Source of the DNA: Fonticella tunisiensis
GTDB lineage: Bacteria > Bacillota > Clostridia > Clostridiales > Caloramatoraceae
Direction: 5' to 3'
Length of the DNA stretch: 64,000 nucleotides
Assembly (NCBI RefSeq): GCF_004364155.1
Contig: NZ_SOAZ01000005.1
Coordinates: 62,001 to 126,000 of the forward strand
Shown here: one piece after another, positions 1 to 64,000 of the stretch
Layout of the letters: each line of letters opens with the position of its first letter
How positions within the stretch are numbered: position 1 is the first letter of the stretch
The notes under the pieces: generated by a model
What the model was told of the DNA's origin: nothing
The model's database searches: none
The model's input: the letters and a program-made list of their open reading frames with translations, nothing else
Translations under genes and position numbers: made by a program

Positions 1-348
1 ATAGGCATATTCTATCATTCCATAGCTTTTACAGCCTGCTACATTTCCTACATCAATGCTTTTGTCGACTATTATGATAGAACTGGCATCCGAGTATTTT
101 AAATACCTGTTAAAGGCCTCCTGGCTAAGGGATACAAATATATCAGCCTTCTGTACCTTTGGATAGTATATTTCGCTGTCTGAAATTATTATATCAGATC
201 TACTTGCCCCCCCTCTAGATTCGGGACCATAGTTTTGACACTGTATTACATGGTAGCCATCATAAACAGCAGCTTCACCAATAATTATCCCTGCAAGCAT
301 TATTCCCTGTCCCCCTGTCCCCCCGATTATAACCTGTTTTTTAAACAC
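1..348 (-). CDS. korC: 2-oxoacid:ferredoxin oxidoreductase gamma subunit (partial)
   Basis: Gamma subunit of a 2-oxoacid:ferredoxin oxidoreductase, truncated by the window edge. The frame opens with a GTG at 346-348 that overlaps the end of the beta-subunit gene by 8 nt, with a GGGAG ribosome site before it. The first residues include the glycine-rich stretch VIIGGTGGQGIML typical of this subunit family, followed by QNYGPESRGGASRSD, a conserved gamma-subunit segment. It completes a four-gene set (ferredoxin, alpha, beta, gamma) transcribed leftwards. The family oxidises 2-oxoacids to acyl-CoA, reducing ferredoxin. The missing C-terminus prevents any length check. Confidence 0.9.
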   Translation of the reverse strand, partial: MFKKQVIIGGTGGQGIMLAGIIIGEAAVYDGYHVIQCQNYGPESRGGASRSDIIISDSEIYYPKVQKADIFVSLSQEAFNRYLKYSDASSIIIVDKSIDVGNVAGCKSYGMIEYAY

Positions 349-1135
349 TAATGTCTCCCTCATTTGATAGGAGCTTGATGTATTCACTTACAAATTCCGG
401 TTCCTTTTCATCTCTGAAAACCCCTATTTTGGTCTTTCCGTCATCCGAAAAGGAAGTAGAATTCTTTAAAAGCCTCATCATATCGGCAGGCTCCGGTGTT
501 TTGTTTCTTCTTCCAAATTGGATGGGACAGGGTGTTAATATCTCAACTATGGAAAATCCCTTATTTTTAAAGGCCCCCTCTATCAAACCTATTAAATGTT
601 TGTAATGAAAAACTGTTCCTCTTGCAACGTATGTTGCTCCAGCGTTTTCAGAGAGCTTGCATATGTCAAATTGTCTCTCTACTGTGCCCTGCCTTGAGGT
701 TGAAGTTCTTGCGTTTCTTGGAGTGGTAGGAGAATATTGGCCTCCTGTCATACCATAAATATTGTTATTGAATACTAAAACGTTTATATCTATATTTCTT
801 CTGCATCCATGTATTAGATGATTTCCTCCTATCGCAGTACAGTCACCATCTCCTGTTATTACTATTACATTAAGCTCAGGGTTTGCAAGTTTTATTCCAG
901 TTGCAAAGGCTATCGCTCTCCCATGAGTTGTATGTAACGAGTCGAAATTTAAGTAACCCGAAGCTCTTGAGGAGCATCCTATTCCAGAAACTATGCATAT
1001 CTTATCTTTGTCCATTGTAGAATTATCAATAGCTTCAACAGCAGCCCCAAGGGCAATGCCATTTCCACATCCAGGACACCATATATGAGGCAGCTGATCC
1101 ATTTTAAAATACTTATTAAGAAGTTCAATACGCAT
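341..1135 (-). CDS. korB: 2-oxoacid:ferredoxin oxidoreductase beta subunit
   Basis: Thiamine-diphosphate-binding beta subunit of a KorABCD-type enzyme, which decarboxylates a 2-oxoacid (2-oxoglutarate most likely) to the acyl-CoA with ferredoxin as electron acceptor. The 264-residue protein has the N-terminal CPGCGNG motif (residues 20-26), the ThDP/Mg motif GDGD at 95-98, and NNNIYG at about 123-128. The start follows a strong AAGGAGG site. It lies one base after korA's stop region and overlaps korC, so the four genes are almost certainly one operon. Exact substrate (2-oxoglutarate versus branched-chain or other 2-oxoacid) cannot be read from sequence alone. Confidence 0.93.
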   Translation of the reverse strand: MRIELLNKYFKMDQLPHIWCPGCGNGIALGAAVEAIDNSTMDKDKICIVSGIGCSSRASGYLNFDSLHTTHGRAIAFATGIKLANPELNVIVITGDGDCTAIGGNHLIHGCRRNIDINVLVFNNNIYGMTGGQYSPTTPRNARTSTSRQGTVERQFDICKLSENAGATYVARGTVFHYKHLIGLIEGAFKNKGFSIVEILTPCPIQFGRRNKTPEPADMMRLLKNSTSFSDDGKTKIGVFRDEKEPEFVSEYIKLLSNEGDISV

Positions 1136-1136
1136 C

Positions 1137-2255
1137 TTACCCCCTCCTTAGACACTTAATTATTTCAGTAGGGGTAATAAGCTCTCCACTATACTTGTTT
1201 ATGCCCAATACCTCACATCTCCCAAATACAATCCTTTGAACCTCAAGTATCATTTGCCCGGTATTTAGCTCTGGTACATATATTCTTTCTATTCTATTTT
1301 TTTGTATAAGAGAAAGAAGTTCTTTGTCAGGAAATGGCCATATAGTATATGGTATGAACAGTCCTATGCTGTCGTCATTTATCTGGCATATAACATCCTT
1401 GCATACTCTGGCCACCGAGCCAAAGGCTATTATAAGCGTCCTGCATCTTTCTGTTTTAAACTTTTCATAAATTACAATATCATCTCTGCTTTTCTCAAGC
1501 TTATAATGAAGCCTTCTAATCAGTTTTTCAGCCTCTTCAGAGCTGTTTGTAGGATGGCCTGTCTCGTCATGTACAAGCCCCGTAACATGGAACCTGTAAC
1601 CCTTTCCAAACTCCCCCATTGGGGGAACTCCATCTTCATCGGCGGCATAGGGTTTATGGTTCTCCCTTGTTAAGGGTCTTTTTCTATCCCATATTTCCAC
1701 ATCATTTTCTATAACAACGCTTTCTCTCATGTGCGCGTTTACTTCATCAAGAAGAAGTATCACAGGAATTCTATACCTTTCAGAATAATTGAAAGCTTTA
1801 ATAGTCATATAATATATGTCCTTTACGGTGGATGGGGCAATTACAATTACTGGGTGATCTCCGTGTGTTCCCCACCTGCTTTGCATTACATCTCCCTGGG
1901 AAACACATGTAGGAAGCCCGGTACTTGGCCCACCTCTCATAACATCCACAACAACACAGGGTATCTCAGTCATGGATGCATATCCTATATTTTCCTGCTT
2001 AAGTGAAAATCCCGGGCCACTTGTTGCCGTCATGGCTTTGAGGCCGCACAGGGACGCCCCAATAACAGCAGCCATACTGGAAATCTCATCTTCCATTTGA
2101 ATGAACTTTCCATTGTATTTTGGAAGCATTAAGGAAGCAAGTTCAGCAATTTCAGTTGATGGGGTTATGGGATAACCAGCAAAAAACCTCATTCCTGCCC
2201 TTATCGCTCCCCTTACACATGCTTCATTTCCTTGCATAAGAAGGGCTTCACCCAT
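1137..2255 (-). CDS. korA: 2-oxoacid:ferredoxin oxidoreductase alpha subunit
   Basis: Alpha subunit (372 residues), carrying the pyrimidine-binding domain that helps bind ThDP and the 2-oxoacid. The signature GYPITPSTE lies at residues 27-35, and the TSGPGFSLKQE segment near residue 80 is typical of the KorA/VorB family. The length is that of the stand-alone alpha subunit without a fused gamma domain, consistent with the separate korC downstream. The start has a GGAGGGATATTT leader and overlaps the ferredoxin gene by 8 nt. In anaerobes this complex usually supplies succinyl-CoA or acyl-CoA, or works in reverse as a reductive carboxylase; the direction is inference. Confidence 0.93.
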   Translation of the reverse strand: MGEALLMQGNEACVRGAIRAGMRFFAGYPITPSTEIAELASLMLPKYNGKFIQMEDEISSMAAVIGASLCGLKAMTATSGPGFSLKQENIGYASMTEIPCVVVDVMRGGPSTGLPTCVSQGDVMQSRWGTHGDHPVIVIAPSTVKDIYYMTIKAFNYSERYRIPVILLLDEVNAHMRESVVIENDVEIWDRKRPLTRENHKPYAADEDGVPPMGEFGKGYRFHVTGLVHDETGHPTNSSEEAEKLIRRLHYKLEKSRDDIVIYEKFKTERCRTLIIAFGSVARVCKDVICQINDDSIGLFIPYTIWPFPDKELLSLIQKNRIERIYVPELNTGQMILEVQRIVFGRCEVLGINKYSGELITPTEIIKCLRRG

Positions 2256-2460
2256 AAATATCCCTCCCTAGATATATTACGTAGTCGGGACATATTCTCT
2301 CGCATAATCCACATCCTATGCAATTTTCAGAGTTCTGTATTTCAACCTTGCCTAAGTTCAGCACAAGGACTCCTCTGGGGCAAAATGCTGAACAAAGTCC
2401 GCAGCCTTTGCACCAATCTCTATGGATTGCAATAGGCTTGCTTTCTCCCATTTCCCCCAT
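2248..2460 (-). CDS. korD: ferredoxin-type 4Fe-4S subunit of 2-oxoacid oxidoreductase
   Basis: Small delta subunit that shuttles electrons from the KorAB core. From the chosen start it is 70 residues with two complete CxxCxxCxxxCP motifs (Cys17/20/23/27 and Cys47/50/53/57), so it binds two [4Fe-4S] clusters. I chose the ATG at 2460 because GAGGG sits about six bases before it; an in-frame ATG six codons upstream is possible but has a weaker ribosome site. First gene of the korDABC operon. No clear promoter was picked out upstream. Confidence 0.9.
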   Translation of the reverse strand: MGEMGESKPIAIHRDWCKGCGLCSAFCPRGVLVLNLGKVEIQNSENCIGCGLCERICPDYVIYLGRDIYG

Positions 2461-2742
2461 ATATACCCTCTTTTCCATTGAATGTTTTCAAAATTCTCAT
2501 TCAATTTACCAAAATGCAAATTTATTTTATCATTTAATTCGAATTGATGCAACATCTCATTCAGAATATGTTTTTGTATTCGAAGGGTTACCATCTTGCA
2601 TCATATCTAAAATTCAAATTTTACGCACTCCTCAAAATCTTCATAGCTTTAAAAGCCTATGATTAGGCCTCACCTCCTTCTCCACCGTTGGCTTTTAATT
2701 TTTGCAGACTTGTAACCATGTATTTCTCTGATTATTCCTGCA

Positions 2743-2835
2743 TCACCATGAAATTATAATTTTTTCCACTTCCTTTACTAACATATGTAATCCTGCTGAA
2801 TTTATTCCATCATCATTTGTTATAAGCACTTTCAT
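2743..2835 (-). pseudogene. surE 5'-nucleotidase, N-terminal fragment
   Basis: A ribosome site (GAAGGATATAA) and ATG open a frame reading MKVLITNDDGINSAGL, which is the diagnostic N-terminus of the SurE 5'/3'-nucleotidase family, including the NDDG metal-binding motif. The frame stops with TGA after 30 codons instead of the usual ~250. The DNA after it does not continue the family, so this is a 5' stub left by a deletion, lying in the otherwise empty 2461-2943 interval between korD and the divergent gene at 2944. The rest of that interval holds a short GCCTAATCATAGGC hairpin near 2655-2668 and nothing else I can support. Confidence 0.75.
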
Positions 2836-2943
2836 TTATATCCTTCAAGCTAAATGTATTGTGCATGTTTAATATAATTTGAACTTATTAAACATACTAA
2901 ATACATATACGATTTTTTACTACCCTTGAAAGGATGTATAAAA

Positions 2944-3594
2944 ATGATTCAAATTGATGATGCAGGAAGCGGCAGCCTTATTGGAGGAACTTTAATTGGC
3001 ATGATGAGGGTTGAAACCAGGGATTTTTATTACGATGTAATACCGGTTAAATACTTCACCACTCCCTATTTTGAACAAAAAAAATTTGAAGATTACTGTA
3101 TAAAGATAATATATGAAGGCCTTTCAAATCTTAAAGTCGATGAATCCGAGCCAATTGAAATATGTCAGGGGTATATGTTTAACGCTGCCCGGAGTTTATT
3201 AAAGGAGGGTGGATACAATATTATAAGCACAAAAATTTCGGAGCCGCTTCAATCCGTTATAGAAGAAACCTTTATGGATTATATAATAGGTATTGGTGTT
3301 CCCCTTGACTATCTCCAGTTCACTAAATACCCATTTCACTTTCACAGAATGCTAAAATGGGTCCTTGCGGACCTTAAAAATAGAGAAAAACTGTGCAAGA
3401 CAGCCTGGCGCAGCTGGAAAAAATACGGTTCTGTCGCGACACATCATTATTATGATTACCTAATGGGCGGTACCTACAGATGCATGAAATGCGGCAATTA
3501 TATTGAGGTTCCTGGGAAAATAAAGGTTATTAAGTTTACAACAAATCGGGATTATTATATTTATCTCCACCCACACTGCAGTTCTTCTCAATGA
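2944..3594 (+). CDS. conserved hypothetical protein with C-terminal zinc-ribbon-like Cys/His cluster
   Basis: A 216-residue protein of a type I associate with clostridial genomes but to which I cannot give a function. It starts MIQIDDAGSGSLIGGT, has no signal peptide or obvious membrane segment, and ends with CMKC followed about 30 residues later by HPHC, a plausible zinc-binding cluster. I chose the ATG at 2944 (AAAGGA nine bases before) rather than the TTG six codons upstream. It is transcribed away from korD and converges on mnmM, overlapping it by 59 nt at the 3' ends. That overlap is unusual but both C-termini look natural. Confidence 0.7.
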   Translation: MIQIDDAGSGSLIGGTLIGMMRVETRDFYYDVIPVKYFTTPYFEQKKFEDYCIKIIYEGLSNLKVDESEPIEICQGYMFNAARSLLKEGGYNIISTKISEPLQSVIEETFMDYIIGIGVPLDYLQFTKYPFHFHRMLKWVLADLKNREKLCKTAWRSWKKYGSVATHHYYDYLMGGTYRCMKCGNYIEVPGKIKVIKFTTNRDYYIYLHPHCSSSQ

Positions 3595-4138
3595 CTATTA
3601 AAAATGGAGCCATTCCTTTTCTATTAACATATTTTATAACCATTGCATTATAAATTTTAGGATCAAGGCCATTTATAAAATCAAGGACCGCATTCCCCTC
3701 CTCTTCTCCTCCCTCATGACCTCTATAAACTGCTATAGTTATAATTCCACCCGGAGAAAGCATTTTAAGCCCCTTTTTAAGAGCAGCAATAGTCGTTTCA
3801 GGCCTCGTTATAACGTTTTTATACCCTCCCGGAAGATATCCAAGGTTAAACATGATGGCCTTAGGGCTTTCTTTAATGTATAAATCCATGTTCTCATGCC
3901 CATCATTTATAACTTCTATATTTCTTATACCCTTTATTTCAATTTCTTTTTTGAATTTTTTTACGCATTCCCTTTGAATTTCAAAGGAATAAACCCTGCC
4001 TTCCGGAACAAGGCCGCTCAAAAAGATAGTATCATTTCCATTTCCAAGGGTTGCATCAACGGCAACATCCCTGTCTCTTAATACCTGCTTTACGTAATTT
4101 TGCGCCATTTCCGTAATTTTTAATATTATTTTAAACAT
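3536..4138 (-). CDS. mnmM: MnmM-type tRNA methyltransferase (YtqB family)
   Basis: Class I SAM-dependent methyltransferase of the YtqB/MnmM family. In Bacillus subtilis the family makes the last methylation of mnm5s2U at the tRNA wobble uridine. The 200-residue protein has the SAM-binding motif VDATLGNGNDTIFL near residues 27-40, the family's DGHE segment, and the signature NLGYLPGG near residue 100. Its length matches the family. A clean AAAGGAAGATCAT leader precedes the ATG. The last 59 nt overlap the convergent gene on the other strand. Function is inferred from family membership. Confidence 0.85.
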   Translation of the reverse strand: MFKIILKITEMAQNYVKQVLRDRDVAVDATLGNGNDTIFLSGLVPEGRVYSFEIQRECVKKFKKEIEIKGIRNIEVINDGHENMDLYIKESPKAIMFNLGYLPGGYKNVITRPETTIAALKKGLKMLSPGGIITIAVYRGHEGGEEEGNAVLDFINGLDPKIYNAMVIKYVNRKGMAPFLIVIEKNCSVGGDKYNNPDLL

Positions 4139-4160
4139 ATGATCTTCCTTTCAAACAAAA

Positions 4161-4186
4161 AAGTAGGGAGATAAATCCCCCTACTT
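4161..4186 (-). terminator. rho-independent terminator after cstA
   Basis: Inverted repeat AAGTAGGGAG / CCCCCTACTT with a short A/T loop. On the minus strand it is followed by a run of T. It lies 14 bases past the stop of the CstA-like gene, so it ends that transcript. Confidence 0.85.
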
Positions 4187-4199
4187 ATTATTACCATAG

Positions 4200-5618
4200 C
4201 TATGCAACTGTTTCAATAGTTTCTGCAAAACTCCTACTTTTTACAAGAAATATTGCTAATAACGCTACGGCTGCTACAATACCGAATGAGTTAGATATTG
4301 AAGCATTAAGCTTAAAGCCTTCCTTTGCCTGAAGAATATAGCTTACCGATACTCCTGACATAAACACTGCAGGAACCGTTGCAATCCAGTGTGGCTTATT
4401 GTACTTGACTAAAAACATTGAGCAAGCCCAGAGTGTTACCATTGCAAGGGTCTGATTGGCCCATGCAAAATATCTCCAGATTATGTTGAAATCAATTTGG
4501 GTTAATCCAATTCCCACTGCAAATAGCGGTACTGCAAGAGCAAGTCTTTTATATATCTTATCCTGCTTGTATTTAATCATATCACCAAGCATAAGCCTTG
4601 CACTTCTAAAGGCAGTGTCCCCTGAAGTTATAGGACATGCGATAACTCCTATCATTGCAAGAACTCCACCGACAGGCCCAAGCAATGTCTTTGTAATCTC
4701 TAAAACAACAGCATTTGGTGTATTCTTAAGAGCTGCTTCAAGCCCTGGTGTTCCGTTGTAGAAGGCCATACCTGCTGCCGCCCAAACAAGAGCTATAACC
4801 CCCTCTGCAACCATTGAGCCATAGAACACACTTCTGCCATACTTTTCATTCTTTAAAGTTCTTGCCATAAGAGGTGACTGAGTTGCATGGAAGCCTGATA
4901 TAGCGCCGCATGCTATTGTTATGAACATAAAGGGCCATATGGAAATTTTAGCCGGATGCAGGTTCTGGAGCGTTATTTCAGGAATATGATATCCCTGTAA
5001 AATTATTCCACCACCAACTCCAAAAGCCATAACTATAAGCGAAATACCGAATATTGGATATAAATTTCCTATGAGCACGTCTATTGGAAGAATTGTAGCC
5101 AGGAAGTAATAAACAAATATTACAACTGCCCAGAACGTAAGATTGTATTTCTCTGGTGTCAATGCTGCAATCAGTCCTGCAGGCCCTGTGACGAATACAA
5201 CACCAACAAGTATTAACAGAACAATTGTAAATGCTCTCATGATGTTTTGAATTGTTTTGCCTAGATAAATCCCCTGAATTTCTGAAATGCTTGCACCGTC
5301 ATGTCTTAATGATATCATGCCTGAAATATAGTCATGAACTGCGCCTGCAAATATTGTTCCAAGAACAATCCATAAAAATGCAGCAGGCCCAAAGAGAGCT
5401 CCCTGGATAGCTCCAAAAATAGGACCAAGTCCTGCAATGTTCAAAAGCTGAATTAGGTAAACCTTCCATGTTGGCATTGGCACATAATCTACGCCGTCCT
5501 GAAGAACATATGCTGGTGTTCGTCTTTCGGAGTTTGCACCAAAGAGCTTTTCAACATATTTCCCATAGACAGCATACCCGATAATTAGAACCATGATTCC
5601 TCCAATGAAAGAAAACAT
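4200..5618 (-). CDS. cstA: CstA/BtsT-family transporter (probable pyruvate or peptide carrier)
   Basis: Polytopic membrane protein of the carbon-starvation CstA family (472 residues), hydrophobic throughout, with conserved family segments such as GPIFGAIQG, AVHDYISGMISLRHDG, SGFHATQSP and CPITSGDTAFRSAR. Its Escherichia coli relatives are the peptide-linked CstA and the pyruvate/H+ symporter BtsT. It is shorter than E. coli CstA (about 700), as is common in Firmicutes. The start at 5618 follows AAAGGAGGGGGT. It lies just downstream of a LytS/LytR-type system; E. coli BtsSR controls btsT in response to pyruvate, so pyruvate uptake is the best inference. Confidence 0.88.
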   Translation of the reverse strand: MFSFIGGIMVLIIGYAVYGKYVEKLFGANSERRTPAYVLQDGVDYVPMPTWKVYLIQLLNIAGLGPIFGAIQGALFGPAAFLWIVLGTIFAGAVHDYISGMISLRHDGASISEIQGIYLGKTIQNIMRAFTIVLLILVGVVFVTGPAGLIAALTPEKYNLTFWAVVIFVYYFLATILPIDVLIGNLYPIFGISLIVMAFGVGGGIILQGYHIPEITLQNLHPAKISIWPFMFITIACGAISGFHATQSPLMARTLKNEKYGRSVFYGSMVAEGVIALVWAAAGMAFYNGTPGLEAALKNTPNAVVLEITKTLLGPVGGVLAMIGVIACPITSGDTAFRSARLMLGDMIKYKQDKIYKRLALAVPLFAVGIGLTQIDFNIIWRYFAWANQTLAMVTLWACSMFLVKYNKPHWIATVPAVFMSGVSVSYILQAKEGFKLNASISNSFGIVAAVALLAIFLVKSRSFAETIETVA

Positions 5619-5665
5619 TTTACCCCCTCCTTTATTTTTGTACAAGCCAATCATACAATAAATTG

Positions 5666-5710
5666 AATTTTCCGACTATTTATTTAGGGTAAAATGTTAA
5701 AATTCGGACT
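5666..5710. promoter_or_regulatory. candidate LytTR-regulator direct repeats upstream of cstA
   Basis: Two similar direct repeats, AATTTTCCGACT (5666-5677) and AATTCGGACT (5701-5710), end 33 bp apart, about three helical turns, 48-92 bp upstream of the cstA start. LytTR-domain regulators typically bind paired direct repeats at about this spacing class. The repeats are short and A/T rich, so this is only a candidate operator for the response regulator encoded next door. Confidence 0.35.
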
Positions 5711-5747
5711 TATCATGCGTAAAATTTAACCTTAAAAAGCAGTGAAT

Positions 5748-6515
5748 TTAAAGCCCTAATATTTCTTTCATTCTTTTAACGTTGTTTCTACTAACGGGTA
5801 TTTCTGATTTTTCATTATCATCCATCACAAGCTTATAGGTGCCATGAAACCATGGATAGAGCTCTTTAACATGGTCAAGGTTTACAAGAAAGCTCCTATG
5901 AGTTCTGAAAAGCCCTGTCCTTTCCTCTATTTCATGAAGAGCATAGTTAGAGTAATATTTTTTATTCTTTAATTTTACATAGATTTGCTCATCTTCTATA
6001 AAACAGTAATACACGTCCTTTATATCTACAAGAACAGTTTTTCCTCCATATTCACAGGGAATTTTCTTTAAAGTATTGTCTATTTTTTGGAGCCTTACCA
6101 GTATTTTTTCAATCTTATCAGAAATATTATCCTGATCAACGTTATTATCCAGTCTATCTTTAATTCTTATGATAGTATTATATATTCTCCTCTCATCATA
6201 GGGTTTTAGCACGTAATCCATTGCATATAGTTCAAAGGCTTCAAGAGCATATTCATCATAGGCAGTTACAAAGACTATGGATATATTCTTATTAAAATCC
6301 CTTATTTTTTTTGCCAGTTCGATTCCATTCATTCCAGGTAAATTTATGTCCAGGAATACAACATCAGGAACTATTTTTTTAACCATTTCATATCCACTAT
6401 TTCCATCAAAGGCAGAACCTTCAATACTCAAAAAATCATACTGTGATAGGAGGTATTTAAGCTCTTCCTCTGATGGAAATTCATCCTCTACAATTATGCA
6501 TTTAACTGTTTTCAT
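5748..6515 (-). CDS. LytR/AlgR-type response regulator
   Basis: Two-component response regulator, 255 residues: receiver domain (about 1-120, phosphoacceptor Asp56 in VFLDINLPGMNG, acidic pair at 11-12, Lys in YVLKPYD) followed by a LytTR DNA-binding domain (about 145-250, with the family's GLFRTHRSFLVNLDHV segment). The start, behind AAGGAGG, overlaps the end of the sensor gene by 14 nt, indicating translational coupling. With cstA immediately downstream it resembles the BtsSR/YpdAB/PftSR class that senses extracellular pyruvate; that ligand assignment is an inference from context. Confidence 0.92.
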   Translation of the reverse strand: MKTVKCIIVEDEFPSEEELKYLLSQYDFLSIEGSAFDGNSGYEMVKKIVPDVVFLDINLPGMNGIELAKKIRDFNKNISIVFVTAYDEYALEAFELYAMDYVLKPYDERRIYNTIIRIKDRLDNNVDQDNISDKIEKILVRLQKIDNTLKKIPCEYGGKTVLVDIKDVYYCFIEDEQIYVKLKNKKYYSNYALHEIEERTGLFRTHRSFLVNLDHVKELYPWFHGTYKLVMDDNEKSEIPVSRNNVKRMKEILGL

Positions 6516-8202
6516 TTATACCATCCTCCTTAGGTACTCTTATAGAAACCCTCGTTCCCTCTTCTATAGAACTTGATATTTCAAACTTATAGTTGTCTCC
6601 ATATATAAACTTTAATCTTTCATTTATGTTTCTAAGGCCTATGCCAGGCCATTCCCTCAATATTGTATTAAGCCTCTCCCTTGTCATGCCAACTCCTGTA
6701 TCTCCCACAATGAAAACAAATTCATTACCTTCCTCAAAGGCCTTTATGAATATGCTGCCTCCAGAAGGTTTTGGAGAAATTCCATGCTTTACAGAATTCT
6801 CAACAATTGGCTGAAGAAGAAACACGGGTATTTTAACCTGCATAATGTTATCTGGAATATCTATGTGCAGTTTAAGCCTGTCTCCAAAACGTGCCCTTTC
6901 AATGGACAGATAGGAGTTAATCAGCTCTATCTCTTCCTTAACCTTCACAAAATCGTTTTCTCTTTTCAACGTCTTTCTAAAGTAGTTTGATAAGTCCATT
7001 ATCAATTCCCTTGCTATTAGGGAATTGGTCCGGCAAAATGATGCAATCGTGTTTAAAGCATTAAAAAGAAAATGAGGATGTATCTGTGCTTGTAAAGCCT
7101 TAAGTTCTGCAGTCGATGCTTCCTGTGCAAGCTTATTAAGCTTGTATAATTCTATTTGTGTTGAAAGCAATTCCCCAATTCCTTTCATATACTCAACAAA
7201 ATATTTATCCATTTCCCCTGCTCTTTCAACCTCTATTCCAAGCACTCCTTCAAAATCCCTATCCTGAATTAGAAGTGGTACGCAATAAAACGTCAGGATT
7301 TTATTAGAATGTTTGAAGGTCATGGTTCCAAATTTAGGATAGTTGTAATATTCCTCCATGAACGTTCTTAGTTTTTGAAATTCAATGCTCTTTCCACAAT
7401 ATACAAGCAGCTCATGTTTATCCCCTATAAACACCCCTTTACTTTCACCTATTTTATAAATTATTTCGGCCACTTTCTGAGCCGTCTCCTTATTAAGCCC
7501 CTTTCTTAGATAATGTATAGTTCGTTTTGCAATGTTTAATGCCTTCTGGGCATGAAATGCACCTACTCTGCTGTATTCATCCCTTGTGTGGTTAATTATA
7601 TCTACGAATATGGCTGCACCTATTGAATTGACCAATATCATTGGTATGGCAATCATTTTTTCCAGTTCGACCGCATTCTCAAAGGGTTTTGAAATAAGTA
7701 TTATTATAGTCATCTGAATAAATTCTGCTATGATACCTGCAAAGAAGGCAGCCATGGTGCTGAATTTCCCATCTCTTTTGTCTCTTCCTGCAATTCCTCC
7801 AATAAGTCCCTCAAAAACCGTTGCAACAGCACAGGCAAGGGCTGTAAAACCTCCTATAAAATATCTGTGTGTTCCTGAAATAATTCCAACAATTATACCT
7901 ATGACCGGCCCCCCAAAATACCCCGCAACAATGGCCCCTATTGGTCTTGTATTGGCAAGGGCCTCACTCTCCAATTCCTTCATATACGTTCCAAAATCTA
8001 AACTGGTAAAATTCTGAGGATCTACAATTATACCCATATAAGTTCCAAGTATGGAAAGTATACTGAAAAAAGATACCATCAGTACCCTATCAGTCAACGT
8101 TAATTTATTTTTTACAATCTTTCTAAATATGTAGGTATGGCTAAAAATATAAGCAGCAAGGGCAATTATAGACATTCGTTCAAGCAACCTGATAAAAAGC
8201 AT
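6502..8202 (-). CDS. LytS-type sensor histidine kinase
   Basis: Membrane sensor kinase of the LytS/BtsS class. From the ATG at 8202 (GGGGGATTCC leader) it has 566 residues. The N-terminal ~200 residues hold several transmembrane helices of the 5TM-LYT type (PIGAIVAGYFGGPVIG and TVFEGLIGGIAG are family hallmarks). A GAF-like segment follows, then the phosphoacceptor box with HPHFLFNALNT, and a HATPase domain with VENSVKHGI and GDTGVGM. It is the first gene of the kinase-regulator pair. The seven codons from an upstream ATG at 8223 are a less likely start. Confidence 0.92.
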   Translation of the reverse strand: MLFIRLLERMSIIALAAYIFSHTYIFRKIVKNKLTLTDRVLMVSFFSILSILGTYMGIIVDPQNFTSLDFGTYMKELESEALANTRPIGAIVAGYFGGPVIGIIVGIISGTHRYFIGGFTALACAVATVFEGLIGGIAGRDKRDGKFSTMAAFFAGIIAEFIQMTIIILISKPFENAVELEKMIAIPMILVNSIGAAIFVDIINHTRDEYSRVGAFHAQKALNIAKRTIHYLRKGLNKETAQKVAEIIYKIGESKGVFIGDKHELLVYCGKSIEFQKLRTFMEEYYNYPKFGTMTFKHSNKILTFYCVPLLIQDRDFEGVLGIEVERAGEMDKYFVEYMKGIGELLSTQIELYKLNKLAQEASTAELKALQAQIHPHFLFNALNTIASFCRTNSLIARELIMDLSNYFRKTLKRENDFVKVKEEIELINSYLSIERARFGDRLKLHIDIPDNIMQVKIPVFLLQPIVENSVKHGISPKPSGGSIFIKAFEEGNEFVFIVGDTGVGMTRERLNTILREWPGIGLRNINERLKFIYGDNYKFEISSSIEEGTRVSIRVPKEDGINENS

Positions 8203-8258
8203 GGAATCCCCCCTATTATCCATCCCATATAATTATACAATATTTAAGTTTAATACCA

Positions 8259-8966
8259 TTATAGAGATTTTAAGTAGTTTATCTCTTCATCAGTAAGATA
8301 TCTCCATTTCCCCGGCTTTAAATCCTTTAACGTTAATTTGCCTATTCGTACTCTTTTTAGTTTAATAACAGGATGTCCTATGGCCTCACACATCTTTCTT
8401 ACCTGCCTGTTCCTGCCTTCATGAATTATTACCTCTATAACAGAACTTTTCGTCTTCTTTTTGATAATCCTGATTTTCGCCGGGGATGTTATATAGTCTT
8501 CAATTTTAAGCCCCTTTCTAAACCTATCCATCTCACTTTCATCGGGTATTCCTGCTACCTCGGCTATATAGACCTTATCGATCTCACGGGATGGATGCGT
8601 CATCTTGTATGCAACATCACCATCGTTGGTAAGAATCAGAAGCCCCGAGGTATCATAATCCAACCTGCCTACCGGAAATATACGTTCATCGACTTTGACG
8701 ATGTCAAGCACGGTTTTTCTATCAAACTGATCCCTAACCGTAGTTATAACTCCCGTTGGCTTATTAAGCATTATGTATACCTTTTTCTCTTCCGGTCTTA
8801 TAACCTTCCCATTAACTTCAACGATATCCTTATCTGGATCTATGGATATGATCGATTTTATGGTTTCACCGTTTACCTTAACCATACCGCTAAATATAAT
8901 CTCCTCAGATTTTCTTCTTGATGCAACTCCGCATCTTGCCATGTATTTATGAAGTCTCTCCTGCAT
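8259..8966 (-). CDS. rluB: 23S rRNA pseudouridine synthase, RluB/RsuA family
   Basis: RNA pseudouridine synthase of 235 residues: N-terminal S4 RNA-binding domain (ERLHKYMARCGVASRRKSEE, residues 3-22) and a catalytic domain with GRLDYDTSGLLILTNDG, where the Asp of the RLD motif is the nucleophile. RluB modifies a uridine in helix 89 of 23S rRNA; RsuA targets 16S, and the two are hard to separate by eye. In many Clostridia this gene closes the scpA-scpB-dacB-spmAB block; here 15 kb of other genes separate it from the dacB-type gene at 23944. Confidence 0.93.
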   Translation of the reverse strand: MQERLHKYMARCGVASRRKSEEIIFSGMVKVNGETIKSIISIDPDKDIVEVNGKVIRPEEKKVYIMLNKPTGVITTVRDQFDRKTVLDIVKVDERIFPVGRLDYDTSGLLILTNDGDVAYKMTHPSREIDKVYIAEVAGIPDESEMDRFRKGLKIEDYITSPAKIRIIKKKTKSSVIEVIIHEGRNRQVRKMCEAIGHPVIKLKRVRIGKLTLKDLKPGKWRYLTDEEINYLKSL

Positions 8967-9041
8967 ATATCATCATCTCCTGCATGAAATAAACATCCAT
9001 ACATCATTATATCCTGCATAAGTGTATTATACAAACAGGAT

Positions 9042-9080
9042 AAAAAAGAAGATATGTGAAATTATAAACAACATATCTTC
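9042..9080 (-). terminator. rho-independent terminator after purine permease
   Basis: Minus-strand hairpin GAAGATATGT / ACATATCTTC (arms 9071-9080 and 9048-9057) followed by TTTTTT. It lies 130 bases past the permease stop, downstream of the 40-bp palindrome at 9101. Confidence 0.8.
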
Positions 9081-9100
9081 ATAGCATAATTTTCATAATG

Positions 9101-9140
9101 AAAGTAAGGTTGTATTCAAATTTGAATACAACCTTACTTT
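9101..9140. repeat. perfect 40-bp palindrome
   Basis: Bases 9101-9120 are the exact reverse complement of 9121-9140 with no spacer. The arms begin AAAGTAAGGTTGTATTCAAA. There is no T tract directly after it on either strand, so it is not a standard terminator, although the RNA would fold into a very stable stem ahead of the true terminator at 9042-9080. It could be an RNA-stabilising 3' structure or a protein-binding/cruciform site. Confidence 0.85.
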
Positions 9141-9211
9141 AAACATCTTTCTTTAAATTTTTTATCTCAAAAATAGCTTTCTAAATCAAATTAAATGAAA
9201 CCTGCCCCCAT

Positions 9212-10642
9212 TTATTGAGGAAGAAGGATGAACCTTAATACGAAGAGAATAGCAAGAATGTACACTATTGGATGAACATCCTTATGCTTTCCTGTTGCTA
9301 CTTTCATAACAGGGTAGAATATTATTCCCGCTGCGATTCCATTTGCTATGCTGTAGCTAAAAGGCATTATTGCAATTGTAAAGAATGCAGGGAGTGCCTC
9401 TGTAAAGTCGCTGAAATCTATTTCCTTTATGGATTCCATCATAAGAATTCCAACTATTACGAGTGCAGGTGCTGTAGCTTCTGAAGGCACTACTCCAACT
9501 ACTCCTCCTAAAAAGATTGAAAGTATAAAGAGTATTCCAACCACAAAGGTAGTAAGGCCTGTCCTTCCGCCTTCTGCAATTCCTGAAGTTGATTCAACGT
9601 AGGTTGCAGTGGTTGTACCACCGAATAGAGCACTTAAAGTTGTCGCAACTGCATCTGCTAAAAGGGCCTTTTTCATATTTCTTACCCTTCCATCCTTTTC
9701 AATCATATTCGCCTTTTGAGCTGTTCCAACGAGGGTCCCTATTGTATCGAAAAGGTCAACAAGACTGAAGGTTAAAACTATCATAAATATATTTGTAAGT
9801 CCCCCAACAATACCGGAACCTCCATGCGATAAAAGACCTTGAAAATCCATTTTCATAAATGTCGGAATAAAGGAAGGAGGAGCGCTCAAAAACTTTACTC
9901 CGGTTACATTTGTAACCCCCATAGGTATGCCTATTACAGTTGTAATTAAGATTGATATAAGCATTGCTCCCTTAACCCGTCTCGCAATGAGTATTCCCAT
10001 AACAACTATTCCGATAAGTGTAAGTATCACATTAGGTTTTGTAAAATCCCCTAAGCTAACAAGTGTTCCTGGATTTGATATTATAATTCCACCACTTTTG
10101 AGCCCTATAAGTGCTATAAAAAGGCCTATTCCACTTGTTATGGCAATTTTAATGTTTTTGGGGAGGCTGTCTACTATCTTTTCTCTTATTGAGGTTACAG
10201 TTATTAATATGAAAAGTATTCCTGATATCATAACTGCTGCAAGGCCCTGCTTCCAGGAATATCCCAGTGTAAGGGTTACACCGTAGGTAAAGAAGGCTGT
10301 AAGACCAATTCCAGGAGCTACTGCAAAGGGAAGGTTTGCATATAACGACATTATTAGTGTCCCAATAGCAGCCACAATGCATGTCCCAGCAAAAATTGAT
10401 GCAACAACGGTATCGTTTAATATTGTAAGTTGTGCCGCTGCATCTCCCTTAAGCCCTGCTGCATTCATACCTGAAAATTTTAATATGTTTGGAATAACTA
10501 AAAGTGCGTAAGACATTGTAATAAAAGTTGTAAAACCTGCAATCACTTCTGTTTTAACATCAGTTTTATACTTTGATAGCTTAAAATACCTTTCTAAAAA
10601 TCCCATATCCTTTTTTTCTTCCTTCAATTTTAATGCTTCCAT
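9212..10642 (-). CDS. pbuG: NCS2-family guanine/hypoxanthine permease (PbuG-like)
   Basis: Polytopic purine permease of the AzgA/PbuG branch of the NCS2 family, 476 residues. Family segments include EVIAGFTTFITMSYAL near the N-terminus, VAPGIGLTAFFTYGV, ATTLSALFGGTTTATYVESTSGIAEGGRTGL and FTIAIMPFSYSIANGIAAG. The start follows AAGGAGG. A purine riboswitch of the guanine-specific type with a terminator lies in its 5' leader, which supports guanine/hypoxanthine as substrate: expression should fall when guanine is plentiful. Confidence 0.92.
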   Translation of the reverse strand: MEALKLKEEKKDMGFLERYFKLSKYKTDVKTEVIAGFTTFITMSYALLVIPNILKFSGMNAAGLKGDAAAQLTILNDTVVASIFAGTCIVAAIGTLIMSLYANLPFAVAPGIGLTAFFTYGVTLTLGYSWKQGLAAVMISGILFILITVTSIREKIVDSLPKNIKIAITSGIGLFIALIGLKSGGIIISNPGTLVSLGDFTKPNVILTLIGIVVMGILIARRVKGAMLISILITTVIGIPMGVTNVTGVKFLSAPPSFIPTFMKMDFQGLLSHGGSGIVGGLTNIFMIVLTFSLVDLFDTIGTLVGTAQKANMIEKDGRVRNMKKALLADAVATTLSALFGGTTTATYVESTSGIAEGGRTGLTTFVVGILFILSIFLGGVVGVVPSEATAPALVIVGILMMESIKEIDFSDFTEALPAFFTIAIMPFSYSIANGIAAGIIFYPVMKVATGKHKDVHPIVYILAILFVLRFILLPQ

Positions 10643-10656
10643 TATCATTCCTCCTT

Positions 10657-10701
10657 ACAAAAAAATTCTGCCATCAGACCAGGCAAATCCAATGACAGAA
10701 T
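10657..10701 (-). terminator. riboswitch expression-platform terminator
   Basis: On the minus strand ATTCTGTCAT pairs with ATGGCAGAAT (one G-U pair) and is followed by seven T residues, immediately before the ribosome site of the permease gene. Located 72 nt after the aptamer, it is the OFF structure of the guanine riboswitch. Confidence 0.88.
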
Positions 10702-10772
10702 ACTTAAATAGCTACATACAAAAATACTAGTATTGTCATAATAATACTTTTGTATGACTATTAATCGGATTC

Positions 10773-10840
10773 ACCCATAGCAGAGATATTTATGGTAATC
10801 TCGTAGAAACGCCCGAACCATATTATCGGGCTTATATGGA
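10773..10840 (-). promoter_or_regulatory. guanine-type purine riboswitch aptamer
   Basis: All three helices are visible on the minus strand. P1 pairs CCATA with TATGG. P2 pairs GCCCG with CGGGC around the loop ATAATATGGTT, and P3 pairs GAGAT with ATCTC around TACCATAAAT. The conserved J2/3 GTTTCTAC is present. The base that decides specificity (just before TATGGG in J3/1) is C, as in guanine/hypoxanthine riboswitches, not U as in adenine ones. It sits in the leader of a purine permease with a terminator downstream. Confidence 0.93.
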
Positions 10841-10901
10841 TGGCAGTTATTAAATTTATTTTTTATATAATATCAACTAGGGAAGATAAAGTCAATGTCA
10901 G

Positions 10902-11342
10902 TTAATCCCAAAGCATATGTTTATCTATGATTATATTTTTCATATCAAAAGTAGTTTTATTTACTATTTTAACTGCACCTGAATTGTTTGCAGCAATAAT
11001 TCCTATAGCTGTATTCTCTATAACTTCTTTCATAAGGTTTAATTCTCTTGCTGACTCATCTTTAGCCTTTAATATGTTTTCAGCCTCTCTTATGGCACTA
11101 TATATAGATTCCTTACCCGATGTGATTAAAATGTCTGGAACTCCTATCTTGGCAGTAGTCTTTTCAACAATTCTTCCCCCAATAATGATGCCGTACCCAT
11201 CCTTTACTGCCTGAATAACAAATACTTCTGCTTCCTCTTATTTTTCTATGTAGTATATTTTAATATTGCAATCAAATAGCTTGGATAAATCTCTTTTTTC
11301 ATACAGCATATTTTTAAAAAGCAAATGATATATCAATCCCCA
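10902..11342 (-). pseudogene. remnant of a PrpR-type sigma54 regulator (PrpR_N domain)
   Basis: Reading the minus strand gives a frame with LLFKNMLYEKRDLSKLF, then EVFVIQAVKDGYGIIIGG, then GVPDILITSGKESIYSAI. This is the typical PrpR N-terminal sensor domain of propionate-catabolism-type activators. It is followed by the start of a PAS-like segment (MKEVIENTAIGIIAANNSG). An in-frame TAA interrupts it near 11240, the N-terminus is missing and the frame ends after about 145 codons, without the AAA+ and HTH domains. It lies next to the intact sigma54 activator at 12426 but is clearly from a different subfamily. Confidence 0.75.
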
Positions 11343-11373
11343 TCAATATAATTAGGGGGAGATTATTTTACGC

Positions 11374-11892
11374 TTACTTTTTATTTAATAACTCAATAAA
11401 TCTTTCTTTTGTCATTTTAAATAAAACTTCATTGTCAAACTTTGATACTATCTCAAACCCAAAATTTTGCAATGCCTTTTTGCCTTTTTCGTTTATTACA
11501 TTATCATAAATAACTTGTCCGCCAAAATCACAAAAATAGTAACTTAAAATAAGTTGCATTGCTTCCTTAGCATATCCTTTACCTCTGTATTTAGCCTGAA
11601 TCTTTATATTAAAATCAGCCTTTCTCTCTTCCATATCAAATCTATGAAAACTTACTTCTCCAACTGGAACATCATCAAAAGTATAAATTAAACAATAAAA
11701 ATTCTTTCCATCAGATGGATTTACCATTTTCCTATACCACGCTTCTCTTTTTTCTACCGGAAAGGATACAACTCCACCGACATCATTCATTGTTTCTTCA
11801 TCAGCCCATAGCTCTGCCACATAATCCAACTCATCAAAATTAGGTTTCTTTATATAAACTAAATTCCCATCAGCTCTAAAACTACTTAGCAA
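11374..11892 (-). CDS. GNAT-family N-acetyltransferase
   Basis: A 172-residue acetyl-CoA-dependent acetyltransferase of the RimJ/RimL-like GNAT type. The acetyl-CoA-binding motif A reads IKIQAKYRGKGYAKEA (Q/RxxGxG/A pattern) near residue 100, followed by the NFGFEIVSKFDNE C-terminal motif. Substrate unknown. Translation probably starts at a TTG (11890-11892) behind AGGAGGGG, inside the 3' end of the decayed gene upstream. It lies in the degraded accessory zone, with remnants on both sides, and is not obviously part of an operon. Confidence 0.8.
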   Translation of the reverse strand: MLSSFRADGNLVYIKKPNFDELDYVAELWADEETMNDVGGVVSFPVEKREAWYRKMVNPSDGKNFYCLIYTFDDVPVGEVSFHRFDMEERKADFNIKIQAKYRGKGYAKEAMQLILSYYFCDFGGQVIYDNVINEKGKKALQNFGFEIVSKFDNEVLFKMTKERFIELLNKK

Positions 11893-12429
11893 TATTACTT
11901 TCCCCTCCTTCTAAAAAACTAATAACTTCATCAGCAATTTTACTAACGGTAATTTTGCTACAAATTCAATACCATACTTTCTATCAATTTCTTTAATAAG
12001 TTCTTCTCCTAAGAAATAACCTGTATCGCATATGCCTAGTACCTCAAACTAATTTCCAAAGAAGTGCCTGACTCCAGTCTGTTCATCCTGAAGTGCTCTT
12101 ACATAAAGTTCCTTTAATTCACTTTGATTTGAAGCACATTTATCAATCTACTCTTTACCTCTGCAATCATGTTCAGTTGGTAATAATTTGTTCTGATTAA
12201 ATTGATCAAAGCCTTCTTCATATATCCTCCAAATCCCCAGGTTGTAATTATTTCTTTCTACTGAATCAGGTAAACCATCTTCACCTCTTCTATGGATGAG
12301 AAAAATATTACGGATATAGTTGACTTTGTTAAAAACCTGAAATGAAGGTAATTCACATTCTACCATTTCATCGATACGGCAGCAGTAAATATGAATTCTT
12401 AAACAGGCCATGTGCTTTGGTTCCTTCAT
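11882..12429 (-). pseudogene. decayed DUF2268-like (zinc protease family) gene
   Basis: The minus-strand reading frame starts with an ATG overlapping the stop of the sigma54 regulator (ATGA), runs 93 codons to a TAG, continues in frame to a second TAG, then shifts frame and ends at 11882. Pieces such as IWRIYEEGFDQF, then HFFGN(stop)FEVLGICDTGYFLGEELIKEI and IADEVISFLEGGE, resemble the C-terminal half of DUF2268 predicted Zn-dependent proteases. Both stops fall where that family has tryptophan (TGG to TAG). The HExxH segment is not visible. Family assignment is from memory of the pattern. Confidence 0.5.
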
Positions 12430-13871
12430 TCTTTATTCAGTTTAGCTTTTTTTAGTTTGTATGCAATCTGATAGTACTTAAGATCAAACCCTTTGTTATT
12501 TAATATCTTAGCTATTTTACGCGGCCCATACCCTTTTTCATTGAGGCTTAAAATTAATTGATCAATTATTCCTAGATATTCATTTTCAATAGAAGAAGAT
12601 GTAGTATTTTTATTACATTCTGATGATTCTCTAAATGCATCTTTGAATTCAATAATATCAATGGGAATATTCTCAGCATTAACTACAACCTCAAGTTTTC
12701 TTTTATCGTAAATATCATTTATCAAGGGAACCGCTGCATCAATACTAGCATTAACTACATCTCTAAATTGTCTTATATTCCTTGGATAGTTTACATTTAA
12801 TAATATATCCTTAGCTTCATTAGAAAAATTAACCCTTAAACTTATTCCATTTCTGTTATAAACACATTTTTCATAGTTAATAGCGAAGAACTGCAAAAGT
12901 TCTTCCCTTTCCTTCATTGGCCTTTCTCTCAAAGGTGGCAGTTTTAATTCATACTGTGCAAGTCTCTGATAAAGTTCTGGAATAAATACCTTTTTTAAAT
13001 CTTGAGTAGAAGCTGCTACAATAATAACATTGACATTTATTTCTTTTCTTCCACCTATTCTTCTAATTTTGCCAGATTCAATAGCCTTTAAAAGGATAGT
13101 TTGATGATGTTCAAGGGCATGAGCCTCATCTAAAAAAAGCATACCGCCATTTGCCAGTTCAAAAAGACCTTTTTTCTCTAATGAACCTGTGAAGGCTCCT
13201 TTTTCTGAGCCAAATATTTCTATTGCCGCAATATCCGGATTAGTAAATTGTGCACAATTAACCTCAATAAATGATGCGTCTTCTTTTAAGACACCTATCT
13301 TTTTAGCATAATGGTACATAATATTTGCTAAATAGGTTTTGCCAGTTCCAGATTCACCTGTTATTACAGAATGTCTTGGCCCTGCGAGAGAGCCAATAGC
13401 CTTTTGTGACTTAATAATCACATTTTTAAGGCTTCCACTTTTACCGATCAGATTATCAAAAACATCGTCAATTGTGTTTAACGCAACTTGCATTTCAAGA
13501 TGTTCAATCTTTTTAATAAGCTCCTCTATTTCAGTTACATCCCTAAACGTAGCAAAACCACCTACAAATTTATCATTTATTATTAGCGGAAATGCATTTA
13601 CTATGTATTTTTTTTCATTATGATGATCTATTTTCTGATCAAGCTGTGGTTTTTTATATTTTAATACATCCAGTAATGCAGCCTTTGGATAAAATTTTGA
13701 TATATGCTGCCCAATCATTTCTTCTATAGAAACCTTTGCATATTCTGCAGATGTTTTGTTGACATACATCAGTATTCCATTCTCATCTACTATGTTTACG
13801 CCTTCCCTTAAATTATCGAGGATAATTTTAAACATAGAAATGATATCTTCGGATTTAAATCCAAACTCCAT
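12426..13871 (-). CDS. sigma54-dependent transcriptional activator (PAS-AAA+-HTH)
   Basis: Enhancer-binding protein of 481 residues. A PAS domain (about 10-115) is followed by a sigma54-interaction AAA+ domain with Walker A GESGTGKT (172-179), the sigma54-contacting GAFTG loop (225-229) and Walker B MLFLDEA (244-250). A short HTH-like C-terminus (about 430-481) reads YGPRKIAKILNNKGF and differs from the usual Fis-type helix. It is the last gene of the TRAP/LarA-like operon, which has a perfect sigma54 promoter at its head, so it is very probably the operon's own activator. The PAS domain presumably senses the transported compound or redox state. Confidence 0.92.
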   Translation of the reverse strand: MEFGFKSEDIISMFKIILDNLREGVNIVDENGILMYVNKTSAEYAKVSIEEMIGQHISKFYPKAALLDVLKYKKPQLDQKIDHHNEKKYIVNAFPLIINDKFVGGFATFRDVTEIEELIKKIEHLEMQVALNTIDDVFDNLIGKSGSLKNVIIKSQKAIGSLAGPRHSVITGESGTGKTYLANIMYHYAKKIGVLKEDASFIEVNCAQFTNPDIAAIEIFGSEKGAFTGSLEKKGLFELANGGMLFLDEAHALEHHQTILLKAIESGKIRRIGGRKEINVNVIIVAASTQDLKKVFIPELYQRLAQYELKLPPLRERPMKEREELLQFFAINYEKCVYNRNGISLRVNFSNEAKDILLNVNYPRNIRQFRDVVNASIDAAVPLINDIYDKRKLEVVVNAENIPIDIIEFKDAFRESSECNKNTTSSSIENEYLGIIDQLILSLNEKGYGPRKIAKILNNKGFDLKYYQIAYKLKKAKLNKE

Positions 13872-13891
13872 ACCCTAACCCTACCCTTTAT

Positions 13892-14473
13892 TTAAGTGAT
13901 AGAAAAATAATTTATTTTTCTATTTTCTATAGTAACAGCGGCTCCAGGATATGATGTTCCTGTACCATCACTTATTATTATAGCAATTTTTATGTCATAT
14001 TTAACAGCTATTTCTGCCATATTAAGTAGAGTGTTTATTTCTCCATCTCCTGGTTTTACTGTTCTTAAAATCTCTTTCGCGACATGTGGCTTGCCATTTA
14101 TTACTATACCTGGACCACCAGGATAGGCTGCCATGCTTAAGCCATTGTCAATGTATTCACTTAGCCCCTCTGCGGAAGAAATGACAGCTAAAGGATTACC
14201 TATAATTCCTCCTGTAGGTCCTGATATCCCTGGTATGTTTATACTAATACCAAGTGCGTATAAACATTTAGGTGAGATTTCGCTGATATAAGAAGCAAGC
14301 ATATAGTCAATATAATATGGATTATCGACTGCATCTATTTTGAAACTTTTTATCTTCTCTTTGATTTCTGCTTCTGCAAATTGCTTAAAAATAAGTGGAC
14401 AGATTCCTGCCACTAACACAGGATATCCATCCACGGTATATTCTTTAAATATAAATGTTGTTAACTCACTCAT
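13892..14473 (-). CDS. unrecognised protein of the sigma54 TRAP operon (193 aa)
   Basis: I do not recognise this protein. It has no signal peptide and no clear membrane helix. It contains glycine/proline-rich runs, ISGPTGGIIGNPLAVISSAE near the middle and AYPGGPGIVINGKPH later, and a C-terminal IAIIISDGTGTSYPGAAV that resembles a nucleotide- or phosphate-binding loop. Its ATG overlaps the stop of the upstream gene (ATGA), so it is translationally coupled to the molybdopterin-fold gene. It belongs to an operon with a TRAP transporter and a LarA-like protein and is therefore probably a catabolic enzyme or subunit. Confidence 0.8.
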   Translation of the reverse strand: MSELTTFIFKEYTVDGYPVLVAGICPLIFKQFAEAEIKEKIKSFKIDAVDNPYYIDYMLASYISEISPKCLYALGISINIPGISGPTGGIIGNPLAVISSAEGLSEYIDNGLSMAAYPGGPGIVINGKPHVAKEILRTVKPGDGEINTLLNMAEIAVKYDIKIAIIISDGTGTSYPGAAVTIENRKINYFSIT

Positions 14474-15000
14474 ATTATCTCCCCACCTGATGGATACTGA
14501 GAAAAAACAGCCTTTGAGGTGGCTTCAACCAGAACGTTTAAATTTCTTTCACCTGATTTAATAATCTCTATGGCCGCCTTTGCTGCTGCAACAGCTTCTA
14601 CAAAGGGGCCTGGCACAGTTACAATTAAACTTTTTAATTTTTCACCAACAACCAATTTTGACCAGAGGTGTCCATTCGGTCCATATATCTCCCTGCATTC
14701 GACATTAGAAAGATATGCTGTTAAAGCACTATGGGTATAATCCTTACCCAAAGTTGGAATATATCTGTGACCTCCACCTGATCCTCCTATAAGAAAAATT
14801 AGATCGCCGCCTTTTTCAACACATCTATCTAATTTTTCTATTATCTCCTCTTCTAAATCATAAACGGGCCTTGTACGCGTTATCTCACAAGCTGGAAAAT
14901 TCTCCAAAAGCATCTCCATTATTGCGGAACTGTTTGTATCTATTACAGTTCCATTTAATATTTCGTCACCCGTTGGTATAATAAAAACTTTATCTACCAA
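14470..15000 (-). CDS. MoaB/CinA-like molybdopterin-binding-fold protein
   Basis: A 176-residue protein resembling the MoCF_biosynth fold of MoaB/MogA/CinA. It opens with VFIIPTGDEILNGTVIDTNS, the start of that fold, and has LIFLIGGSGGG near residue 77 at the position of the usual GGTG motif. It lacks the rest of CinA and does not look like a standard MoaB. In this operon it may bind a nucleotide-like cofactor or substrate rather than make molybdenum cofactor; that is speculation. A TTG start at 15000 behind AAAGGTGG overlaps the preceding gene by 11 nt. Confidence 0.75.
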   Translation of the reverse strand: MVDKVFIIPTGDEILNGTVIDTNSSAIMEMLLENFPACEITRTRPVYDLEEEIIEKLDRCVEKGGDLIFLIGGSGGGHRYIPTLGKDYTHSALTAYLSNVECREIYGPNGHLWSKLVVGEKLKSLIVTVPGPFVEAVAAAKAAIEIIKSGERNLNVLVEATSKAVFSQYPSGGEII

Positions 15001-15352
15001 TATTAATCCACCTTTCCTTTATGCAGCCTTCTGAGTTACCCCTTGGAACTTTGTCAATTGGTACTTCAATCGCCTTTTGTGCTGAATCAATTTTTACAAC
15101 ATCTGCTGCAGTTATTCCATCTGCGGTAGATACAGCCTTAATAAACCCCTGTTCATCCTTGTAGATAGCTTCAGGCTCAATGCCATATATGTCCATCTCA
15201 ATTGATTCCCCAGTAACACCAATAACTCTAATGGGCCTTCCTATGAAATTTCTTAGATTATCCTCCAATTGATATGGCTTAAGTCCCTTTACCTTCAGGC
15301 CACTAATTTTTACTATAGTTTTATCGACATAAGCAATAACACTTGATCCCAT
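14990..15352 (-). CDS. unrecognised small protein of the sigma54 TRAP operon (120 aa)
   Basis: I do not recognise this family. It is a soluble 120-residue protein rich in beta-strand-like segments (KTIVKISGLKVKGLKPYQLE, then RPIRVIGVTGESIEMDIYG), with few aromatic residues and two acidic patches. There is one cysteine, near the C-terminus (SEGCIKE). An AGGTG site precedes the ATG, and the gene fits tightly between its neighbours with overlap downstream. Operon position argues for a subunit or accessory factor of the same pathway. Confidence 0.75.
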   Translation of the reverse strand: MGSSVIAYVDKTIVKISGLKVKGLKPYQLEDNLRNFIGRPIRVIGVTGESIEMDIYGIEPEAIYKDEQGFIKAVSTADGITAADVVKIDSAQKAIEVPIDKVPRGNSEGCIKERWINIGR

Positions 15353-15366
15353 TTTTTCACCTCGGT

Positions 15367-16389
15367 CTACACAAATATTTCAACTTTCTCTACTATATCC
15401 ATTGAACTCATCGCTACAGGCTCCTCAACTCCTGGTACAATTTCATCTGATCTTTCTATGATCTCATCTTCTGTTAATACACGTGATTTCGCCTTTAGAA
15501 ATTCGCGAGTAATTCCTACACTTTCAAGCTCAACCCATGCTTTTTCAGTTATATTATCAAACGCAATTGGCACCCCCATGGCCTTTGCAATACATAAAAC
15601 TGCAGGTGAGCATCCGATATCCTTTCCAGGTACCATCCCTGCTTTTAATGCTTGTATAGTGTACTTAGCTAGTATAGCCTTGGAAGCAACAATACATGGA
15701 ATATTCTTTTTTAAAGTTTTAGCATATTGACCTGAACCATGAGCTGTATCTCCTGCTCTAAACTGACGTGTTGGAAATACACGTCCATATTTTTCTGCAA
15801 CTGTCATTCCAATTCCAACGGATATTACTTCACCTGTATAACCAAAAAGAATAGGTCCATCCCTCATGATCTGTATCTGTCCTAATATGGGAAGTATTAT
15901 TTCTTTCATTGTTACAGCATTCATCATTTCTGTTGCCGAGTTATTGTTTACCGCCTTTCCTGTCATTACTGCATTATGTACAGGTATTAACTTCTTACGT
16001 GGGTCGGGGCCTCTAAATAATCTTTTTCCCTGATAATTTTTCACTAACTGTATCAAATGCGGCTCCTCACTAATTAACTCATCTGTTACAGGTATTTCCT
16101 CCATATATAAAATTCCGAATTCCTTATGAACCTTTCCAATATCGCCTGCTGCCATAGCTATTATAGCTCCATCTACGGCGATCCCATCGCTTGTTGTTGT
16201 AACTGCATCCATATCAAAAACATTCATTCCTATTGGGCCATTGACTTCCTTTGATATTGCGTTAAATGCATGCTCAATAGTAATTCCTGCCTCTTTTATA
16301 TCCCTAATATCTATAAAGGCTATGTTTAAAGGAACCCCTCCCTTTGGACCTACCCCTTCTTTTATCAATCTAAACTTTAAATTTGCCAT
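15367..16389 (-). CDS. unrecognised enzyme-like protein of the sigma54 TRAP operon (340 aa)
   Basis: Largest of the unknowns, about 340 residues from the ATG at 16389 (GGGGGG site seven bases before; a TTG nine codons upstream is less likely). It is soluble and looks like an enzyme. Notable features are the conserved-looking runs FDMDAVTTTSDG, MAAGDIGKVHKEFGI, GYTGEVISVGIGMTVAEKYG and FRAGDTAHGSGQYAKTLKK, and Cys/His residues in KNIPCIV and IGCSPAVLCIA. I cannot place it in a family; a resemblance to DUF1177 was considered but not convincing. Being in the operon core next to the LarA-like gene, it is a candidate for the main catabolic step. Confidence 0.8.
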   Translation of the reverse strand: MANLKFRLIKEGVGPKGGVPLNIAFIDIRDIKEAGITIEHAFNAISKEVNGPIGMNVFDMDAVTTTSDGIAVDGAIIAMAAGDIGKVHKEFGILYMEEIPVTDELISEEPHLIQLVKNYQGKRLFRGPDPRKKLIPVHNAVMTGKAVNNNSATEMMNAVTMKEIILPILGQIQIMRDGPILFGYTGEVISVGIGMTVAEKYGRVFPTRQFRAGDTAHGSGQYAKTLKKNIPCIVASKAILAKYTIQALKAGMVPGKDIGCSPAVLCIAKAMGVPIAFDNITEKAWVELESVGITREFLKAKSRVLTEDEIIERSDEIVPGVEEPVAMSSMDIVEKVEIFV

Positions 16390-16402
16390 AACAATTCCCC
16401 CC

Positions 16403-16783
16403 TTAATGTCTTCCAAGCTGTGGCCTTCTATCTATAATTTCTTCACAGTTCTCAAGTTCTGCCTCTTCTGTTGGATGTATTATGTTTATTACTTCAAGTA
16501 TTGCCTTTTTTGCATTTCCATACTTATCTATTCCCTTTACAATAACAGTGTGCATTGTTTCGGGTACCCTTGGTAATACAATAACTTCAACTCTATCTAT
16601 ATCCTTATCGTTTGCAACTTCCTCAACCGCACTTTCAATTCTTCCTGTTCTTAGCGATTGCATCTTTGCAGACTTCAAGTTTTCAAGTCCTCTAACTTCC
16701 AGCTTTTTATTTGGAGAGCGCTTGATTACGGCCTGCATAATCTTTAACATAAATTCTGGCAAACTTGTATGCATTAATTTCAT
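16403..16783 (-). CDS. unrecognised small protein of the sigma54 TRAP operon (126 aa)
   Basis: Not recognised. A 126-residue soluble protein with a basic N-terminal half (KIMQAVIKRSPNKKLEVRG) and an acidic C-terminal third (HPTEEAELENCEEIIDRR), no signal peptide. It follows the LarA-like gene by 7 bases and has a GGGAGTGATGAAAC leader. The stop is 13 bases before the start of the 340-residue protein, so the two may form a pair. Confidence 0.75.
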   Translation of the reverse strand: MKLMHTSLPEFMLKIMQAVIKRSPNKKLEVRGLENLKSAKMQSLRTGRIESAVEEVANDKDIDRVEVIVLPRVPETMHTVIVKGIDKYGNAKKAILEVINIIHPTEEAELENCEEIIDRRPQLGRH

Positions 16784-16789
16784 GTTTCA

Positions 16790-18034
16790 TCACTCCCAAT
16801 CCAAGATTAAGTTTCCATTGTTATCAAAGCTTATAATACAATTTTCATCGATTAATTCATACTTGTTACTATTGATATCCTTTAATAAACTTTCACTAAC
16901 ATATAGTTCTTCAAGGCTAAGTGTATTTTTTACAATGGCAAGTTTTGCTTCTTCAGGCTTTACATTACCTATGGTTTTTAGAGCCAGCTCTATGGCACTT
17001 CTATCATCCTTAGATATTACTGGTATCTTTGCTCTTTCTAAATAAGTAGTTGGAATTGTATTTGCATAGGTAATATCATAGTTTATTTTATCCACTAGCT
17101 TTCGGGTAGTTATGTCCGCAAGGCCAACTCCAAGTGCATTTCCGTAAGAAGAATCCGATAGATTCAAAACAGCTATCTTGTTAATTTTTGGAGTTTCAGG
17201 CTCCATTTCACCAAAAATCTTCATTCTGCCTATTACCTTTGTGTCCATTCCAGTACCACTGAACATCTTTCCCATCTCATAAACAATTAAAGCATCCAAA
17301 TAATCAGCAGGTATTTTAGGAACTATTGTTTTAGATTCTTTTAACAGATTTTTCTCCTCTTTCTCAAAAGCTTCCGGCAATACTGCCTTAAGCATATATG
17401 TATCATCACAGGAATTTTCAAGTATTGCCAATCCGAACATAATTGGTGCTTTTTCTAAAGCGACTCTTGCAGCTTCAAGTATAGCCTTACTAATTCCGTT
17501 TGAATGCATAGTTACTGCGCCCTTTGCTTTTCCGAGCCCTACAGCTATCATTTTCATCAAACCACTTTCAATTTCTCCACTAAAATCAGTGTGTGGTTTC
17601 ACACGATTTATAACAACAATTCCATCGGCATTATAGGCATTCTTATCCATATATACAGGAATGTCATTAGGAGTTCTTCCAATTTCAACCACATCCATGG
17701 AGGAAACTATGGGAACATCCATAGTTTCCTCAGTAATACCAAGCTTTTTTAAAACATTCTTTTGCCCTTCTGCTGTAGCTCCTCCATGGCTTCCCATTGC
17801 AGGAACTATAAATGGCTCAGCACCATAGTTCTTTAATACGTTGCAAACTGTTTTTATTATTGATGCAATATTAGATATACCTCTGCTTCCTGCAGTTACA
17901 GCTATCTTCATTCCTAGTTTTATTCTAGAGTTAATGTTAATTAAATTAAGTTGTTCTAAAATTTCTCGTTCTATATCATGTATTTTTAAAGTATTAAATC
18001 TCTGTTTTATTCTATAAATCCTAGGATAATTCAA
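16790..18034 (-). CDS. LarA-like protein (lactate racemase / nickel-pincer family, DUF2088)
   Basis: A 414-residue protein of the lactate-racemase (DUF2088/LarA) family, whose characterised members racemise or epimerise 2-hydroxyacids using a nickel-pincer nucleotide. The likely catalytic and cofactor residues are in place: His83 in AMGSHGGAT, His148 in RVKPHTDF, Lys161 in GLMKM and His177 in TMHSNG. The Lys-to-His spacing of 16 equals that of LarA Lys184-His200. A TTG start lies behind AAGGTGAT. No larB, larC or larE cofactor-making genes are in this window, so the cofactor would have to be made elsewhere. The next gene upstream is the TRAP large permease, suggesting a hydroxyacid substrate. 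Confidence 0.82.
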   Translation of the reverse strand: MNYPRIYRIKQRFNTLKIHDIEREILEQLNLININSRIKLGMKIAVTAGSRGISNIASIIKTVCNVLKNYGAEPFIVPAMGSHGGATAEGQKNVLKKLGITEETMDVPIVSSMDVVEIGRTPNDIPVYMDKNAYNADGIVVINRVKPHTDFSGEIESGLMKMIAVGLGKAKGAVTMHSNGISKAILEAARVALEKAPIMFGLAILENSCDDTYMLKAVLPEAFEKEEKNLLKESKTIVPKIPADYLDALIVYEMGKMFSGTGMDTKVIGRMKIFGEMEPETPKINKIAVLNLSDSSYGNALGVGLADITTRKLVDKINYDITYANTIPTTYLERAKIPVISKDDRSAIELALKTIGNVKPEEAKLAIVKNTLSLEELYVSESLLKDINSNKYELIDENCIISFDNNGNLILDWE

Positions 18035-18038
18035 CTTA

Positions 18039-19322
18039 TCACCTTCCCATTAAGATTTTTGGTAAGAACATCACTATATCAGGAATATAAGTTACAAGAA
18101 GCAGTGCAACTATATTTACTACAAGAAACGGTATCACTGCTTTTGTTATTCTCTCTAAACTTATCTTTTGAATACCACATGCAACGAATAAATTTACGCC
18201 AAGTGGCGGAGTAATCATTCCTATTGCAAGGTTTACAACCATAATTACACCAAAGAATATTGGATTTATTCCGAGTTTAACAACAAGAGGTAAGAATATA
18301 GGAGTAAGAATTATTATTGCTGCGTTAGTTTCCATAATACATCCAACAAATAATAGTAAAATGTTTATTAATAGAAGAAATACTGCTGGATTACTTGAAA
18401 AGCTAATAAAAGTTTTTGCAACAGCATCAGGAATTCTCTGGCTTGTCATAATCCAACCAAATACCTGGGCTGTTGATATTATAAGCATTACAACTGCTGT
18501 ACTTACACCTGAGTTAACTAGCACCTTTGGGAGCTGATTTATTTTAAGTTCTTTATATACAAAGAAACCTGCAATTAATCCATAAACAACAGCAACAGCA
18601 GATGCTTCCGTAGGAGTAAATATTCCTCCGTAAATACCTCCAAGTATTATTACAGGCATTAGAAGTGCCCAAAATGCATCTATAAAAGTTTTCCATAATC
18701 CTGACCACGAGAATTTCTCATTTTTATTTCCATATCCTCTTTTTTTAGAAATGTAATATGCCACTACCATAAGTGAGAGACCGACTACAATGCCAGGACC
18801 AAATCCACCGAGGAAAAGTGAACCTATTGAAACTCCCCCTATTACTCCGTATGTAACCATAGGAATGCTTGGAGGTATAATAATACCAATTGAGCCCGCA
18901 ATAGCCATTACAGCTGCAGCAAACCCTACATCATAACCTTCTTTAACCATTGCAGGAATTAGTATTGTACCAATTGCTGCAACCGTTGCCGGGCCTGATC
19001 CTGATATAGCTGCAAAAAACATACATGTTAGAACTCCAACCAGTGCAAGTCCACCTGGAAGGGAACCTACAATTTTGTTTGCAAAGTTTATTAGCCTTCT
19101 AGATATACCACCTCTTTCCATAAGAGCGCCGGCTATCATAAAGAAGGGAATGGCCATAAGTGGAAAGGAATCTGTCGCTGTAAACATTCTTTGAGCAACA
19201 ACAGCAAGGGGTATATTGCTTGTTAACGCCAAAGCAATTGCTGAGGATAATCCTAAAACAACAGCTATGGGCAGACCTAAAACTACAAAAACAACAAAGC
19301 TTGTTAAAAGTATTGAGCCCAT
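18039..19322 (-). CDS. dctM: TRAP transporter large permease, DctM family
   Basis: Large membrane subunit of a tripartite ATP-independent periplasmic (TRAP) transporter: 427 residues, about 12 hydrophobic segments, with family hallmarks IPFFMIAGALMERGGIS near residue 57, GSGPATVAAIG near 110 and GIMTPPLGVNLFVA-type sequence near 370 (here MITPPLGVNLFVACGI). It uses a sodium or proton gradient to import organic acids delivered by the binding protein. The genes are ordered dctP-dctQ-dctM as usual. The start follows GGAGGTG two bases after dctQ ends. Confidence 0.95.
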   Translation of the reverse strand: MGSILLTSFVVFVVLGLPIAVVLGLSSAIALALTSNIPLAVVAQRMFTATDSFPLMAIPFFMIAGALMERGGISRRLINFANKIVGSLPGGLALVGVLTCMFFAAISGSGPATVAAIGTILIPAMVKEGYDVGFAAAVMAIAGSIGIIIPPSIPMVTYGVIGGVSIGSLFLGGFGPGIVVGLSLMVVAYYISKKRGYGNKNEKFSWSGLWKTFIDAFWALLMPVIILGGIYGGIFTPTEASAVAVVYGLIAGFFVYKELKINQLPKVLVNSGVSTAVVMLIISTAQVFGWIMTSQRIPDAVAKTFISFSSNPAVFLLLINILLLFVGCIMETNAAIIILTPIFLPLVVKLGINPIFFGVIMVVNLAIGMITPPLGVNLFVACGIQKISLERITKAVIPFLVVNIVALLLVTYIPDIVMFLPKILMGR

Positions 19323-19324
19323 TA

Positions 19325-19834
19325 TTACACCTCCTTACTTGCTCTTTGTTGAGCTGATATGTCTTTATCTGGCTTAAACAATTCAAATAATGCTTGTCCA
19401 AATCTTAAAGTCATTAGGAATGTTCCCACTGGAAGTGCAAGGTATGCAAGCCACATTGGCATTCCCATTGCAGGAGATATTTGGTGGTTTAATATCTGTT
19501 TATGTATTATCCTTGAGCTTTCCTTAAAAACTATAATTGTAAAGATAGCACAAAGTATATATCCAAAAGCAGCTACATATTTTCTAAATTTTTCAGGAAG
19601 CAAAAGTGTAAAAGCTTCAATTCCTATATGTGCTCCCCTTTTTATCCCCATGCTTGCCCCTATAAAGGTTGTCCATACAAGGATGTATCTTGCCAATTCT
19701 TCTGACCATGTTAGTGAAAACTTAAATATAAATCGACATATTACCTGAACAACGACTACAACAGTCATAACTGAAAGTAAACCTATAATTAAGTATTCCT
19801 CTATATTATTTAAAGATCTTAAAATCCTTCTCAT
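19325..19834 (-). CDS. dctQ: TRAP transporter small permease, DctQ family
   Basis: Small membrane subunit of the TRAP transporter, 169 residues with four predicted membrane helices. It has the family's conserved SLTWSEELARYILVWTTFIG segment near residue 37 and RGAHIGIEAF near 65. It joins DctM in the membrane and is needed for transport. The start lies behind AGGAGG, 43 bases after dctP, and the stop is two bases before the dctM ATG. Confidence 0.93.
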   Translation of the reverse strand: MRRILRSLNNIEEYLIIGLLSVMTVVVVVQVICRFIFKFSLTWSEELARYILVWTTFIGASMGIKRGAHIGIEAFTLLLPEKFRKYVAAFGYILCAIFTIIVFKESSRIIHKQILNHQISPAMGMPMWLAYLALPVGTFLMTLRFGQALFELFKPDKDISAQQRASKEV

Positions 19835-19877
19835 GATTCCTCCTATAAATTCTAGAGAGTCTAACCACCCTCAGTAT

Positions 19878-20885
19878 TTATTTTTGAGCATCGATAGCTC
19901 TTTGGATTAACTCAGGGGTAATAACTTTTTCATATTGCTTGTATACGGATTGTACAGCATCTATAAAAGGTGCCTTATCAGGCTTATTTATTTTCATGCC
20001 TCTTTCTGCAAGGTCCTTTTCAAGCTTTGAATTCATATCATCTAGAAGTTGTCTTTCATAGTCTCTAGCTTCGAGTGCAGATTCTTTTATAGCCTTTTGG
20101 ATTTCTGGGGAGAGTTTCTCAAAAAAGAGCTTGCTAATAAGTAGTGGCGCTGGTGCATAAAAATGTTCTGTAAAAGATAGATACTTCTGAACTTCATAGA
20201 ATTTTGAAGTATCTATAACTGGAAGTGGGTTTTCCTGACCATCTATTGTTCCCTGTTGAAGCGCTGTAAACAATTCCCCAAATGCCATTGGAGTTGGTGA
20301 GGCTCCCATTGCTCTAAAGCTTGCCATATGAACAGGGTTTTCCATTGTCCTTATTTTCATGCCCTTCAAATCTTCTGGAGTATTTATAGGCTTTTTACTG
20401 TTTGTAATATTTCTAAATCCATTTTCAAAATAGCATAATCCTATAACTCCTTGATTTTCAAGGCTCTTTAAAAGTTCCTGGCCTATTGGTCCATCAACTA
20501 TCTGCCTTGCAGATTTAATATCTTTGAATATGAAAGGCAGGTCAAATACATAAAATTTTTTTGTAAAACTTGATAATGGTGCTGTTGAAACAAGTGTTGA
20601 CTCAAGCACCCCAATTTGAAGCCCCTCAACCATATCTCTTTCATTGCCAAGCTGTGAACTGTGGAAGATTTCCACCTTTACTTTACCATTGGTTTTCTGG
20701 CTTACAAGCTGGGCAAATTTTTCGAGTCCTAATTGATAAGGATGAGTTGGTGCTAACACATGTCCTATTTTGATAGTTATAACGTCATTTTTTAATGCTG
20801 TGTTAGCTTTGATATTTCCGCAACCAGTAAATAATGTGGAAAAAATTATAACTATCATTAATATTGAGATAGTTTTTTGGGACAT
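19878..20885 (-). CDS. dctP: TRAP transporter substrate-binding lipoprotein, DctP family
   Basis: Extracellular solute-binding component, 335 residues. The N-terminal signal ends in a lipobox (STLFTGC, Cys22), as expected for a Gram-positive lipoprotein. The body matches the DctP family: IKIGHVLAPTHPYQLGLEKF, then GLCYFENGFRNITNSKKP and GMKIRTMENPVHMASFRAMG, the last carrying the Arg that binds the substrate carboxylate. The substrate is therefore probably an organic acid. It is the first gene after the sigma54 promoter, with an AGGGAGGGG ribosome site. Confidence 0.95.
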   Translation of the reverse strand: MSQKTISILMIVIIFSTLFTGCGNIKANTALKNDVITIKIGHVLAPTHPYQLGLEKFAQLVSQKTNGKVKVEIFHSSQLGNERDMVEGLQIGVLESTLVSTAPLSSFTKKFYVFDLPFIFKDIKSARQIVDGPIGQELLKSLENQGVIGLCYFENGFRNITNSKKPINTPEDLKGMKIRTMENPVHMASFRAMGASPTPMAFGELFTALQQGTIDGQENPLPVIDTSKFYEVQKYLSFTEHFYAPAPLLISKLFFEKLSPEIQKAIKESALEARDYERQLLDDMNSKLEKDLAERGMKINKPDKAPFIDAVQSVYKQYEKVITPELIQRAIDAQK

Positions 20886-20933
20886 AGTTTCCCCTCCCTT
20901 TACTTAATTATTGCATTACATATATGTTATATA

Positions 20934-20949
20934 TGCAAAAGCTGTGCCA
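20934..20949 (-). promoter_or_regulatory. sigma54 (-24/-12) promoter of the TRAP/LarA-like operon
   Basis: On the minus strand the sequence reads TGGCAC-AGCTT-TTGCA, a full match to the sigma54 consensus TGGCAC-N5-TTGCW. It lies about 49 bases upstream of the dctP start codon, with transcription expected near 20922. It agrees with the sigma54 activator encoded at the end of the same operon. Confidence 0.93.
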
Positions 20950-21011
20950 TTAATATAAATTTCTTTATTTTGCTTATATTTTAGAATTTTCTATAATATT
21001 TTTTAAAAGAA

Positions 21012-21072
21012 TGTTATACCAAATTATTAGAAATCGTTAGAATATTGTTATATTTCTATTAAATTTATAACA
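21012..21072. promoter_or_regulatory. candidate upstream activator sites for the sigma54 regulator
   Basis: The heptamer TGTTATA occurs at 21012-21018 and 21046-21052 and in inverted form (TATAACA) at 21066-21072. The last two form an inverted repeat with a 13-base spacer, 65-125 bp upstream of the -24 element, the usual distance for enhancer sites. The region is very A/T rich, so chance similarity is possible. The remainder of 20950-21269 shows nothing else I can support. Confidence 0.4.
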
Positions 21073-21269
21073 TTTCAATTAACTATCGAGCTTTTTGCAT
21101 ACAAAAATTTAAATATATTTATAAATATACCGTTACTGTATCCAATTTCCAACTTATATTTGCTAAAAAAGTCTTAAATGCATTAAAAATCTAAAATTTT
21201 TTATTACAATTTATTGTTTAAATAAAGTAGACAGACATACGTACTTTATTAAATGATGTATTACTACTT

Positions 21270-21325
21270 GATATAAAAATAGCCATATGCCAGCCTTTTC
21301 ACTGACATATGGCTATTTTTATATC
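21270..21325. terminator. long perfect hairpin terminator overlapping a stop codon
   Basis: Two perfectly complementary 20-base arms (21270-21289 and 21306-21325) starting GATATAAAAATAGCCATATG enclose a 16-base loop. The right arm contains the TAA stop of the flavoprotein gene at 21319. The A/T-rich outer stem supplies the U-rich tail. It insulates the flavoprotein unit from the sigma54 promoter region. Confidence 0.8.
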
Positions 21326-22596
21326 AGCCTCTGCCTGAAGAAATCCTCCATTCTAAGCCTTTCAACCCTCTCCCTTATTTCTGCCACATCAGTTGTATAA
21401 AGCCCCAATTCCTTCATTCTTTCAAAATATCCTGCTCCGGCAAAGGTATATCTCTTGCGTATGCCCTCCTGTGTATCCTTCATACTGTTTTCATATCTAA
21501 TTATGTCGCCAACTGCAAGGGATACCGGAAGTTCAACAGGATCAAGGCCAATAGATGTTCTGACAGCGTTGTATCCTGCAAGGGTACCTGTTACTATAGC
21601 TTCAGTGTGCCCTACGAAAAGACCGCTTTTTTCTCCTGCACAGAAGAGATTATCTATTCCCTTAACCTTCATCGAATTATCCCTTGGAGCCATTGAAAGA
21701 TATCTTATGGAGTTTGCCTTCCCCCCTGAATATGGGTCCTCAAATTTTGCATTTTCAAAACCCTTTATTTTCCTTAGTTTGTCAAGGGGATAGTAGCTTG
21801 TCATAAGCTTTGCATGGCCTGTGTCAAGAAGCACAATTTGTTCCGCAAACTCTTTAAGTGCATACTGCTGGCATACTTTCATTTTAAGCTTATCCAGATT
21901 TACATCCTCAGGTGGAACCTGTGCAACATAAACTCCCTTTTCGTTTAGGGCATCTCTTATTTCCTTTGAGAGGGAATCCTTGTTAAGCTTACAGGAACCA
22001 CTCATGGCACCATAGCTTCCATCCTCCCTCATACCCATTAAATCCTCAACCCCGGCCCTTCGGCTTATACTTACCCTGGGTCCATAGGATGGGCATCTTA
22101 ATATGCACATCGAACAACCCTTACCGTATTTTATGCAGTTCCCCATAGGGCCTGTAGAACCGGTAGTTTCAATGAACACATCCCCTTCAATCAGTGTGCC
22201 GTCATGGAGGTATATGCCCTTTATGGCTTTTCCATCCATGCTTACATCCACAGCTCTAGCTTCAAAGAAAACATCTATGCCCATGTCATATATATACCTT
22301 CTAACATTAGGTTCAATTATTGTAACATCATAGAGCCAGGCGTGCTTATGCCCTGGAAAATCAATATTTTTATGCCTTGCACATCTGTCTGTTATATTAA
22401 AAATGTCTCCTGCTCCAAGGGCTATCATTTCCTCTGCAGCAGTAAACCTTCCATTGTTTCTCATAATTCCGCCAACGTTCCCAAGGCCCAGAAGCAAATC
22501 AGTCCTTTCAAGTATTAAAACATCTGCCCCGGATTTTTTAGCCTGAATTGCAGCTGCACAACCTGCCCATCCTCCCCCGATTATAACAACCTTCAT
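21319..22596 (-). CDS. FAD-dependent oxidoreductase (GidA-like flavoprotein)
   Basis: Flavoprotein of 425 residues. It has an N-terminal dinucleotide-binding motif VVIIGGGWAGCAAAIQAKKSG (GxGxxG, residues 3-10 region) and a C-terminal FAD segment, IDNLFCAGEKSGLFVGHTEA, reminiscent of GidA/TrmFO proteins. A cluster KYGKGCSMCILRCPSYGPR near residue 170 has three cysteines that could bind metal or a cluster. The reaction is unknown. Its ATG overlaps the stop of the upstream iron-sulfur flavoprotein (TGATG), so the two are made together and may form one electron-transfer complex. Confidence 0.8.
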   Translation of the reverse strand: MKVVIIGGGWAGCAAAIQAKKSGADVLILERTDLLLGLGNVGGIMRNNGRFTAAEEMIALGAGDIFNITDRCARHKNIDFPGHKHAWLYDVTIIEPNVRRYIYDMGIDVFFEARAVDVSMDGKAIKGIYLHDGTLIEGDVFIETTGSTGPMGNCIKYGKGCSMCILRCPSYGPRVSISRRAGVEDLMGMREDGSYGAMSGSCKLNKDSLSKEIRDALNEKGVYVAQVPPEDVNLDKLKMKVCQQYALKEFAEQIVLLDTGHAKLMTSYYPLDKLRKIKGFENAKFEDPYSGGKANSIRYLSMAPRDNSMKVKGIDNLFCAGEKSGLFVGHTEAIVTGTLAGYNAVRTSIGLDPVELPVSLAVGDIIRYENSMKDTQEGIRKRYTFAGAGYFERMKELGLYTTDVAEIRERVERLRMEDFFRQRLI

Positions 22597-23582
22597 CAAT
22601 TATCCATCTCCTTTAAGAATACTTCAGAAGGATCATATTGCTGCTTACAGGATCTTATCCTTTCACCCCGTATATTTATTATCTCACAGCTTCCACATAC
22701 TCCCTCGCCGCAGCACATAATGCTGTTGTTTACAGTAGAAAAATTTATACTCTTATCCAATCCACGTATAAAAGAAATCATCTTCCTATGAAACCAATCG
22801 CTACCTGCGCTTAAAACTACTTTAAAACCCCATTTCTTCAAAAGGTGTTCTATGATAGCAGCATTTTCACCACTTATATTGCCGCTCCTATCAAAAAAAC
22901 TTACATCCTCTACTTTACAACCAAGATCTTTGAACTTCTGCTTTGTGAAGTTCTCTGTACTCCTGCCCCTATCAAGAAGAACATAGACCTGGTTTCCATT
23001 TTCCATAACCTTCTTCGCTGCAAGCACTGCAGGAGCAGCAGAAACGCCCCTTGCAAGTATAAGACAGCTCTTATTCTTAAGCTCCTTTAAAAATCTCTGC
23101 CCCTGTATGCCATTCCAGTATGGCCCCTTTACTAAAATTTTATCTTCAACTTCTTTTAATGCTTTTGTCTTAGGGCCTACTATTCTTATTACTATTGAAA
23201 TTATGTTGTTTACCGTATCACTATTCATTATTGATGATGGGGTGCTGTAGGCTTCAATGTCACCTTCCCTTTTCAAAAACACATATGAGCCAATATTGTT
23301 TAACTCCCTTGCAAGGCCCTTTGTAACCTTTATATCCAGCTGAAATAAATCCTCCCTGAGTTTAACCGTTTCAACTATATCAAATTTCTTAAACTCCCTG
23401 CTCTTCTTACTTTTTAACCCATTGCAAATGAATTCCTGACACATACATGTTCCCTTCCAATTAAGGCAGTCACATACGTTCCTGTCCTGAAGCTGTGGGC
23501 ATATAATGCACTCCTTTCTTTCAGCAAGGGTACACGGACAAAAATCCGTTCCTGCGTCTATGCAATCAATATACCTGAGCAC
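22596..23582 (-). CDS. sulfide/dihydroorotate dehydrogenase-like FAD/NAD-binding protein
   Basis: Ferredoxin-NADP reductase-type subunit related to PyrK and the sulfide dehydrogenase beta subunit, 328 residues from a GTG behind AAAGGAGG. An unusual cysteine-rich N-terminus (FCPCTLAERKECIICPQ and CDCLNWKGTCMCQEF, about ten Cys in the first 55 residues) precedes the FAD/NAD domains (about 70-260). A C-terminal [2Fe-2S] motif MCCGEGVCGSC follows near residue 295. The classical PyrK lacks the N-terminal cluster region. It is paired with the flavoprotein at 21319. The likely role is electron transfer between NAD(P)H, flavin and iron-sulfur centres; the end reaction is unknown. Confidence 0.82.
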   Translation of the reverse strand: MLRYIDCIDAGTDFCPCTLAERKECIICPQLQDRNVCDCLNWKGTCMCQEFICNGLKSKKSREFKKFDIVETVKLREDLFQLDIKVTKGLARELNNIGSYVFLKREGDIEAYSTPSSIMNSDTVNNIISIVIRIVGPKTKALKEVEDKILVKGPYWNGIQGQRFLKELKNKSCLILARGVSAAPAVLAAKKVMENGNQVYVLLDRGRSTENFTKQKFKDLGCKVEDVSFFDRSGNISGENAAIIEHLLKKWGFKVVLSAGSDWFHRKMISFIRGLDKSINFSTVNNSIMCCGEGVCGSCEIINIRGERIRSCKQQYDPSEVFLKEMDN

Positions 23583-23818
23583 ATAAACAACCTCCTTTCC
23601 CATATAATTAGATTATTCACCTAAACTGAAATTGGTTACAATGATACAAAAATAAGACTCACTCCATGTTTCTTCAAGCTATATTCATTGCTTCATTTAG
23701 ATTTTATATAAAGTTGCAAAGACAATGATGTATTATACTCTGCTTTTATTTCAATGAGCTTTTCAGAGTAAAAGTAGCACAACACGTAAAATTAATATTT
23801 AGTAAGCAATTAAAATTC

Positions 23819-23895
23819 ATAAAAAAGGGTGGTTGATAAGCCCTGGTGTAATTCGTTAGTAAGCTTTACGAATTCACTTGGCCTGTCATCCACCC
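23819..23895 (-). terminator. large 69-nt hairpin terminator after dacB-type gene
   Basis: On the minus strand GGGTGG (23890-23895) pairs with CCACCC (23827-23832). A nested series of paired segments (TGA/TCA, GCC/GGC, GTG/CAC, ATTCGT/ACGAAT) gives a nearly continuous long stem, followed by TTTTTT. It ends the transcript of the carboxypeptidase at 23944. The minus strand also has an open frame through it (for instance EFVKLTNELHQGLSTTLFYE), discussed in the findings. The remainder of the 23583-23943 interval shows no further feature. Confidence 0.75.
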
Positions 23896-23943
23896 TGAGA
23901 TTTGAAACCTCTTCCACAGTATGGTAATGAATGGAATATATTT

Positions 23944-25062
23944 TCACATTGAAAACATCTGTTTAATTATGTTTATGAAGTTTTTTCTCTTTACTTCTCT
24001 GTCGCTGTATATAGGATACTTAGCTGCAATCTTATCATCTATCGTTACAACAACATTTCCAAGTACCTCGTTTTCCTCAATTGGCGAAAATGCAGCTGAT
24101 GGAGCATAAACGTCAATTTTAAAATCCTCAACGCTATCCTTCTTAACAGGAAACATAAGATCCTGTCTTACAACCCCTGATACATATTTTTCACTACCTC
24201 CATAAACCCTGAACCTTTTAACGGGTTCGTTCTTATCCATGATCTTAATATATTTGTAATTATCCTTCGCATATTCTACAAGCCTTGCAGCATCATCCCA
24301 TCTGTCCTGGCTGTTTAATACAACACATATATATCTTCCATAATCATGTTTGACGGAAGCAACCAGGCACTTGCCTGCATTTCCAGTATATCCTGTTTTA
24401 ACACCATCTGAATTATCAACACGGTATAAAAACTTGTTTATATTTGAGTAAGTTCTATTGAAGTTGCCGCTAATGCCCGAGGATATTTCTTTAGTTGATA
24501 CAAGTTTTGAAAAAAAATCATTTTTCATTGCATATGCCGTTATCCTTGCAAGATCCTCTGCAGTTGTAAAATGGTTTTCCTCATCAAGCCCATGGGGTGT
24601 CTTAAAGCTGGTACTGTATGCCCCAAGTTCTATGGCCTTTTCATTCATCATGTCAACAAATTTTTCCACAGTGCCTCCTATATGCTCTGCTATGGCTACC
24701 GCAGCATCGTTTCCGGAGCGCAGCATAAGCCCATACAAAAGCTCTTCAAGGTTTATCTTTTCGCCACTTGAAAGCCTTGCTGAAGATCCAGGCATGCCTG
24801 CGGCGTGTTTTGATACAACCACCATATCCCTTAGGTCTCCCTTTTCAATGGCAACAATTGCTGTAACTATTTTAGTTGTACTTGCCATCGGAAGAACAGC
24901 ATTTCCATTTTTCGAATACAATATTCTTCCAGAATCCTGGTCCATTACCACCGCCGATACGCATCTTAATTTTGGCTCCTTTTCCTTTGCCTCGGATTTA
25001 ACTCCTGGAATGATTAAGTAAACAAGAATAAGTAAATATATCATTACAGATATTTTTTTCAT
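23944..25062 (-). CDS. dacB: D-alanyl-D-alanine carboxypeptidase (dacB-type)
   Basis: Penicillin-binding protein of the S11 family, 372 residues from the ATG at 25062, with a signal peptide (KISVMIYLLILVYLIIPG). Catalytic motifs: SxxK in MASTTKIV, SxN as SGNDAAVAIAEH, and KTG in GVKTGYTGNAG. A C-terminal PBP5-like beta domain and a basic/hydrophobic tail suggest membrane attachment. It trims peptidoglycan stem peptides. In Clostridia, a copy near ytfJ/scpAB is usually linked to sporulation (spore cortex cross-linking, as B. subtilis DacB), which is how I interpret it. The TTG four codons upstream is an alternative start. Confidence 0.9.
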   Translation of the reverse strand: MKKISVMIYLLILVYLIIPGVKSEAKEKEPKLRCVSAVVMDQDSGRILYSKNGNAVLPMASTTKIVTAIVAIEKGDLRDMVVVSKHAAGMPGSSARLSSGEKINLEELLYGLMLRSGNDAAVAIAEHIGGTVEKFVDMMNEKAIELGAYSTSFKTPHGLDEENHFTTAEDLARITAYAMKNDFFSKLVSTKEISSGISGNFNRTYSNINKFLYRVDNSDGVKTGYTGNAGKCLVASVKHDYGRYICVVLNSQDRWDDAARLVEYAKDNYKYIKIMDKNEPVKRFRVYGGSEKYVSGVVRQDLMFPVKKDSVEDFKIDVYAPSAAFSPIEENEVLGNVVVTIDDKIAAKYPIYSDREVKRKNFINIIKQMFSM

Positions 25063-25150
25063 GTCTATCACCAACCATACACCAACTTATTAATGCATAA
25101 TTAAAATTATAGCTTGCAGATCCTTACCTTTTCCGCAAGCTAGAATAGCT

Positions 25151-25570
25151 TTATGTTGGATTCACTACAATCTCATCGGAGCTTTCCTCTTTTCCCTTAA
25201 ATACTCCTGAAACGTTTCTAAGCAAGTCAGGTATGCTGTCTATTATCTTTTCAATGGGTGTTCCATATTCTATAGGCATCAGTTTTATCTGACCCTTTGA
25301 AACAATGAGAAAGGCTACAGGGCTTACTGAAACGCCAGCTCCACTTCCTCCTCCAAAGGGATAGTCTGTTGAATTGCTGCTATCTTTTTTTTCTTCATTT
25401 TTAAACTCGGAACCTCCTGAAACAAACCCTACGGTTACTCTGGAAATAGGGATTATTAAAGTTCCTTCATTTGTTTCAACCGGATCACCTACTATAGTGT
25501 TTACATCTATCATCTGCTTCAGGTTATCCATGGTAGTTCTCATGAGGTCTCCTATTGGATGCTCTGACAT
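25151..25570 (-). CDS. ytfJ: spore protein YtfJ family
   Basis: A 139-residue YtfJ (GerW) family protein, found in spores of Bacilli and Clostridia. The sequence starts with EHPIGDLMRTTMDNLKQMID, then DTIVG-type NTIVGDPVET, followed by PISRVTVGFVSGGSEF and a glycine-rich FGGGSGAGVSVSPVAFLIV, all characteristic of the family. The exact function is not established; it is a sporulation-associated protein. It lies between the DUF2953 and dacB-type genes, as in many clostridial chromosomes. Confidence 0.92.
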   Translation of the reverse strand: MSEHPIGDLMRTTMDNLKQMIDVNTIVGDPVETNEGTLIIPISRVTVGFVSGGSEFKNEEKKDSSNSTDYPFGGGSGAGVSVSPVAFLIVSKGQIKLMPIEYGTPIEKIIDSIPDLLRNVSGVFKGKEESSDEIVVNPT

Positions 25571-25584
25571 TTAATACACCACCT

Positions 25585-26106
25585 CTACATTTTTTTAGCA
25601 TCTTTCATGCTTCTTAGTTTATATTTGATATAATGAATAATTTTTAAATATATCTTTATTTTTACCTCATATTCCAGTTTTTTATTCTTCAAATCTGGAT
25701 ATACCTTGTATTCCCTCTCAAAACTTTTGAATGTACTTTGTATAACCGGCTCTATGGTGTATAATAATGAATTTATAAAGCCATAAAGCAGTGCTGTTTT
25801 ATCAGGATAGGAAGTTCCAAAAATAAGGGTTCCGTATACCTCCATGTCAGATTTAGATAACAGATATTTAACGTGTTCCGTGTTTTTCCTGTTTAAAATA
25901 GCGCTTATTCTGGCGAAATCTAATTTTCCCTCCCTTTCCTTCTTATTTTTATCCTTTAGGTTGATTTTTATAACTTTAAAGATTTTAAGGTTAGCATTAA
26001 ATTTTTTGTTTTTAAAAAACAGTTCAATCTCAACCCTTAGAGTAAAAAGCAGCAATATTAAAAATAATATAATGATCATTGCTATGAAGAGTATATTTAA
26101 TACCAT
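25585..26106 (-). CDS. DUF2953 membrane-anchored protein
   Basis: About 173 residues: one N-terminal transmembrane helix (ILFIAMIIILFLILLLF) and a basic cytoplasmic or extracytoplasmic domain with LLYGFINSLLYTIEPVI in the middle. This is the DUF2953 pattern, usually found directly upstream of ytfJ in spore formers. Function unknown. Start taken as the ATG at 26106 with a GAGGTG site. Confidence 0.82.
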   Translation of the reverse strand: MVLNILFIAMIIILFLILLLFTLRVEIELFFKNKKFNANLKIFKVIKINLKDKNKKEREGKLDFARISAILNRKNTEHVKYLLSKSDMEVYGTLIFGTSYPDKTALLYGFINSLLYTIEPVIQSTFKSFEREYKVYPDLKNKKLEYEVKIKIYLKIIHYIKYKLRSMKDAKKM

Positions 26107-26150
26107 CACTGCACCTCAAAAAAAGAAGAATAAAATACCTATTCTGTATT

Positions 26151-26717
26151 TTATTCTTCCTCAAATTCCATATTAAATTCAATAAGTTCTGGAAGTTCTT
26201 CAAGATTTTTAAATCCAAAGTATTTCAGAAACTCATCCGTTGTACAATAAAGTATTGGCCTTCCCGTTGTTTCCTTTCTTCCGGCCTCCCTTATAAGGCC
26301 CTTCTCCAGAAGGGTTGTTATAGCCCTGTCGCTCCTAACCCCTCTTATTTCGTCTATTTCCGCCTTGGTGATAGGCTGTTTATATGCTATGATTGAAAGC
26401 GTCTCGATAGCTGCATTGGATAGATTTTGCTTGTTATCCGGTTTAACAAGCTTTTTCACATAGTTTCCATATTCAGGCTTGGTAGATAATTGGAATTTAT
26501 TGTTGAATTCAATTACACATATTCCTCTTGTGTCCTTATTATACTCTTCTATCATTTGATCCATTATTCTTCTCACCTGCTTTTCCCCGATTCCAAGTAT
26601 GGAGCTAAGTTCCTTTATTGATAGCGGGTCTCCCGAGGCAAAAAGCAGAGCCTCTATTATTCCTTTAAACCTGTCATCGTCATTGAGAAGCTCAAGCTCC
26701 CTTAAAAAATTGTCCAT
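26151..26717 (-). CDS. scpB: segregation and condensation protein B
   Basis: ScpB, the winged-helix kite subunit of the SMC-ScpAB condensin, 188 residues. Family segments: IIEALLFASGDPLSIKELS at residues 20-38 and TLSIIAYKQPITKAEIDEIRG near residue 105, then EAGRKETTGRPILYCTT. It partners ScpA, encoded just upstream, in chromosome compaction and segregation. Two bases separate the genes. Confidence 0.96.
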   Translation of the reverse strand: MDNFLRELELLNDDDRFKGIIEALLFASGDPLSIKELSSILGIGEKQVRRIMDQMIEEYNKDTRGICVIEFNNKFQLSTKPEYGNYVKKLVKPDNKQNLSNAAIETLSIIAYKQPITKAEIDEIRGVRSDRAITTLLEKGLIREAGRKETTGRPILYCTTDEFLKYFGFKNLEELPELIEFNMEFEEE

Positions 26718-26719
26718 CT

Positions 26720-27454
26720 TTATCCCTGCCCTTCTATTATAATATCACCGAAACTTTCATATTGAATTGCGTTAATCTCCTTAAGCTTTATAAGTTCCAG
26801 CATGGCAAGAAATATAACGATGATTTCTATTTTGTTTGATGCCCTCTCAAAAAATCTATTAAAACTTATCCTTCTTTTCTCCTTAAGAAGCATCCTGATC
26901 TCATCCATCTTGTCTTCAATTTTAAACTCGTCATGATCTATGTTTTCAGGTATCTTCCCTCTGTCATTGTACCTGTTTTCATAGGCTCTGATAACCTTTT
27001 TAAATGCCACCATAAGGTTTTCAAGGGTTATGTTTTTGAAAAAAACCTCGCTGTTATCAATATCGTCGATTATATCCGGAGATTTAAAGAAAATAACGTT
27101 ATTTTCTTCTATACTCTTAAGCTGATATGCAAACTCCTTATATTTTTTATATTCCACGAGTTTTCGAACGAGCTCCTCTCTGGGGTCTTCTTCCGCTGAA
27201 GCTTCTTTATCCCCTTCGGTCTTTGCCTTTGGAAGAAGCATTCTTGATTTTATCTCTAAAAGTGTAGCTGCCATAATAAGAAACTCGCTTGCTATTTCAA
27301 GGTCCAGATCCTCCATGGCCCTAAGATAGGTAATATACTGATCCGTTATTTCGGCTATAGGTATATCGTAAATATCAACCTCTGCCTTTTTAATAAGGTG
27401 AAGAAGAAGGTCTAATGGCCCTTCGAATATTTCTAATTTAATGTTAATACCCAT
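26720..27454 (-). CDS. scpA: segregation and condensation protein A
   Basis: ScpA kleisin, 244 residues, linking SMC heads with ScpB. It starts INIKLEIFEGPLDLLLHLI, the family N-terminus, and has a C-terminal winged-helix region (RISFNRFFERASNKIEIIVI). An acidic mid-section near residue 95 is typical. In one block with scpB and the M50 protease. Confidence 0.96.
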   Translation of the reverse strand: MGINIKLEIFEGPLDLLLHLIKKAEVDIYDIPIAEITDQYITYLRAMEDLDLEIASEFLIMAATLLEIKSRMLLPKAKTEGDKEASAEEDPREELVRKLVEYKKYKEFAYQLKSIEENNVIFFKSPDIIDDIDNSEVFFKNITLENLMVAFKKVIRAYENRYNDRGKIPENIDHDEFKIEDKMDEIRMLLKEKRRISFNRFFERASNKIEIIVIFLAMLELIKLKEINAIQYESFGDIIIEGQG

Positions 27455-27464
27455 AAAAAACCAC

Positions 27465-28088
27465 CTACACTACAATGTTAGCAGCAACCTTAAATATAAA
27501 TTCAGCTACAATGCCAATTAACCCGCCAAATGCTCTGCTTACTTCAGGAATCCACAATAAAAAGAAAAGAATAAATATGCCTGTTCTTTCGATTCTATAT
27601 ATGAATTCAGCTACTTTTCCTCCAAAAAGCTCTGCAAATATCTTCGAACCATCAAGGGGTGGGAAGGGAAGAATGTTAAATACAGCAAGTCCTATATTTA
27701 TAACAAATAATTCCCATAAAAATGCCTCAACTCCTGAATTCCGCGGCTGTATACCGAGCAAAATAAGTATACTGAAAAATGCCAGAAGCAGATTGGATAA
27801 AGGTCCTGCCATTGAAGTCAGTACAACTCCAGCCCTTTCATTTTTATAGTAATATGAGTTTATCGGCACAGGCTTTGCCCATCCAAACTTGAATACAAAA
27901 AGCGCTATAAGTCCCATTACATCAATATGTGCAAGGGGGTTTAACGTTAGCCTGCCATAATATTGTGGTGTCTTATCCCCCTGCATATAGGACACAAGAG
28001 CATGTGAATATTCATGTATTGAAAGCGATATTATCACAGCTATTCCTCTAAGGATAAAACTTGCAAAATCAAAGTTTGTTATATCCAT
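27465..28088 (-). CDS. site-2 protease-like M50 metallopeptidase (YwhC/FtsH-type)
   Basis: Integral membrane zinc protease of 207 residues. The zinc motif HEYSH (in SLSIHEYSHALVSY, near residue 22) and the second ligand motif FPPLDGSKIF (near residue 141) are intact, with five or six hydrophobic segments. This short M50 type is widespread in Clostridia next to scpA. Substrates are unknown. Its start overlaps the cca-type gene by 20 nt. Confidence 0.9.
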   Translation of the reverse strand: MDITNFDFASFILRGIAVIISLSIHEYSHALVSYMQGDKTPQYYGRLTLNPLAHIDVMGLIALFVFKFGWAKPVPINSYYYKNERAGVVLTSMAGPLSNLLLAFFSILILLGIQPRNSGVEAFLWELFVINIGLAVFNILPFPPLDGSKIFAELFGGKVAEFIYRIERTGIFILFFLLWIPEVSRAFGGLIGIVAEFIFKVAANIVV

Positions 28089-29220
28089 TTAATTCACCTC
28101 TTAAAAAACTATATAGTGCGTCAAGCTTTACGTCAATAAAATCCTGACCTTCTCCTCTTTTGTTTGCTTTATCGAATTGATGTCTTGACAGTTTTACAAT
28201 TTTCTTAAACCTTAAAAAACCATCTATCCTTTTATCCTTCTTAAATAGCGTTCTGAGGATTTCATCCGCTACAACGTTTTGGCAGTTAAACAATGAAGTA
28301 TACAGAGAATCATCCTGTTTTAATGTAGCCTCCTTTAGTTCCTTAATCTTTAAGCACAGATCCGAAAATGACGCCCCAGGCTTTAAATATTCTTCTATTT
28401 CTTTTATTATATCGATTGAATTTCTGTACAGCAGCACTGCAAGCTTGTTTTTAAATTTTAAATTGAGGAAGGAAGCTTCATCGAAGCATGTATTTATAAA
28501 CACCTCTTTGCCTATAACTGAATTCAATATTTTAGTCTTTTTTATATATTTAATCCCTTTATAAATATTTTTCTCTTCCAGTATTTTTTCAAGCTCCTGC
28601 CTTACTCTTTCAGACTTTAAATAAAGCATTGCTCCCCTTTCTATGGCGCATAAAATAAGCTCATAGGTTTTCCTATCGAATTCAAAATCAAACCTTGATA
28701 GATATTTTATGCCCCTAAATATTCTGGTTGGATCATCCATAAAACTTTTATCATGGAGTACCCTTATTTTCTTCCTTTTTAAGTCCAAAAGTCCATTAAA
28801 GGGGTCAATTATCCTTCCATATTCATCCCCATAAAGAGAAACAGCAATGGAGTTAATAGTAAAGTCCCTTCTTCCAAGGTCCTTGATGATATTTGAAGAC
28901 CATACCCGTGGTTTCGATGCTATTCCACTATAGCTTTCATCCCTTGCCATAATAAAATCTACATCTTCTCCATTTATTGAAAACTTACCCGTATGATAAT
29001 ATGAATTATACTTTGACTTACACTTTAATATAGAAGTTATTTTTTCAAAGGCATTTAGGTGCTCCTCCTCACCTATCTCAACCACAAAATCAAAATCAAG
29101 TGGGACAATTCCAAGATACATATCCCTTACGGCCCCGCCTACAAGATATGCCCTGAGATTCATACTGTTAAAAATTTTTGAGAATAAACCTATAATATCA
29201 TATTTTTGCAAGTTTAGCAT
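28069..29220 (-). CDS. cca: tRNA CCA-adding enzyme / poly(A) polymerase family nucleotidyltransferase
   Basis: Class II nucleotidyltransferase of 383 residues. The head domain has YLVGGAVRD (about 26-34) and the catalytic DFDFVV (about 43-48), followed by DLGRRDFTINSIAVSL and DPTRIFRGIKYLSRFDF, all typical. CCA-adding, A-adding and poly(A) polymerases share these motifs, so whether it completes the whole CCA end cannot be told by eye. The ATG at 29220 follows AAGGTGG; the TTG before it is less likely. Confidence 0.88.
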   Translation of the reverse strand: MLNLQKYDIIGLFSKIFNSMNLRAYLVGGAVRDMYLGIVPLDFDFVVEIGEEEHLNAFEKITSILKCKSKYNSYYHTGKFSINGEDVDFIMARDESYSGIASKPRVWSSNIIKDLGRRDFTINSIAVSLYGDEYGRIIDPFNGLLDLKRKKIRVLHDKSFMDDPTRIFRGIKYLSRFDFEFDRKTYELILCAIERGAMLYLKSERVRQELEKILEEKNIYKGIKYIKKTKILNSVIGKEVFINTCFDEASFLNLKFKNKLAVLLYRNSIDIIKEIEEYLKPGASFSDLCLKIKELKEATLKQDDSLYTSLFNCQNVVADEILRTLFKKDKRIDGFLRFKKIVKLSRHQFDKANKRGEGQDFIDVKLDALYSFLRGELNGYNKL

Positions 29221-29362
29221 CAAACCACCTTCCCGTGACTTATATTATACCATTACTTATAAACTTTCTGAACTTAATTTAACTCTTTATCCTTGTTCTT
29301 TTATATATTAATAAATAAGCGGAGATAAAAAATATATGAAATTCACATAAAGCCACACGTTA

Positions 29363-29413
29363 ATTCAATAATAAAAAGGGATGAGCTTAACTCATCCCTT
29401 TTTATTATTGAAT
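29363..29413 (-). terminator. perfect 23-bp-stem terminator overlapping the dacF stop
   Basis: Arms 29363-29385 and 29391-29413 are exact complements around a five-base loop. The core is AAAAAGGGATGAG and its complement. The minus-strand dacF stop (29405-29407) is inside the stem. U-rich sequence is provided by the stem's own A/T outer part. Confidence 0.85.
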
Positions 29414-30577
29414 CCCAAGCCATGATTTGAAAGCCTTCTTAAGAGCATCAGGAAATGTCATTCTATTTACATCACAGTCAATTACAAGAGGAATCTCACC
29501 ATAAATCTTGTCTCCTTCAATGGCTTTTATACTTCCAACTACATCACCTTTTTTAAGAGGAAGCTTTACGTTCTCTTTAATATCGATCTTTTTAGAAATT
29601 TGAGCTTTAGTTCCTTTTTCAAAGACAACGTTTAAGTCTTCCTTTGCAATGAGATTAACCTTCTCAGGTATGGATTTTGGCATTTTAATCTCCTGAATAA
29701 CTTCGCCCTTCTTTATAACATTTACACTTTCATATTTTGCAAATCCATAATCCATGAGCCTCTCGGCCTGGGCATTTCTATCCTTCCATGAATCAGCCCC
29801 CATAATAACTGCAATAAACCTTATGTTACCGCGCTTTGCTGTTGCGGAGATGCAGTATTTAGCCTCACTTGTATAACCCGTCTTAAGTCCATCGCAGCCT
29901 GAATATCTTTTAATCATTTTATTTCTATTTGTCAAAGTGAATGGAGATTTTCTTCCCTCACTTATGGTTTCCATCCATATAGTTGTATAATCAAGTATCT
30001 TTCTATGCTTTAAAAGCTCCCTGGACATTATTGCAACGTCGTGTGCAGATGTGTAGTGGTTTGGATCGTGGAACCCCATGCTGTTTACAAAGTTTGTATC
30101 CTTCATTCCAAGTTCCCTGGCCCGTTTGTTCATCATCTTAACAAATTCTTCCTCCGTACCTCCAAGGAATTCTGCTATTGCAACTGCTGCATCGTTTGCC
30201 GATTCTATTGCAACTCCCTTAATCAGTTCCTCAAGGGTTCTTATTTCTCCTGTTTCAAGAAACATGGTACTTCCACCCATTGACTTCGCCCTTTCACTTA
30301 CAGTAACCTTATCCGACAGCTTAACCTTTCCGCTGTCAACTGCCTCCATTGCAAGGAGCATGGTCATAATCTTCGTAACGCTTGCTGGCGCCAGTTTATC
30401 ATGTGAGTTGTATTCGAATATTATTTTACCCGAATCGTATTCCATAAGAAGGGCAGATTTTGCTTTTATGTTGAAGGTTTCCGGTGTTAAATTTTCGTCA
30501 GCTGCTTTAGCCGAAACCCTTACCGGTGACACAATGAGCAGCAGTACTACCATTATTAGTGATAAATACCTTTTCAT
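29405..30577 (-). CDS. dacF: D-alanyl-D-alanine carboxypeptidase DacF
   Basis: S11-family penicillin-binding protein, 390 residues with signal peptide (RYLSLIMVVLLLIVSPVRVSA). Motifs: SxxK in APASVTKIM, SxN in ESANDAAVAIAEF and KTG in DGLKTGYTSEA. A PBP5-type C-terminal domain follows. In Bacillus, dacF is a forespore gene near spoIIA and affects cortex cross-linking; here it lies after pdp in the spoIIM block as in other Clostridia. The start follows AACAGGAGG. Confidence 0.92.
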   Translation of the reverse strand: MKRYLSLIMVVLLLIVSPVRVSAKAADENLTPETFNIKAKSALLMEYDSGKIIFEYNSHDKLAPASVTKIMTMLLAMEAVDSGKVKLSDKVTVSERAKSMGGSTMFLETGEIRTLEELIKGVAIESANDAAVAIAEFLGGTEEEFVKMMNKRARELGMKDTNFVNSMGFHDPNHYTSAHDVAIMSRELLKHRKILDYTTIWMETISEGRKSPFTLTNRNKMIKRYSGCDGLKTGYTSEAKYCISATAKRGNIRFIAVIMGADSWKDRNAQAERLMDYGFAKYESVNVIKKGEVIQEIKMPKSIPEKVNLIAKEDLNVVFEKGTKAQISKKIDIKENVKLPLKKGDVVGSIKAIEGDKIYGEIPLVIDCDVNRMTFPDALKKAFKSWLGIQ

Positions 30578-30664
30578 CTTCCTACCTCCTGTTATTAAAT
30601 ATTTTAGCTGCCTGATTTTATTTTCCCCTGAATTTTAAAATTTATATGTGGCATCAATTTTTAC

Positions 30665-30698
30665 AAAAAAAAAGAAAAGGACCCCTGTGGCCCTTTAA
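30665..30698 (-). terminator. rho-independent terminator after pdp
   Basis: On the minus strand AAAGGGCC pairs imperfectly with GGGTCCTTT around ACAG-type loop bases and is followed by a run of T interrupted once. It lies immediately past the pdp stop, separating it from dacF. Confidence 0.75.
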
Positions 30699-30703
30699 TA
30701 GTT

Positions 30704-32029
30704 TTAAAATCTCTGTATACCATCCTTTGTTACAATGCCAAATATGAGAGGTCTCTTTTCAGGCTTATTCTCAGTAATATTATAAGCTTCATGAATTCTT
30801 TCTTCTGCATCCTTTGCCTTTTCTAAATCATTAGTATGAATTACAGCTATGGTATCTCCCTTTCTAACATACGCTCCAACCTTCTCCTTAATAACAATGC
30901 CGACGGAGTGGTCGATTGCGCTTTCCTTCGTTTCCCTTCCTGCTCCAAGCACCAGTGCTGCAAGGCCTATCTCGCTTGCAACTATCTTTGAAATATATCC
31001 ATCAATTCTTGCCTTAACTTCAACCTGATACTTTGCCCCAGGAAGCATATCCGGATTATCGATTAAAGACACATCGCCACCCTGTGCACTAACAAATTCC
31101 TTAAGCTTTTCAAGTGCAGAACCATTTTTTATGGTTTTCTCAAGCACAGCCCTTGCCTCGTCCGTATTCTTAGCCTTTTCTGCAAGTACAAGCATGTAGG
31201 AACCCAAAACCATGCAGAGCTCCAGAAGGTCTTCGGGACCATTTCCCATTAGCGTATCTATTGCTTCCTTAACCTCAAGGGCATTCCCTACAGCAAATCC
31301 AAGGGGCTGGTCCATGTCAGATATTACTGCTACAGTATTTCTGTTAAGGCTGGTTCCTATGTCAACCATTTCCTTTGCAAGCTCAAAGGAATCGTCTACA
31401 GTCTTCATAAAGGCTCCTGTACCCGTTTTAACGTCCAGAACTATGCTGTTAGCACCTGAGGCTATCTTTTTGCTCATAATGCTTGAGGCAATAAGTGATA
31501 CATTGTCAACCGTACCGGTAACGTCTCTTAAGGCATAGAGCTTTTTATCCGCAGGGGCAAGATCTGCAGTCTGCCCTCCAACAGCAAGTTTGACGCGGTT
31601 TACGTTGTCAATAAATTGTTCTCTGGTCATTTCCGCTGAAAAGCCCCTTATAGATTCAAGCTTATCTATCGTTCCTCCAGTATGTCCGAGCCCCCTTCCC
31701 GACATCTTGGCAACGGGGGCACCGGCAGCTGCAACTATTGGCCCTAAAACAAGGGTGGTTTTATCTCCAACTCCTCCTGTGCTGTGCTTATCAACCTTAA
31801 TTCCTTCAATAGCCGACAGGTCAATGGTTTCGCCGGAGTTTACCATGGCCATAGTAAGGTCCGCCGTTTCCTTTTTACTCATCTTTTGAAAATATATGGC
31901 CATAAGCAGTGCAGAAACCTGATAATCAGGTATTTCCCCCCTTGTATAACCATTTACGAAAAATTCAATTTCCTCCTTTGTAAGCTCTCCACCATTTCTC
32001 TTTTTAAGTATAATGTCATACATTCTCAT
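30704..32029 (-). CDS. pdp: pyrimidine-nucleoside phosphorylase
   Basis: Nucleoside phosphorylase type II, 441 residues, splitting uridine, thymidine or deoxyuridine with phosphate into base and (deoxy)ribose 1-phosphate. Signature [20 protein letters not shown] near residue 108, preceded by the phosphate-binding [13 protein letters not shown]. Next to phosphopentomutase (deoB), which converts the sugar 1-phosphate to the 5-phosphate, so the two form a nucleoside salvage unit. ATG behind GGGGGAG. Confidence 0.95.
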
Positions 32030-32048
32030 GTTAATCTCCCCCAGTGCT

Positions 32049-33221
32049 TTATTTTAAAATTTCCCCTGCAAAGCTTGTACCTGCAATATCATTCTCTACG
32101 TTTAAAAGATCTGCAATTGTTTTTCCTATGTCGCTGTACGTTTTTCTAACACCCAGATTAACCCCTGCCTTAATGCTTTTTCCATATATAAGTAGCGGAA
32201 CATATTCCCTTGAATGGTCCGTACTCGGGGTTGTAGGATCGCATCCATGGTCTGCAGTTATAAATAAAACATCCTTTTCCCTCATTGCCCCTATTATCTC
32301 AGGAAGCCTGTTATCAAACTCCATTAAAGCGTTAGCATAACCCTGAACGTCGTTTCTATGGCCGTAAATCATATCGTAGTCAACCAGGTTTGTAAATATT
32401 AAACCTTTATTATCTTCCTTCATGTATTCAAGGGTTTTATCCACTCCATCCATATTATTCTTTGTATGTACTGCCTTTGTAATTCCCCAACCTGCGTAGA
32501 TGTCTTCTATCTTGCCAACTGCACATACATCAAGCCCCTTCTTTGATACATAGTCTAATAAAGTGCTCTTAAAGGGTTTCAGAGAAAAATCTCTCCTGTT
32601 TGTAGTTCTTTTGTAATTGCCGGAGGTACCCACAAAGGGCCTTGCAATAACTCTTCCAACAGCATGCTCCCCTTTCAGCATATCCCTTGCAATCTGGCAC
32701 ATTTCATAAAGCCTTTCAAGGGGTATAACCTCTTCATGTGCAGCAATTTGAAATACACTGTCGGCCGACGTATAAACGATAGGATATCCTGTTTTAACAT
32801 GTTCATCCCCAAGCTCCTGTATTATAACCGTTCCTGAAGCCGGTTTGTTTCCAATGATTTTTGTCCCAATTTTTCTTTCAAACTCCTCTATAATCTCCTC
32901 TGGAAAACCATCAGGATAGGTAGGAAATGGTTTATCGAGTATAAGCCCGGCTATTTCCCAGTGACCTGTAGTAGTGTCCTTACCTGCAGACATTTCACCA
33001 CATTTTCCAAAGGAACCTTCAGGGTTTGATACCCTGTCTATGCCCTTAATACCCTCAATATTTCCAAGGCCAATTCTTTCCATATTAGGAAGCTTAAGAC
33101 CTCCTATTGCCTTTGAAATGTTCCCTATCGTATCGCTTCCTTCATCGCCGTACTTTGCCGCATCTGGAAGTTCTCCTATTCCAACACTATCAAGAACGAT
33201 AAGCACCACTCTATCAACCAA
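32049..33221 (-). CDS. deoB: phosphopentomutase
   Basis: Alkaline-phosphatase-superfamily phosphopentomutase, 390 residues. Metal ligands are visible at the N-terminal [12 protein letters not shown], the catalytic Thr region [10 protein letters not shown] near residue 87, and the C-terminal [20 protein letters not shown] near residue 325. It interconverts ribose/deoxyribose 1- and 5-phosphates and supports pdp 20 bases downstream. A TTG start follows GAGGTGATATAA. Confidence 0.95.
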
Positions 33222-33341
33222 TTATATCACCTCTTTTTCAATTTCATAAATATATTATTTCTTATATATCCATATTTTATCATAAAAGCATACTTTATAT
33301 ATGCTGCTTTAAAGATTTTTTATATTCCAAAGAATCATAAA

Positions 33342-33358
33342 AAGGGCATTACGCCCTT
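33342..33358 (-). terminator. terminator overlapping the xerD stop
   Basis: Compact hairpin AAGGGC / GCCCTT with a five-base loop and a T run on the minus strand. The TAA stop of xerD (33349-33351) lies in the loop and stem, so the terminator starts before translation ends. Confidence 0.8.
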
Positions 33359-34227
33359 GGGTGTGACTTTTTATATATGTCACTTATCCTGTTCTTTATA
33401 ACCTCTGCATAGATTTGCGTTGTTGATATATCGGAATGCCCCAGCATCTGCTGTACAGACTTTAAATCTGCACCATTTTCAATTAGATGGGCTGCAAAGG
33501 AATGTCTTAAGGTGTGCGGAGTTATTTCCTTATCTATACCAGCTACAGATGCATAATATTTTATAATTTTCCAAAATCCCTGCCTTGTCATTCTTTCCCC
33601 ATGGAAATTTAAGAAAAACGCCTTTTCTTTTTTATTTTTCTGCAGGATTCCTCTGGACTTATTAACATACTCCTCTAATGCCTTGAGAGCGATTTTTCCT
33701 ACTGGTATAATTCTTTCCCTGCTTCCGCTGCATTTTATATATCCAAGATCAAGATTAACATCTTCCAGGTTTAGATTGATAAGCTCTGTAACCCTTATTC
33801 CCGTCGCATAAAGTATCTCCAGCATTGCCTTGTCCCTAATGCCCTTGGGATCAATATTCGATGGAAGGGATAAAAGCTTTTCAACTTCCTTTATGGACAA
33901 TATCTGAGGCATCTTTTTTTCGATTTTTGGAGACTCAAGGTTTAATGTCGGATCGTTCATTACTATTGCATTTTTAACTAAAATCCGATAAAAAGCCCTT
34001 ATTGACGCAATGCTTCTGGAAATTGAGGACGTAGCCTTACCCATTTTTTGAAGATGGAGAATATAGGCGATGATATTAGTCCTCTTTACGTTTTCGAAGC
34101 TAATGCCAATATCATTAAGGTATTCTAAAAACTGCCTTATATCCCTGCTGTAGGATTCAAGGGTATTCTTGCTGAGCTTTTTACCATGTTCAAGTTCATT
34201 AATAAAATCATTTATAACCTTTTCCAT
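33349..34227 (-). CDS. xerD: tyrosine recombinase XerD
   Basis: Tyrosine recombinase of 292 residues with both the N-terminal SAM-like domain (INDFINELEHGKKLSKNTLE) and the catalytic domain. Catalytic residues: Arg in ATGIRVTELINL, HTLRHSFAAHL (His-x-x-Arg), then LGHSDISTTQIYAEV (His and the Tyr nucleophile). XerD resolves chromosome dimers at dif with XerC. Its position next to deoB and spoIIM matches B. subtilis/Clostridia ripX/xerD. It is clearly separate from the shorter recombinase at 36935. Confidence 0.94.
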   Translation of the reverse strand: MEKVINDFINELEHGKKLSKNTLESYSRDIRQFLEYLNDIGISFENVKRTNIIAYILHLQKMGKATSSISRSIASIRAFYRILVKNAIVMNDPTLNLESPKIEKKMPQILSIKEVEKLLSLPSNIDPKGIRDKAMLEILYATGIRVTELINLNLEDVNLDLGYIKCSGSRERIIPVGKIALKALEEYVNKSRGILQKNKKEKAFFLNFHGERMTRQGFWKIIKYYASVAGIDKEITPHTLRHSFAAHLIENGADLKSVQQMLGHSDISTTQIYAEVIKNRISDIYKKSHPRA

Positions 34228-34298
34228 TACTAAGTCTCCTTTATGACAACTTTAATTTATTTATATATTCAACATAAAAGCTATAATTCCTTCAAAAT

Positions 34299-34526
34299 TT
34301 ATGAAAAATCTATTATTTTCTCCATCAGCCTGAAAATATAATATAGAAAAGACTTGGGAGTTTCATTTATATACATCACGTAATAGGCATTTCCTGGTGG
34401 AATTCTGTCATTAATTATAAAAAACCTATTTAATATTAAATTTATTAAATAGGGCAATATAAAACCTATGATTAAAATTATAAGAAATATTTTTAAATAT
34501 AATATGACAGCATTTTTATTTTTCAC
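34299..34526 (-). CDS. small membrane protein of the spoIIM-xerD interval
   Basis: About 75 residues with one strong transmembrane helix (LKIFLIILIIGFILPYLINL) near the N-terminus and a short extracytoplasmic tail. I do not recognise a named family, but a small membrane protein in this position is common in Clostridia. Start taken as the GTG at 34526 behind AGAGGTG; a GTG three codons earlier lies inside that ribosome site. Follows spoIIM by 12 bases, so probably co-transcribed. Confidence 0.7.
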   Translation of the reverse strand: MKNKNAVILYLKIFLIILIIGFILPYLINLILNRFFIINDRIPPGNAYYVMYINETPKSFLYYIFRLMEKIIDFS

Positions 34527-34537
34527 CTGTTTCACCT

Positions 34538-35179
34538 CTATTGAACAATCATGTATGCTGATAGGCTTTTTATCAAGATAGGTGATAGGTACGCTTCAAC
34601 AAGGCTCCCAAGGAGCATAATCAAAAGAATAGCTCCAACGGAGAGGGTGTAGGAAAGCATATTTCCCTTAACGTTGTTTATAAATCCTTTTCTCACCTTT
34701 CTTTTAATGCTGTGCACCGAAAAGCTGATACTTAATGCAGAAATAATAATAAGACATGGTATAAATATTATATTCTGGGGCAATACTGCTACAAGGGTAA
34801 ACAGAAGGCCCTTCCATCCAAGTCCCTGAATGAGAAAGGATATAGTAAAGCCCACAATAAATCCTCTGAAGGAAGTAATGAAAAGGGTAACTGGTACACC
34901 AATTATAGTTATGCTTAAAAGCCATATAAAAAATATAGTCTGAAAATTATTTTTAAGAGATTGTACTAGTATCGTTGTACTCTTTATCTGTTCATTCCCA
35001 AGTATTTGAAAAAATCTGTTAAGATATATAACCAGATCCTGCTTCTGCCCATTGTCGAGAGCCTTTACCGTAAATGCTCCCGCAGCTATTCCAATGGTAA
35101 AAAAAAGTACTGCCATAAAATAGGATCCAAGATTTTCTTTAATGTTTTTTACTAATTGTTCATTAAAACCGTTTTTCAA
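34538..35179 (-). CDS. spoIIM: stage II sporulation protein M
   Basis: SpoIIM, 213 residues with five hydrophobic segments and a conserved SpoIIM/DUF95 layout: VLFFTIGIAAGAFTVKAL at the N-terminus, then GFTISFLIQGLGWKGLLFTL in the middle. SpoIIM joins SpoIID and SpoIIP in septal peptidoglycan dissolution during engulfment, in the mother cell. TTG start behind GGGGGAATTACT. The family is SigE-controlled in Bacillus; I did not find a convincing SigE promoter here by eye. Confidence 0.92.
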   Translation of the reverse strand: MKNGFNEQLVKNIKENLGSYFMAVLFFTIGIAAGAFTVKALDNGQKQDLVIYLNRFFQILGNEQIKSTTILVQSLKNNFQTIFFIWLLSITIIGVPVTLFITSFRGFIVGFTISFLIQGLGWKGLLFTLVAVLPQNIIFIPCLIIISALSISFSVHSIKRKVRKGFINNVKGNMLSYTLSVGAILLIMLLGSLVEAYLSPILIKSLSAYMIVQ

Positions 35180-35224
35180 AGTAATTCCCCCTTCTTCTCA
35201 AGTAGCTATATAAATTTATATGAA

Positions 35225-35440
35225 AAGAAGGCATGGAATATGTATCGCTTTTAAAAGACTCTGCAATAAAAAATATACTCCATTCACCACTTCGCCTGCG
35301 CACGTCGTATCCGTGGAAAAAAATTCAAACAAAGCCAGCGCTATAGATTCTTTAAGAAGGGACAGAATTAACGGAAGCAATATATTTACCGGAATGGTAA
35401 ATGAAGAAGTTACAACGGGGTTTGTAAAATTAGCCTGCAT
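35225..35440. repeat. diverged ~200-bp element, copy A (upstream of spoIIM)
   Basis: Related by eye to 61755-61960. Shared pieces on the plus strand include a TGGAATA segment, AATAAAAAATATA, TCAAACAAAG and a later AATTAACGG/AATGGTAAATGAA pair. Both strands are open here: the plus frame reads RRDRINGSNIFTGMVNEEV and the minus frame reads SFTIPVNILLPLILSLLKE. I cannot tell whether it is a small gene, a decayed gene or a structured RNA. It fills the interval between spoIIM and the small gene at 35502. Confidence 0.55.
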
Positions 35441-35501
35441 ATTTTTTAATAAACTGCATAACATTTTAATACCAATAAATACCACGAAGGGAGAATTAAT
35501 T

Positions 35502-35654
35502 ATGCAAGCAAAAAAAACTACAAATCAACTTGTCATTGTAGGTAAAATAAATGATGTATGCAGCTGTCTAAAGTATTTCGAAAAGAAGTATATCTATGTA
35601 AAGGATTTAATAGAAGCATTGAAATCAGACAATAAAACAAAATGCCTTAACTAA
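35502..35654 (+). CDS. possible 50-residue protein
   Basis: A short frame with a good ribosome site (GAAGGGAGAATTAATT before the ATG) encoding MQAKKTTNQLVIVGKINDVC and ending NKTKCLN. It is basic and unrecognised. The same frame is open upstream through element A to 35220, so a longer 145-codon form is possible. It ends four bases into the convergent MraY-like gene. Low but real support from the ribosome site. Confidence 0.45.
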   Translation: MQAKKTTNQLVIVGKINDVCSCLKYFEKKYIYVKDLIEALKSDNKTKCLN

Positions 35655-36463
35655 TTTTCCTGTCTTTGAGCTGCAACCCTGTGTAAATAGTCCAGAAATG
35701 GACTTTTTATTATTGCCTCAATTAATACATGCCTCTTGTTTACAGCATAAAATAAAGGAACAGATAAAGACATAACTGAAATCACAAGTAGATTCGTAGA
35801 AAACATTTCCGATAGAATGAATCCAACTCCAAAACCTATTAAGTTTGAGCCTGATTTTCCAAGGGCTGAATAATGCCAATTATCAAAGCAGTAATAGGGT
35901 GCTAAGACTAAAACCATTATATTATAAAGCTCCCTGGTCCATCTTAGAGATGAAAATGCAGCAAGTATATAGAATAGGAAATAAGCCCTGATACTTCTTC
36001 CGGGTTTATTGTCTATAAGGCTAAACAGGATTGAAATGGATGTTGTCAAAATTCCCTTAAAAATCCAATATTCCTCGTTAAAAAAGAAAAAGATGTAGGA
36101 GGATATTATTAAAATAGCCGTATAATTAATAAATCCTGTAGAAAGAAGCCTTTTAAGCAATGATCTTAATCTTTTTTTCTCTTTTGGCGCAGTATGATGT
36201 CCATATAAATCATCAAAGATACCAATGAAATATATTACAAAGAGACTGATTATATAAAATAAAAATTTGAAAAGTGAGACCTCCCTTTGAAAGTAAAGCA
36301 GGCAGTAGGATACGGATATTCCTAAAAATATTACACTTCCTCCCGAATATGGAATAGAAATTTCTTCATCTATATTCTTTACAAGGTGAAGCTTTTGGAA
36401 TATCAAGGGCAAAATTAAAGACAGCATCGTGGTTAATATAAGTGTTGATTCATAAACTATCAT
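35651..36463 (-). CDS. MraY/WecA-like glycosyl-1-phosphate transferase family protein
   Basis: Polytopic membrane protein of 270 residues, with an early IPYSGGSVIFLGISVSYCLL, a DDxxG-type FVIYFIGIFDDLYGHHTAPK near residue 87 and LFSLIDNKPGRSIRAYFLF near residue 145. These correspond to the GG, D-D and D-N-x-P-G-R motifs of the polyprenyl-phosphate glycosyltransferase family 4. It is shorter than MraY (about 320) and the C-terminal loops differ, so the enzyme activity is uncertain. It may serve an envelope or spore polysaccharide. The start follows AGGAGTGAGGAT. It lies left of the invertible segment and may be its leftward target. Confidence 0.72.
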   Translation of the reverse strand: MIVYESTLILTTMLSLILPLIFQKLHLVKNIDEEISIPYSGGSVIFLGISVSYCLLYFQREVSLFKFLFYIISLFVIYFIGIFDDLYGHHTAPKEKKRLRSLLKRLLSTGFINYTAILIISSYIFFFFNEEYWIFKGILTTSISILFSLIDNKPGRSIRAYFLFYILAAFSSLRWTRELYNIMVLVLAPYYCFDNWHYSALGKSGSNLIGFGVGFILSEMFSTNLLVISVMSLSVPLFYAVNKRHVLIEAIIKSPFLDYLHRVAAQRQEN

Positions 36464-36781
36464 ATCCTCACTCCTCTATAAACAGTATGGCATTTTTGAA
36501 ATTCTGATATTATTTTGCCATAAAAAGAAAAAAATAAACCTGAATACCATACCTAGAAGCAGTGAGAATATATTCAATAAAAAACAGATCCTATCATTTA
36601 ATGGCTCAGTATTCTATCTCCAATCACATTCTATTTCCCCTGTTAAATTCTAACACTATGCTGTAAGTGACAGACAGAAAAATTAACTCTAGAAATTTGA
36701 GAAAAGAACGAATAGACTGTATATAATTCTAGAAAAATATAAATAAATCAATCATTCAATGCATTTTATAGCATAAGACGT
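36464..36781. other. intergenic region left of the invertible segment
   Basis: No gene is visible. It would be the 5' leader of the MraY-like gene if that gene is driven by the promoter inside the invertible segment. A small inverted repeat (TATGGCA at 36486-36492, TGCCATA at 36516-36522) sits near the ribosome site and could fold in the leader. No convincing promoter was seen inside this stretch itself. Confidence 0.4.
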
Positions 36782-36811
36782 AACAATATGTATATAATGT
36801 TGCTTTTTATA
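36782..36811 (+). repeat. inverted repeat, left arm (30 bp)
   Basis: Begins AACAATATGTATATAATGTT and matches the reverse complement of 37627-37656 at all 30 positions. The outer flanking bases differ between the two sides. Confidence 0.97.
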
Positions 36812-36852
36812 TATAATTTGACATAAAACAACATTTCTTTTTATATAAAAGC

Positions 36853-36881
36853 ATTTTACACCAAATTTTGCAAAATTTCAA
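36853..36881 (-). promoter_or_regulatory. outward-facing SigA-type promoter inside the invertible segment
   Basis: On the minus strand TTGAAA (36881-36876), a 17-base spacer and TAAAAT (36858-36853). It would start transcription near 36846, running out across the left repeat towards the MraY-like gene. If the segment inverts it will face the FapA/HD-GYP/Spo0E operon instead. A/T-rich DNA makes chance matches possible. A second match, TTGACA at 36818-36823 with a TATATA 18 bases on, faces inward on the plus strand, antisense to the recombinase. Confidence 0.5.
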
Positions 36882-36892
36882 TATTAATAAAA

Positions 36893-36926
36893 CTACCCCT
36901 ATCTTGATCACTTGAGTTAGGGGTAG
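36893..36926 (-). terminator. terminator of the recombinase gene
   Basis: Hairpin with nine-base arms CTACCCCTA / TAGGGGTAG, followed on the minus strand by TTTTATT. It lies just past the recombinase stop and upstream of the outward promoter, so recombinase transcripts stop before the repeat. Confidence 0.85.
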
Positions 36927-36934
36927 AAGAATTT

Positions 36935-37495
36935 TTATAATTGTACTATGGAATATAATTCATCTTTTTGGTCTTGATTTACACCAATATATCTCAAAGT
37001 TATACTTTGAGAACTATGATTAAAGGTATCCATGATTAAACCAATATTATACTTAGACATTCGATATGTCCAATATCCCCAGGTTTTTCTTAGACTGTGC
37101 GTTCCAAAATTCTCAATGCCAACAGCACTTGCTGCCTCTTTTAAAACTCGGTACACCTGAATGCGGCCGAGATGTCCACCTTTCTGGCTATAGAATATAT
37201 AACTATCATCTGTAAAGTTTTGGTCTTTAACATATGTAGTGATGGCCTTTCGCAGCACATCATTCAATTTTATCTTTTTCTCTTTTCCTGTTTTCTTTTC
37301 TTTTATAACAAGATATTCACGGAATTGACCATTACTATTGAAAATATCTTTTATTTTTAAAGGAATGATATCACTAATTCTTAACCCTGTATTTATGCCA
37401 AATTTAAAAAGCAGAGCATATTTAGGATCATAACCATTTAAGTATTGATACATCTGTTTAATCTTATTTTTTTCTCTTATGGGCTCAACCGTCAT
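36935..37495 (-). CDS. short tyrosine recombinase (FimB/FimE-size invertase candidate)
   Basis: Catalytic-domain-only tyrosine recombinase of 186 residues, without the N-terminal SAM-like DNA-binding domain of XerC/XerD. Catalytic residues: Arg39 in NTGLRISDI, His133 and Arg136 in GTHSLRKTWG, His160 in FNHSSQ and the nucleophile Tyr169 in LRYIGV. The length is near that of the phase-variation recombinases FimB and FimE (about 200). I chose the ATG at 37495 behind AAGGAG; an ATG eight codons earlier has none. The gene lies between the two perfect 30-bp inverted repeats, which are the likely substrate. Confidence 0.9.
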   Translation of the reverse strand: MTVEPIREKNKIKQMYQYLNGYDPKYALLFKFGINTGLRISDIIPLKIKDIFNSNGQFREYLVIKEKKTGKEKKIKLNDVLRKAITTYVKDQNFTDDSYIFYSQKGGHLGRIQVYRVLKEAASAVGIENFGTHSLRKTWGYWTYRMSKYNIGLIMDTFNHSSQSITLRYIGVNQDQKDELYSIVQL

Positions 37496-37530
37496 GTACA
37501 GCACTCCTTTATGCAACATTTAACAATAAT

Positions 37531-37559
37531 ATATTAAAAAACGTTACATCAATTTTCAA
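37531..37559 (-). promoter_or_regulatory. promoter of the recombinase gene
   Basis: TTGAAA (37559-37554), 17-base spacer, TAATAT (37536-37531) on the minus strand, about 36 bases upstream of the recombinase start. Good match to the SigA consensus. Confidence 0.65.
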
Positions 37560-37626
37560 CAATTTTCTTCAAAAAATGCTAACATTTTTTTATCAACATC
37601 TTTATATGTAAACAATTTTACAAAAC

Positions 37627-37656
37627 TATAAAAAGCAACATTATATACATATTGTT
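37627..37656 (-). repeat. inverted repeat, right arm (30 bp)
   Basis: Exact reverse complement of 36782-36811. Lies 138 bp upstream of the FapA-domain gene. Confidence 0.97.
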
Positions 37657-37681
37657 GCATTTTATTTAACTAAAAAAATAC

Positions 37682-37711
37682 TTGCATGGAAAAAATCGGA
37701 ACTTCTATATA
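37682..37711 (+). promoter_or_regulatory. possible fixed promoter of the fapA operon
   Basis: TTGCAT (37682-37687), 18-base spacer, TATATA (37706-37711), 25 bases outside the right repeat and 83 bases before the start codon. It would give the operon some expression in either orientation of the switch. Modest match to consensus. Confidence 0.4.
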
Positions 37712-37793
37712 TAAGTAAAACATAAAATATTGGTGTATTTTGGTAAATTTCATTACGTCGCTCTATAAAAAGAAATGAAGGGAGTGATGTCTA

Positions 37794-39743
37794 ATGTTGT
37801 TTACTGCGTTTGATATTAAAGAAGCAATAATAAAAGCCAGTGAATTTTATAGATGTAATGAAAATGAGTTAAAAATACATATTATCAAACAGCCATATTA
37901 CAGATTCTGGGGCATAATAAAGAAAGAAGGAATATTTCGCATTGAGCTCATACAGCCTAAAACGCAGCAAAAAGAAAATAAAAGAATAGAGAATGGCACA
38001 GTTGAGATATCATCGGGAAAGATAAAGGTAACGGACCCTTCACCTGAGGGAAAATATGCCTCAATTATAGCTGACGATCCAAATATTCAAGTATACATTA
38101 ATGATAAGGTGGTAGAAGGCAGTGCTATTGTTACAGAAAAAGACAGAATAGAATTTAAGGCAAAGACTATCGCTCCTTCTACCAAGATAAAAGTTGATAT
38201 ATCAGGCGATAAGCTCAAAGCAACTTTAACAATAGAAAAAAAACCGGGCAAGGAATACTTTGTTAAGGATGCAGGACGCCAAAACTCCGTACATATATGT
38301 TCGGACTTCAGGGAAATTCCAGCTCCCAAAGTTACACTTTACCAGTGTATTGAAGAGCTGCTGAAAGCAGGCGTTAAAATACAGTATATCAATGTCCAGG
38401 CTATCAATGATCTGATAAATTCACCTAATGGTGGAAGTTCTGTTGTAGCAAAGGGTGAAGCTCCAATTCACGGATTTAACAGCAAAATAAAATATCTATT
38501 CAACAACAGTAGTTATCGCAATCCCGATTTTGATACGGACAAACAAGTAGATCTTTTAAGCCACACTATTATTCCTACTGTAAGTATTGGTGACGTACTG
38601 GCAATTAAAGTTATGCCAGCCATACCAGGCAGGGATGGTGTTGCGGTGACAGGAGAGATTCTTAAAGCACATCATGGAAGGGATATTCCTTTAAAGGCAG
38701 GAAAAGGTACAGTTTTGCTGGATAATGATATGAAGATCGTAGCTATTTCTTCAGGACGTCCTGTACTACATGATGGTGTTGTCAGTGTTTTACCGACACT
38801 TACAATTTCACACGATGTTGATGTCAGGACGGGTAATGTCCATTTTGACGGTGACATAGTCATTAAGGGTAATATCATGGACAACATAAAAGTTGAAGCC
38901 GAAGGAAATATTATAGTGTTCGGAAATATTAATCAGGCAAAGGTTTCTTCTAAAGGAAATATAGAAGTACATGGCAGCATAATTAACAGTAAAGTACGAG
39001 CTGGTGCAAGCGTAATCAACTATTTATACGTACTACCTAAAATGAAACAGGTACAGGATATATTTAAAGAAATGTACACCAGAGTTAAAATGCTGCAGCC
39101 ATCTCAATATACGGAATATCAATTAAAAAATATAGTTATAGATGCAGGTAGAAAAATAATAAAAACAACAAATGACTTAACAAAATTGTTTGATCTTCTG
39201 ACAGATGATGACATTGAAAAAGTCAACAATATTTTAAGAGAAGTCAAAAAACTGCTTTTGAACACAAAAATGCCCGTAACAAAAAGTTTCGAACAAATTA
39301 ACACCATTGCTACACTGATTAACGATTATATAGAAGAAATTAAAGGTTCATATGACAGGCAGGCAAATATCTTGTTTAAGTATGGTCAAAATTCCTGCAT
39401 TCAGGCAAATGGAAATATTGATATTATAGGACAGGGAAGCTATCAAACAGATTTAATAGCGAGAAATTCAATTATATTCCATAAACCTTCCAGCATCGTT
39501 CGTGGAGGTATGTTAATTGCTGGAAAGCGTATTAAGATGGGGATAGTAGGATCCCCTTCTGGCATTTCAACCTACTGCAGGGTGCTTGATAAAGATGGAA
39601 AGATAGATGCTGCATACTATTATGATAATACAATTTTAAACTTTAATAATAACATAAAAATTATGCATGATAATGCTTTTTCTCTAACTAACTCAGAAAA
39701 TAAATACAAAGGAAATGAAAATTATGCAACAAATGCAAAGTAA
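37794..39743 (+). CDS. FapA-domain (DUF342) protein
   Basis: A 649-residue protein of the FapA/DUF342 family. The region from about 180 to 400 has the family's beta-rich repeats: GSSVVAKGEAPIHGFNSKI, then VKVMPAIPGRDGVAVTGEIL-like sequence, then VSHDVDVRTGNVHFDGDIVI and NIKVEAEGNIIVFGNI. A helical region (about 420-530) follows, and the C-terminus has another beta-helix-like stretch. The N-terminal ~60 residues look like a Jag-N-type domain (FRCNENELKIHIIKQPYYRFWG). FapA-type proteins are polymer-forming and poorly understood. First gene of a three-gene operon, with GGGAG ribosome site, next to the invertible segment. Confidence 0.85.
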   Translation: MLFTAFDIKEAIIKASEFYRCNENELKIHIIKQPYYRFWGIIKKEGIFRIELIQPKTQQKENKRIENGTVEISSGKIKVTDPSPEGKYASIIADDPNIQVYINDKVVEGSAIVTEKDRIEFKAKTIAPSTKIKVDISGDKLKATLTIEKKPGKEYFVKDAGRQNSVHICSDFREIPAPKVTLYQCIEELLKAGVKIQYINVQAINDLINSPNGGSSVVAKGEAPIHGFNSKIKYLFNNSSYRNPDFDTDKQVDLLSHTIIPTVSIGDVLAIKVMPAIPGRDGVAVTGEILKAHHGRDIPLKAGKGTVLLDNDMKIVAISSGRPVLHDGVVSVLPTLTISHDVDVRTGNVHFDGDIVIKGNIMDNIKVEAEGNIIVFGNINQAKVSSKGNIEVHGSIINSKVRAGASVINYLYVLPKMKQVQDIFKEMYTRVKMLQPSQYTEYQLKNIVIDAGRKIIKTTNDLTKLFDLLTDDDIEKVNNILREVKKLLLNTKMPVTKSFEQINTIATLINDYIEEIKGSYDRQANILFKYGQNSCIQANGNIDIIGQGSYQTDLIARNSIIFHKPSSIVRGGMLIAGKRIKMGIVGSPSGISTYCRVLDKDGKIDAAYYYDNTILNFNNNIKIMHDNAFSLTNSENKYKGNENYATNAK

Positions 39744-40395
39744 AGATAACAAGGCTTCTTATAATGAATGGCATCGGAAGATAAAAAGACATGGAACTTT
39801 TATCTTTTATTTTCGATTTAAACTCATAAAAATACTTCTTTTATTAATGAGACAAAAAGACGAATACACATACACCCACAGTATAAGGGTTATGAGACTT
39901 GCATATGGTTATGCAAAGTATTATGATTTACCGGGCCATGAAATAAAAATATTGAAATACGCTTCGCTGCTACATGATATTGGAAAACTCGCTATCCCTA
40001 AAAGAATATTATCGAAAAACGAAAGGCTGGACGATGATGAATATAGAAAAATAAAGAAGCATCCACATATAGGCTATTTAATTACAAAGTACATACTTCA
40101 CATGAAGGACGAAGCATGCATAATAAGAAAGCATCATGAAAGAATAGATGGCAAAGGGTATCCATTTGGTTTAAAAAGCGCCGAAATTGATGAATTAAGC
40201 AAAATAATTTCTATATGTGATGCCTTTGATGCAATGACCACCAATCGTGTATATAGAAAAAAATCAAACCTTCATGATGCCCTTGTTGAGCTTTCAGCCC
40301 ATGCAGGAACTCAATTTGATAAGACGATTTTATTAAATTTTTTTAAGTATATAAATTCAAAGTTCAATACTATTAATGTCTTTAAGAAAGGATGA
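39724..40395 (+). CDS. HD-GYP domain protein (probable c-di-GMP phosphodiesterase)
   Basis: About 223 residues, an HD-GYP domain almost alone. The HD motif is in LLHDIGKLAIPKRIL, followed by KKHPHIGYLI, the HHERIDGKGYP GYP motif, and ISICDAFDAMTTNRVYR. All metal ligands and the GYP triad are present, so cyclic-di-GMP hydrolysis is expected. There is no receiver domain; the N-terminal 45 residues are basic and partly hydrophobic (FRFKLIKILLLLMR) and may contact the membrane. I chose ATG 39724 (AAAGGA nine bases before) over ATG 39715. It overlaps the FapA gene by 20 nt. Confidence 0.88.
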   Translation: MQQMQSKDNKASYNEWHRKIKRHGTFIFYFRFKLIKILLLLMRQKDEYTYTHSIRVMRLAYGYAKYYDLPGHEIKILKYASLLHDIGKLAIPKRILSKNERLDDDEYRKIKKHPHIGYLITKYILHMKDEACIIRKHHERIDGKGYPFGLKSAEIDELSKIISICDAFDAMTTNRVYRKKSNLHDALVELSAHAGTQFDKTILLNFFKYINSKFNTINVFKKG

Positions 40396-40610
40396 TAAAA
40401 TTGGAATTACATAAACAAGGTTTTGTGAAGGACAAGCCTGTAAAGGACGAAATAGAAAAGTTAAGAACAAAATTATACCAGTTGATTTGCGATATGAAAA
40501 ATTTTAATCTATCCGACGAAGTAATAAGTATTAGTCAGGATTTGGATAAATTGATATGTGCTTATTATAAAGAGGAACAGAATAATATGAAGCCTACAAA
40601 CTGCATTTAA
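40392..40610 (+). CDS. Spo0E-like phosphatase (Spo0E/YisI family)
   Basis: A 72-residue helical protein. EIEKLRTKLYQLI followed by SISQDLDKLICAYYK is the Spo0E-family pattern, including the SQxLD signature whose Asp is catalytic. Family members dephosphorylate Spo0A-phosphate and so delay sporulation. The start is either ATG 40392, overlapping the HD-GYP stop (ATGA), or TTG 40401, which has better spacing from AAAGGA. It is convergent with spo0A itself, 236 bp away, and co-transcribed with an HD-GYP gene, so the operon looks like a brake on sporulation entry. Confidence 0.82.
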   Translation: MIKLELHKQGFVKDKPVKDEIEKLRTKLYQLICDMKNFNLSDEVISISQDLDKLICAYYKEEQNNMKPTNCI

Positions 40611-40617
40611 GTATTCT

Positions 40618-40633
40618 TAAGGTATATACCTTA
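40618..40633. repeat. 16-bp perfect palindrome after the Spo0E-like gene
   Basis: TAAGGTATATACCTTA, symmetric with no spacer, eight bases past the stop codon. A weaker hairpin (ATCAATT at 40694-40700, AATTGAT at 40705-40711) lies further on. Either may help end the plus-strand transcript; a regulator-binding site is also possible. Confidence 0.55.
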
Positions 40634-40723
40634 TTTCTCAAACACATAGATCAATTGTTACGATTATCGAAGGAAATTCAAAAGCAAAAAAGCATCAATT
40701 CCAAAATTGATTTATCGTATAAA

Positions 40724-40771
40724 AAACCTCTCCTATTTATTGAGATATTAGACGACAAATAAGAGAGGTTT
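40724..40771 (-). terminator. terminator of spo0A (probably bidirectional)
   Basis: AAACCTCTC (40724-40732) pairs with GAGAGGTTT (40763-40771), extended by TATTT/AAATA with a mismatch. On the minus strand it is followed by TTTTTT. It can also act on the convergent plus-strand operon. Confidence 0.8.
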
Positions 40772-40845
40772 GTTGTAATAGCCTTAATAGTTTATAAGTA
40801 AGAAAGTATAAATCCTTTTCCTATCTATGCCTTGATTATACAAGA

Positions 40846-41646
40846 TTATCCCAACTTGCTTTTCAATCTTAACTTATCAGCCACCATTGCAATAAACTCT
40901 GAATTTGTTGGCTTGCCTTTATCGTTGTGCACAGTGTATCCAAACAACCTATTTATAGTTTCAACCTGTCCCCTTGACCATGCGACTTCAATTGCATGTC
41001 TTATGGCCCTTTCTACCCTGCTTGCTGTTGTATTATATCTTTTTGCTATTGAAGGGTATAGTTCCTTTGTAACCGCACTTAAAAGCTCCACATCGTTTAC
41101 AACCATCTGAATTGCTTCTCTTAAATAAAGATACCCTTTTATATGAGCTGGAACTCCAATCTCATGTATTATATTTGTAATTTCTGCTTCAAGGGAGTTG
41201 GAATTTATATAGCTCTGGCTTTCTGGCACTACTCCGCCTGTTCTTCTAACTTCTGTTGAAACACCCGATGAAAACATCTGCCTGATTCTTTTTGATAGGA
41301 TCTCCATGTCGAAGGGTTTTACAACATAATATTCTGCTCCCAGGTTTATAGCCCTCTGTGTAATCTTATCCTGTCCTACAGCAGATAGCACAATAACCTT
41401 AGGCATAGGCACATTCGTCATGGAATTGATTTTTTCAAGAACTCCAAGTCCATCAAGATGGGGCATGATGATATCAAGTACAAGCGCATCGGGTTGATGG
41501 CTTGATACAAGCTTAACCGCCTCAAGCCCGTCCTTGGCTATTCCAACCACTTCAAAGTCATTCTGACCTTTTAAATAATCACTCAAGATACCGGAAAATT
41601 CCTTGTTATCATCTGCAATAACTATTTTGATTTTACCGTTTTCCAT
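40846..41646 (-). CDS. spo0A: sporulation master regulator Spo0A
   Basis: Spo0A, 266 residues from the ATG at 41646 (GGGAGGTTACATT before it). The receiver domain has the acidic residues in [10 protein letters not shown] (Asp12, Asp13), the phosphoacceptor Asp58 in [14 protein letters not shown] and the Lys in YVVKPFDME. The C-terminal DNA-binding domain (about 150-266) includes [19 protein letters not shown] and the recognition helix [19 protein letters not shown]. It controls sporulation onset and, in Clostridia, solventogenesis and other stationary-phase genes. Conserved order spoIVB-spo0A. The promoter has SigH and 0A-box elements. Confidence 0.97.
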
Positions 41647-41687
41647 AATGTAACCTCCCATTTAACTTCCATTTCCTAGCAAAGTAT

Positions 41688-41716
41688 TTATTCGACAAAA
41701 CTATAAATATTCCTTC
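41688..41716 (-). promoter_or_regulatory. SigH promoter of spo0A with an overlapping 0A box
   Basis: On the minus strand GAAGGAATA, an 11-base spacer and GTCGAATAA match the SigH consensus (RNAGGAWWW - RNNGAATWW) in full. The 0A box TGTCGAA (41697-41691) lies across the -10 element. A weaker TGTCGCT is found at 41800-41794. The promoter is about 42 bases upstream of the start codon. The rest of 41647-42041 holds only this site and the spoIVB terminator. Confidence 0.82.
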
Positions 41717-41890
41717 TAAAATACAAAATTTTTTTAAATAGTTATGTATTTTTAAAAATAATTACACTTTCTACATATAAAATAAAATTTTACAGCGACA
41801 CATAAAACTATCGATATTTCATTATATTCCATATAAATCCAAATTATTATATAAATAATCATATAACTCAACGGATATTTTCTTCATATC

Positions 41891-41923
41891 AAAAAAAGAG
41901 ATAAAAGCTTATACTTTTATCTC
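41891..41923 (-). terminator. terminator of spoIVB
   Basis: GAGATAAAAG / CTTTTATCTC hairpin with a six-base loop, followed on the minus strand by seven T residues. It separates spoIVB from spo0A. Confidence 0.88.
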
Positions 41924-42041
41924 CATTAATCTATAGCGCCGAAAAATTACAAACAGTCGTAGATAAAAAATATATGGGATAAAGAATGGAACGGACAAAT
42001 TGAAATTATGGGTTAGAGCGTAGAAAAGATCATTTTTAATT

Positions 42042-43277
42042 CTATATATCAAAACCTGCTTCTTTTAACATCCATTCGATATATATTCCATATCCCATAT
42101 CGGGTTTATTTACAAAAACATGTGTTACTGCTCCAACTAGCTTCCCGTCCTGTATTATAGGACTTCCACTCATACCCTGTACGATTCCTCCCGTCTTTTC
42201 AATTAACCTTTGATCAGTGACCCTTATAATCATACTTTTGGGATTTAATCTGCTTTGAGGAGTGAGCTTTTCAATATATATATCGTATTCCTTTACCTCA
42301 TCACCCTGTATAGAGGTCAATATTTTTGCAGGCCCCTCCTTGATCTCGCTCTGTCTTGCTATTGGTATTGGTTTATTATAACTATTTCTGGTCAGGATTT
42401 TATCTGACTCACCGTATATACCTGCAGGAGTATTTTTATTCAACGTTCCTATTTCATCATCCTCAGAAAATATACCCCTGAGCTCCCCTGGCTTACCTCT
42501 AGCTCCCTGCTCTACCGATATTATCTTTGCGTTATATATTTTCCCATCCCTTATTGGAAGAAGCTTTCCTGTATCCACATCATTTATGGGATGGCCGAGC
42601 GCTCCGAATTTTCCGGAAACAGGATCATAGAAAGTCAAGGTACCTACTCCTGCCGTTGAATCCCTCACCCATAGTCCAATTTTATATTCATTTTTGTTAC
42701 CGGTTGCCACAGGCGTTATCTGAAGCTTTTTAACTTCACCTTTTCTATTTATTTTAACATCTATCACCTTGTTTCTATTGCTTGAAATAACATCCGAAAG
42801 TTGCTTACTGCTTTCGATTCTTTTTCCATCTACCTCTATGATACAATCACCTATCTCAATTCCTGCCTTCACAGCAGGGCTTTGCTCTCTGCCTGAAGGA
42901 GTTTCTACATCTGAAAATCCAACAACAAGTATCCCATCAGTATGGAGTTTGACTCCGATTGGATATCCTCCCGGTATTACTTTTATCTCAGGAAGAAAAT
43001 TTATGGTCATTTTTTTTATGGGTATTATCCCAAAAAGCTTAACATTTATATGCAGCTTATTTAGTTTATAACTGGATTTTTCATCATAATTCTTTTCATC
43101 AGAATCTATTTTATATAATAAATTAGATTTTAAATTTTCATTACTCATCAATTCCCTGTTGCTATCTGTTATATTCATATTTCCCGGCATCGACATGACA
43201 TTTATTGTGGAAAATACTAAAAATATTAGTAAGGCAACAAGAAAACTCAATAAAACCCTGTATTTATTAATTTTCAA
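42042..43277 (-). CDS. spoIVB: SpoIVB serine peptidase
   Basis: SpoIVB, the forespore-secreted serine protease that triggers processing of pro-SigK, 411 residues. It has an N-terminal membrane anchor (VLLSFLVALLIFLVFSTI), a PDZ domain around residues 105-195 (GVKLHTDGILVVGFSDV, then AGIEIGDCIIEVDGKRI) and an S55 peptidase domain with GALGHPIND (catalytic His) and VQGMSGSPIIQDGKLVGAV (catalytic Ser in GMSGSP). A TTG start at 43277 sits eight bases after AAAGGAG; a GTG three codons earlier overlaps that site. Confidence 0.94.
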   Translation of the reverse strand: MKINKYRVLLSFLVALLIFLVFSTINVMSMPGNMNITDSNRELMSNENLKSNLLYKIDSDEKNYDEKSSYKLNKLHINVKLFGIIPIKKMTINFLPEIKVIPGGYPIGVKLHTDGILVVGFSDVETPSGREQSPAVKAGIEIGDCIIEVDGKRIESSKQLSDVISSNRNKVIDVKINRKGEVKKLQITPVATGNKNEYKIGLWVRDSTAGVGTLTFYDPVSGKFGALGHPINDVDTGKLLPIRDGKIYNAKIISVEQGARGKPGELRGIFSEDDEIGTLNKNTPAGIYGESDKILTRNSYNKPIPIARQSEIKEGPAKILTSIQGDEVKEYDIYIEKLTPQSRLNPKSMIIRVTDQRLIEKTGGIVQGMSGSPIIQDGKLVGAVTHVFVNKPDMGYGIYIEWMLKEAGFDI

Positions 43278-43423
43278 GCCTATCACTCCTTTGCAGTCGT
43301 TTTTTCCAAGTCACCTTCCTTTCTTTAAATCTAACTTAACCTTTTTAGTGTCCACATATACTATAATAAAGATTGTAGGAATTACATTATGAAGATAATA
43401 TGAGAAATCTGACAAAAAAATAA

Positions 43424-43449
43424 AAAAGCATGTAATACAACATGCTTTT
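43424..43449 (-). terminator. terminator overlapping the recN stop
   Basis: AAAAGCATGT / ACATGCTTTT with a six-base loop, T-rich after the stem on the minus strand. The recN stop (43448-43450) overlaps the first bases of the stem. Confidence 0.85.
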
Positions 43450-45142
43450 AATTTCTTATTTTATATTTAAGGTCCCTTGCAAGCTCCAGCATTTCTTTAG
43501 AGTGATTTCTTGTAAGCTCTGTCACAATTGCTCCGCCTAACATTCTCGCAAGCTCATCCACCTGATCTATATATTCCAGCTTCTGTACGGTAGTTACAGT
43601 TTTGTCATTATTTATAAATTTTTGTATTTTAAAATGCACATCAGCCATTGAAGCAATTTGTGGAAGATGGGTAACGCATAATATCTGATGATTCTTTGCG
43701 ATTAAAACCATCTTTTCAGCAACAGACTGTGCAGTTCTTCCACTTATTCCTGTATCAATTTCATCGAATATAAGGGTTGGTATCCTGTCCACATCTGCAA
43801 TTACGCTCTTTATGGCAAGCATAATTCTCGACATTTCTCCACCGGATGCAACTTTGCTAAGTGGCCTAAGGGGCTCTCCAGGGTTGGCAGTCATTGTGAA
43901 ATAGACATTATCATTTCCGTTTTCTCCAAGTTCTTCCCTTTCCTTTACCTCCACTTTAAATATGGCTCTCTCCATACCAAGATACTTAAGCTCCTTCTCT
44001 ATAGCTTCTTTAAGCCTTAGTGCTGTCTTCTTTCTAATTTCAGTCATTTGAGCTGCAATCTCCCTTAGGTTCTTTAAATATTCATCCTTCTTTTTATTCA
44101 TATCTTCAATTATTTCTTCACTGCGCTCTATCTTGGAAAGCTCTTCCTTTATCTTATCATAATACTGTAATATTTCCTCTATTGTGCTTCCATACTTTCT
44201 TTTCAGCCTGTTAATCAAATCAAGCCTTGCTTCTATGTCGTTCAGTTCCTCAGGGTCAAAATCTATACTATCCCTGTATTCCCTGATTTCATCAATTATA
44301 TCCTTAAGCTGATAATACAAATCCTCAAGGGATGTCTTCATTTTGCTGAGATTTTCATCGTATTTTTCAATTGACTCCAGATGGGAAATTCCTACACCCA
44401 TAAGGTCATACGCACAGCCCTTCTCCTCCCCTTCATAGAGGCTTTCGTAGGCCGCGGCAAGGTTGGATATGATTTTTTCAGAATTTGCAAGTATGTCCTT
44501 TCTTTTTGCAAGTTCTTCATCCTCACCGATCTTAAGGTTAGCCTCGGAAATCTCCTGTATCTGGAAGCTCAATAGATCCATCCTTCTCAGTTTGTACTGC
44601 TCATCAGCGTTTAACTTGTTAAGCTCCCTTTTAATTTCCTTTAAATCTGCATATTTTTGCCTGTATTCCTTTTTTAGGGCTTGGAAGCTTTCTCCACAGA
44701 AAGAGTCAAGTATGTCCATATGACTGTCCTCATCCAGAAGTGATTGATGTTCATGTTGTCCATGAATATCGATTAAATATTTGCCTGCCTGTTTTAAGAG
44801 TCCAACGGTTACGGTTCTTCCATTTATCCTTGATATGCTTCTTCCGCTCTGATTTATTTCCCTGGTTATTACCACCACTTCGTCTGTTTCAATTCCATTT
44901 TCCAAGAGTAACCGGTTAAACTCTTCGTTTCTAACTTCAAAAACCCCTTCTACATAGGCAGATTCCTCTCCGGTTCTTATTATATCCTTGCTCTGCTTAT
45001 CTCCTAGAAGAAAGTTAACGGAATCTATAATTATGGATTTTCCTGCACCAGTTTCACCGGTTAATATATTAAGACCCTCTGCAAATTCCAGATCCACTCT
45101 GTCAATGAGTGCAAAATTTTTTACGTGCAGTTCAAGGAGCAT
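43448..45142 (-). CDS. recN: DNA repair protein RecN
   Basis: SMC-like ATPase of double-strand-break repair, 564 residues. Walker A in ILTGETGAGKSIIIDSV (about 27-43), a central coiled-coil region (about 160-370) and the C-terminal signature VASGGEMSRIMLAIKSV with Walker B PTLIFDEIDTGISG. The ATG overlaps the argR stop (TAATG), a translational coupling common in Firmicutes. Conserved order argR-recN-spoIVB. Confidence 0.96.
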   Translation of the reverse strand: MLLELHVKNFALIDRVDLEFAEGLNILTGETGAGKSIIIDSVNFLLGDKQSKDIIRTGEESAYVEGVFEVRNEEFNRLLLENGIETDEVVVITREINQSGRSISRINGRTVTVGLLKQAGKYLIDIHGQHEHQSLLDEDSHMDILDSFCGESFQALKKEYRQKYADLKEIKRELNKLNADEQYKLRRMDLLSFQIQEISEANLKIGEDEELAKRKDILANSEKIISNLAAAYESLYEGEEKGCAYDLMGVGISHLESIEKYDENLSKMKTSLEDLYYQLKDIIDEIREYRDSIDFDPEELNDIEARLDLINRLKRKYGSTIEEILQYYDKIKEELSKIERSEEIIEDMNKKKDEYLKNLREIAAQMTEIRKKTALRLKEAIEKELKYLGMERAIFKVEVKEREELGENGNDNVYFTMTANPGEPLRPLSKVASGGEMSRIMLAIKSVIADVDRIPTLIFDEIDTGISGRTAQSVAEKMVLIAKNHQILCVTHLPQIASMADVHFKIQKFINNDKTVTTVQKLEYIDQVDELARMLGGAIVTELTRNHSKEMLELARDLKYKIRN

Positions 45143-45606
45143 TAAAGGTCCTCCTGTTCATTAAGTAGTTTTTTAAACTTTGTGACAAGCTCCTGAGCCT
45201 TCTCAGGTGTTCTAGCAAGTACAAAAATAGTATTATCCCCTGCAAGGGATCCTACTATTCCATCCCATCCCAGTGAATCAATTGCTTCTGCAGCTGCTGA
45301 GGCAGAGCCTGACAAAGTTTTAAGTACAATAGTATTTCCTACATAATCTACATTCAGAACTGTTTGTACGAAAATATTTACGAGCTTATCGGTTACTGTG
45401 CCTTCACCCTTAGAGATTGCTGCATATTTGTACTTTCCTGACTGGGACATGACTTTGATTAGCTTTAGTTCCTTTATATCCCTCGAAACAGTTGCCTGAG
45501 TTACGTCCATACCCTGCTTTCTAAGCTCATCTACAAGCTCTTCCTGGGTTTCGATATCCTTCCGGCTTATGATTTCCAGTATCTTTGCATGTCTTGCAAT
45601 CTTCAT
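45142..45606 (-). CDS. argR: arginine repressor
   Basis: ArgR/AhrC, 154 residues: N-terminal winged helix ([20 protein letters not shown], then [20 protein letters not shown]) and C-terminal arginine-binding hexamerisation domain with [16 protein letters not shown] and [11 protein letters not shown], whose GDNT supplies the aspartate that binds arginine. Represses arginine biosynthesis in the presence of arginine. It sits in the usual nadK-argR-recN order. Confidence 0.95.
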
Positions 45607-45677
45607 ATGTTAAACCCCTTTCTTACCCTGCAAATCCTTACAGGAAAAGATAAAATACATCATCATATAAAAATGAA

Positions 45678-46535
45678 TCAAACCGAAGATTCCTTAAGCT
45701 TGCTCCTTAATACGTCATAGAAACTTCTAGTGCACAATTTAATAAATTTTGCTGCAAGTGGAGCCCTCCTGACAATCACCCTATCTCCGCTCTTTATCAC
45801 GTGACCCTGTTGCCCATCAAGGGTAATGTAAACCTCCTGATAGATACCTGCAACCTCAATTCTTATGGACTCCTCATCAGAAACTACAATGCTTCTTGAA
45901 CTTAAGGAGTGAGGACAAATAGGAGTTAAAAGCATCACCTTCACTCCCGGGCTTACAATAGGACCTCCCGCTGACAAAGAATAGGCGGTTGAACCCGTGG
46001 GGGTTGATATTACAAGTCCATCGGCTTTGTAAGTATCTACATATTTGTCATCGATAGAGGTTTTAAGGGTAATCATCCTTGAAAGTGGTCCCCTTGTAAG
46101 CACCACATCGTTTAAACAATAAAATGTTTCAGCATGCTGATCCTCTTTGAGAATATTTGCTTCAAGCATCATTCTTTCTTCCATACAGTAGTTACCCTTC
46201 AATACCCTTTCAAGGCCAATGAAAACATCGTCAACTTCCAGCTCAGTTATGAAACCAAGGTGTCCCATATTAACTCCTAGAATAGGGGTTTCAAATTGAG
46301 CGGCCTGTCTTGCTACTCCCAGAAGTGTTCCATCCCCTCCAAGAACTATTACAAAATCCGATTGCCTGTATAAATCATCAGGTGGAAACCCGAGCTCTAA
46401 CCTATTTAGCTGTGCAGCAGTAACTTCAGAAAGAAGAACCTCCTGCTTCCTTTCCTCAAGCCATTTGACTATTGAAGCTGTAACCTTTAAATTGGTATCC
46501 TTCGTTAAATTTACAACAATTCCAATCCTAGCCAT
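45678..46535 (-). CDS. nadK: NAD kinase
   Basis: ATP-NAD kinase (285 residues), making NADP from NAD. GGDGTLLG motif near residue 65 (FVIVLGGDGTLLGVARQA) and the conserved VISTPTGSTAYSLSAGGPIV near residue 175, both essential for activity. It lies between tlyA and argR in one likely operon. Confidence 0.96.
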   Translation of the reverse strand: MARIGIVVNLTKDTNLKVTASIVKWLEERKQEVLLSEVTAAQLNRLELGFPPDDLYRQSDFVIVLGGDGTLLGVARQAAQFETPILGVNMGHLGFITELEVDDVFIGLERVLKGNYCMEERMMLEANILKEDQHAETFYCLNDVVLTRGPLSRMITLKTSIDDKYVDTYKADGLVISTPTGSTAYSLSAGGPIVSPGVKVMLLTPICPHSLSSRSIVVSDEESIRIEVAGIYQEVYITLDGQQGHVIKSGDRVIVRRAPLAAKFIKLCTRSFYDVLRSKLKESSV

Positions 46536-46601
46536 ACTGCCACCGCCAGTTCACTTAATAATATTGTTCTACACAAATCATGGGATTCCTCTTTTTTACG
46601 T

Positions 46602-47435
46602 CTAAATTTCCAGAATTTTATGAGAATCTTCGACCACTTTCCATATTAACTTATCCAGGTTTTCTTTTAAAGATTCTTCATAAATGTTTTTTCCCTCGCT
46701 ATTTTTAAGATAAGCAAGGTACTCAATATTTCCTTCGGGCCCCTTTATTGGTGAAAAGGTTAATCCCTTAAGGCTAAATCCAATGCATAAAGCAAAATTC
46801 AGCACATTTTCAATAACTTCCCTATGTATTTCTGGTTCCCTGACAACCCCTTTTTTGCCTACTTTATCCCTTCCAGCTTCAAACTGGGGCTTTATAAGGG
46901 CTATTACCTCTCCAGCAGGCTTTAAAAGTTCTTTAACCACAGGAAGCACCAGCCTAAGTGAAATAAATGCCACATCTATCGAAACAAAATCCACCTGTTC
47001 ACCTATATCTTCCTGCTTAACAAAACGTATATTGGTTCTTTCCATAGAAACAACCCTGGGATCCTTTCTAAGCTCCCAAGCTAGCTGACCATAGCCAACA
47101 TCGATTGAAAAAACCTTTATGGCTCCATTTTTAAGCATACAGTCGGTAAAACCTCCTGTTGATGCTCCTACATCAATACATATTTTATTTTTTAAATCAA
47201 TTTCAAACTCCTTTATGGCCTTTTCAAGTTTCAATCCACCTCTGCTCACATAGGGAATTGCAACTCCCTTTACCTCTATCTTACACTCTCTTCTTACCTT
47301 TTCCCCTGCCTTATCGACCCTGACATTATCAACAAAAACAAGCCCTGCCATAATGTGCTTTTTTGCCTTTTCACGGCTGTCGAAAAAACCTCTTTCAACC
47401 AGCAGGGTATCAAGTCTTTCCTTTCCTTCAGCCAT
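46602..47435 (-). CDS. tlyA: TlyA-family rRNA 2'-O-methyltransferase
   Basis: TlyA/YqxC family protein, 277 residues: S4 RNA-binding domain at the N-terminus (ERLDTLLVERGFFDSREKAK) and an FtsJ-like methyltransferase domain starting CIDVGASTGGFTDCMLKNGA near residue 87, with later DFVSIDVAFISL. The actinobacterial TlyA methylates 16S and 23S rRNA riboses (capreomycin sensitivity); older names call it hemolysin A. Directly after dxs, as in most Clostridia. Confidence 0.92.
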   Translation of the reverse strand: MAEGKERLDTLLVERGFFDSREKAKKHIMAGLVFVDNVRVDKAGEKVRRECKIEVKGVAIPYVSRGGLKLEKAIKEFEIDLKNKICIDVGASTGGFTDCMLKNGAIKVFSIDVGYGQLAWELRKDPRVVSMERTNIRFVKQEDIGEQVDFVSIDVAFISLRLVLPVVKELLKPAGEVIALIKPQFEAGRDKVGKKGVVREPEIHREVIENVLNFALCIGFSLKGLTFSPIKGPEGNIEYLAYLKNSEGKNIYEESLKENLDKLIWKVVEDSHKILEI

Positions 47436-47447
47436 CGTACTCTCCCT

Positions 47448-49304
47448 CTATATGTTTTTCAATATAGTATTCATTATACCATCAACATCCAGTCCATATT
47501 TTTTATATAATATTTTCTGGCTTCCATGGGTTATAAATTCATCAGGATATCCCATCATAACTATTCTACCCCTGTAATTTTTTAATGAAGCATGCTCAAG
47601 TACAGATGAGCCGAAACCACCTGCAACAAGATTATCCTCCACCGTAAATATTATGTCGTACTCATCAAATATATTGTTCAGCATGATTGTATCGAGGGGT
47701 TTTATAAACCTGCAGTTTACAAGCCTGGCATTTATACCTTTAGCCCCAAGCTTTTCCACTACCTTATATGAATTTTGTACCATTTTACCGACAGCAAGAA
47801 TAGCCAGATCCTTTCCCTCTGAAAGTGTTTCCCATTTTCCTAAAGATATCTCATCATATTTTTCAAACTCTACTTCAGAATCGCCACCCCTTGGATATCT
47901 TATAGCCACAGGGCCATTAAATGCAAAAATCCATTCTAGCATCATTCTAAACTCTTTTATATCCTTTGGTGATAGAATAGTTAAATTTGGTATCGGTCTT
48001 AGATATGAAATATCAAAAACTCCCTGATGGGTTTCCCCATCCTCACCGACTATTCCTGCCCTGTCTATCGCCAGGGTTACAGGCATTTTACCAATGCATA
48101 TATCATGAATAACCTGATCGTATCCCCTCTGAAGGAAGGTTGAATATACGGCAAATACTGGCTTCAGCCCGTTTGCCGCAAGTCCCGCCGCCAGAGTTAC
48201 ACCATGCTGCTCGGCAATCCCTACATCAAAAAACCTTTCTGGAAACCTTTCAGCAAAGGCTTTAAGACCTGTGCCATCAGGCATTGCTGCTGTTATGGCA
48301 ACCAGTTTATCGTTTTTCTCCCCTTCCTTTATCATTTCCTCCCCAAAGGCACTGGAATAGGTGAGGTTTGAAGCCTTAAGGCTCTCACCTGTTTCCACCT
48401 TAAATGGATCAATACCGTGAAACCTGTCGGGCTTTGCCTCAGCGAAGCAGTATCCTTTACCCTTCTTCGTAACTACATGGATTAGAACAGGGCCCTTTCT
48501 CTTTTTAGCCCCAACAAGCACCTCACATACCCTGCCAATATCATGGCCATCTATGGGGCCTAGATATGTAAAGCCCAGTTCCTCAAAAATCATTCCATTG
48601 ACAAGGAGGTATTTAAGGCTTTCCTTAACCCTTTCAGCCGATTTATACAGGTTGTTGCCTACAGCTGGTATTCTTTTTAACAGATTTTCTATATCGTTCC
48701 TTAAATTCAAATACACAGGTTCTGTTCTTATTTTGCTTAAGTAGCCTGACAGACTGCCTACATTTTGAGCTATGGACATTTCATTGTCGTTGAGCACAAC
48801 TATCAAATCCGTATTCGAATTTCCAGCATCATTAAGGGCCTCAAATGCCATACCGCCGGTTAGGGCACCGTCGCCAATTACCGCAACGACGCTGTATTTC
48901 TCCTTCTTTATATCCCTTGCCCTGGCCATTCCAAGGGCTACAGATATTGATGTGCTGCTGTGACCTGTTGCAAAGCTGTCATATACGCTTTCATTGGGCT
49001 TTGGAAATCCGCTCATTCCACCATATTTTCTAAGTGTAGCAAAATTTCCCTTTCGTCCGGTTAAAATCTTATGTACATAGCATTGATGACCTACATCCCA
49101 TATTATCCTGTCATCCGGCATATTAAAAATCCTGTGAAGGGCAATTGTAAGCTCAACCACCCCCAGGTTTGAAGCCAGATGTCCCCCCGTTTTAGAGACG
49201 TTTTCAATCAAAAAATCCCTTATCTCATCTGCAAGCTTACACAATTCCTTCATGGAGAATTCCTTCAAATCCCGGGGACTGTTAATTCTATCTAAAATCG
49301 CCAT
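47448..49304 (-). CDS. dxs: 1-deoxy-D-xylulose-5-phosphate synthase
   Basis: DXS, first enzyme of the MEP isoprenoid pathway, joining pyruvate and glyceraldehyde 3-phosphate with ThDP. About 618 residues. GHQCYVHKILTGR and VIGDGALTGGMAFEALNDAG (ThDP motif) in the first domain, then a transketolase-like middle domain with FDVGIAEQHGVTLAAGLA. I took the ATG at 49304; a GTG three codons earlier (49313) is possible. With ispA it is the isoprenoid part of the operon around the OLE RNA. Confidence 0.95.
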   Translation of the reverse strand: MAILDRINSPRDLKEFSMKELCKLADEIRDFLIENVSKTGGHLASNLGVVELTIALHRIFNMPDDRIIWDVGHQCYVHKILTGRKGNFATLRKYGGMSGFPKPNESVYDSFATGHSSTSISVALGMARARDIKKEKYSVVAVIGDGALTGGMAFEALNDAGNSNTDLIVVLNDNEMSIAQNVGSLSGYLSKIRTEPVYLNLRNDIENLLKRIPAVGNNLYKSAERVKESLKYLLVNGMIFEELGFTYLGPIDGHDIGRVCEVLVGAKKRKGPVLIHVVTKKGKGYCFAEAKPDRFHGIDPFKVETGESLKASNLTYSSAFGEEMIKEGEKNDKLVAITAAMPDGTGLKAFAERFPERFFDVGIAEQHGVTLAAGLAANGLKPVFAVYSTFLQRGYDQVIHDICIGKMPVTLAIDRAGIVGEDGETHQGVFDISYLRPIPNLTILSPKDIKEFRMMLEWIFAFNGPVAIRYPRGGDSEVEFEKYDEISLGKWETLSEGKDLAILAVGKMVQNSYKVVEKLGAKGINARLVNCRFIKPLDTIMLNNIFDEYDIIFTVEDNLVAGGFGSSVLEHASLKNYRGRIVMMGYPDEFITHGSQKILYKKYGLDVDGIMNTILKNI

Positions 49305-49322
49305 TTTTATCACCCTGCACCT

Positions 49323-49913
49323 TTATTTTTTTCTCCTTATAGTATCTAAAAACCATGCTACGCTGTATACTATGTTATTGCTTTGTGATATTGCAAAGTT
49401 CTTTCCCAGTGCCTTTCCCCCTACAGTTATAGATGCAATTGTTGCACTTATGGCCAGCGTTAATAATGTTTTTGTTCTATCATCAAAACCTCCATAGGTT
49501 ATTATTTTCCCTATAATAGCTGCTCCTGCCCCTCCACTTACAACACCACAAACGTCCCCTATAACATCGTTACAGAAGTTGGATACCTTATCCGCGTTGC
49601 GTATTAGAAATACAGCGGTTTTTGCTCCCCTCACCCTTCGAGAAGCCATTGAATGGAATGGTACTTCCTCTGCAGCAGTTACGGAAACGCCTATGATATC
49701 AAATAAAATGCCGGTTAAAATTATCCCAATTAAGATAATAAAAGCAAAAAAAAGATCTACCCTTGCAAGCATAGCATCAGAAACAAAGCTTATTAATGAG
49801 GATATAATGAATGTCCAGATGATTATTCCTATTATCCATTTATAGTTTGTATCCTTGCTCGTTCGCTTCTTATAAAATTTAATTCTCTTTTTATTATTTT
49901 TCTCTTTTTTCAT
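49323..49913 (-). CDS. oapA: OLE-associated membrane protein OapA
   Basis: A 196-residue protein with a very basic N-terminus (KKEKNNKKRIKFYKKRTSK), two hydrophobic helices (about 28-50 and 60-82), a middle stretch MASRRVRGAKTAVFLIRNAD and a further helical hydrophobic region (about 130-165). This fits OapA, the protein that binds OLE RNA and holds it at the membrane. It follows the OLE RNA directly and precedes dxs, the reported arrangement of the locus. The name Mg2+/Co2+ transporter CorB is sometimes used for relatives. The ATG at 49913 follows AAGGTGG. Confidence 0.82.
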   Translation of the reverse strand: MKKEKNNKKRIKFYKKRTSKDTNYKWIIGIIIWTFIISSLISFVSDAMLARVDLFFAFIILIGIILTGILFDIIGVSVTAAEEVPFHSMASRRVRGAKTAVFLIRNADKVSNFCNDVIGDVCGVVSGGAGAAIIGKIITYGGFDDRTKTLLTLAISATIASITVGGKALGKNFAISQSNNIVYSVAWFLDTIRRKK

Positions 49914-49944
49914 TATTATAATAACCACCTTATATGTAGCCCAA

Positions 49945-50523
49945 AGTGGCGACAGAAAAGGTTAAGTTTGCGGCTTAGGTCCAGCAGGCTTTCCCATTTT
50001 TGAGACCAGAGCGTCGCCACTCTGGCGGTTTCCCTTTAACCAAAAATCCATACCGTTGCCGGTTATGGGGCTGGATTACCACTTAGTCCACACTGCAATC
50101 CCTTTTCTGCCTCAATCGAACAGTCTAGGAGTTTTCCTCAACAGAATAATCCTATTCTAGCCTCTTTTGCAGGACTGGTTTCCTACAGCAATAGTTCGCA
50201 TATATTGGCCTTTATATGCAAACCTGATCTGTCCTCCACCAATCCCACTCAAGGCAGGCTACGCTGCAAGCAGCTTCAAACCGCTATGCAGGTTTAATCC
50301 CGTGCCGTAATACTTTAAAATACCACGCACACGGGTCTCCGCGAAGGTAGGGTCGATTACGCATGCCATTGCGGTCGCCCCATCCCCCTTACTCCCAGCA
50401 CCAACCCACTACTGGGCGTAGCAGGCCAGCACAAGGAACTTCATCGATGTGCCCTTTGACGGATTTTTAGCCCCGCCTTCAAATAGGATATATCTGACTA
50501 GAATACTGCGCCACCCTGGCTGA
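49945..50523 (-). ncRNA. ole: OLE RNA (ornate large extremophilic RNA)
   Basis: A stretch of about 580 bases with no open frame and much higher G+C than its surroundings, rich in local hairpins. One pairs the CAGAGTGGCGACGCTCTG segment; the 3' end carries GTCGCCACTTTGG, which can pair with an earlier GTGGCGAC. It lies between the isoprenyl diphosphate synthase and oapA-dxs genes on the same strand, the classical position of OLE RNA. Known OLE RNAs are about 600 nt, form membrane ribonucleoprotein complexes with OapA and affect tolerance of cold, alcohol and Mg2+. Ends are estimated from the promoter and the oapA ribosome site. Confidence 0.88.
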
Positions 50524-50529
50524 AACAAC

Positions 50530-50558
50530 ATTCTATCATAATTATACATAACACACAA
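50530..50558 (-). promoter_or_regulatory. promoter of the OLE RNA
   Basis: TTGTGT (50558-50553), 17-base spacer, TAGAAT (50535-50530) on the minus strand, placing the start near 50523, at the G+C jump. Two hairpins upstream separate it from the isoprenyl synthase gene. Confidence 0.6.
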
Positions 50559-50579
50559 TATTTTTTCTATACAATTATG

Positions 50580-50631
50580 GCAATCTTTAGTATAGACATG
50601 ATTCTAAGGTCATATCTATACTAAAGATTGC
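50580..50631. repeat. 17-bp perfect inverted repeat between ispA and OLE
   Basis: Arms GCAATCTTTAGTATAGA (50580-50596) and its complement (50615-50631) around an 18-base loop. No T tract follows the stem on either strand, so it may be a protein site or a transcript-stabilising hairpin just upstream of the OLE promoter. Confidence 0.75.
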
Positions 50632-50644
50632 ATATGCAATTAAA

Positions 50645-50666
50645 AAGCTGAGTTTTAACCCAGCTT
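50645..50666 (-). terminator. terminator after ispA
   Basis: AAGCTGGG / CTCAGCTT with a TTAAAA loop, followed on the minus strand by TTTAATT, nine bases after the ispA stop. Confidence 0.75.
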
Positions 50667-50675
50667 ATAATCCTT

Positions 50676-51554
50676 CTAATGATCTCTGTTTAGCAGAAAA
50701 TCTGTCAGCTCGACTAAAAAACCTGTAGAATCCAGCACTTTTGCTATTTCACGTGCAGATTTTGAGTATTTTTCAGCAAGCCTTTTTGACTTGTCAAGGC
50801 CGAGTATGCTAACAAAGGTAGACTTACCATTTACCTCATCACTGCCAACCATTTTTCCAAGCTTACTGCTGTCTCCTACACAATCAAGTATATCATCTAC
50901 AATCTGAAAGGCAATGCCAAGATTTTTGCTGTAATTCCTGATTTCTTCTAATTTATCCTCTCTATCTGCAATTATTCCACCAATTATGCATGCTGCCTCA
51001 ATTAAAGCCCCTGTTTTTTTGGAATGCATCTCATAGAGGGTGTCGATATCGATATTCTTTCCCTCACTTTCCATATCGATAACCTGCCCCCCTATCATTC
51101 CTTTAACACCGGATGCTCTGGCAATGACAGCAATAGCCCTTATATACTTGTTTTTATATCCTCCGGATGCTGCAGCATCGAGCATTATTTCAAAGGCGCT
51201 GTTTAAAAGCCCATCTCCAGCAAGAATGGCAATAGCTTCGCCAAAAACCTTATGGTTTGTAGGTTTTCCTCTTCTTAAATCATCGTTATCCATGGACGGA
51301 AGGTCATCGTGTATGAGGGAATATGTGTGTATAAGTTCCAGACCGCAGGCAAATGGCATCACTTCATTTAAATCACCCTCTAAAGCCTCACAAATTGAGA
51401 TAGCAAGCATAGGTCTTATGCGTTTTCCCCCAATCATAAGGCTGTATTTCATGGCCTCCACGATTTTTTCAGGTGCATCCTTAATGTTTATATATTCTCT
51501 AAGGTAGCTATTTATTAGATCCTGCTTACTCTTAAGTTTTTCATTAAAATTCAT
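50676..51554 (-). CDS. ispA: polyprenyl (farnesyl/geranylgeranyl-type) diphosphate synthase
   Basis: Short-chain trans-isoprenyl diphosphate synthase of 292 residues. First Asp-rich motif SLIHDDLPSMDNDDLRRGKPTNH (DDxxxxD near residue 84) and second motif QIVDDILDCVGD near residue 218. Builds farnesyl diphosphate or a slightly longer product for quinone, wall carrier and tRNA modifications. In the xseA-xseB-ispA order, with the OLE RNA behind it. Confidence 0.94.
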   Translation of the reverse strand: MNFNEKLKSKQDLINSYLREYINIKDAPEKIVEAMKYSLMIGGKRIRPMLAISICEALEGDLNEVMPFACGLELIHTYSLIHDDLPSMDNDDLRRGKPTNHKVFGEAIAILAGDGLLNSAFEIMLDAAASGGYKNKYIRAIAVIARASGVKGMIGGQVIDMESEGKNIDIDTLYEMHSKKTGALIEAACIIGGIIADREDKLEEIRNYSKNLGIAFQIVDDILDCVGDSSKLGKMVGSDEVNGKSTFVSILGLDKSKRLAEKYSKSAREIAKVLDSTGFLVELTDFLLNRDH

Positions 51555-51555
51555 G

Positions 51556-51798
51556 CTATTCCTCCTCGGGTATAAAGTCCTCCTCTGTTAAATTGTTATT
51601 TTCTCCCTTCATAATAACGCTAATTCTTCTTTCTGCCTCATCAAGCTTTTTATTGCAAATTGCAGCAAGCTCCATACCCTCCTGAAATATCTTAATCGAT
51701 TCCTCGAGAGATAAGCTGTCATCCTCTATCACGTTTACAATCTCCTCAAGCCTTTGAATAGCTTCTTCAAATTTCATATTCTTTTTTCTAGTAGCCAT
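51556..51798 (-). CDS. xseB: exodeoxyribonuclease VII small subunit
   Basis: 80-residue XseB: MKFEEAIQRLEEIVNVIEDD near residues 8-27 is diagnostic, followed by SLEESIKIFQEGMELAAICN. Partner of XseA for exonuclease VII. Overlaps the end of xseA by 25 nt and ends one base before ispA. Confidence 0.96.
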   Translation of the reverse strand: MATRKKNMKFEEAIQRLEEIVNVIEDDSLSLEESIKIFQEGMELAAICNKKLDEAERRISVIMKGENNNLTEEDFIPEEE

Positions 51799-53003
51799 AC
51801 ACTGCCCTCCATTATTTTTTCTATTTTACAGTAAGCTGAGCCATCCTTCATGGTTAGCTTAATTTCATCCTTTTCTCTTAATTCTTTAACGCTTCTTACA
51901 ACCTTATTATCCTTTTCAACCAGGGAAAACCCCCTGCTTAAAATTTTACCAGGTCCTAAATCATCAAGTCTGTTAACAAGTATTGAATATTTATTTTTGC
52001 TTTCCCTGAGCCTTTTTTCCATGATGAATTTAATTTTGTTTTGAAGATTATCGATATATTGAATATTTTGTACTATTTTGCTTAATGGGGAATTATTCTC
52101 CAATCTTCTTATCATGCTGTTTACGGAATATCTTTTGTTTTTAAATTTGCTGGTAAGGTTCATATAAAGTGCGGACTTTAAACTTTCTATTTTATATGTC
52201 AAATCTGCAAGGGAAGGAACAGCCATTTCAGCCGCATGGGAAGGCGTCGAAGCCCTTGCATCTGCTACAAAATCCGATATCGTAAAATCGGTCTCATGTC
52301 CAACAGCTGATATTATGGGAATTCGGCTTCTAGCTATAGCCCTTGCCACTATTTCTTCATTAAAGGGCCATAGCTCCTCGATGGATCCCCCTCCCCTTCC
52401 TATTATAATAACCTCTATATCCTTCCGCGTATTGAAATAATCGATAGCCTCGACGATTGTCTCTGCAGCCCCTTCCCCCTGAACTTTTACAGGGTACAAA
52501 AGTATATCTACATTTTTAAACCTTCTGGTGGAAACGTTTATAATATCCCTTATAACGGAACCCGTTGGTGAGGTTGCAACACCGATCTTTTCCGGAAAAA
52601 GAGGTATTGGCTTTTTCCTTTCAGTATCAAAGAGACCTTCTTTTTGAAGCTTTTCTTTTAACTGTTCAAAGGCTAAATAAAGGCTGCCTATACCGTCCGG
52701 TTCCATCTTTAAAACGTAAAGCTGATACTGTCCATCCCTTTCATAAACTGACACATATCCACTCACTATCATGTTCATTCCATCCTCAGGGGTAAACTTC
52801 AAAAACTGGTTACTGCCTTTAAACATCACACATTTTATTTTAGCGTTTTCATCCTTAAGAGTAAAATACATATGACCTGAAGAATGATGCTTAAAGTTGG
52901 ATATCTCTCCCCTAACAAGTACACCCGAAAGTTCAAAATCATTTTCTATTATACTTTTAATATATGAAGTCAGCTCTGAAACTGTAATAGGTTCCCTAAT
53001 CAT
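51774..53003 (-). CDS. xseA: exodeoxyribonuclease VII large subunit
   Basis: XseA, 409 residues from the ATG at 53003: N-terminal OB fold (VRGEISNFKHHSSGHMYFTL) and the catalytic region with GVATSPTGSVIRDIIN and VIIIGRGGGSIEELWPFNEE. The coiled-coil C-terminus binds many XseB copies. The start overlaps the end of folD by 8 nt; a longer reading from 53027 lies inside folD and is unlikely. Confidence 0.95.
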   Translation of the reverse strand: MIREPITVSELTSYIKSIIENDFELSGVLVRGEISNFKHHSSGHMYFTLKDENAKIKCVMFKGSNQFLKFTPEDGMNMIVSGYVSVYERDGQYQLYVLKMEPDGIGSLYLAFEQLKEKLQKEGLFDTERKKPIPLFPEKIGVATSPTGSVIRDIINVSTRRFKNVDILLYPVKVQGEGAAETIVEAIDYFNTRKDIEVIIIGRGGGSIEELWPFNEEIVARAIARSRIPIISAVGHETDFTISDFVADARASTPSHAAEMAVPSLADLTYKIESLKSALYMNLTSKFKNKRYSVNSMIRRLENNSPLSKIVQNIQYIDNLQNKIKFIMEKRLRESKNKYSILVNRLDDLGPGKILSRGFSLVEKDNKVVRSVKELREKDEIKLTMKDGSAYCKIEKIMEGSVWLLEKRI

Positions 53004-53844
53004 ATGTTTCCATGGCCTCCAAAACATTTTCGATTAACATAGCTGTTGTCATAGCACCTACGCCGCCCGGTACAGGGGTTATAAAGGAAGCCTTTTCAAT
53101 GACTTCCTCAAAATCCACATCACCCATAAGCTTTCCTTCAACCATCGTTGTCCCTACGTCTATAACCACTGCACCTTCCTTAACCATATTGGATTTTATA
53201 AATCCTGGTTTTCCAGCAGCGCTTACTATTATATCACAACTTATAAGTTCCTCATCAAGCTCCTTTGTTTTGGAATGGCAGATAACAACAGTTGCATCTT
53301 TATTTAAAAGCAGCTGTGAAACCGGCTTGCCTACTATGTTGCTCCTTCCCACTACAGCTGCCTTTTTACCCTTTAACTCTATTCCGTATTCACTTATAAG
53401 CCTCATAACCCCTTTAGGAGTACATGGAACAAGACATTTTTCACCTCTAAACAGCTTTCCTGCGTTTATGGGGTTAAACCCATCTACGTCCTTTGATGGT
53501 TTTATCGCCTTTGCTACCTCTTCGGGATTTATATGCTTGGGAAGCGGAAGTTGCACAAGGATGCCATTTACATCATCCCTTATGTTAAGCTCATTTATAA
53601 GCTTTATTAAATCTTCTTCTGAAGTTTCGGCGGGAAGCTCATATACAAATGAATTTACACATGTTTGTCTGCATACTTTTTCCAGACTTCTGACATAAGA
53701 AATGGCTGAAGGATTCCCTCCAGTAATTATAACAGCGAGCCCTGGTGTTATCCCCCTTTCCTCTTTCATTTTCTCTATTCTTTCCTTAAGGCTCTCCTTA
53801 ATTCTTTTTGATACTTCTCTTCCATCCAGTATTTTACCTTTCAT
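52996..53844 (-). CDS. folD: bifunctional methylenetetrahydrofolate dehydrogenase/cyclohydrolase
   Basis: FolD, 282 residues, interconverting 5,10-methylene- and 10-formyl-tetrahydrofolate in one-carbon metabolism. Family signatures: ILVQLPLPKHINPEEV near residue 95, the VVGRSNIVGKPVSQLLLNKDATV nucleotide-binding region (about 163-185) and the C-terminal FITPVPGGVGAMTTAMLIEN. The catalytic SYVRSLEKVC (Tyr and Lys near residue 50) is present. ATG behind GGGGGG. Confidence 0.96.
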   Translation of the reverse strand: MKGKILDGREVSKRIKESLKERIEKMKEERGITPGLAVIITGGNPSAISYVRSLEKVCRQTCVNSFVYELPAETSEEDLIKLINELNIRDDVNGILVQLPLPKHINPEEVAKAIKPSKDVDGFNPINAGKLFRGEKCLVPCTPKGVMRLISEYGIELKGKKAAVVGRSNIVGKPVSQLLLNKDATVVICHSKTKELDEELISCDIIVSAAGKPGFIKSNMVKEGAVVIDVGTTMVEGKLMGDVDFEEVIEKASFITPVPGGVGAMTTAMLIENVLEAMETYD

Positions 53845-54763
53845 AAAATCCCCCCTTGAGCTTTTTCCATCCTATAAAAGCAGTCCCAACAGCGTTATCT
53901 ACGGCATAATGGGCTTTGGAAAAAAATATATTATCTTTAAATTTTGTATTTAAATATTTTCTTAAAAACCCACTGGATGCAACCCCTCCTATTAGAATAA
54001 GGGGGAGCTGCTCCCTTATAAAGAGGTTCTTAAATATCTTTTCCAGTGTCTTCGATACGCACATCATTGCAGCAAAGGCTACTTCCTCATAATTATAGCC
54101 ATTTTCTATGAATTTTAATCCCATTGTTTCCTGACCGGATAGATTAAAATATAAACCGTCAACCCTCGATGGAATTCTAAGCCCTGTTTTCTCAGCCTCC
54201 ATTGCCATCTGATCCATAAACTTTCCTGCAGGAAAAGAAAGCCCCATCGCAACACCTAATCTGTCTAAGAACTGGCCTGTGCTAATATCCTTCGTGCCTC
54301 CTATTATTTGAATTTTATATCCATTCTCCCTCTTTACCTTTAAAAGCTCAGAAGTTCCTCCTGAAAGGTGGAAGGCATAAAATTCATCATAATCGAAACC
54401 TATAGACTGGCATGCAGCTTCTATATGGCTTTCCTGATGGGATGTTTCAAAAAATGGTATTCCCATTGCAGAAGCTATGGAAATACCTATACTTTCTCCA
54501 GCTTTGAAAACAGGCATGTAGGATCCTTCTATGGGCCTTGGCCTTATACTTGTACATACTCCATCAAGGCCCTTAACCCTTTCATCCTTCAAAAGGGAAG
54601 GAAGATTTATTACATGTTGAAAAAGGGCCTCGGATTGCCTCAAGCCCCTTTCTCCCTTCCTTACGTTTAAAATTTTTCTAGCATCATATAATATTTTGCC
54701 ATCTTCAACTACTGAAACCGATGTAGTATAATTGCTTGTATCAATTCCAAGTATCCTGGGCAT
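53834..54763 (-). CDS. TsaD/Kae1-like ASKHA protein (O-sialoglycoprotein endopeptidase family)
   Basis: 309-residue protein of the M22/TsaD fold. It starts RILGIDTSNYTTSVSVVEDG (first ATP-binding motif), has the metal-binding HQESH near residue 109 (TsaD has HxEGH), and LILIGGVASSGFLRKYL in the second half. It is shorter than true TsaD (about 340), and Clostridia normally carry another, genuine tsaD with tsaE/tsaB, so this is probably a paralogue of unknown role. It overlaps nusB by 23 nt and folD by 11 nt. Confidence 0.82.
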   Translation of the reverse strand: MPRILGIDTSNYTTSVSVVEDGKILYDARKILNVRKGERGLRQSEALFQHVINLPSLLKDERVKGLDGVCTSIRPRPIEGSYMPVFKAGESIGISIASAMGIPFFETSHQESHIEAACQSIGFDYDEFYAFHLSGGTSELLKVKRENGYKIQIIGGTKDISTGQFLDRLGVAMGLSFPAGKFMDQMAMEAEKTGLRIPSRVDGLYFNLSGQETMGLKFIENGYNYEEVAFAAMMCVSKTLEKIFKNLFIREQLPLILIGGVASSGFLRKYLNTKFKDNIFFSKAHYAVDNAVGTAFIGWKKLKGGFYER

Positions 54764-55172
54764 CTGGATTAATCTCCTTTATTACGTTTCCAAGAACACC
54801 GTTTATAAAGGAATAGGAATTCTCACCGCCATATTCCTTTGAAAGCTCAACAGCCTCATCAACGGCTACAACATCGGGCACATCATCCCTGTAGAGCATT
54901 TCATATATTGCAAGCCTCATTATAGCAAGGTCAACCTTTGCTATTCTATTTATTTTCCAGTTTTTAGAATATTTTTCTATATAGTTGTCAATTTTATTTA
55001 AGTTTTCGTAGACACCTTTTACGCAGTTTTCTATGTACTCCCTTTCATCATCCCATAGGTCTTCTCCACCGTGATCATAAAAGTTTTTTAGAGTTTCCTC
55101 AGCTCCTGTTTCGTTTAAATCCATCTGATATACAAGCTTCATTGCTGTTTCCCTTGCACTTTTTCTGCTCAT
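54741..55172 (-). CDS. nusB: transcription antitermination factor NusB
   Basis: NusB, 143 residues, all-helical, with MSRKSARETAMKLVYQMDLN at the N-terminus and RIAKVDLAIMRLAIYEMLY near residue 77, followed by AVELSKEYGGENSYSFINGV. Forms the rRNA antitermination complex with NusE/S10. Standard location between asp23-type genes and folD. Confidence 0.95.
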   Translation of the reverse strand: MSRKSARETAMKLVYQMDLNETGAEETLKNFYDHGGEDLWDDEREYIENCVKGVYENLNKIDNYIEKYSKNWKINRIAKVDLAIMRLAIYEMLYRDDVPDVVAVDEAVELSKEYGGENSYSFINGVLGNVIKEINPDAQDTWN

Positions 55173-55192
55173 GTATCTTCCTCCATATAATT

Positions 55193-55417
55193 TTATTTCC
55201 AGCCATCAGGCAGTATTCTCTCTATAATCTCTATAATGCTTTCCTTGTTATCTACCTTTTTTCCAACATAATATCCAACTAAAACGCACATTGCAATAAA
55301 AAGCGTTTTAAAGAATCCAATTATGATGGCAAGTATAGCCAGTATAAAACCTATAGCTGAACCTATAACTTTTCCTTTGTTGTTGTAGAAAATTTCAAGC
55401 AGAACCTCTTTCTTCAT
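55193..55417 (-). CDS. DUF2273 small membrane protein
   Basis: About 74 residues with two transmembrane helices (IGSAIGFILAILAIIIGFF and TLFIAMCVLVGYYVGKKVD). DUF2273 proteins accompany amaP and asp23 in Firmicutes and are linked to envelope stress. The ATG at 55417 follows GAGGTGGGGCTG. Confidence 0.88.
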   Translation of the reverse strand: MKKEVLLEIFYNNKGKVIGSAIGFILAILAIIIGFFKTLFIAMCVLVGYYVGKKVDNKESIIEIIERILPDGWK

Positions 55418-55430
55418 CAGCCCCACCTCA

Positions 55431-55967
55431 CTATTCTACACGCAGCTTTGTTCCAGATGCTATATCCATAACAGCAACCTTAACTTCGCCTACAGGTATT
55501 TCAGCAATGGACTCTATATATCCCTTAACACTTTCCTGTATCTCCTTCACTGTCTGGGGAATGTTCATATCAGGAACTATTAAAAGTCTAATATAAATAT
55601 TTATCTTATCCTTTGCAGGTCTTATAAACACCTTAACATCCCTTACGCCCCTAACCTGGCTTGAAGTTCTGAGCACAAGGGACTTTATTGTATCGTTTGA
55701 AATATTGATTTCTCCCTCGGGAGTTAGCTTAACAACTCCAAACTTCTGGGTACCATCTCCTGAAAAGAGCGAAGCCATAAGCCTTATATTTATAACTATA
55801 AATGCCGCAGCTGCTATCTGATAGTACCATGCAGAGCGTATTCCTTCTAATATAGTGTTTACCAAATATTCAGGAATATATCCCGTTGGAATAACTATAA
55901 TAAACAAAAAAATAGCTGTAAGTATAATAAGATAAAGAAAAAGCAGAAGCTTATCCACTAATTTCAT
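55431..55967 (-). CDS. amaP: AmaP membrane anchor of Asp23
   Basis: 178 residues: two N-terminal transmembrane helices (LLLFLYLIILTAIFLFIIVI, then WYYQIAAAAFIVINIRLM) and an Asp23-like soluble domain (GEINISNDTIKSLVLRTSS through to the C-terminus). Matches AmaP, which tethers Asp23 to the membrane in Staphylococcus. Next to the Asp23-family and DUF2273 genes. Confidence 0.88.
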   Translation of the reverse strand: MKLVDKLLLFLYLIILTAIFLFIIVIPTGYIPEYLVNTILEGIRSAWYYQIAAAAFIVINIRLMASLFSGDGTQKFGVVKLTPEGEINISNDTIKSLVLRTSSQVRGVRDVKVFIRPAKDKINIYIRLLIVPDMNIPQTVKEIQESVKGYIESIAEIPVGEVKVAVMDIASGTKLRVE

Positions 55968-56021
55968 ATAATCACCCCTTGTAATTCAAATTAACCCTCT
56001 GTTTCCAGAGGGTTAACCGTA

Positions 56022-56420
56022 CTATTTTGTTTTTCTGGAAGGATCTTCTTCCTTTTTCTCCCTGGGCATAACGATATCCTGTATGTGTATGTTCACATCT
56101 GCTACCTTAAGGCCTGTCATGGTTTCAACAGCCTTCTTTACATTCTGCTGAACCTCCCAGGCTATTTCCTGCATTCTTAAACCATATTCTACAAGAAGAT
56201 AAAGATCTATATGTGCTGTTTCATTTCCTTCGATCTGAACCTTAATGCCCTTGTTTGTAGATCTCATACCAAATTTTTCTGCAATATCGTCAGTAAAACC
56301 TCCGCTCATACCAGCTACGCCCTTAACTTCAGTTGCCGCAATGGAAGCAATAACGCTAACTACGTCAGGTGATATTTTTATTATCCCAACTTCACTGGTA
56401 ATTTCCGCATTATCTACCAT
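56022..56420 (-). CDS. Asp23/Gls24 family envelope stress protein
   Basis: 132 residues with the Asp23 pattern: VGIIKISPDVVSVIASIAAT, then GVAGMSGGFTDDIAEKFG, and a C-terminal VADVNIHIQDI. Cytoplasmic, probably membrane-associated through AmaP. A highly charged tail (KKEEDPSRKTK) ends it. First of the asp23-amaP-DUF2273 group after the spoIIIA operon. Confidence 0.92.
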   Translation of the reverse strand: MVDNAEITSEVGIIKISPDVVSVIASIAATEVKGVAGMSGGFTDDIAEKFGMRSTNKGIKVQIEGNETAHIDLYLLVEYGLRMQEIAWEVQQNVKKAVETMTGLKVADVNIHIQDIVMPREKKEEDPSRKTK

Positions 56421-56506
56421 TAATTACACCTCCTGCATATAAAAACCCTTAGCTTTAGTTTACATTTATTATACCAGAAAATCAACAAGTTTACAAAATT
56501 TATTAG

Positions 56507-56998
56507 CTACTCTGCCGGCTTTATGGAAACATTTCTTGGAAGGAATTTTGTAGTCTTAACTACAGCATCCATTATCTCTGCTCCCTGATCGCTTATTGAA
56601 GCTTGGTCGCCTTTTATATAAACCTCTACGCCGTTATCGTTTATAATACAGAGAACATCTTCAAACCCCATTTCCTTCAATTTGGTTTCAACTTCATTTT
56701 CCTTTGAACCCATAGATGCAAGCTCCATGTATTTTTTTGATGCTTCATTTCTAGCCTGCTCCGTCTGTTTATCATCCTTGCTTACAGCCTCATAGTTCTG
56801 CATTAAAGCGTTTCTCTCGTTCTGATGTGTAATCCTAAGTTCCTGAAGAGCCATTGATTTTCCTGTATGGCTAGCTTCCGTATTTAAAGCATTTGTATCC
56901 TTAGCACTTTCGTTGAACCTTTTAGCAAATACACCCGCTATTGCAATAAGCACTATTAAAACGGCAATGATCATAGTTTGTCTTCTTGTTTCTTGCAT
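56507..56998 (-). CDS. spoIIIAH: stage III sporulation protein AH
   Basis: 163 residues with an N-terminal membrane anchor (TMIIAVLIVLIAIAGVFA) and an extracytoplasmic domain of the YscJ/FliF-like ring-building type. SpoIIIAH binds SpoIIQ across the two membranes, forming the channel that supports the forespore. Last gene of the spoIIIA operon. Family segment NEVETKLKEMGFEDVLCIIN near the middle. Confidence 0.93.
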   Translation of the reverse strand: MQETRRQTMIIAVLIVLIAIAGVFAKRFNESAKDTNALNTEASHTGKSMALQELRITHQNERNALMQNYEAVSKDDKQTEQARNEASKKYMELASMGSKENEVETKLKEMGFEDVLCIINDNGVEVYIKGDQASISDQGAEIMDAVVKTTKFLPRNVSIKPAE

Positions 56999-57055
56999 AA
57001 TATCCCTCCATTTCTTTTTCTAAATAATTATATGTACTGGAAAAATATAATATAC

Positions 57056-57652
57056 TCATTTCTTTTTCATAGGCATAACCGCTACTTTATGCTCCTGTAC
57101 GTTAAGCACAGTTCTAACTGCAAGAATTAAGTCATCCCTTAGCTTTCTGTTCTCTGCACCCTCTGCAACAACAATTACGCCTGCAACTTTCGGGTTTATC
57201 CTTCTGGTTATAACAACCTTACTTCCACTTCCATCGTTTACTATAACTGCATTTGAACTGTCTGTTTTCTCCGTCGTTATCCTTGTCCCTCCATTGCTGT
57301 CCTTCTCTTCTATTCTTCTATCGGAATTGTTTTTATTCATAACCGGAACTTCCTCATAACCTTCTTCAAAGTTTATAGTAACTACAACCTTTCCAACTCC
57401 CTCTATCTGGCTTAATGTATCTGTAAGCTCCTTTTTAAGTTTATCTTCATAAGTAGAAGGAGTACCGGCTGCAGTGTTGGTATTTACCTGTATGGTATTT
57501 TTCTTGTCCTTCTCCCCCAGGGAACTGGAGTTTAGGCTTGTAGTGACATTGCCTATAAGCATAAGAAGTACCCCAAGGAGTATTGCAATAAGGAGATAAT
57601 ACATAAGCTTTTTAGTATCTTTAAATTTTTCCTGTAATTTTTTAAAATCCAT
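57056..57652 (-). CDS. spoIIIAG: stage III sporulation protein AG
   Basis: 198 residues: one N-terminal transmembrane helix (LMYYLLIAILLGVLLMLIG) followed by a ring-forming domain with KLKKELTDTLSQIEGVGKV and ITRRINPKVAGVIVVAEGA. In Bacillus, SpoIIIAG makes a 30-fold ring in the mother-cell membrane. Length and layout are standard. Confidence 0.94.
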   Translation of the reverse strand: MDFKKLQEKFKDTKKLMYYLLIAILLGVLLMLIGNVTTSLNSSSLGEKDKKNTIQVNTNTAAGTPSTYEDKLKKELTDTLSQIEGVGKVVVTINFEEGYEEVPVMNKNNSDRRIEEKDSNGGTRITTEKTDSSNAVIVNDGSGSKVVITRRINPKVAGVIVVAEGAENRKLRDDLILAVRTVLNVQEHKVAVMPMKKK

Positions 57653-57661
57653 TCCAATCCC

Positions 57662-58240
57662 TCACTTTTTAAATTTAACCAAAGAAGGATCAATATTGAA
57701 CTTCTCCTTTAGGAAATTGATTACTTTAACATCTTTAAATTCCTTCTCTTCCGTCTGCTGCCCTCCAATAACAACTTTATCCACGGGTTTTACAGAACTC
57801 TCATCCTGGCTGACCTTAAACTCCAAAGCCTTTATCTCAGCATAATTTATACTGTTTGTATCCTCAACTACTTCAAGCTTTATAACTGTATATTTTTTCC
57901 CAGTCTCCCTATACACCTCCTGCTCTATCTGCTTTCTAAGCTTTTCCTTGTAAACCTCCATCGTCTGTTCATTTATGCTTTTTTGAAGGTTACTCTTATC
58001 TATTTCGTACTGCTTTTTATTAAAGTCATCGGTGTATTGAAGTATTGTCGCCTGAACATCGACTCTTTTATCAATAAGCTTAAAAACCGGAACTAAAATG
58101 GTTATAACCACAATGAGCCCTGTAACCAGAGATACATATTTTTTAAACCCGCTGTTATGAGGAAGCACAAGGTCTATAACCGTCATAAATATGACCATTG
58201 AAACCACTGCAGTAATCCATTCCTTTAAAAATATAAGCAT
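57662..58240 (-). CDS. spoIIIAF: stage III sporulation protein AF
   Basis: 192 residues: two N-terminal membrane helices (WITAVVSMVIFMTVIDLVLP, then YVSLVTGLIVVITILVPVFK) and a soluble C-terminal domain of ring-building-motif type. Member of the SpoIIIA channel complex. The ATG lies after AGGTGATCAT, four bases past spoIIIAE. Confidence 0.92.
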   Translation of the reverse strand: MLIFLKEWITAVVSMVIFMTVIDLVLPHNSGFKKYVSLVTGLIVVITILVPVFKLIDKRVDVQATILQYTDDFNKKQYEIDKSNLQKSINEQTMEVYKEKLRKQIEQEVYRETGKKYTVIKLEVVEDTNSINYAEIKALEFKVSQDESSVKPVDKVVIGGQQTEEKEFKDVKVINFLKEKFNIDPSLVKFKK

Positions 58241-58244
58241 ATGA

Positions 58245-59390
58245 TCACCTTACCATCATGACGAGTTTCCCCGTCGAAGCTATTATCGTAACCATTATAA
58301 AAAACATCATTGCAACTGCAAGCACACTTGCAAAAACTATAGTAAGTGAATTGCCTGCGGAGGTTAGGCAGTCCACAACCTTTTTGTCTACTATAGGTTC
58401 CATAACGGCTCCAACGAATTTGTAAACAAGGGATAAAAGTATTATTTTTATAAGTGGGAATATACATATAAATACCATTATAATAAGCCCCGCAACGCTT
58501 ATTGCATCCTTAAGCACAAGTGAATACCCTGCAACGGTCGCTATTGCGTCGGAGAGTGTCTTTCCTATAACGGGTATAAAATTATCGACTGCAAACTTCG
58601 TTGCTTTTAAAGCAACCTGATCGAGTGTAGCCGCTGTACTGCTCCTAACCGTTATGAAGCCTATAAACAGAGTCATTATAAGCCCGAGGGACCAGAGACA
58701 GATTTGCTTCATAAGCCCTGCAAGCTTGGAAATCTTTATGTTGTCGCTCAGATTATTTACTATGTTTAAAACCACAACTATTACCGTCATCGGAAGTACA
58801 AAATCTCTAATTATATCGCTTGTAACTTTTATAACTAAAAGGACAACAGGGTCAAGCGTTGCTGCAGAAGTGAAGCCTCCAACTGCTGCAAGCAGAACTA
58901 AAAGAGGAGGCATCATGGCGTTTGTAAACTCTATCATGCTGTTTATGGTTTCCCTTCCGACACCGATGGCAACTGTAAAACTTCTTATAATCAAAAGTAC
59001 CATTGCAATATAGCAAACATAATATCCAATACCTGCAATATCCTTGGATTTAAAGGAATCCCTTATGTTCTGGAGGACTGCACATAAAATGCCTATAAGA
59101 AGAAGCTCCAAAAGAAGCTTCAGATTTCCGTATGCCTCTTTAAAAGTGAACCTTATAAGGCTTCCTGCAAAATCCTTAATGGTAAGCCCCAGAGAACCCG
59201 TTTCCTTATAGGTATTTATCATCCTGGATATACTAATATCCGGCATATAATCCCTCTGCTGCTGAAGCTTCTGTGATATAGATTCAAGGTTTGATATATC
59301 AACATTTGTAAAGTTTCCATCATCGGCATAGGCCTTTAAGCTCATAATAACCATAAAAACCACAATCATAGTCACTATTCTTTTATTCAT
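58245..59390 (-). CDS. spoIIIAE: stage III sporulation protein AE
   Basis: 381 residues with a signal peptide (RIVTMIVVFMVIMSLKAYA) and seven or eight transmembrane helices. Family stretch FTNAMMPPLLVLLAAVGGFTSAATLDPV near residue 140-170 and KFAVDNFIPVIGKTLSDAI near residue 280. Membrane core of the SpoIIIA-SpoIIQ channel. Confidence 0.95.
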   Translation of the reverse strand: MNKRIVTMIVVFMVIMSLKAYADDGNFTNVDISNLESISQKLQQQRDYMPDISISRMINTYKETGSLGLTIKDFAGSLIRFTFKEAYGNLKLLLELLLIGILCAVLQNIRDSFKSKDIAGIGYYVCYIAMVLLIIRSFTVAIGVGRETINSMIEFTNAMMPPLLVLLAAVGGFTSAATLDPVVLLVIKVTSDIIRDFVLPMTVIVVVLNIVNNLSDNIKISKLAGLMKQICLWSLGLIMTLFIGFITVRSSTAATLDQVALKATKFAVDNFIPVIGKTLSDAIATVAGYSLVLKDAISVAGLIIMVFICIFPLIKIILLSLVYKFVGAVMEPIVDKKVVDCLTSAGNSLTIVFASVLAVAMMFFIMVTIIASTGKLVMMVR

Positions 59391-59456
59391 TTTTCTTCCC
59401 CTTATTATAAGAATCTGTTAGAAAAGCCCTTAAATTTATTATTACACTAATTATCA

Positions 59457-59843
59457 TCAGGGCATTATTTTTAAAATCATATCCATTACAGCCATTACAA
59501 TAGGTATCGCCAGGGAAATTATTATTATTTTAGCAGCAAACTCTATTTTGGAAGCTATTGCATTCTGTTCAGCATCTCTACACATCTCTATGCCGAGGGA
59601 TGCAAGATATGTAATTCCAATTATTTTAAGTATAATATTCAAATATGTAGGCGATATATTAGCCTTTAGAGCAATTTGCTGCACTGATTCTATTACAAGG
59701 GTTATTTTACCGAGCATGAAAAGGAATATAACGATCCCAACGGCAAGGCTTATCTGTATGGCAATCTCGGGCTTCTCCTTCTTAAGCAGAGTAAGTATAA
59801 CGGCTGCTATGAGGGCAATTGCAAGAATCTGTATTATCTCCAT
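59457..59843 (-). CDS. spoIIIAD: stage III sporulation protein AD
   Basis: 128 residues, four membrane helices. Typical SpoIIIAD: KKEKPEIAIQISLAVGIVIF and ISPTYLNIILKIIGITYLAS, then EMCRDAEQNAIASKIEFAAK. Paired with SpoIIIAC, with which it shares a fold. Confidence 0.95.
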   Translation of the reverse strand: MEIIQILAIALIAAVILTLLKKEKPEIAIQISLAVGIVIFLFMLGKITLVIESVQQIALKANISPTYLNIILKIIGITYLASLGIEMCRDAEQNAIASKIEFAAKIIIISLAIPIVMAVMDMILKIMP

Positions 59844-59854
59844 GTAATCACCCT

Positions 59855-60049
59855 CTAAAGTTGAAAAATAACCTTTACACTGTCAAAGAGCCTTGATATC
59901 AAACCAATAACCATCATAAAAATTACAACCAGGCCAGCCAATGTAACGAGTGTTGCTATGTTTTCCTGCTTAACATCCTTAAAGAGCTTATCCAATATAA
60001 GAATAAGAATTCCTATTCCTGCAATTTTAAAAATTAACCCAATATCCAT
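59855..60049 (-). CDS. spoIIIAC: stage III sporulation protein AC
   Basis: 64 residues from the ATG at 60049, exactly the family length; a longer frame from 60097 lies inside spoIIIAB. Two membrane helices: DIGLIFKIAGIGILILILDK and ENIATLVTLAGLVVIFMMVI. Part of the SpoIIIA channel. Confidence 0.94.
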   Translation of the reverse strand: MDIGLIFKIAGIGILILILDKLFKDVKQENIATLVTLAGLVVIFMMVIGLISRLFDSVKVIFQL

Positions 60050-60060
60050 CCTATCACCCC

Positions 60061-60582
60061 TTAAACAAGTAATATTACTATTAAAGCCCCACCGCATATT
60101 CCAAGATATCTATAGAGCTTCTCGTTCTTAACGCGTATTTCCTCAGCTTTCTTTTCAAAGGCCTCAAGCTTCTTAACTGTAACGTTGAAATTCTTCTTCT
60201 GACCCTCTATGTCGCTGCTCCCTATTGACTGCATAAACGATGAGATTATGTCAATTTCCTCCCTTTCAAGATACAAATCCCTTTTAAGAGCTTGAAATGC
60301 AAGGTCAAAGGCCTCGGCAACGGTATCGGTTTTTTTCTCAAAGAGCAGCTCTGCCATAACCTTAAAAAGCCTGCTCACTGCCTTTGAGCTTTTTTCAGAT
60401 ACCAGTTTAAAGGCCTGTACCAGAGGAGTAGATGAATGAACGATCTCCGATTCCAATATATTTAAGCAATATTGAAGTTCCCTAAGCTGCCTGACTCTTT
60501 CCACATAAATCCCGGCCATTAAAAATCCCATTAGCCCCGCTGCAGAAATGATAATAATGCCTCCTGCCAGCTTAAAAAACAT
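60061..60582 (-). CDS. spoIIIAB: stage III sporulation protein AB
   Basis: 173 residues from the ATG at 60582 (CAGGAGGGGTTTAT leader), with N-terminal and C-terminal membrane helices (LAGGIIIISAAGLMGFLMAG and YRYLGICGGALIVILLV). A cytoplasmic helical domain resembles GspF-type proteins (LRELQYCLNILESEIVHSST). Works with the ATPase SpoIIIAA. The upstream 14 codons of the longer frame overlap spoIIIAA and are unlikely to be used. Confidence 0.93.
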   Translation of the reverse strand: MFFKLAGGIIIISAAGLMGFLMAGIYVERVRQLRELQYCLNILESEIVHSSTPLVQAFKLVSEKSSKAVSRLFKVMAELLFEKKTDTVAEAFDLAFQALKRDLYLEREEIDIISSFMQSIGSSDIEGQKKNFNVTVKKLEAFEKKAEEIRVKNEKLYRYLGICGGALIVILLV

Positions 60583-60616
60583 ATAAACCCCTCCTGTATC
60601 ATTAGTCTGTTCATGA

Positions 60617-61579
60617 TTAAACATCGATTATTTCATCTATGGTTCCCGGGCCTTCCCTCCTGCTGAGTATTACTATTTTTTCAAAGGTCCTTCTGTCCAC
60701 AAGATTCTTAACCCCCGGACGTTTTAATATTTCAGTCATGTCCCTTCCGTGAACGGTTGCTATGACCTTGACACCGGCGTTTACTGCATCCTCGATGGCC
60801 TCGGCATCTTCAAGGCTTCCTATCTCATCTACGGCTATTATCTCAGGCGACATCGATCTTAAAAGCATTATCATGCCCTGTGCCTTTGGGCATGCGTCTA
60901 AAACATCTGTACGTATTCCCACATCCCTTTGAGGTATCCCAAGATAACATCCTGCAATTTCCGACCTTTCGTCAACAACGCCTACCTTATATCCTCTAAT
61001 CCCTATTTCCTTTTGTCCCCAGCTTAAAATCCTTATCACATCCCTTAGCAAAGTGGTTTTCCCACATCCCGGCGGCGACGCAATAAGGGTATGTTTTACC
61101 CCATCCCTGTAAAGCTTTTCGGTCAATTCAAAACCGCATCCCTTTACTTCCCTTGCAATTCTAATGTTCATGCCTGATATGTTTTTAATTGTCTTTATTT
61201 TCTTTCCATCAATAACTCCTCTTCCGGTTATCCCTACTCTATGTCCACCTCTTAATGTCAAAAAGCCCTGTTTAATCTCATCCTCCACCGCATATATTGA
61301 ATAATCCGACATAAGTTGAAGGGCCCTCTCCATATCTTCCCTTATAACAGTTACTGCCCTTGTATAAAAGTGAGATATACTTCCATCCTCGTTTACAAAG
61401 TAATCCAGCCCTCCTTTAAATATCATCAGTGGTCTTTGAACACGAAGCCTTATTTCTTCAATATACTGCATATCCCCCGGGGATATTTTCCCTATGATTT
61501 TTGATATTCTCTCAGGAAGAACTGGAATTATATCCCTCTCAAGTACATCCCTGATCTTTTTTTCATCATAAAGGTACAT
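60617..61579 (-). CDS. spoIIIAA: stage III sporulation protein AA (ATPase)
   Basis: SpoIIIAA, 320 residues, GspE/VirB11-like cytoplasmic ATPase of the SpoIIIA channel. Walker A in LIASPPGCGKTTLLRDVIR near residue 166, Walker B-type PEIIAVDEIGSLEDAEAIE near residue 250. First gene of the eight-gene spoIIIA operon. Start ATG at 61579 with AGGAGG eight bases before; a GTG directly upstream is possible. In Bacillus the operon is SigE-controlled; no clear SigE promoter was picked out by eye. Confidence 0.95.
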   Translation of the reverse strand: MYLYDEKKIRDVLERDIIPVLPERISKIIGKISPGDMQYIEEIRLRVQRPLMIFKGGLDYFVNEDGSISHFYTRAVTVIREDMERALQLMSDYSIYAVEDEIKQGFLTLRGGHRVGITGRGVIDGKKIKTIKNISGMNIRIAREVKGCGFELTEKLYRDGVKHTLIASPPGCGKTTLLRDVIRILSWGQKEIGIRGYKVGVVDERSEIAGCYLGIPQRDVGIRTDVLDACPKAQGMIMLLRSMSPEIIAVDEIGSLEDAEAIEDAVNAGVKVIATVHGRDMTEILKRPGVKNLVDRRTFEKIVILSRREGPGTIDEIIDV

Positions 61580-61739
61580 CACCCTGTCCTCCTTTCTTAT
61601 ATAATGTTTATTACGATGAAAAAAAATTTATAACATTAAAAAAAATAAAATTTTATTTGATTATTAAATTGTTTTTTGAGTGAAAATTCTGTTAATAAAA
61701 AGCACAATATTTTATAAAAATAATCTCTTGTACCAGTTC

Positions 61740-61960
61740 AATATAAATTAACTCGTTCGCCACTCTGAGAAGTTCATTGGAATAAAGGTAGATATATCTA
61801 CAGGTAGGCGCTGCGATAAAAAATATATTTCATTCCCTCTTGCGCTTTGCAAAGAAGTTCTTTCAAACAAAGGCATCGTTATAAATTCTTGATAAGCGGT
61901 GAGGGTTAACGGGAAGAATATCCTTGCCGAAATGGTGAATGAAAGTATCGCCTCTTCAAA
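61740..61960. repeat. diverged ~200-bp element, copy B (upstream of spoIIIA)
   Basis: Related by eye to the element at 35225-35440. The minus-strand frame is open for about 70 codons (SFTISARIFFPLTLTAYQEF, then TSLQSARGNEIYFLSQRLPV), while the plus-strand frame is broken by TGATAA. No ribosome site or clear start is seen. It lies between the terminator of the zinc-ribbon gene and spoIIIAA. The remainder of 61580-61740 is extremely A/T-rich and shows nothing I can name. Confidence 0.5.
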
Positions 61961-61967
61961 AAAATAA

Positions 61968-61991
61968 AAAGGACCCTAAACCGAGTCCTTT
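61968..61991 (-). terminator. terminator after the zinc-ribbon gene
   Basis: AAAGGACTC / GGGTCCTTT-type hairpin on the minus strand with a short loop, followed by TTTTATTTTTTT. It ends transcription from 62451. Confidence 0.85.
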
Positions 61992-62010
61992 AGCCATGAA
62001 AATCTTTAGT

Positions 62011-62451
62011 TTATTCATGATGATGGTCATGCCCACAGTTGCAATCATCGTCATCCTCGCAGTGGCACTCTGCTTCAACATATATGGGTTCATTGCAGTT
62101 TGGGCATATTATTTCTTCTTCTCCATCCTCAAACATTTCAGAGTCTAAATATACAGTATTATGGCAGTTTGGGCATTCTATTTCGACGAAGTCGTTTTCA
62201 TCGTCAGCGTAATCGTCATCGTCGTCCTCATCATACATGTCATCCTCAAGGTTTGCAAGGTCCTGATCTATGGCGTCTACATATTCATCAAGCTCCTGAT
62301 AATCCTCATCAAGCTGTGCTATTGCTTCTGCCATATCATCAAGCACATCGATCATAGCTATGAGAAGCTTTCCTTCCTTTGTATCCTCGTTAATTCCAAG
62401 TCCATCTGAAAGACCCTTAAGATAAGCAACCCTTTCTCTTATGTTATCCAT
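62011..62451 (-). CDS. acidic zinc-ribbon protein of the CD1247 N-terminal-domain type
   Basis: 146 residues. The N-terminal helical part (NIRERVAYLKGLSDGLGINE) resembles the CD1247-type domain of clostridial proteins. A strongly acidic middle (DDMYDEDDDDDYADDENDF) is followed by a zinc ribbon with two CPNC motifs (near residues 95 and 116) and a tail ECHCEDDDDCNCGHDHHHE rich in Cys and His that could bind further metal. Function is not known. It lies between efp and the spoIIIA operon. Confidence 0.85.
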   Translation of the reverse strand: MDNIRERVAYLKGLSDGLGINEDTKEGKLLIAMIDVLDDMAEAIAQLDEDYQELDEYVDAIDQDLANLEDDMYDEDDDDDYADDENDFVEIECPNCHNTVYLDSEMFEDGEEEIICPNCNEPIYVEAECHCEDDDDCNCGHDHHHE

Positions 62452-62478
62452 CTTTTATCCTCCTTACAATTTAAAATT

Positions 62479-62500
62479 AACAGTGGCAAAGGCCACTGTT
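62479..62500 (-). terminator. hairpin between efp and the zinc-ribbon gene
   Basis: AACAGTGG / CCACTGTT around a six-base loop; weak T-rich tail (TAATTTTAAATT) on the minus strand, 18 bases after the efp stop. Confidence 0.65.
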
Positions 62501-62517
62501 ATCATTTACAGTATGTG

Positions 62518-63075
62518 TTATACACGTGACATATATTCACCAGTTCTTGTGTCAATTCTAATAACGTCACCCTCATTTACAAATAGAGGAACCATAAATG
62601 TTGCTCCAGTTTCAACTGTTGCAGGTTTTAATGCGTTAGTTGCAGTATCTCCCTTAACTCCAGGCTCAGTTGCAATAACCTTAAGTTCAACAAAGTTTGG
62701 TGGTTCAACAGAGAAGGCTTCACCCTTATAGAACTTGATTATAGCATTCATGTTTTCCTTGAGGTATTTTATAGCATCCTCAACCTTTTCCTTATTTAAA
62801 GGAATCTGGTCATATGTATTTAAATCCATAAAGTAGTAAAGCTCTCCATCGTTATATAGGTACTGCATTTCCTTTCTTTCAATAACAGCCTCAGGAAACT
62901 TTTCAGTTGGGCTGAAGGTTCTTTCAATAACTCCCCCAGTTATAACGTTTCTCAGCTTTGTTCTAACAAAAGCCGCACCCTTTCCTGGCTTTACATGCAT
63001 GAATTCTACAACAGTAAATACCTGTCCATCAACTTCAAAAGTACTTCCTTTTCGAAAATCGCCTGCTGAAATCAT
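62518..63075 (-). CDS. efp: elongation factor P
   Basis: EF-P, 185 residues, which relieves ribosome stalling at polyproline runs. It opens [20 protein letters not shown] and continues [20 protein letters not shown], where the Lys at the tip (near residue 32) is the modification site in other bacteria. C-terminal [20 protein letters not shown] and TGEYMSRV end is standard. In Clostridia it commonly follows the Xaa-Pro peptidase gene, as here. ATG behind GGAGG. Confidence 0.97.
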
Positions 63076-63116
63076 AAATCTACCTCCATAGAAATTATTA
63101 ACTTTATATGAATTTT

Positions 63117-64000
63117 TTATACGCCTAACTCAATTAAATTTTTAGGTGAATTTGACAGAACTCTGCATCCATTCTCAGTTACGAGAATCAGATCTTCTAT
63201 TCTGACACCACCAAATCCTGGAATATATATTCCAGGTTCATCGGTTATAACCATTCCGGGTTCAAGGACAAATTTGCTCCTCATATTTACGCCCGGCAGC
63301 TCGTGAACTGCCCTCCCAACTCCATGTCCAAGCCCATGTCCAAACCTGTTTCCATATCCCCTTTCGGTTATTATATCCCTTGCTATTTTATCAAGTTCTA
63401 CACAGCTCATACCTGGTTTAACTGCCTTTAAGGCCGCCTCCTGGGCTTCAAGAACTATATTATAGATTTCCTTTTGCTTTTCACTTGCCCTTCCTATAAC
63501 TATAGTTCTTGTCATATCAGAACAATATCCCTTGTAAACGCAGCCAAAGTCAAGGGTTAGGAAATCCCCCTCTTCAACTTTCTTTTCTGAAGCTTCGCCG
63601 TGTGGAAGGGATGACCTCCATCCTGAAGCTGCAATAATCGGGAAGGAAAGGGCTGAAGCACCAAGTTTTTTCATAAAGAATTCAAGCTCCAGGGCTATTT
63701 CAATTTCAGTCATTCCCGGTTTTATAAAACCAAGTATATGTTCAAAGGCCCTATCAGCGATTTCTGCAGCCTTTGCTATAAACTCTACCTCTTCATTATC
63801 CTTTATCATTCTAAGCTTTTCTATTGCATAGTTAAGCTTTACAATATTTACTCCTTCAAGTACATTCCTGTATGTGTCATAATCCTCAAAGGTCATTCTA
63901 TCCTCTTCAACACCAAGGCTTTTTATATTATTGTCCTCTACAAGCCTCTTTATAGTATCTGCTATTGGAGGCCTGTATTCAATTATCTCATAGCCTTCCT
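63117..64000 (-). CDS. M24 Xaa-Pro aminopeptidase/dipeptidase (partial)
   Basis: C-terminal part of a proline peptidase; the frame runs off the window edge at 64000. The first visible codons encode [20 protein letters not shown], from the creatinase-like N-terminal domain. Metal ligands of the M24 domain are all present: Asp in [19 protein letters not shown] (two), His in [15 protein letters not shown], Glu in [12 protein letters not shown] and [11 protein letters not shown]. It removes N-terminal residues next to proline. Next to efp, a typical clostridial pair. Confidence 0.93.

Follow-up and report, generated by a model that had tools for sequence, protein, structure and literature searches.

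Two perfect inverted repeats in the genome of Fonticella tunisiensis enclose the gene of a tyrosine recombinase (YR) beside an operon with c-di-GMP and sporulation functions, and the first-pass annotation had taken them for the ends of a self-inverting switch. Is the segment an invertible promoter cassette, which of its neighbours would it control, and could it be a small mobile element instead? The window is the whole stretch of DNA that was analysed (64,000 nucleotides of contig NZ_SOAZ01000005.1), and coordinates given without a locus label refer to it. From its sequence and that of its relatives, the segment is in our judgement probably a self-contained invertible promoter cassette for the signalling operon.

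The unit in the window

The repeats are present as annotated, 30 bp each at 36782-36811 and 37627-37656, separated by 815 bp; the pair is 92% identical over 39 bp, and perfect inverted repeats reached at most 19 bp in 100 Markov shuffles of the surrounding 4 kb. The recombination sites proper are not these repeats; they are two inverted, dif-like 28-bp dyads of layout 11+6+11, which delimit a full unit of 883 bp (36778-37660) around the recombinase. Site A, at the fapA-proximal end 5' of the recombinase gene, occupies 37633-37660 (+; the - strand reads ATGCAACAATA-TGTATA-TAATGTTGCTT); site B, at the end distal to the recombinase start, occupies 36778-36805 (-; the + strand reads ACGTAACAATA-TGTATA-TAATGTTGCTT). 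The two spacers are identical in inverted orientation, and the unit thus has the hallmark of an inverton, inverted sites with matching spacers around a segment. It is single-copy in the F. tunisiensis genome, in which a pattern search found no second site pair of the family.

The enclosed open reading frame (36935-37519, -) matches Phage_integrase (PF00589, 2.3e-25) and, from the conserved start MTVEPIR at 37495, encodes 186 residues (36935-37495, -). Residues R39, H133, R136, H160 and Y169 are invariant across 26 homologues and form the R-H-R-H-Y set of tyrosine recombinases, intact as first annotated. The protein weakly matches FimB/FimE-type invertase models and XerH/XerA structures; with 32.8 bits for NF007371 (cut-off 222) and 26.2 bits for NF007370 (cut-off 221), it falls outside the FimB/FimE-type families.

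A promoter and a terminator for the recombinase had also been placed inside the unit. The terminator is visible in the sequence as a hairpin with a 9-bp G+C-rich stem and a T-rich tail on the - strand, just downstream of the gene (36893-36926, -); the terminator scanner missed it (loop too long), and it probably separates the recombinase from a promoter at the B end. The recombinase promoter, TTGAAA-17-TAATAT (37531-37559, -), is a prediction that draws on the enrichment of an inward signal at this place across 36 units, the window match alone being no better than chance. A second predicted promoter, TTGAAA-17-TAAAAT (36853-36881, -; 10/12 match), points left through site B and would face fapA after inversion. 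None of 60 shuffles of the B-end region contained a match as good; promoter-like matches in the AT-rich stretch of the window, both predicted promoters included, are no commoner than in shuffles, and the window promoters therefore rest on the enrichment seen in the family.

Next to site A lies a fapA-like gene (37794-39743, +; FapA_N, 5.9e-34, and FapA), the first of the proposed switched operon, followed by the gene of an HD-GYP protein with HHERIDGKGYP intact (39715-40395, +; HD_5, 1.1e-30), probably a c-di-GMP phosphodiesterase, and that of a Spo0E-like protein with SQDLD (40392-40610, +; PF09388, 7e-12), possibly a Spo0A~P phosphatase. This FapA is 50-60% identical to the FapA adjoining the unit in loci L170 and L034 and 25-32% identical to FapA of the same family, and the HD-GYP protein is 60% identical to that of L170. 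The FapA proteins at 25-32% do not belong to the orthologous operon and therefore yielded no comparison with an empty site. The operon (37794-40610, +) does not stand directly before spo0A, as had been annotated, and is instead convergent with it (40846-41661, -). The distance from site A to the fapA start is 134 bp, in which fapA may have a promoter of its own. Ten GGDEF proteins indicate that c-di-GMP signalling exists in this genome; no riboswitch was found near the unit. On the other side, the gene first annotated as MraY-like (35651-36463, -) encodes a membrane protein with no Pfam family and only sub-cutoff NCBIfam matches, and is left without a family. Elsewhere in the window are a full-length OLE RNA (RF01071, 542 bits; 49930-50530, -) and a purine riboswitch aptamer (74 bits; 10758-10859, -).

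Related units, paired sites and inversion

Searches of clostridial genomes gave about 40 related units; their recombinases are about 68-81% identical, and almost all have inverted sites. One collection scan gave such homologues in some 30 clostridial genomes or MAGs, and whole-genome searches added more. In nearly all of them inverted copies of the 28-bp dyad lie 25-245 bp before and 60-185 bp after the recombinase gene, with the consensus ATGTAACAATW-TnnnnA-WWWTGTTACAT (11+6+11). When 35 loci are compared with one another, variation is greatest in the 6-bp spacer (47% of positions, against 24-30% in the arms); within those loci the two ends mismatch at 1 of 210 spacer positions and 72 of 770 arm positions. 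For L043 and L045 the register set by the script was off, and their spacers also match when read by eye. Both the pairing of the sites and the matching of their spacers are read directly from the sequences. Strand exchange by a tyrosine recombinase between two such divergent sites needs matched spacers, and since no spacer in the family is palindromic, the outcome of recombination would be inversion.

Recombinase homologues of 51-60% identity have no flanking sites, so that a recombinase of this kind need not imply a switch. Recombinases about 52% identical, also without flanking inverted sites, were seen in L161-L165 (near 5000-7300), where a conserved 460-aa gene follows immediately downstream of each and is assigned by Pfam to radical SAM in L161; a 49%-identical one in L063 and L064 (Anaerosolibacter), again without inverted sites, lies just downstream of spo0A. 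In L044 the B site is duplicated, so that a single recombinase is surrounded by three sites that share a spacer type (4836, 5652, 5740).

Units with intact sites and no recombinase coexist with a recombinase copy in three genomes (G044, G050, G392), which suggests that they are recombined in trans by that copy. Because their spacers are unlike those found in intact units, each such unit is expected to recombine only its own two ends. Two of them in G044 (L106, 5045-5338; L107, 5025-5320) are segments of about 270 bp with inverted sites and remnants of the 5' region of the recombinase gene, located upstream of a c-di-GMP-I riboswitch plus MCP-CheW and CheY operons; the recombinase unit of that genome, L037, has a decayed second site. 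L106, L107 and L108 are internally deleted, non-autonomous derivatives.

A trace of inversion comes from such units. L108 (G050, Acetivibrio mesophilus) and L250 (G392) each lack an intact recombinase and lie upstream of the same cheW-cheA operon; their flanks are collinear, and both interior ends align reversed (86% over 139 bp and 75% over 138 bp). We read this alignment as a natural inversion, the interior having been inverted in place at an orthologous Acetivibrio locus of two species. The orthologous FapA/HD-GYP operon (50-60% identical) has the unit B-proximal in L170 and A-proximal in the window, which is supporting and not decisive, the two loci being from distant genomes. The ends of two contigs of Caloranaerobacter azorensis both fall precisely on a site, by which the contigs overlap. 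Such an arrangement would arise if the culture contained both joins, and it may also have another cause in the assembly. Comparison with related genomes thus found the sites conserved and opposite orientations at orthologous loci and, together with the paired sites and the placement described below, supports the earlier reading of an invertible segment with its own recombinase beside a c-di-GMP and sporulation operon.

The window assembly has one orientation only, and the cassette might have been invertible formerly and now be locked, its sites intact and its recombinase silent or its orientation fixed in the lineage. Relatives with decayed second sites or degenerate recombinases (L037, L155, L156, L250) would fit such a course; in the window unit the 30-bp repeats are perfect, the spacers identical and the catalytic residues all intact, which speaks against it, and we consider a locked state unlikely here. 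Flipping of the cassette in this strain is what we infer from the state of its sites and from its relatives.

Placement beside signalling operons and a predicted outward promoter

The units keep to one kind of neighbour. Among 38 units with usable flanks, 36 adjoin MCP, CheA, CheW, CheY, EAL/GGDEF, HD-GYP, Spo0E/HD-GYP or FapA genes, as against 2 of 344 open reading frames near other kinds of tyrosine recombinases; reference proteins for labelling the neighbours came from the loci themselves, and the general families were confirmed by Pfam. This target bias is a plain feature of the family's sequences, with L037 and L154 as exceptions. The unit is usually directly 5' of the signalling operon, with the signalling gene on the A side (5' of the recombinase gene, divergent) in 33 units and on the B side in three (L051, L057, L170); the fragment L060 is also B-proximal. 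On the recombinase tree, target class (chemotaxis or c-di-GMP) changes seven times, against a shuffled mean of 11.7, and none of 200 shuffles gave as few changes; the window recombinase belongs to a supported clade of six, all with targets of c-di-GMP-phosphodiesterase type. In eight loci a c-di-GMP-I riboswitch lies between unit and operon (L042, L048, L049, L050, L061, L106, L107, L108). A lone site 160 bp upstream of an MCP gene was seen in L110 (6045-6072), with no partner found; in L046 (2471-3217) the adjoining MCP is a 249-aa fragment whose open reading frame runs into site A, and this unit may lie inside an MCP gene.

Some properties of the family recall a small mobile element, an IS-like tyrosine-recombinase unit with chance inverted-repeat ends that was inserted upstream of fapA: its distribution is patchy (15 of 391 genomes of the class, 17 of 226 of the order), several copies can occur in one genome (four in G041/G310), and the deleted, non-autonomous derivatives L106-L108 resemble MITEs. 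Over evolutionary time the cassette does spread or duplicate, as is seen from the patchiness and the multiple copies. Against mobility as the explanation of the locus, almost all copies stand beside one functional operon class, target class follows the recombinase tree, inverted sites with matched spacers direct inversion and not excision, the interior has been inverted in place at an orthologous locus, the window genome has a single copy, and no copy above 60% identity was found in 72,556 plasmids or 50,697 phages. Unrelated insertion sites with target duplications, by which the first-pass annotation would have recognized a mobile element, were not what was found, the neighbours being related in function; we hold this explanation to be very improbable.

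For an invertible promoter cassette, an outward promoter is needed at one end. It was initially expected at the A end, where no outward enrichment was found (0 of 36 units at p<=0.05); the B end was enriched instead. Matches of sigma-A type exceed shuffles at two places, the recombinase's own inward promoter at the A end and the B end outward through site B; across 36 units, outward B-end matches at p<=0.05 occur in 31% of loci, compared with 0-9% in other regions apart from the recombinase promoter. A second motif, AGGA-N14-GTCGAA, reads outward in 12 of the 36 B ends, is absent from the A ends, flanks and recombinase genes of those 36, and is present in all four recombinase-less or degenerate units (L106, L107, L108, L250). 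It is enriched genome-wide: seven genomes contain 70 copies, against 17 of the reversed pattern. The motif is identical to the SigH consensus of Sporomusa, -35 AGGA and -10 GAAT 17-18 nt apart, which was mapped by transcription starts and for which spo0A is listed too (PMC12456013); in the window the canonical sigma-H motif AGGA-N17-GAAT stands at 41690-41714 (-), 29-53 bp upstream of spo0A. Another reading of the B-end TGTCGAA is a Spo0A box; sigma-H agrees better with the constant AGGA-17-GAAT spacing and with the position at spo0A, and a 0A box may overlap the sigma-H motif. The B end of the window has no sigma-H motif and a sigma-A-like match in its place. No consistent enrichment of sigma-D promoters was found in the unit regions.

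At the A ends of L039, L041-L043, L046, L059 and L061, two further half-sites that together resemble a site, with a spacer about 10 bp longer, were recognized by eye; they bracket the -10 of the recombinase promoter and may serve in autoregulation.

In the proposed mechanism, the recombinase would cut and exchange strands within the 6-bp spacers of the inverted dif-like sites and so flip its own coding segment, and the B-end promoter, located beyond the recombinase terminator, would read outward through site B. With the B end abutting the signalling operon, the operon would be transcribed (ON); with the A end abutting, the promoter would point away (OFF). The leader from site A to the start codon is only 30-60 bp in several loci, which leaves little room for another promoter. 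In many relatives the sigma-H promoter at the B end would tie the ON state to the physiology of transition phase and sporulation entry, and in several the c-di-GMP-I riboswitch between switch and operon would act as a second gate. The window cassette is A-proximal and thus predicted to be OFF toward fapA-HD-GYP-spo0E; a flip would connect the operon to the sigma-A-like B-end promoter. Effects on c-di-GMP and Spo0A~P would follow from what is known of the protein families.

As sequenced, the cassette has its B-end promoter and its recombinase gene directed toward the membrane-protein gene on the left (35651-36463), which is on the same strand, and it could be this gene, or both neighbours alternately, that an inverting unit controls in the window. 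In other members of the same orientation the B-side gene is mostly convergent and of no shared family, the A-side gene being the conserved class, and it is the FapA subgroup that recurs with the unit in L034 and L170, not the membrane protein. A left-hand target is accordingly rated as having a small chance, and the fapA operon is kept as the probable target of the cassette.

Relation to known switches

The best-known invertible promoters are those of surface structures in pathogens and gut bacteria. In the fim switch of E. coli, recombinases of similar size (FimB/FimE) invert a promoter from outside the segment; in the hin switch of Salmonella, the serine recombinase Hin is encoded within the inverted segment, beside an outward promoter. 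Both act on surface structures, unlike the present family. The hin switch is also noted in PMC5903667, as is an 844-bp invertible segment of Providencia stuartii that encloses its recombinase; the latter resembles the present unit in size and layout and differs in belonging to a fimbrial locus of Gammaproteobacteria with 14-bp imperfect repeats.

Phase-variable control of c-di-GMP and motility by inversion is established in Clostridioides difficile, where tyrosine recombinases invert the flg, cmr, pdcB and pdcC switches of motility and c-di-GMP enzymes (PMC6837544, PMC9286219, PMC7446863). These are like the present family also in being partly combined with c-di-GMP riboswitches and, for pdcB, in an invertible promoter. 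They differ in that the segments measure 154-230 bp with the recombinase outside, that the repeats are mostly unrelated to each other and that no recombinase has been identified for pdcB; RecV is encoded elsewhere and acts in trans, whereas the present recombinase lies inside its segment with no other site pair in the window genome. Action in trans within the present family is plausible only for the recombinase-less units of relatives.

The first-pass annotation knew of no described switch of this composition. That claim holds in part: a family defined by one recombinase lineage, a dif-like site with locus-specific spacer, a self-encoded recombinase, an outward sigma-H or sigma-A promoter and coupling to chemotaxis or c-di-GMP was not found described in the open-access literature that was searched, while RecV-type c-di-GMP switches of C. 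difficile and clostridial inversions near signalling and chemotaxis genes have been published. We lean, by a modest margin, toward a general picture in which self-encoded clostridial cassettes bring a sigma-H or sigma-A promoter in and out of register with chemotaxis and c-di-GMP operons, are sometimes stacked on c-di-GMP riboswitches, shed recombinase-less copies driven in trans, and serve as a bet-hedging device at the decision to swim, settle or sporulate; the fapA-HD-GYP-spo0E copy of the window would couple directly to Spo0A. Genes of motility or c-di-GMP signalling would then probably be set on or off in these bacteria by a heritable coin toss. In environmental, thermophilic and gut clostridia alike, recombinase, sites and promoter recur within about 0.9 kb next to chemotaxis and c-di-GMP genes. 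If the picture is true, part of a clonal population would be committed in advance to motility or to c-di-GMP breakdown at transition phase, and a single PCR per strain would suffice to test for heterogeneity in sporulation and motility. For finding such switches in sequence data alone, the rule of paired sites and the promoter motif of the B end are of practical use.

Genome G392, presumably one of C. thermocellum, has exactly two site pairs of the family, both at chemotaxis operons. According to Sekulovic et al. 2018 (PMC5903667), read pairs place clostridial invertible sites most often near signalling and chemotaxis genes; the sites named include an MCP in Anaerotignum propionicum and an HD phosphodiesterase in Desulfitobacterium dehalogenans, and two are chemotaxis-linked in C. 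thermocellum DSM 1313. Like the present units, these are short segments between inverted repeats, found in Clostridia next to genes for MCPs, chemotaxis and HD-type phosphodiesterases; the main-text passages list read signatures and contain no definition of a recombinase family, a shared 28-bp site, a self-encoded clostridial layout or a sigma-H promoter. The two site pairs of G392 are likely the invertible sites published for C. thermocellum.
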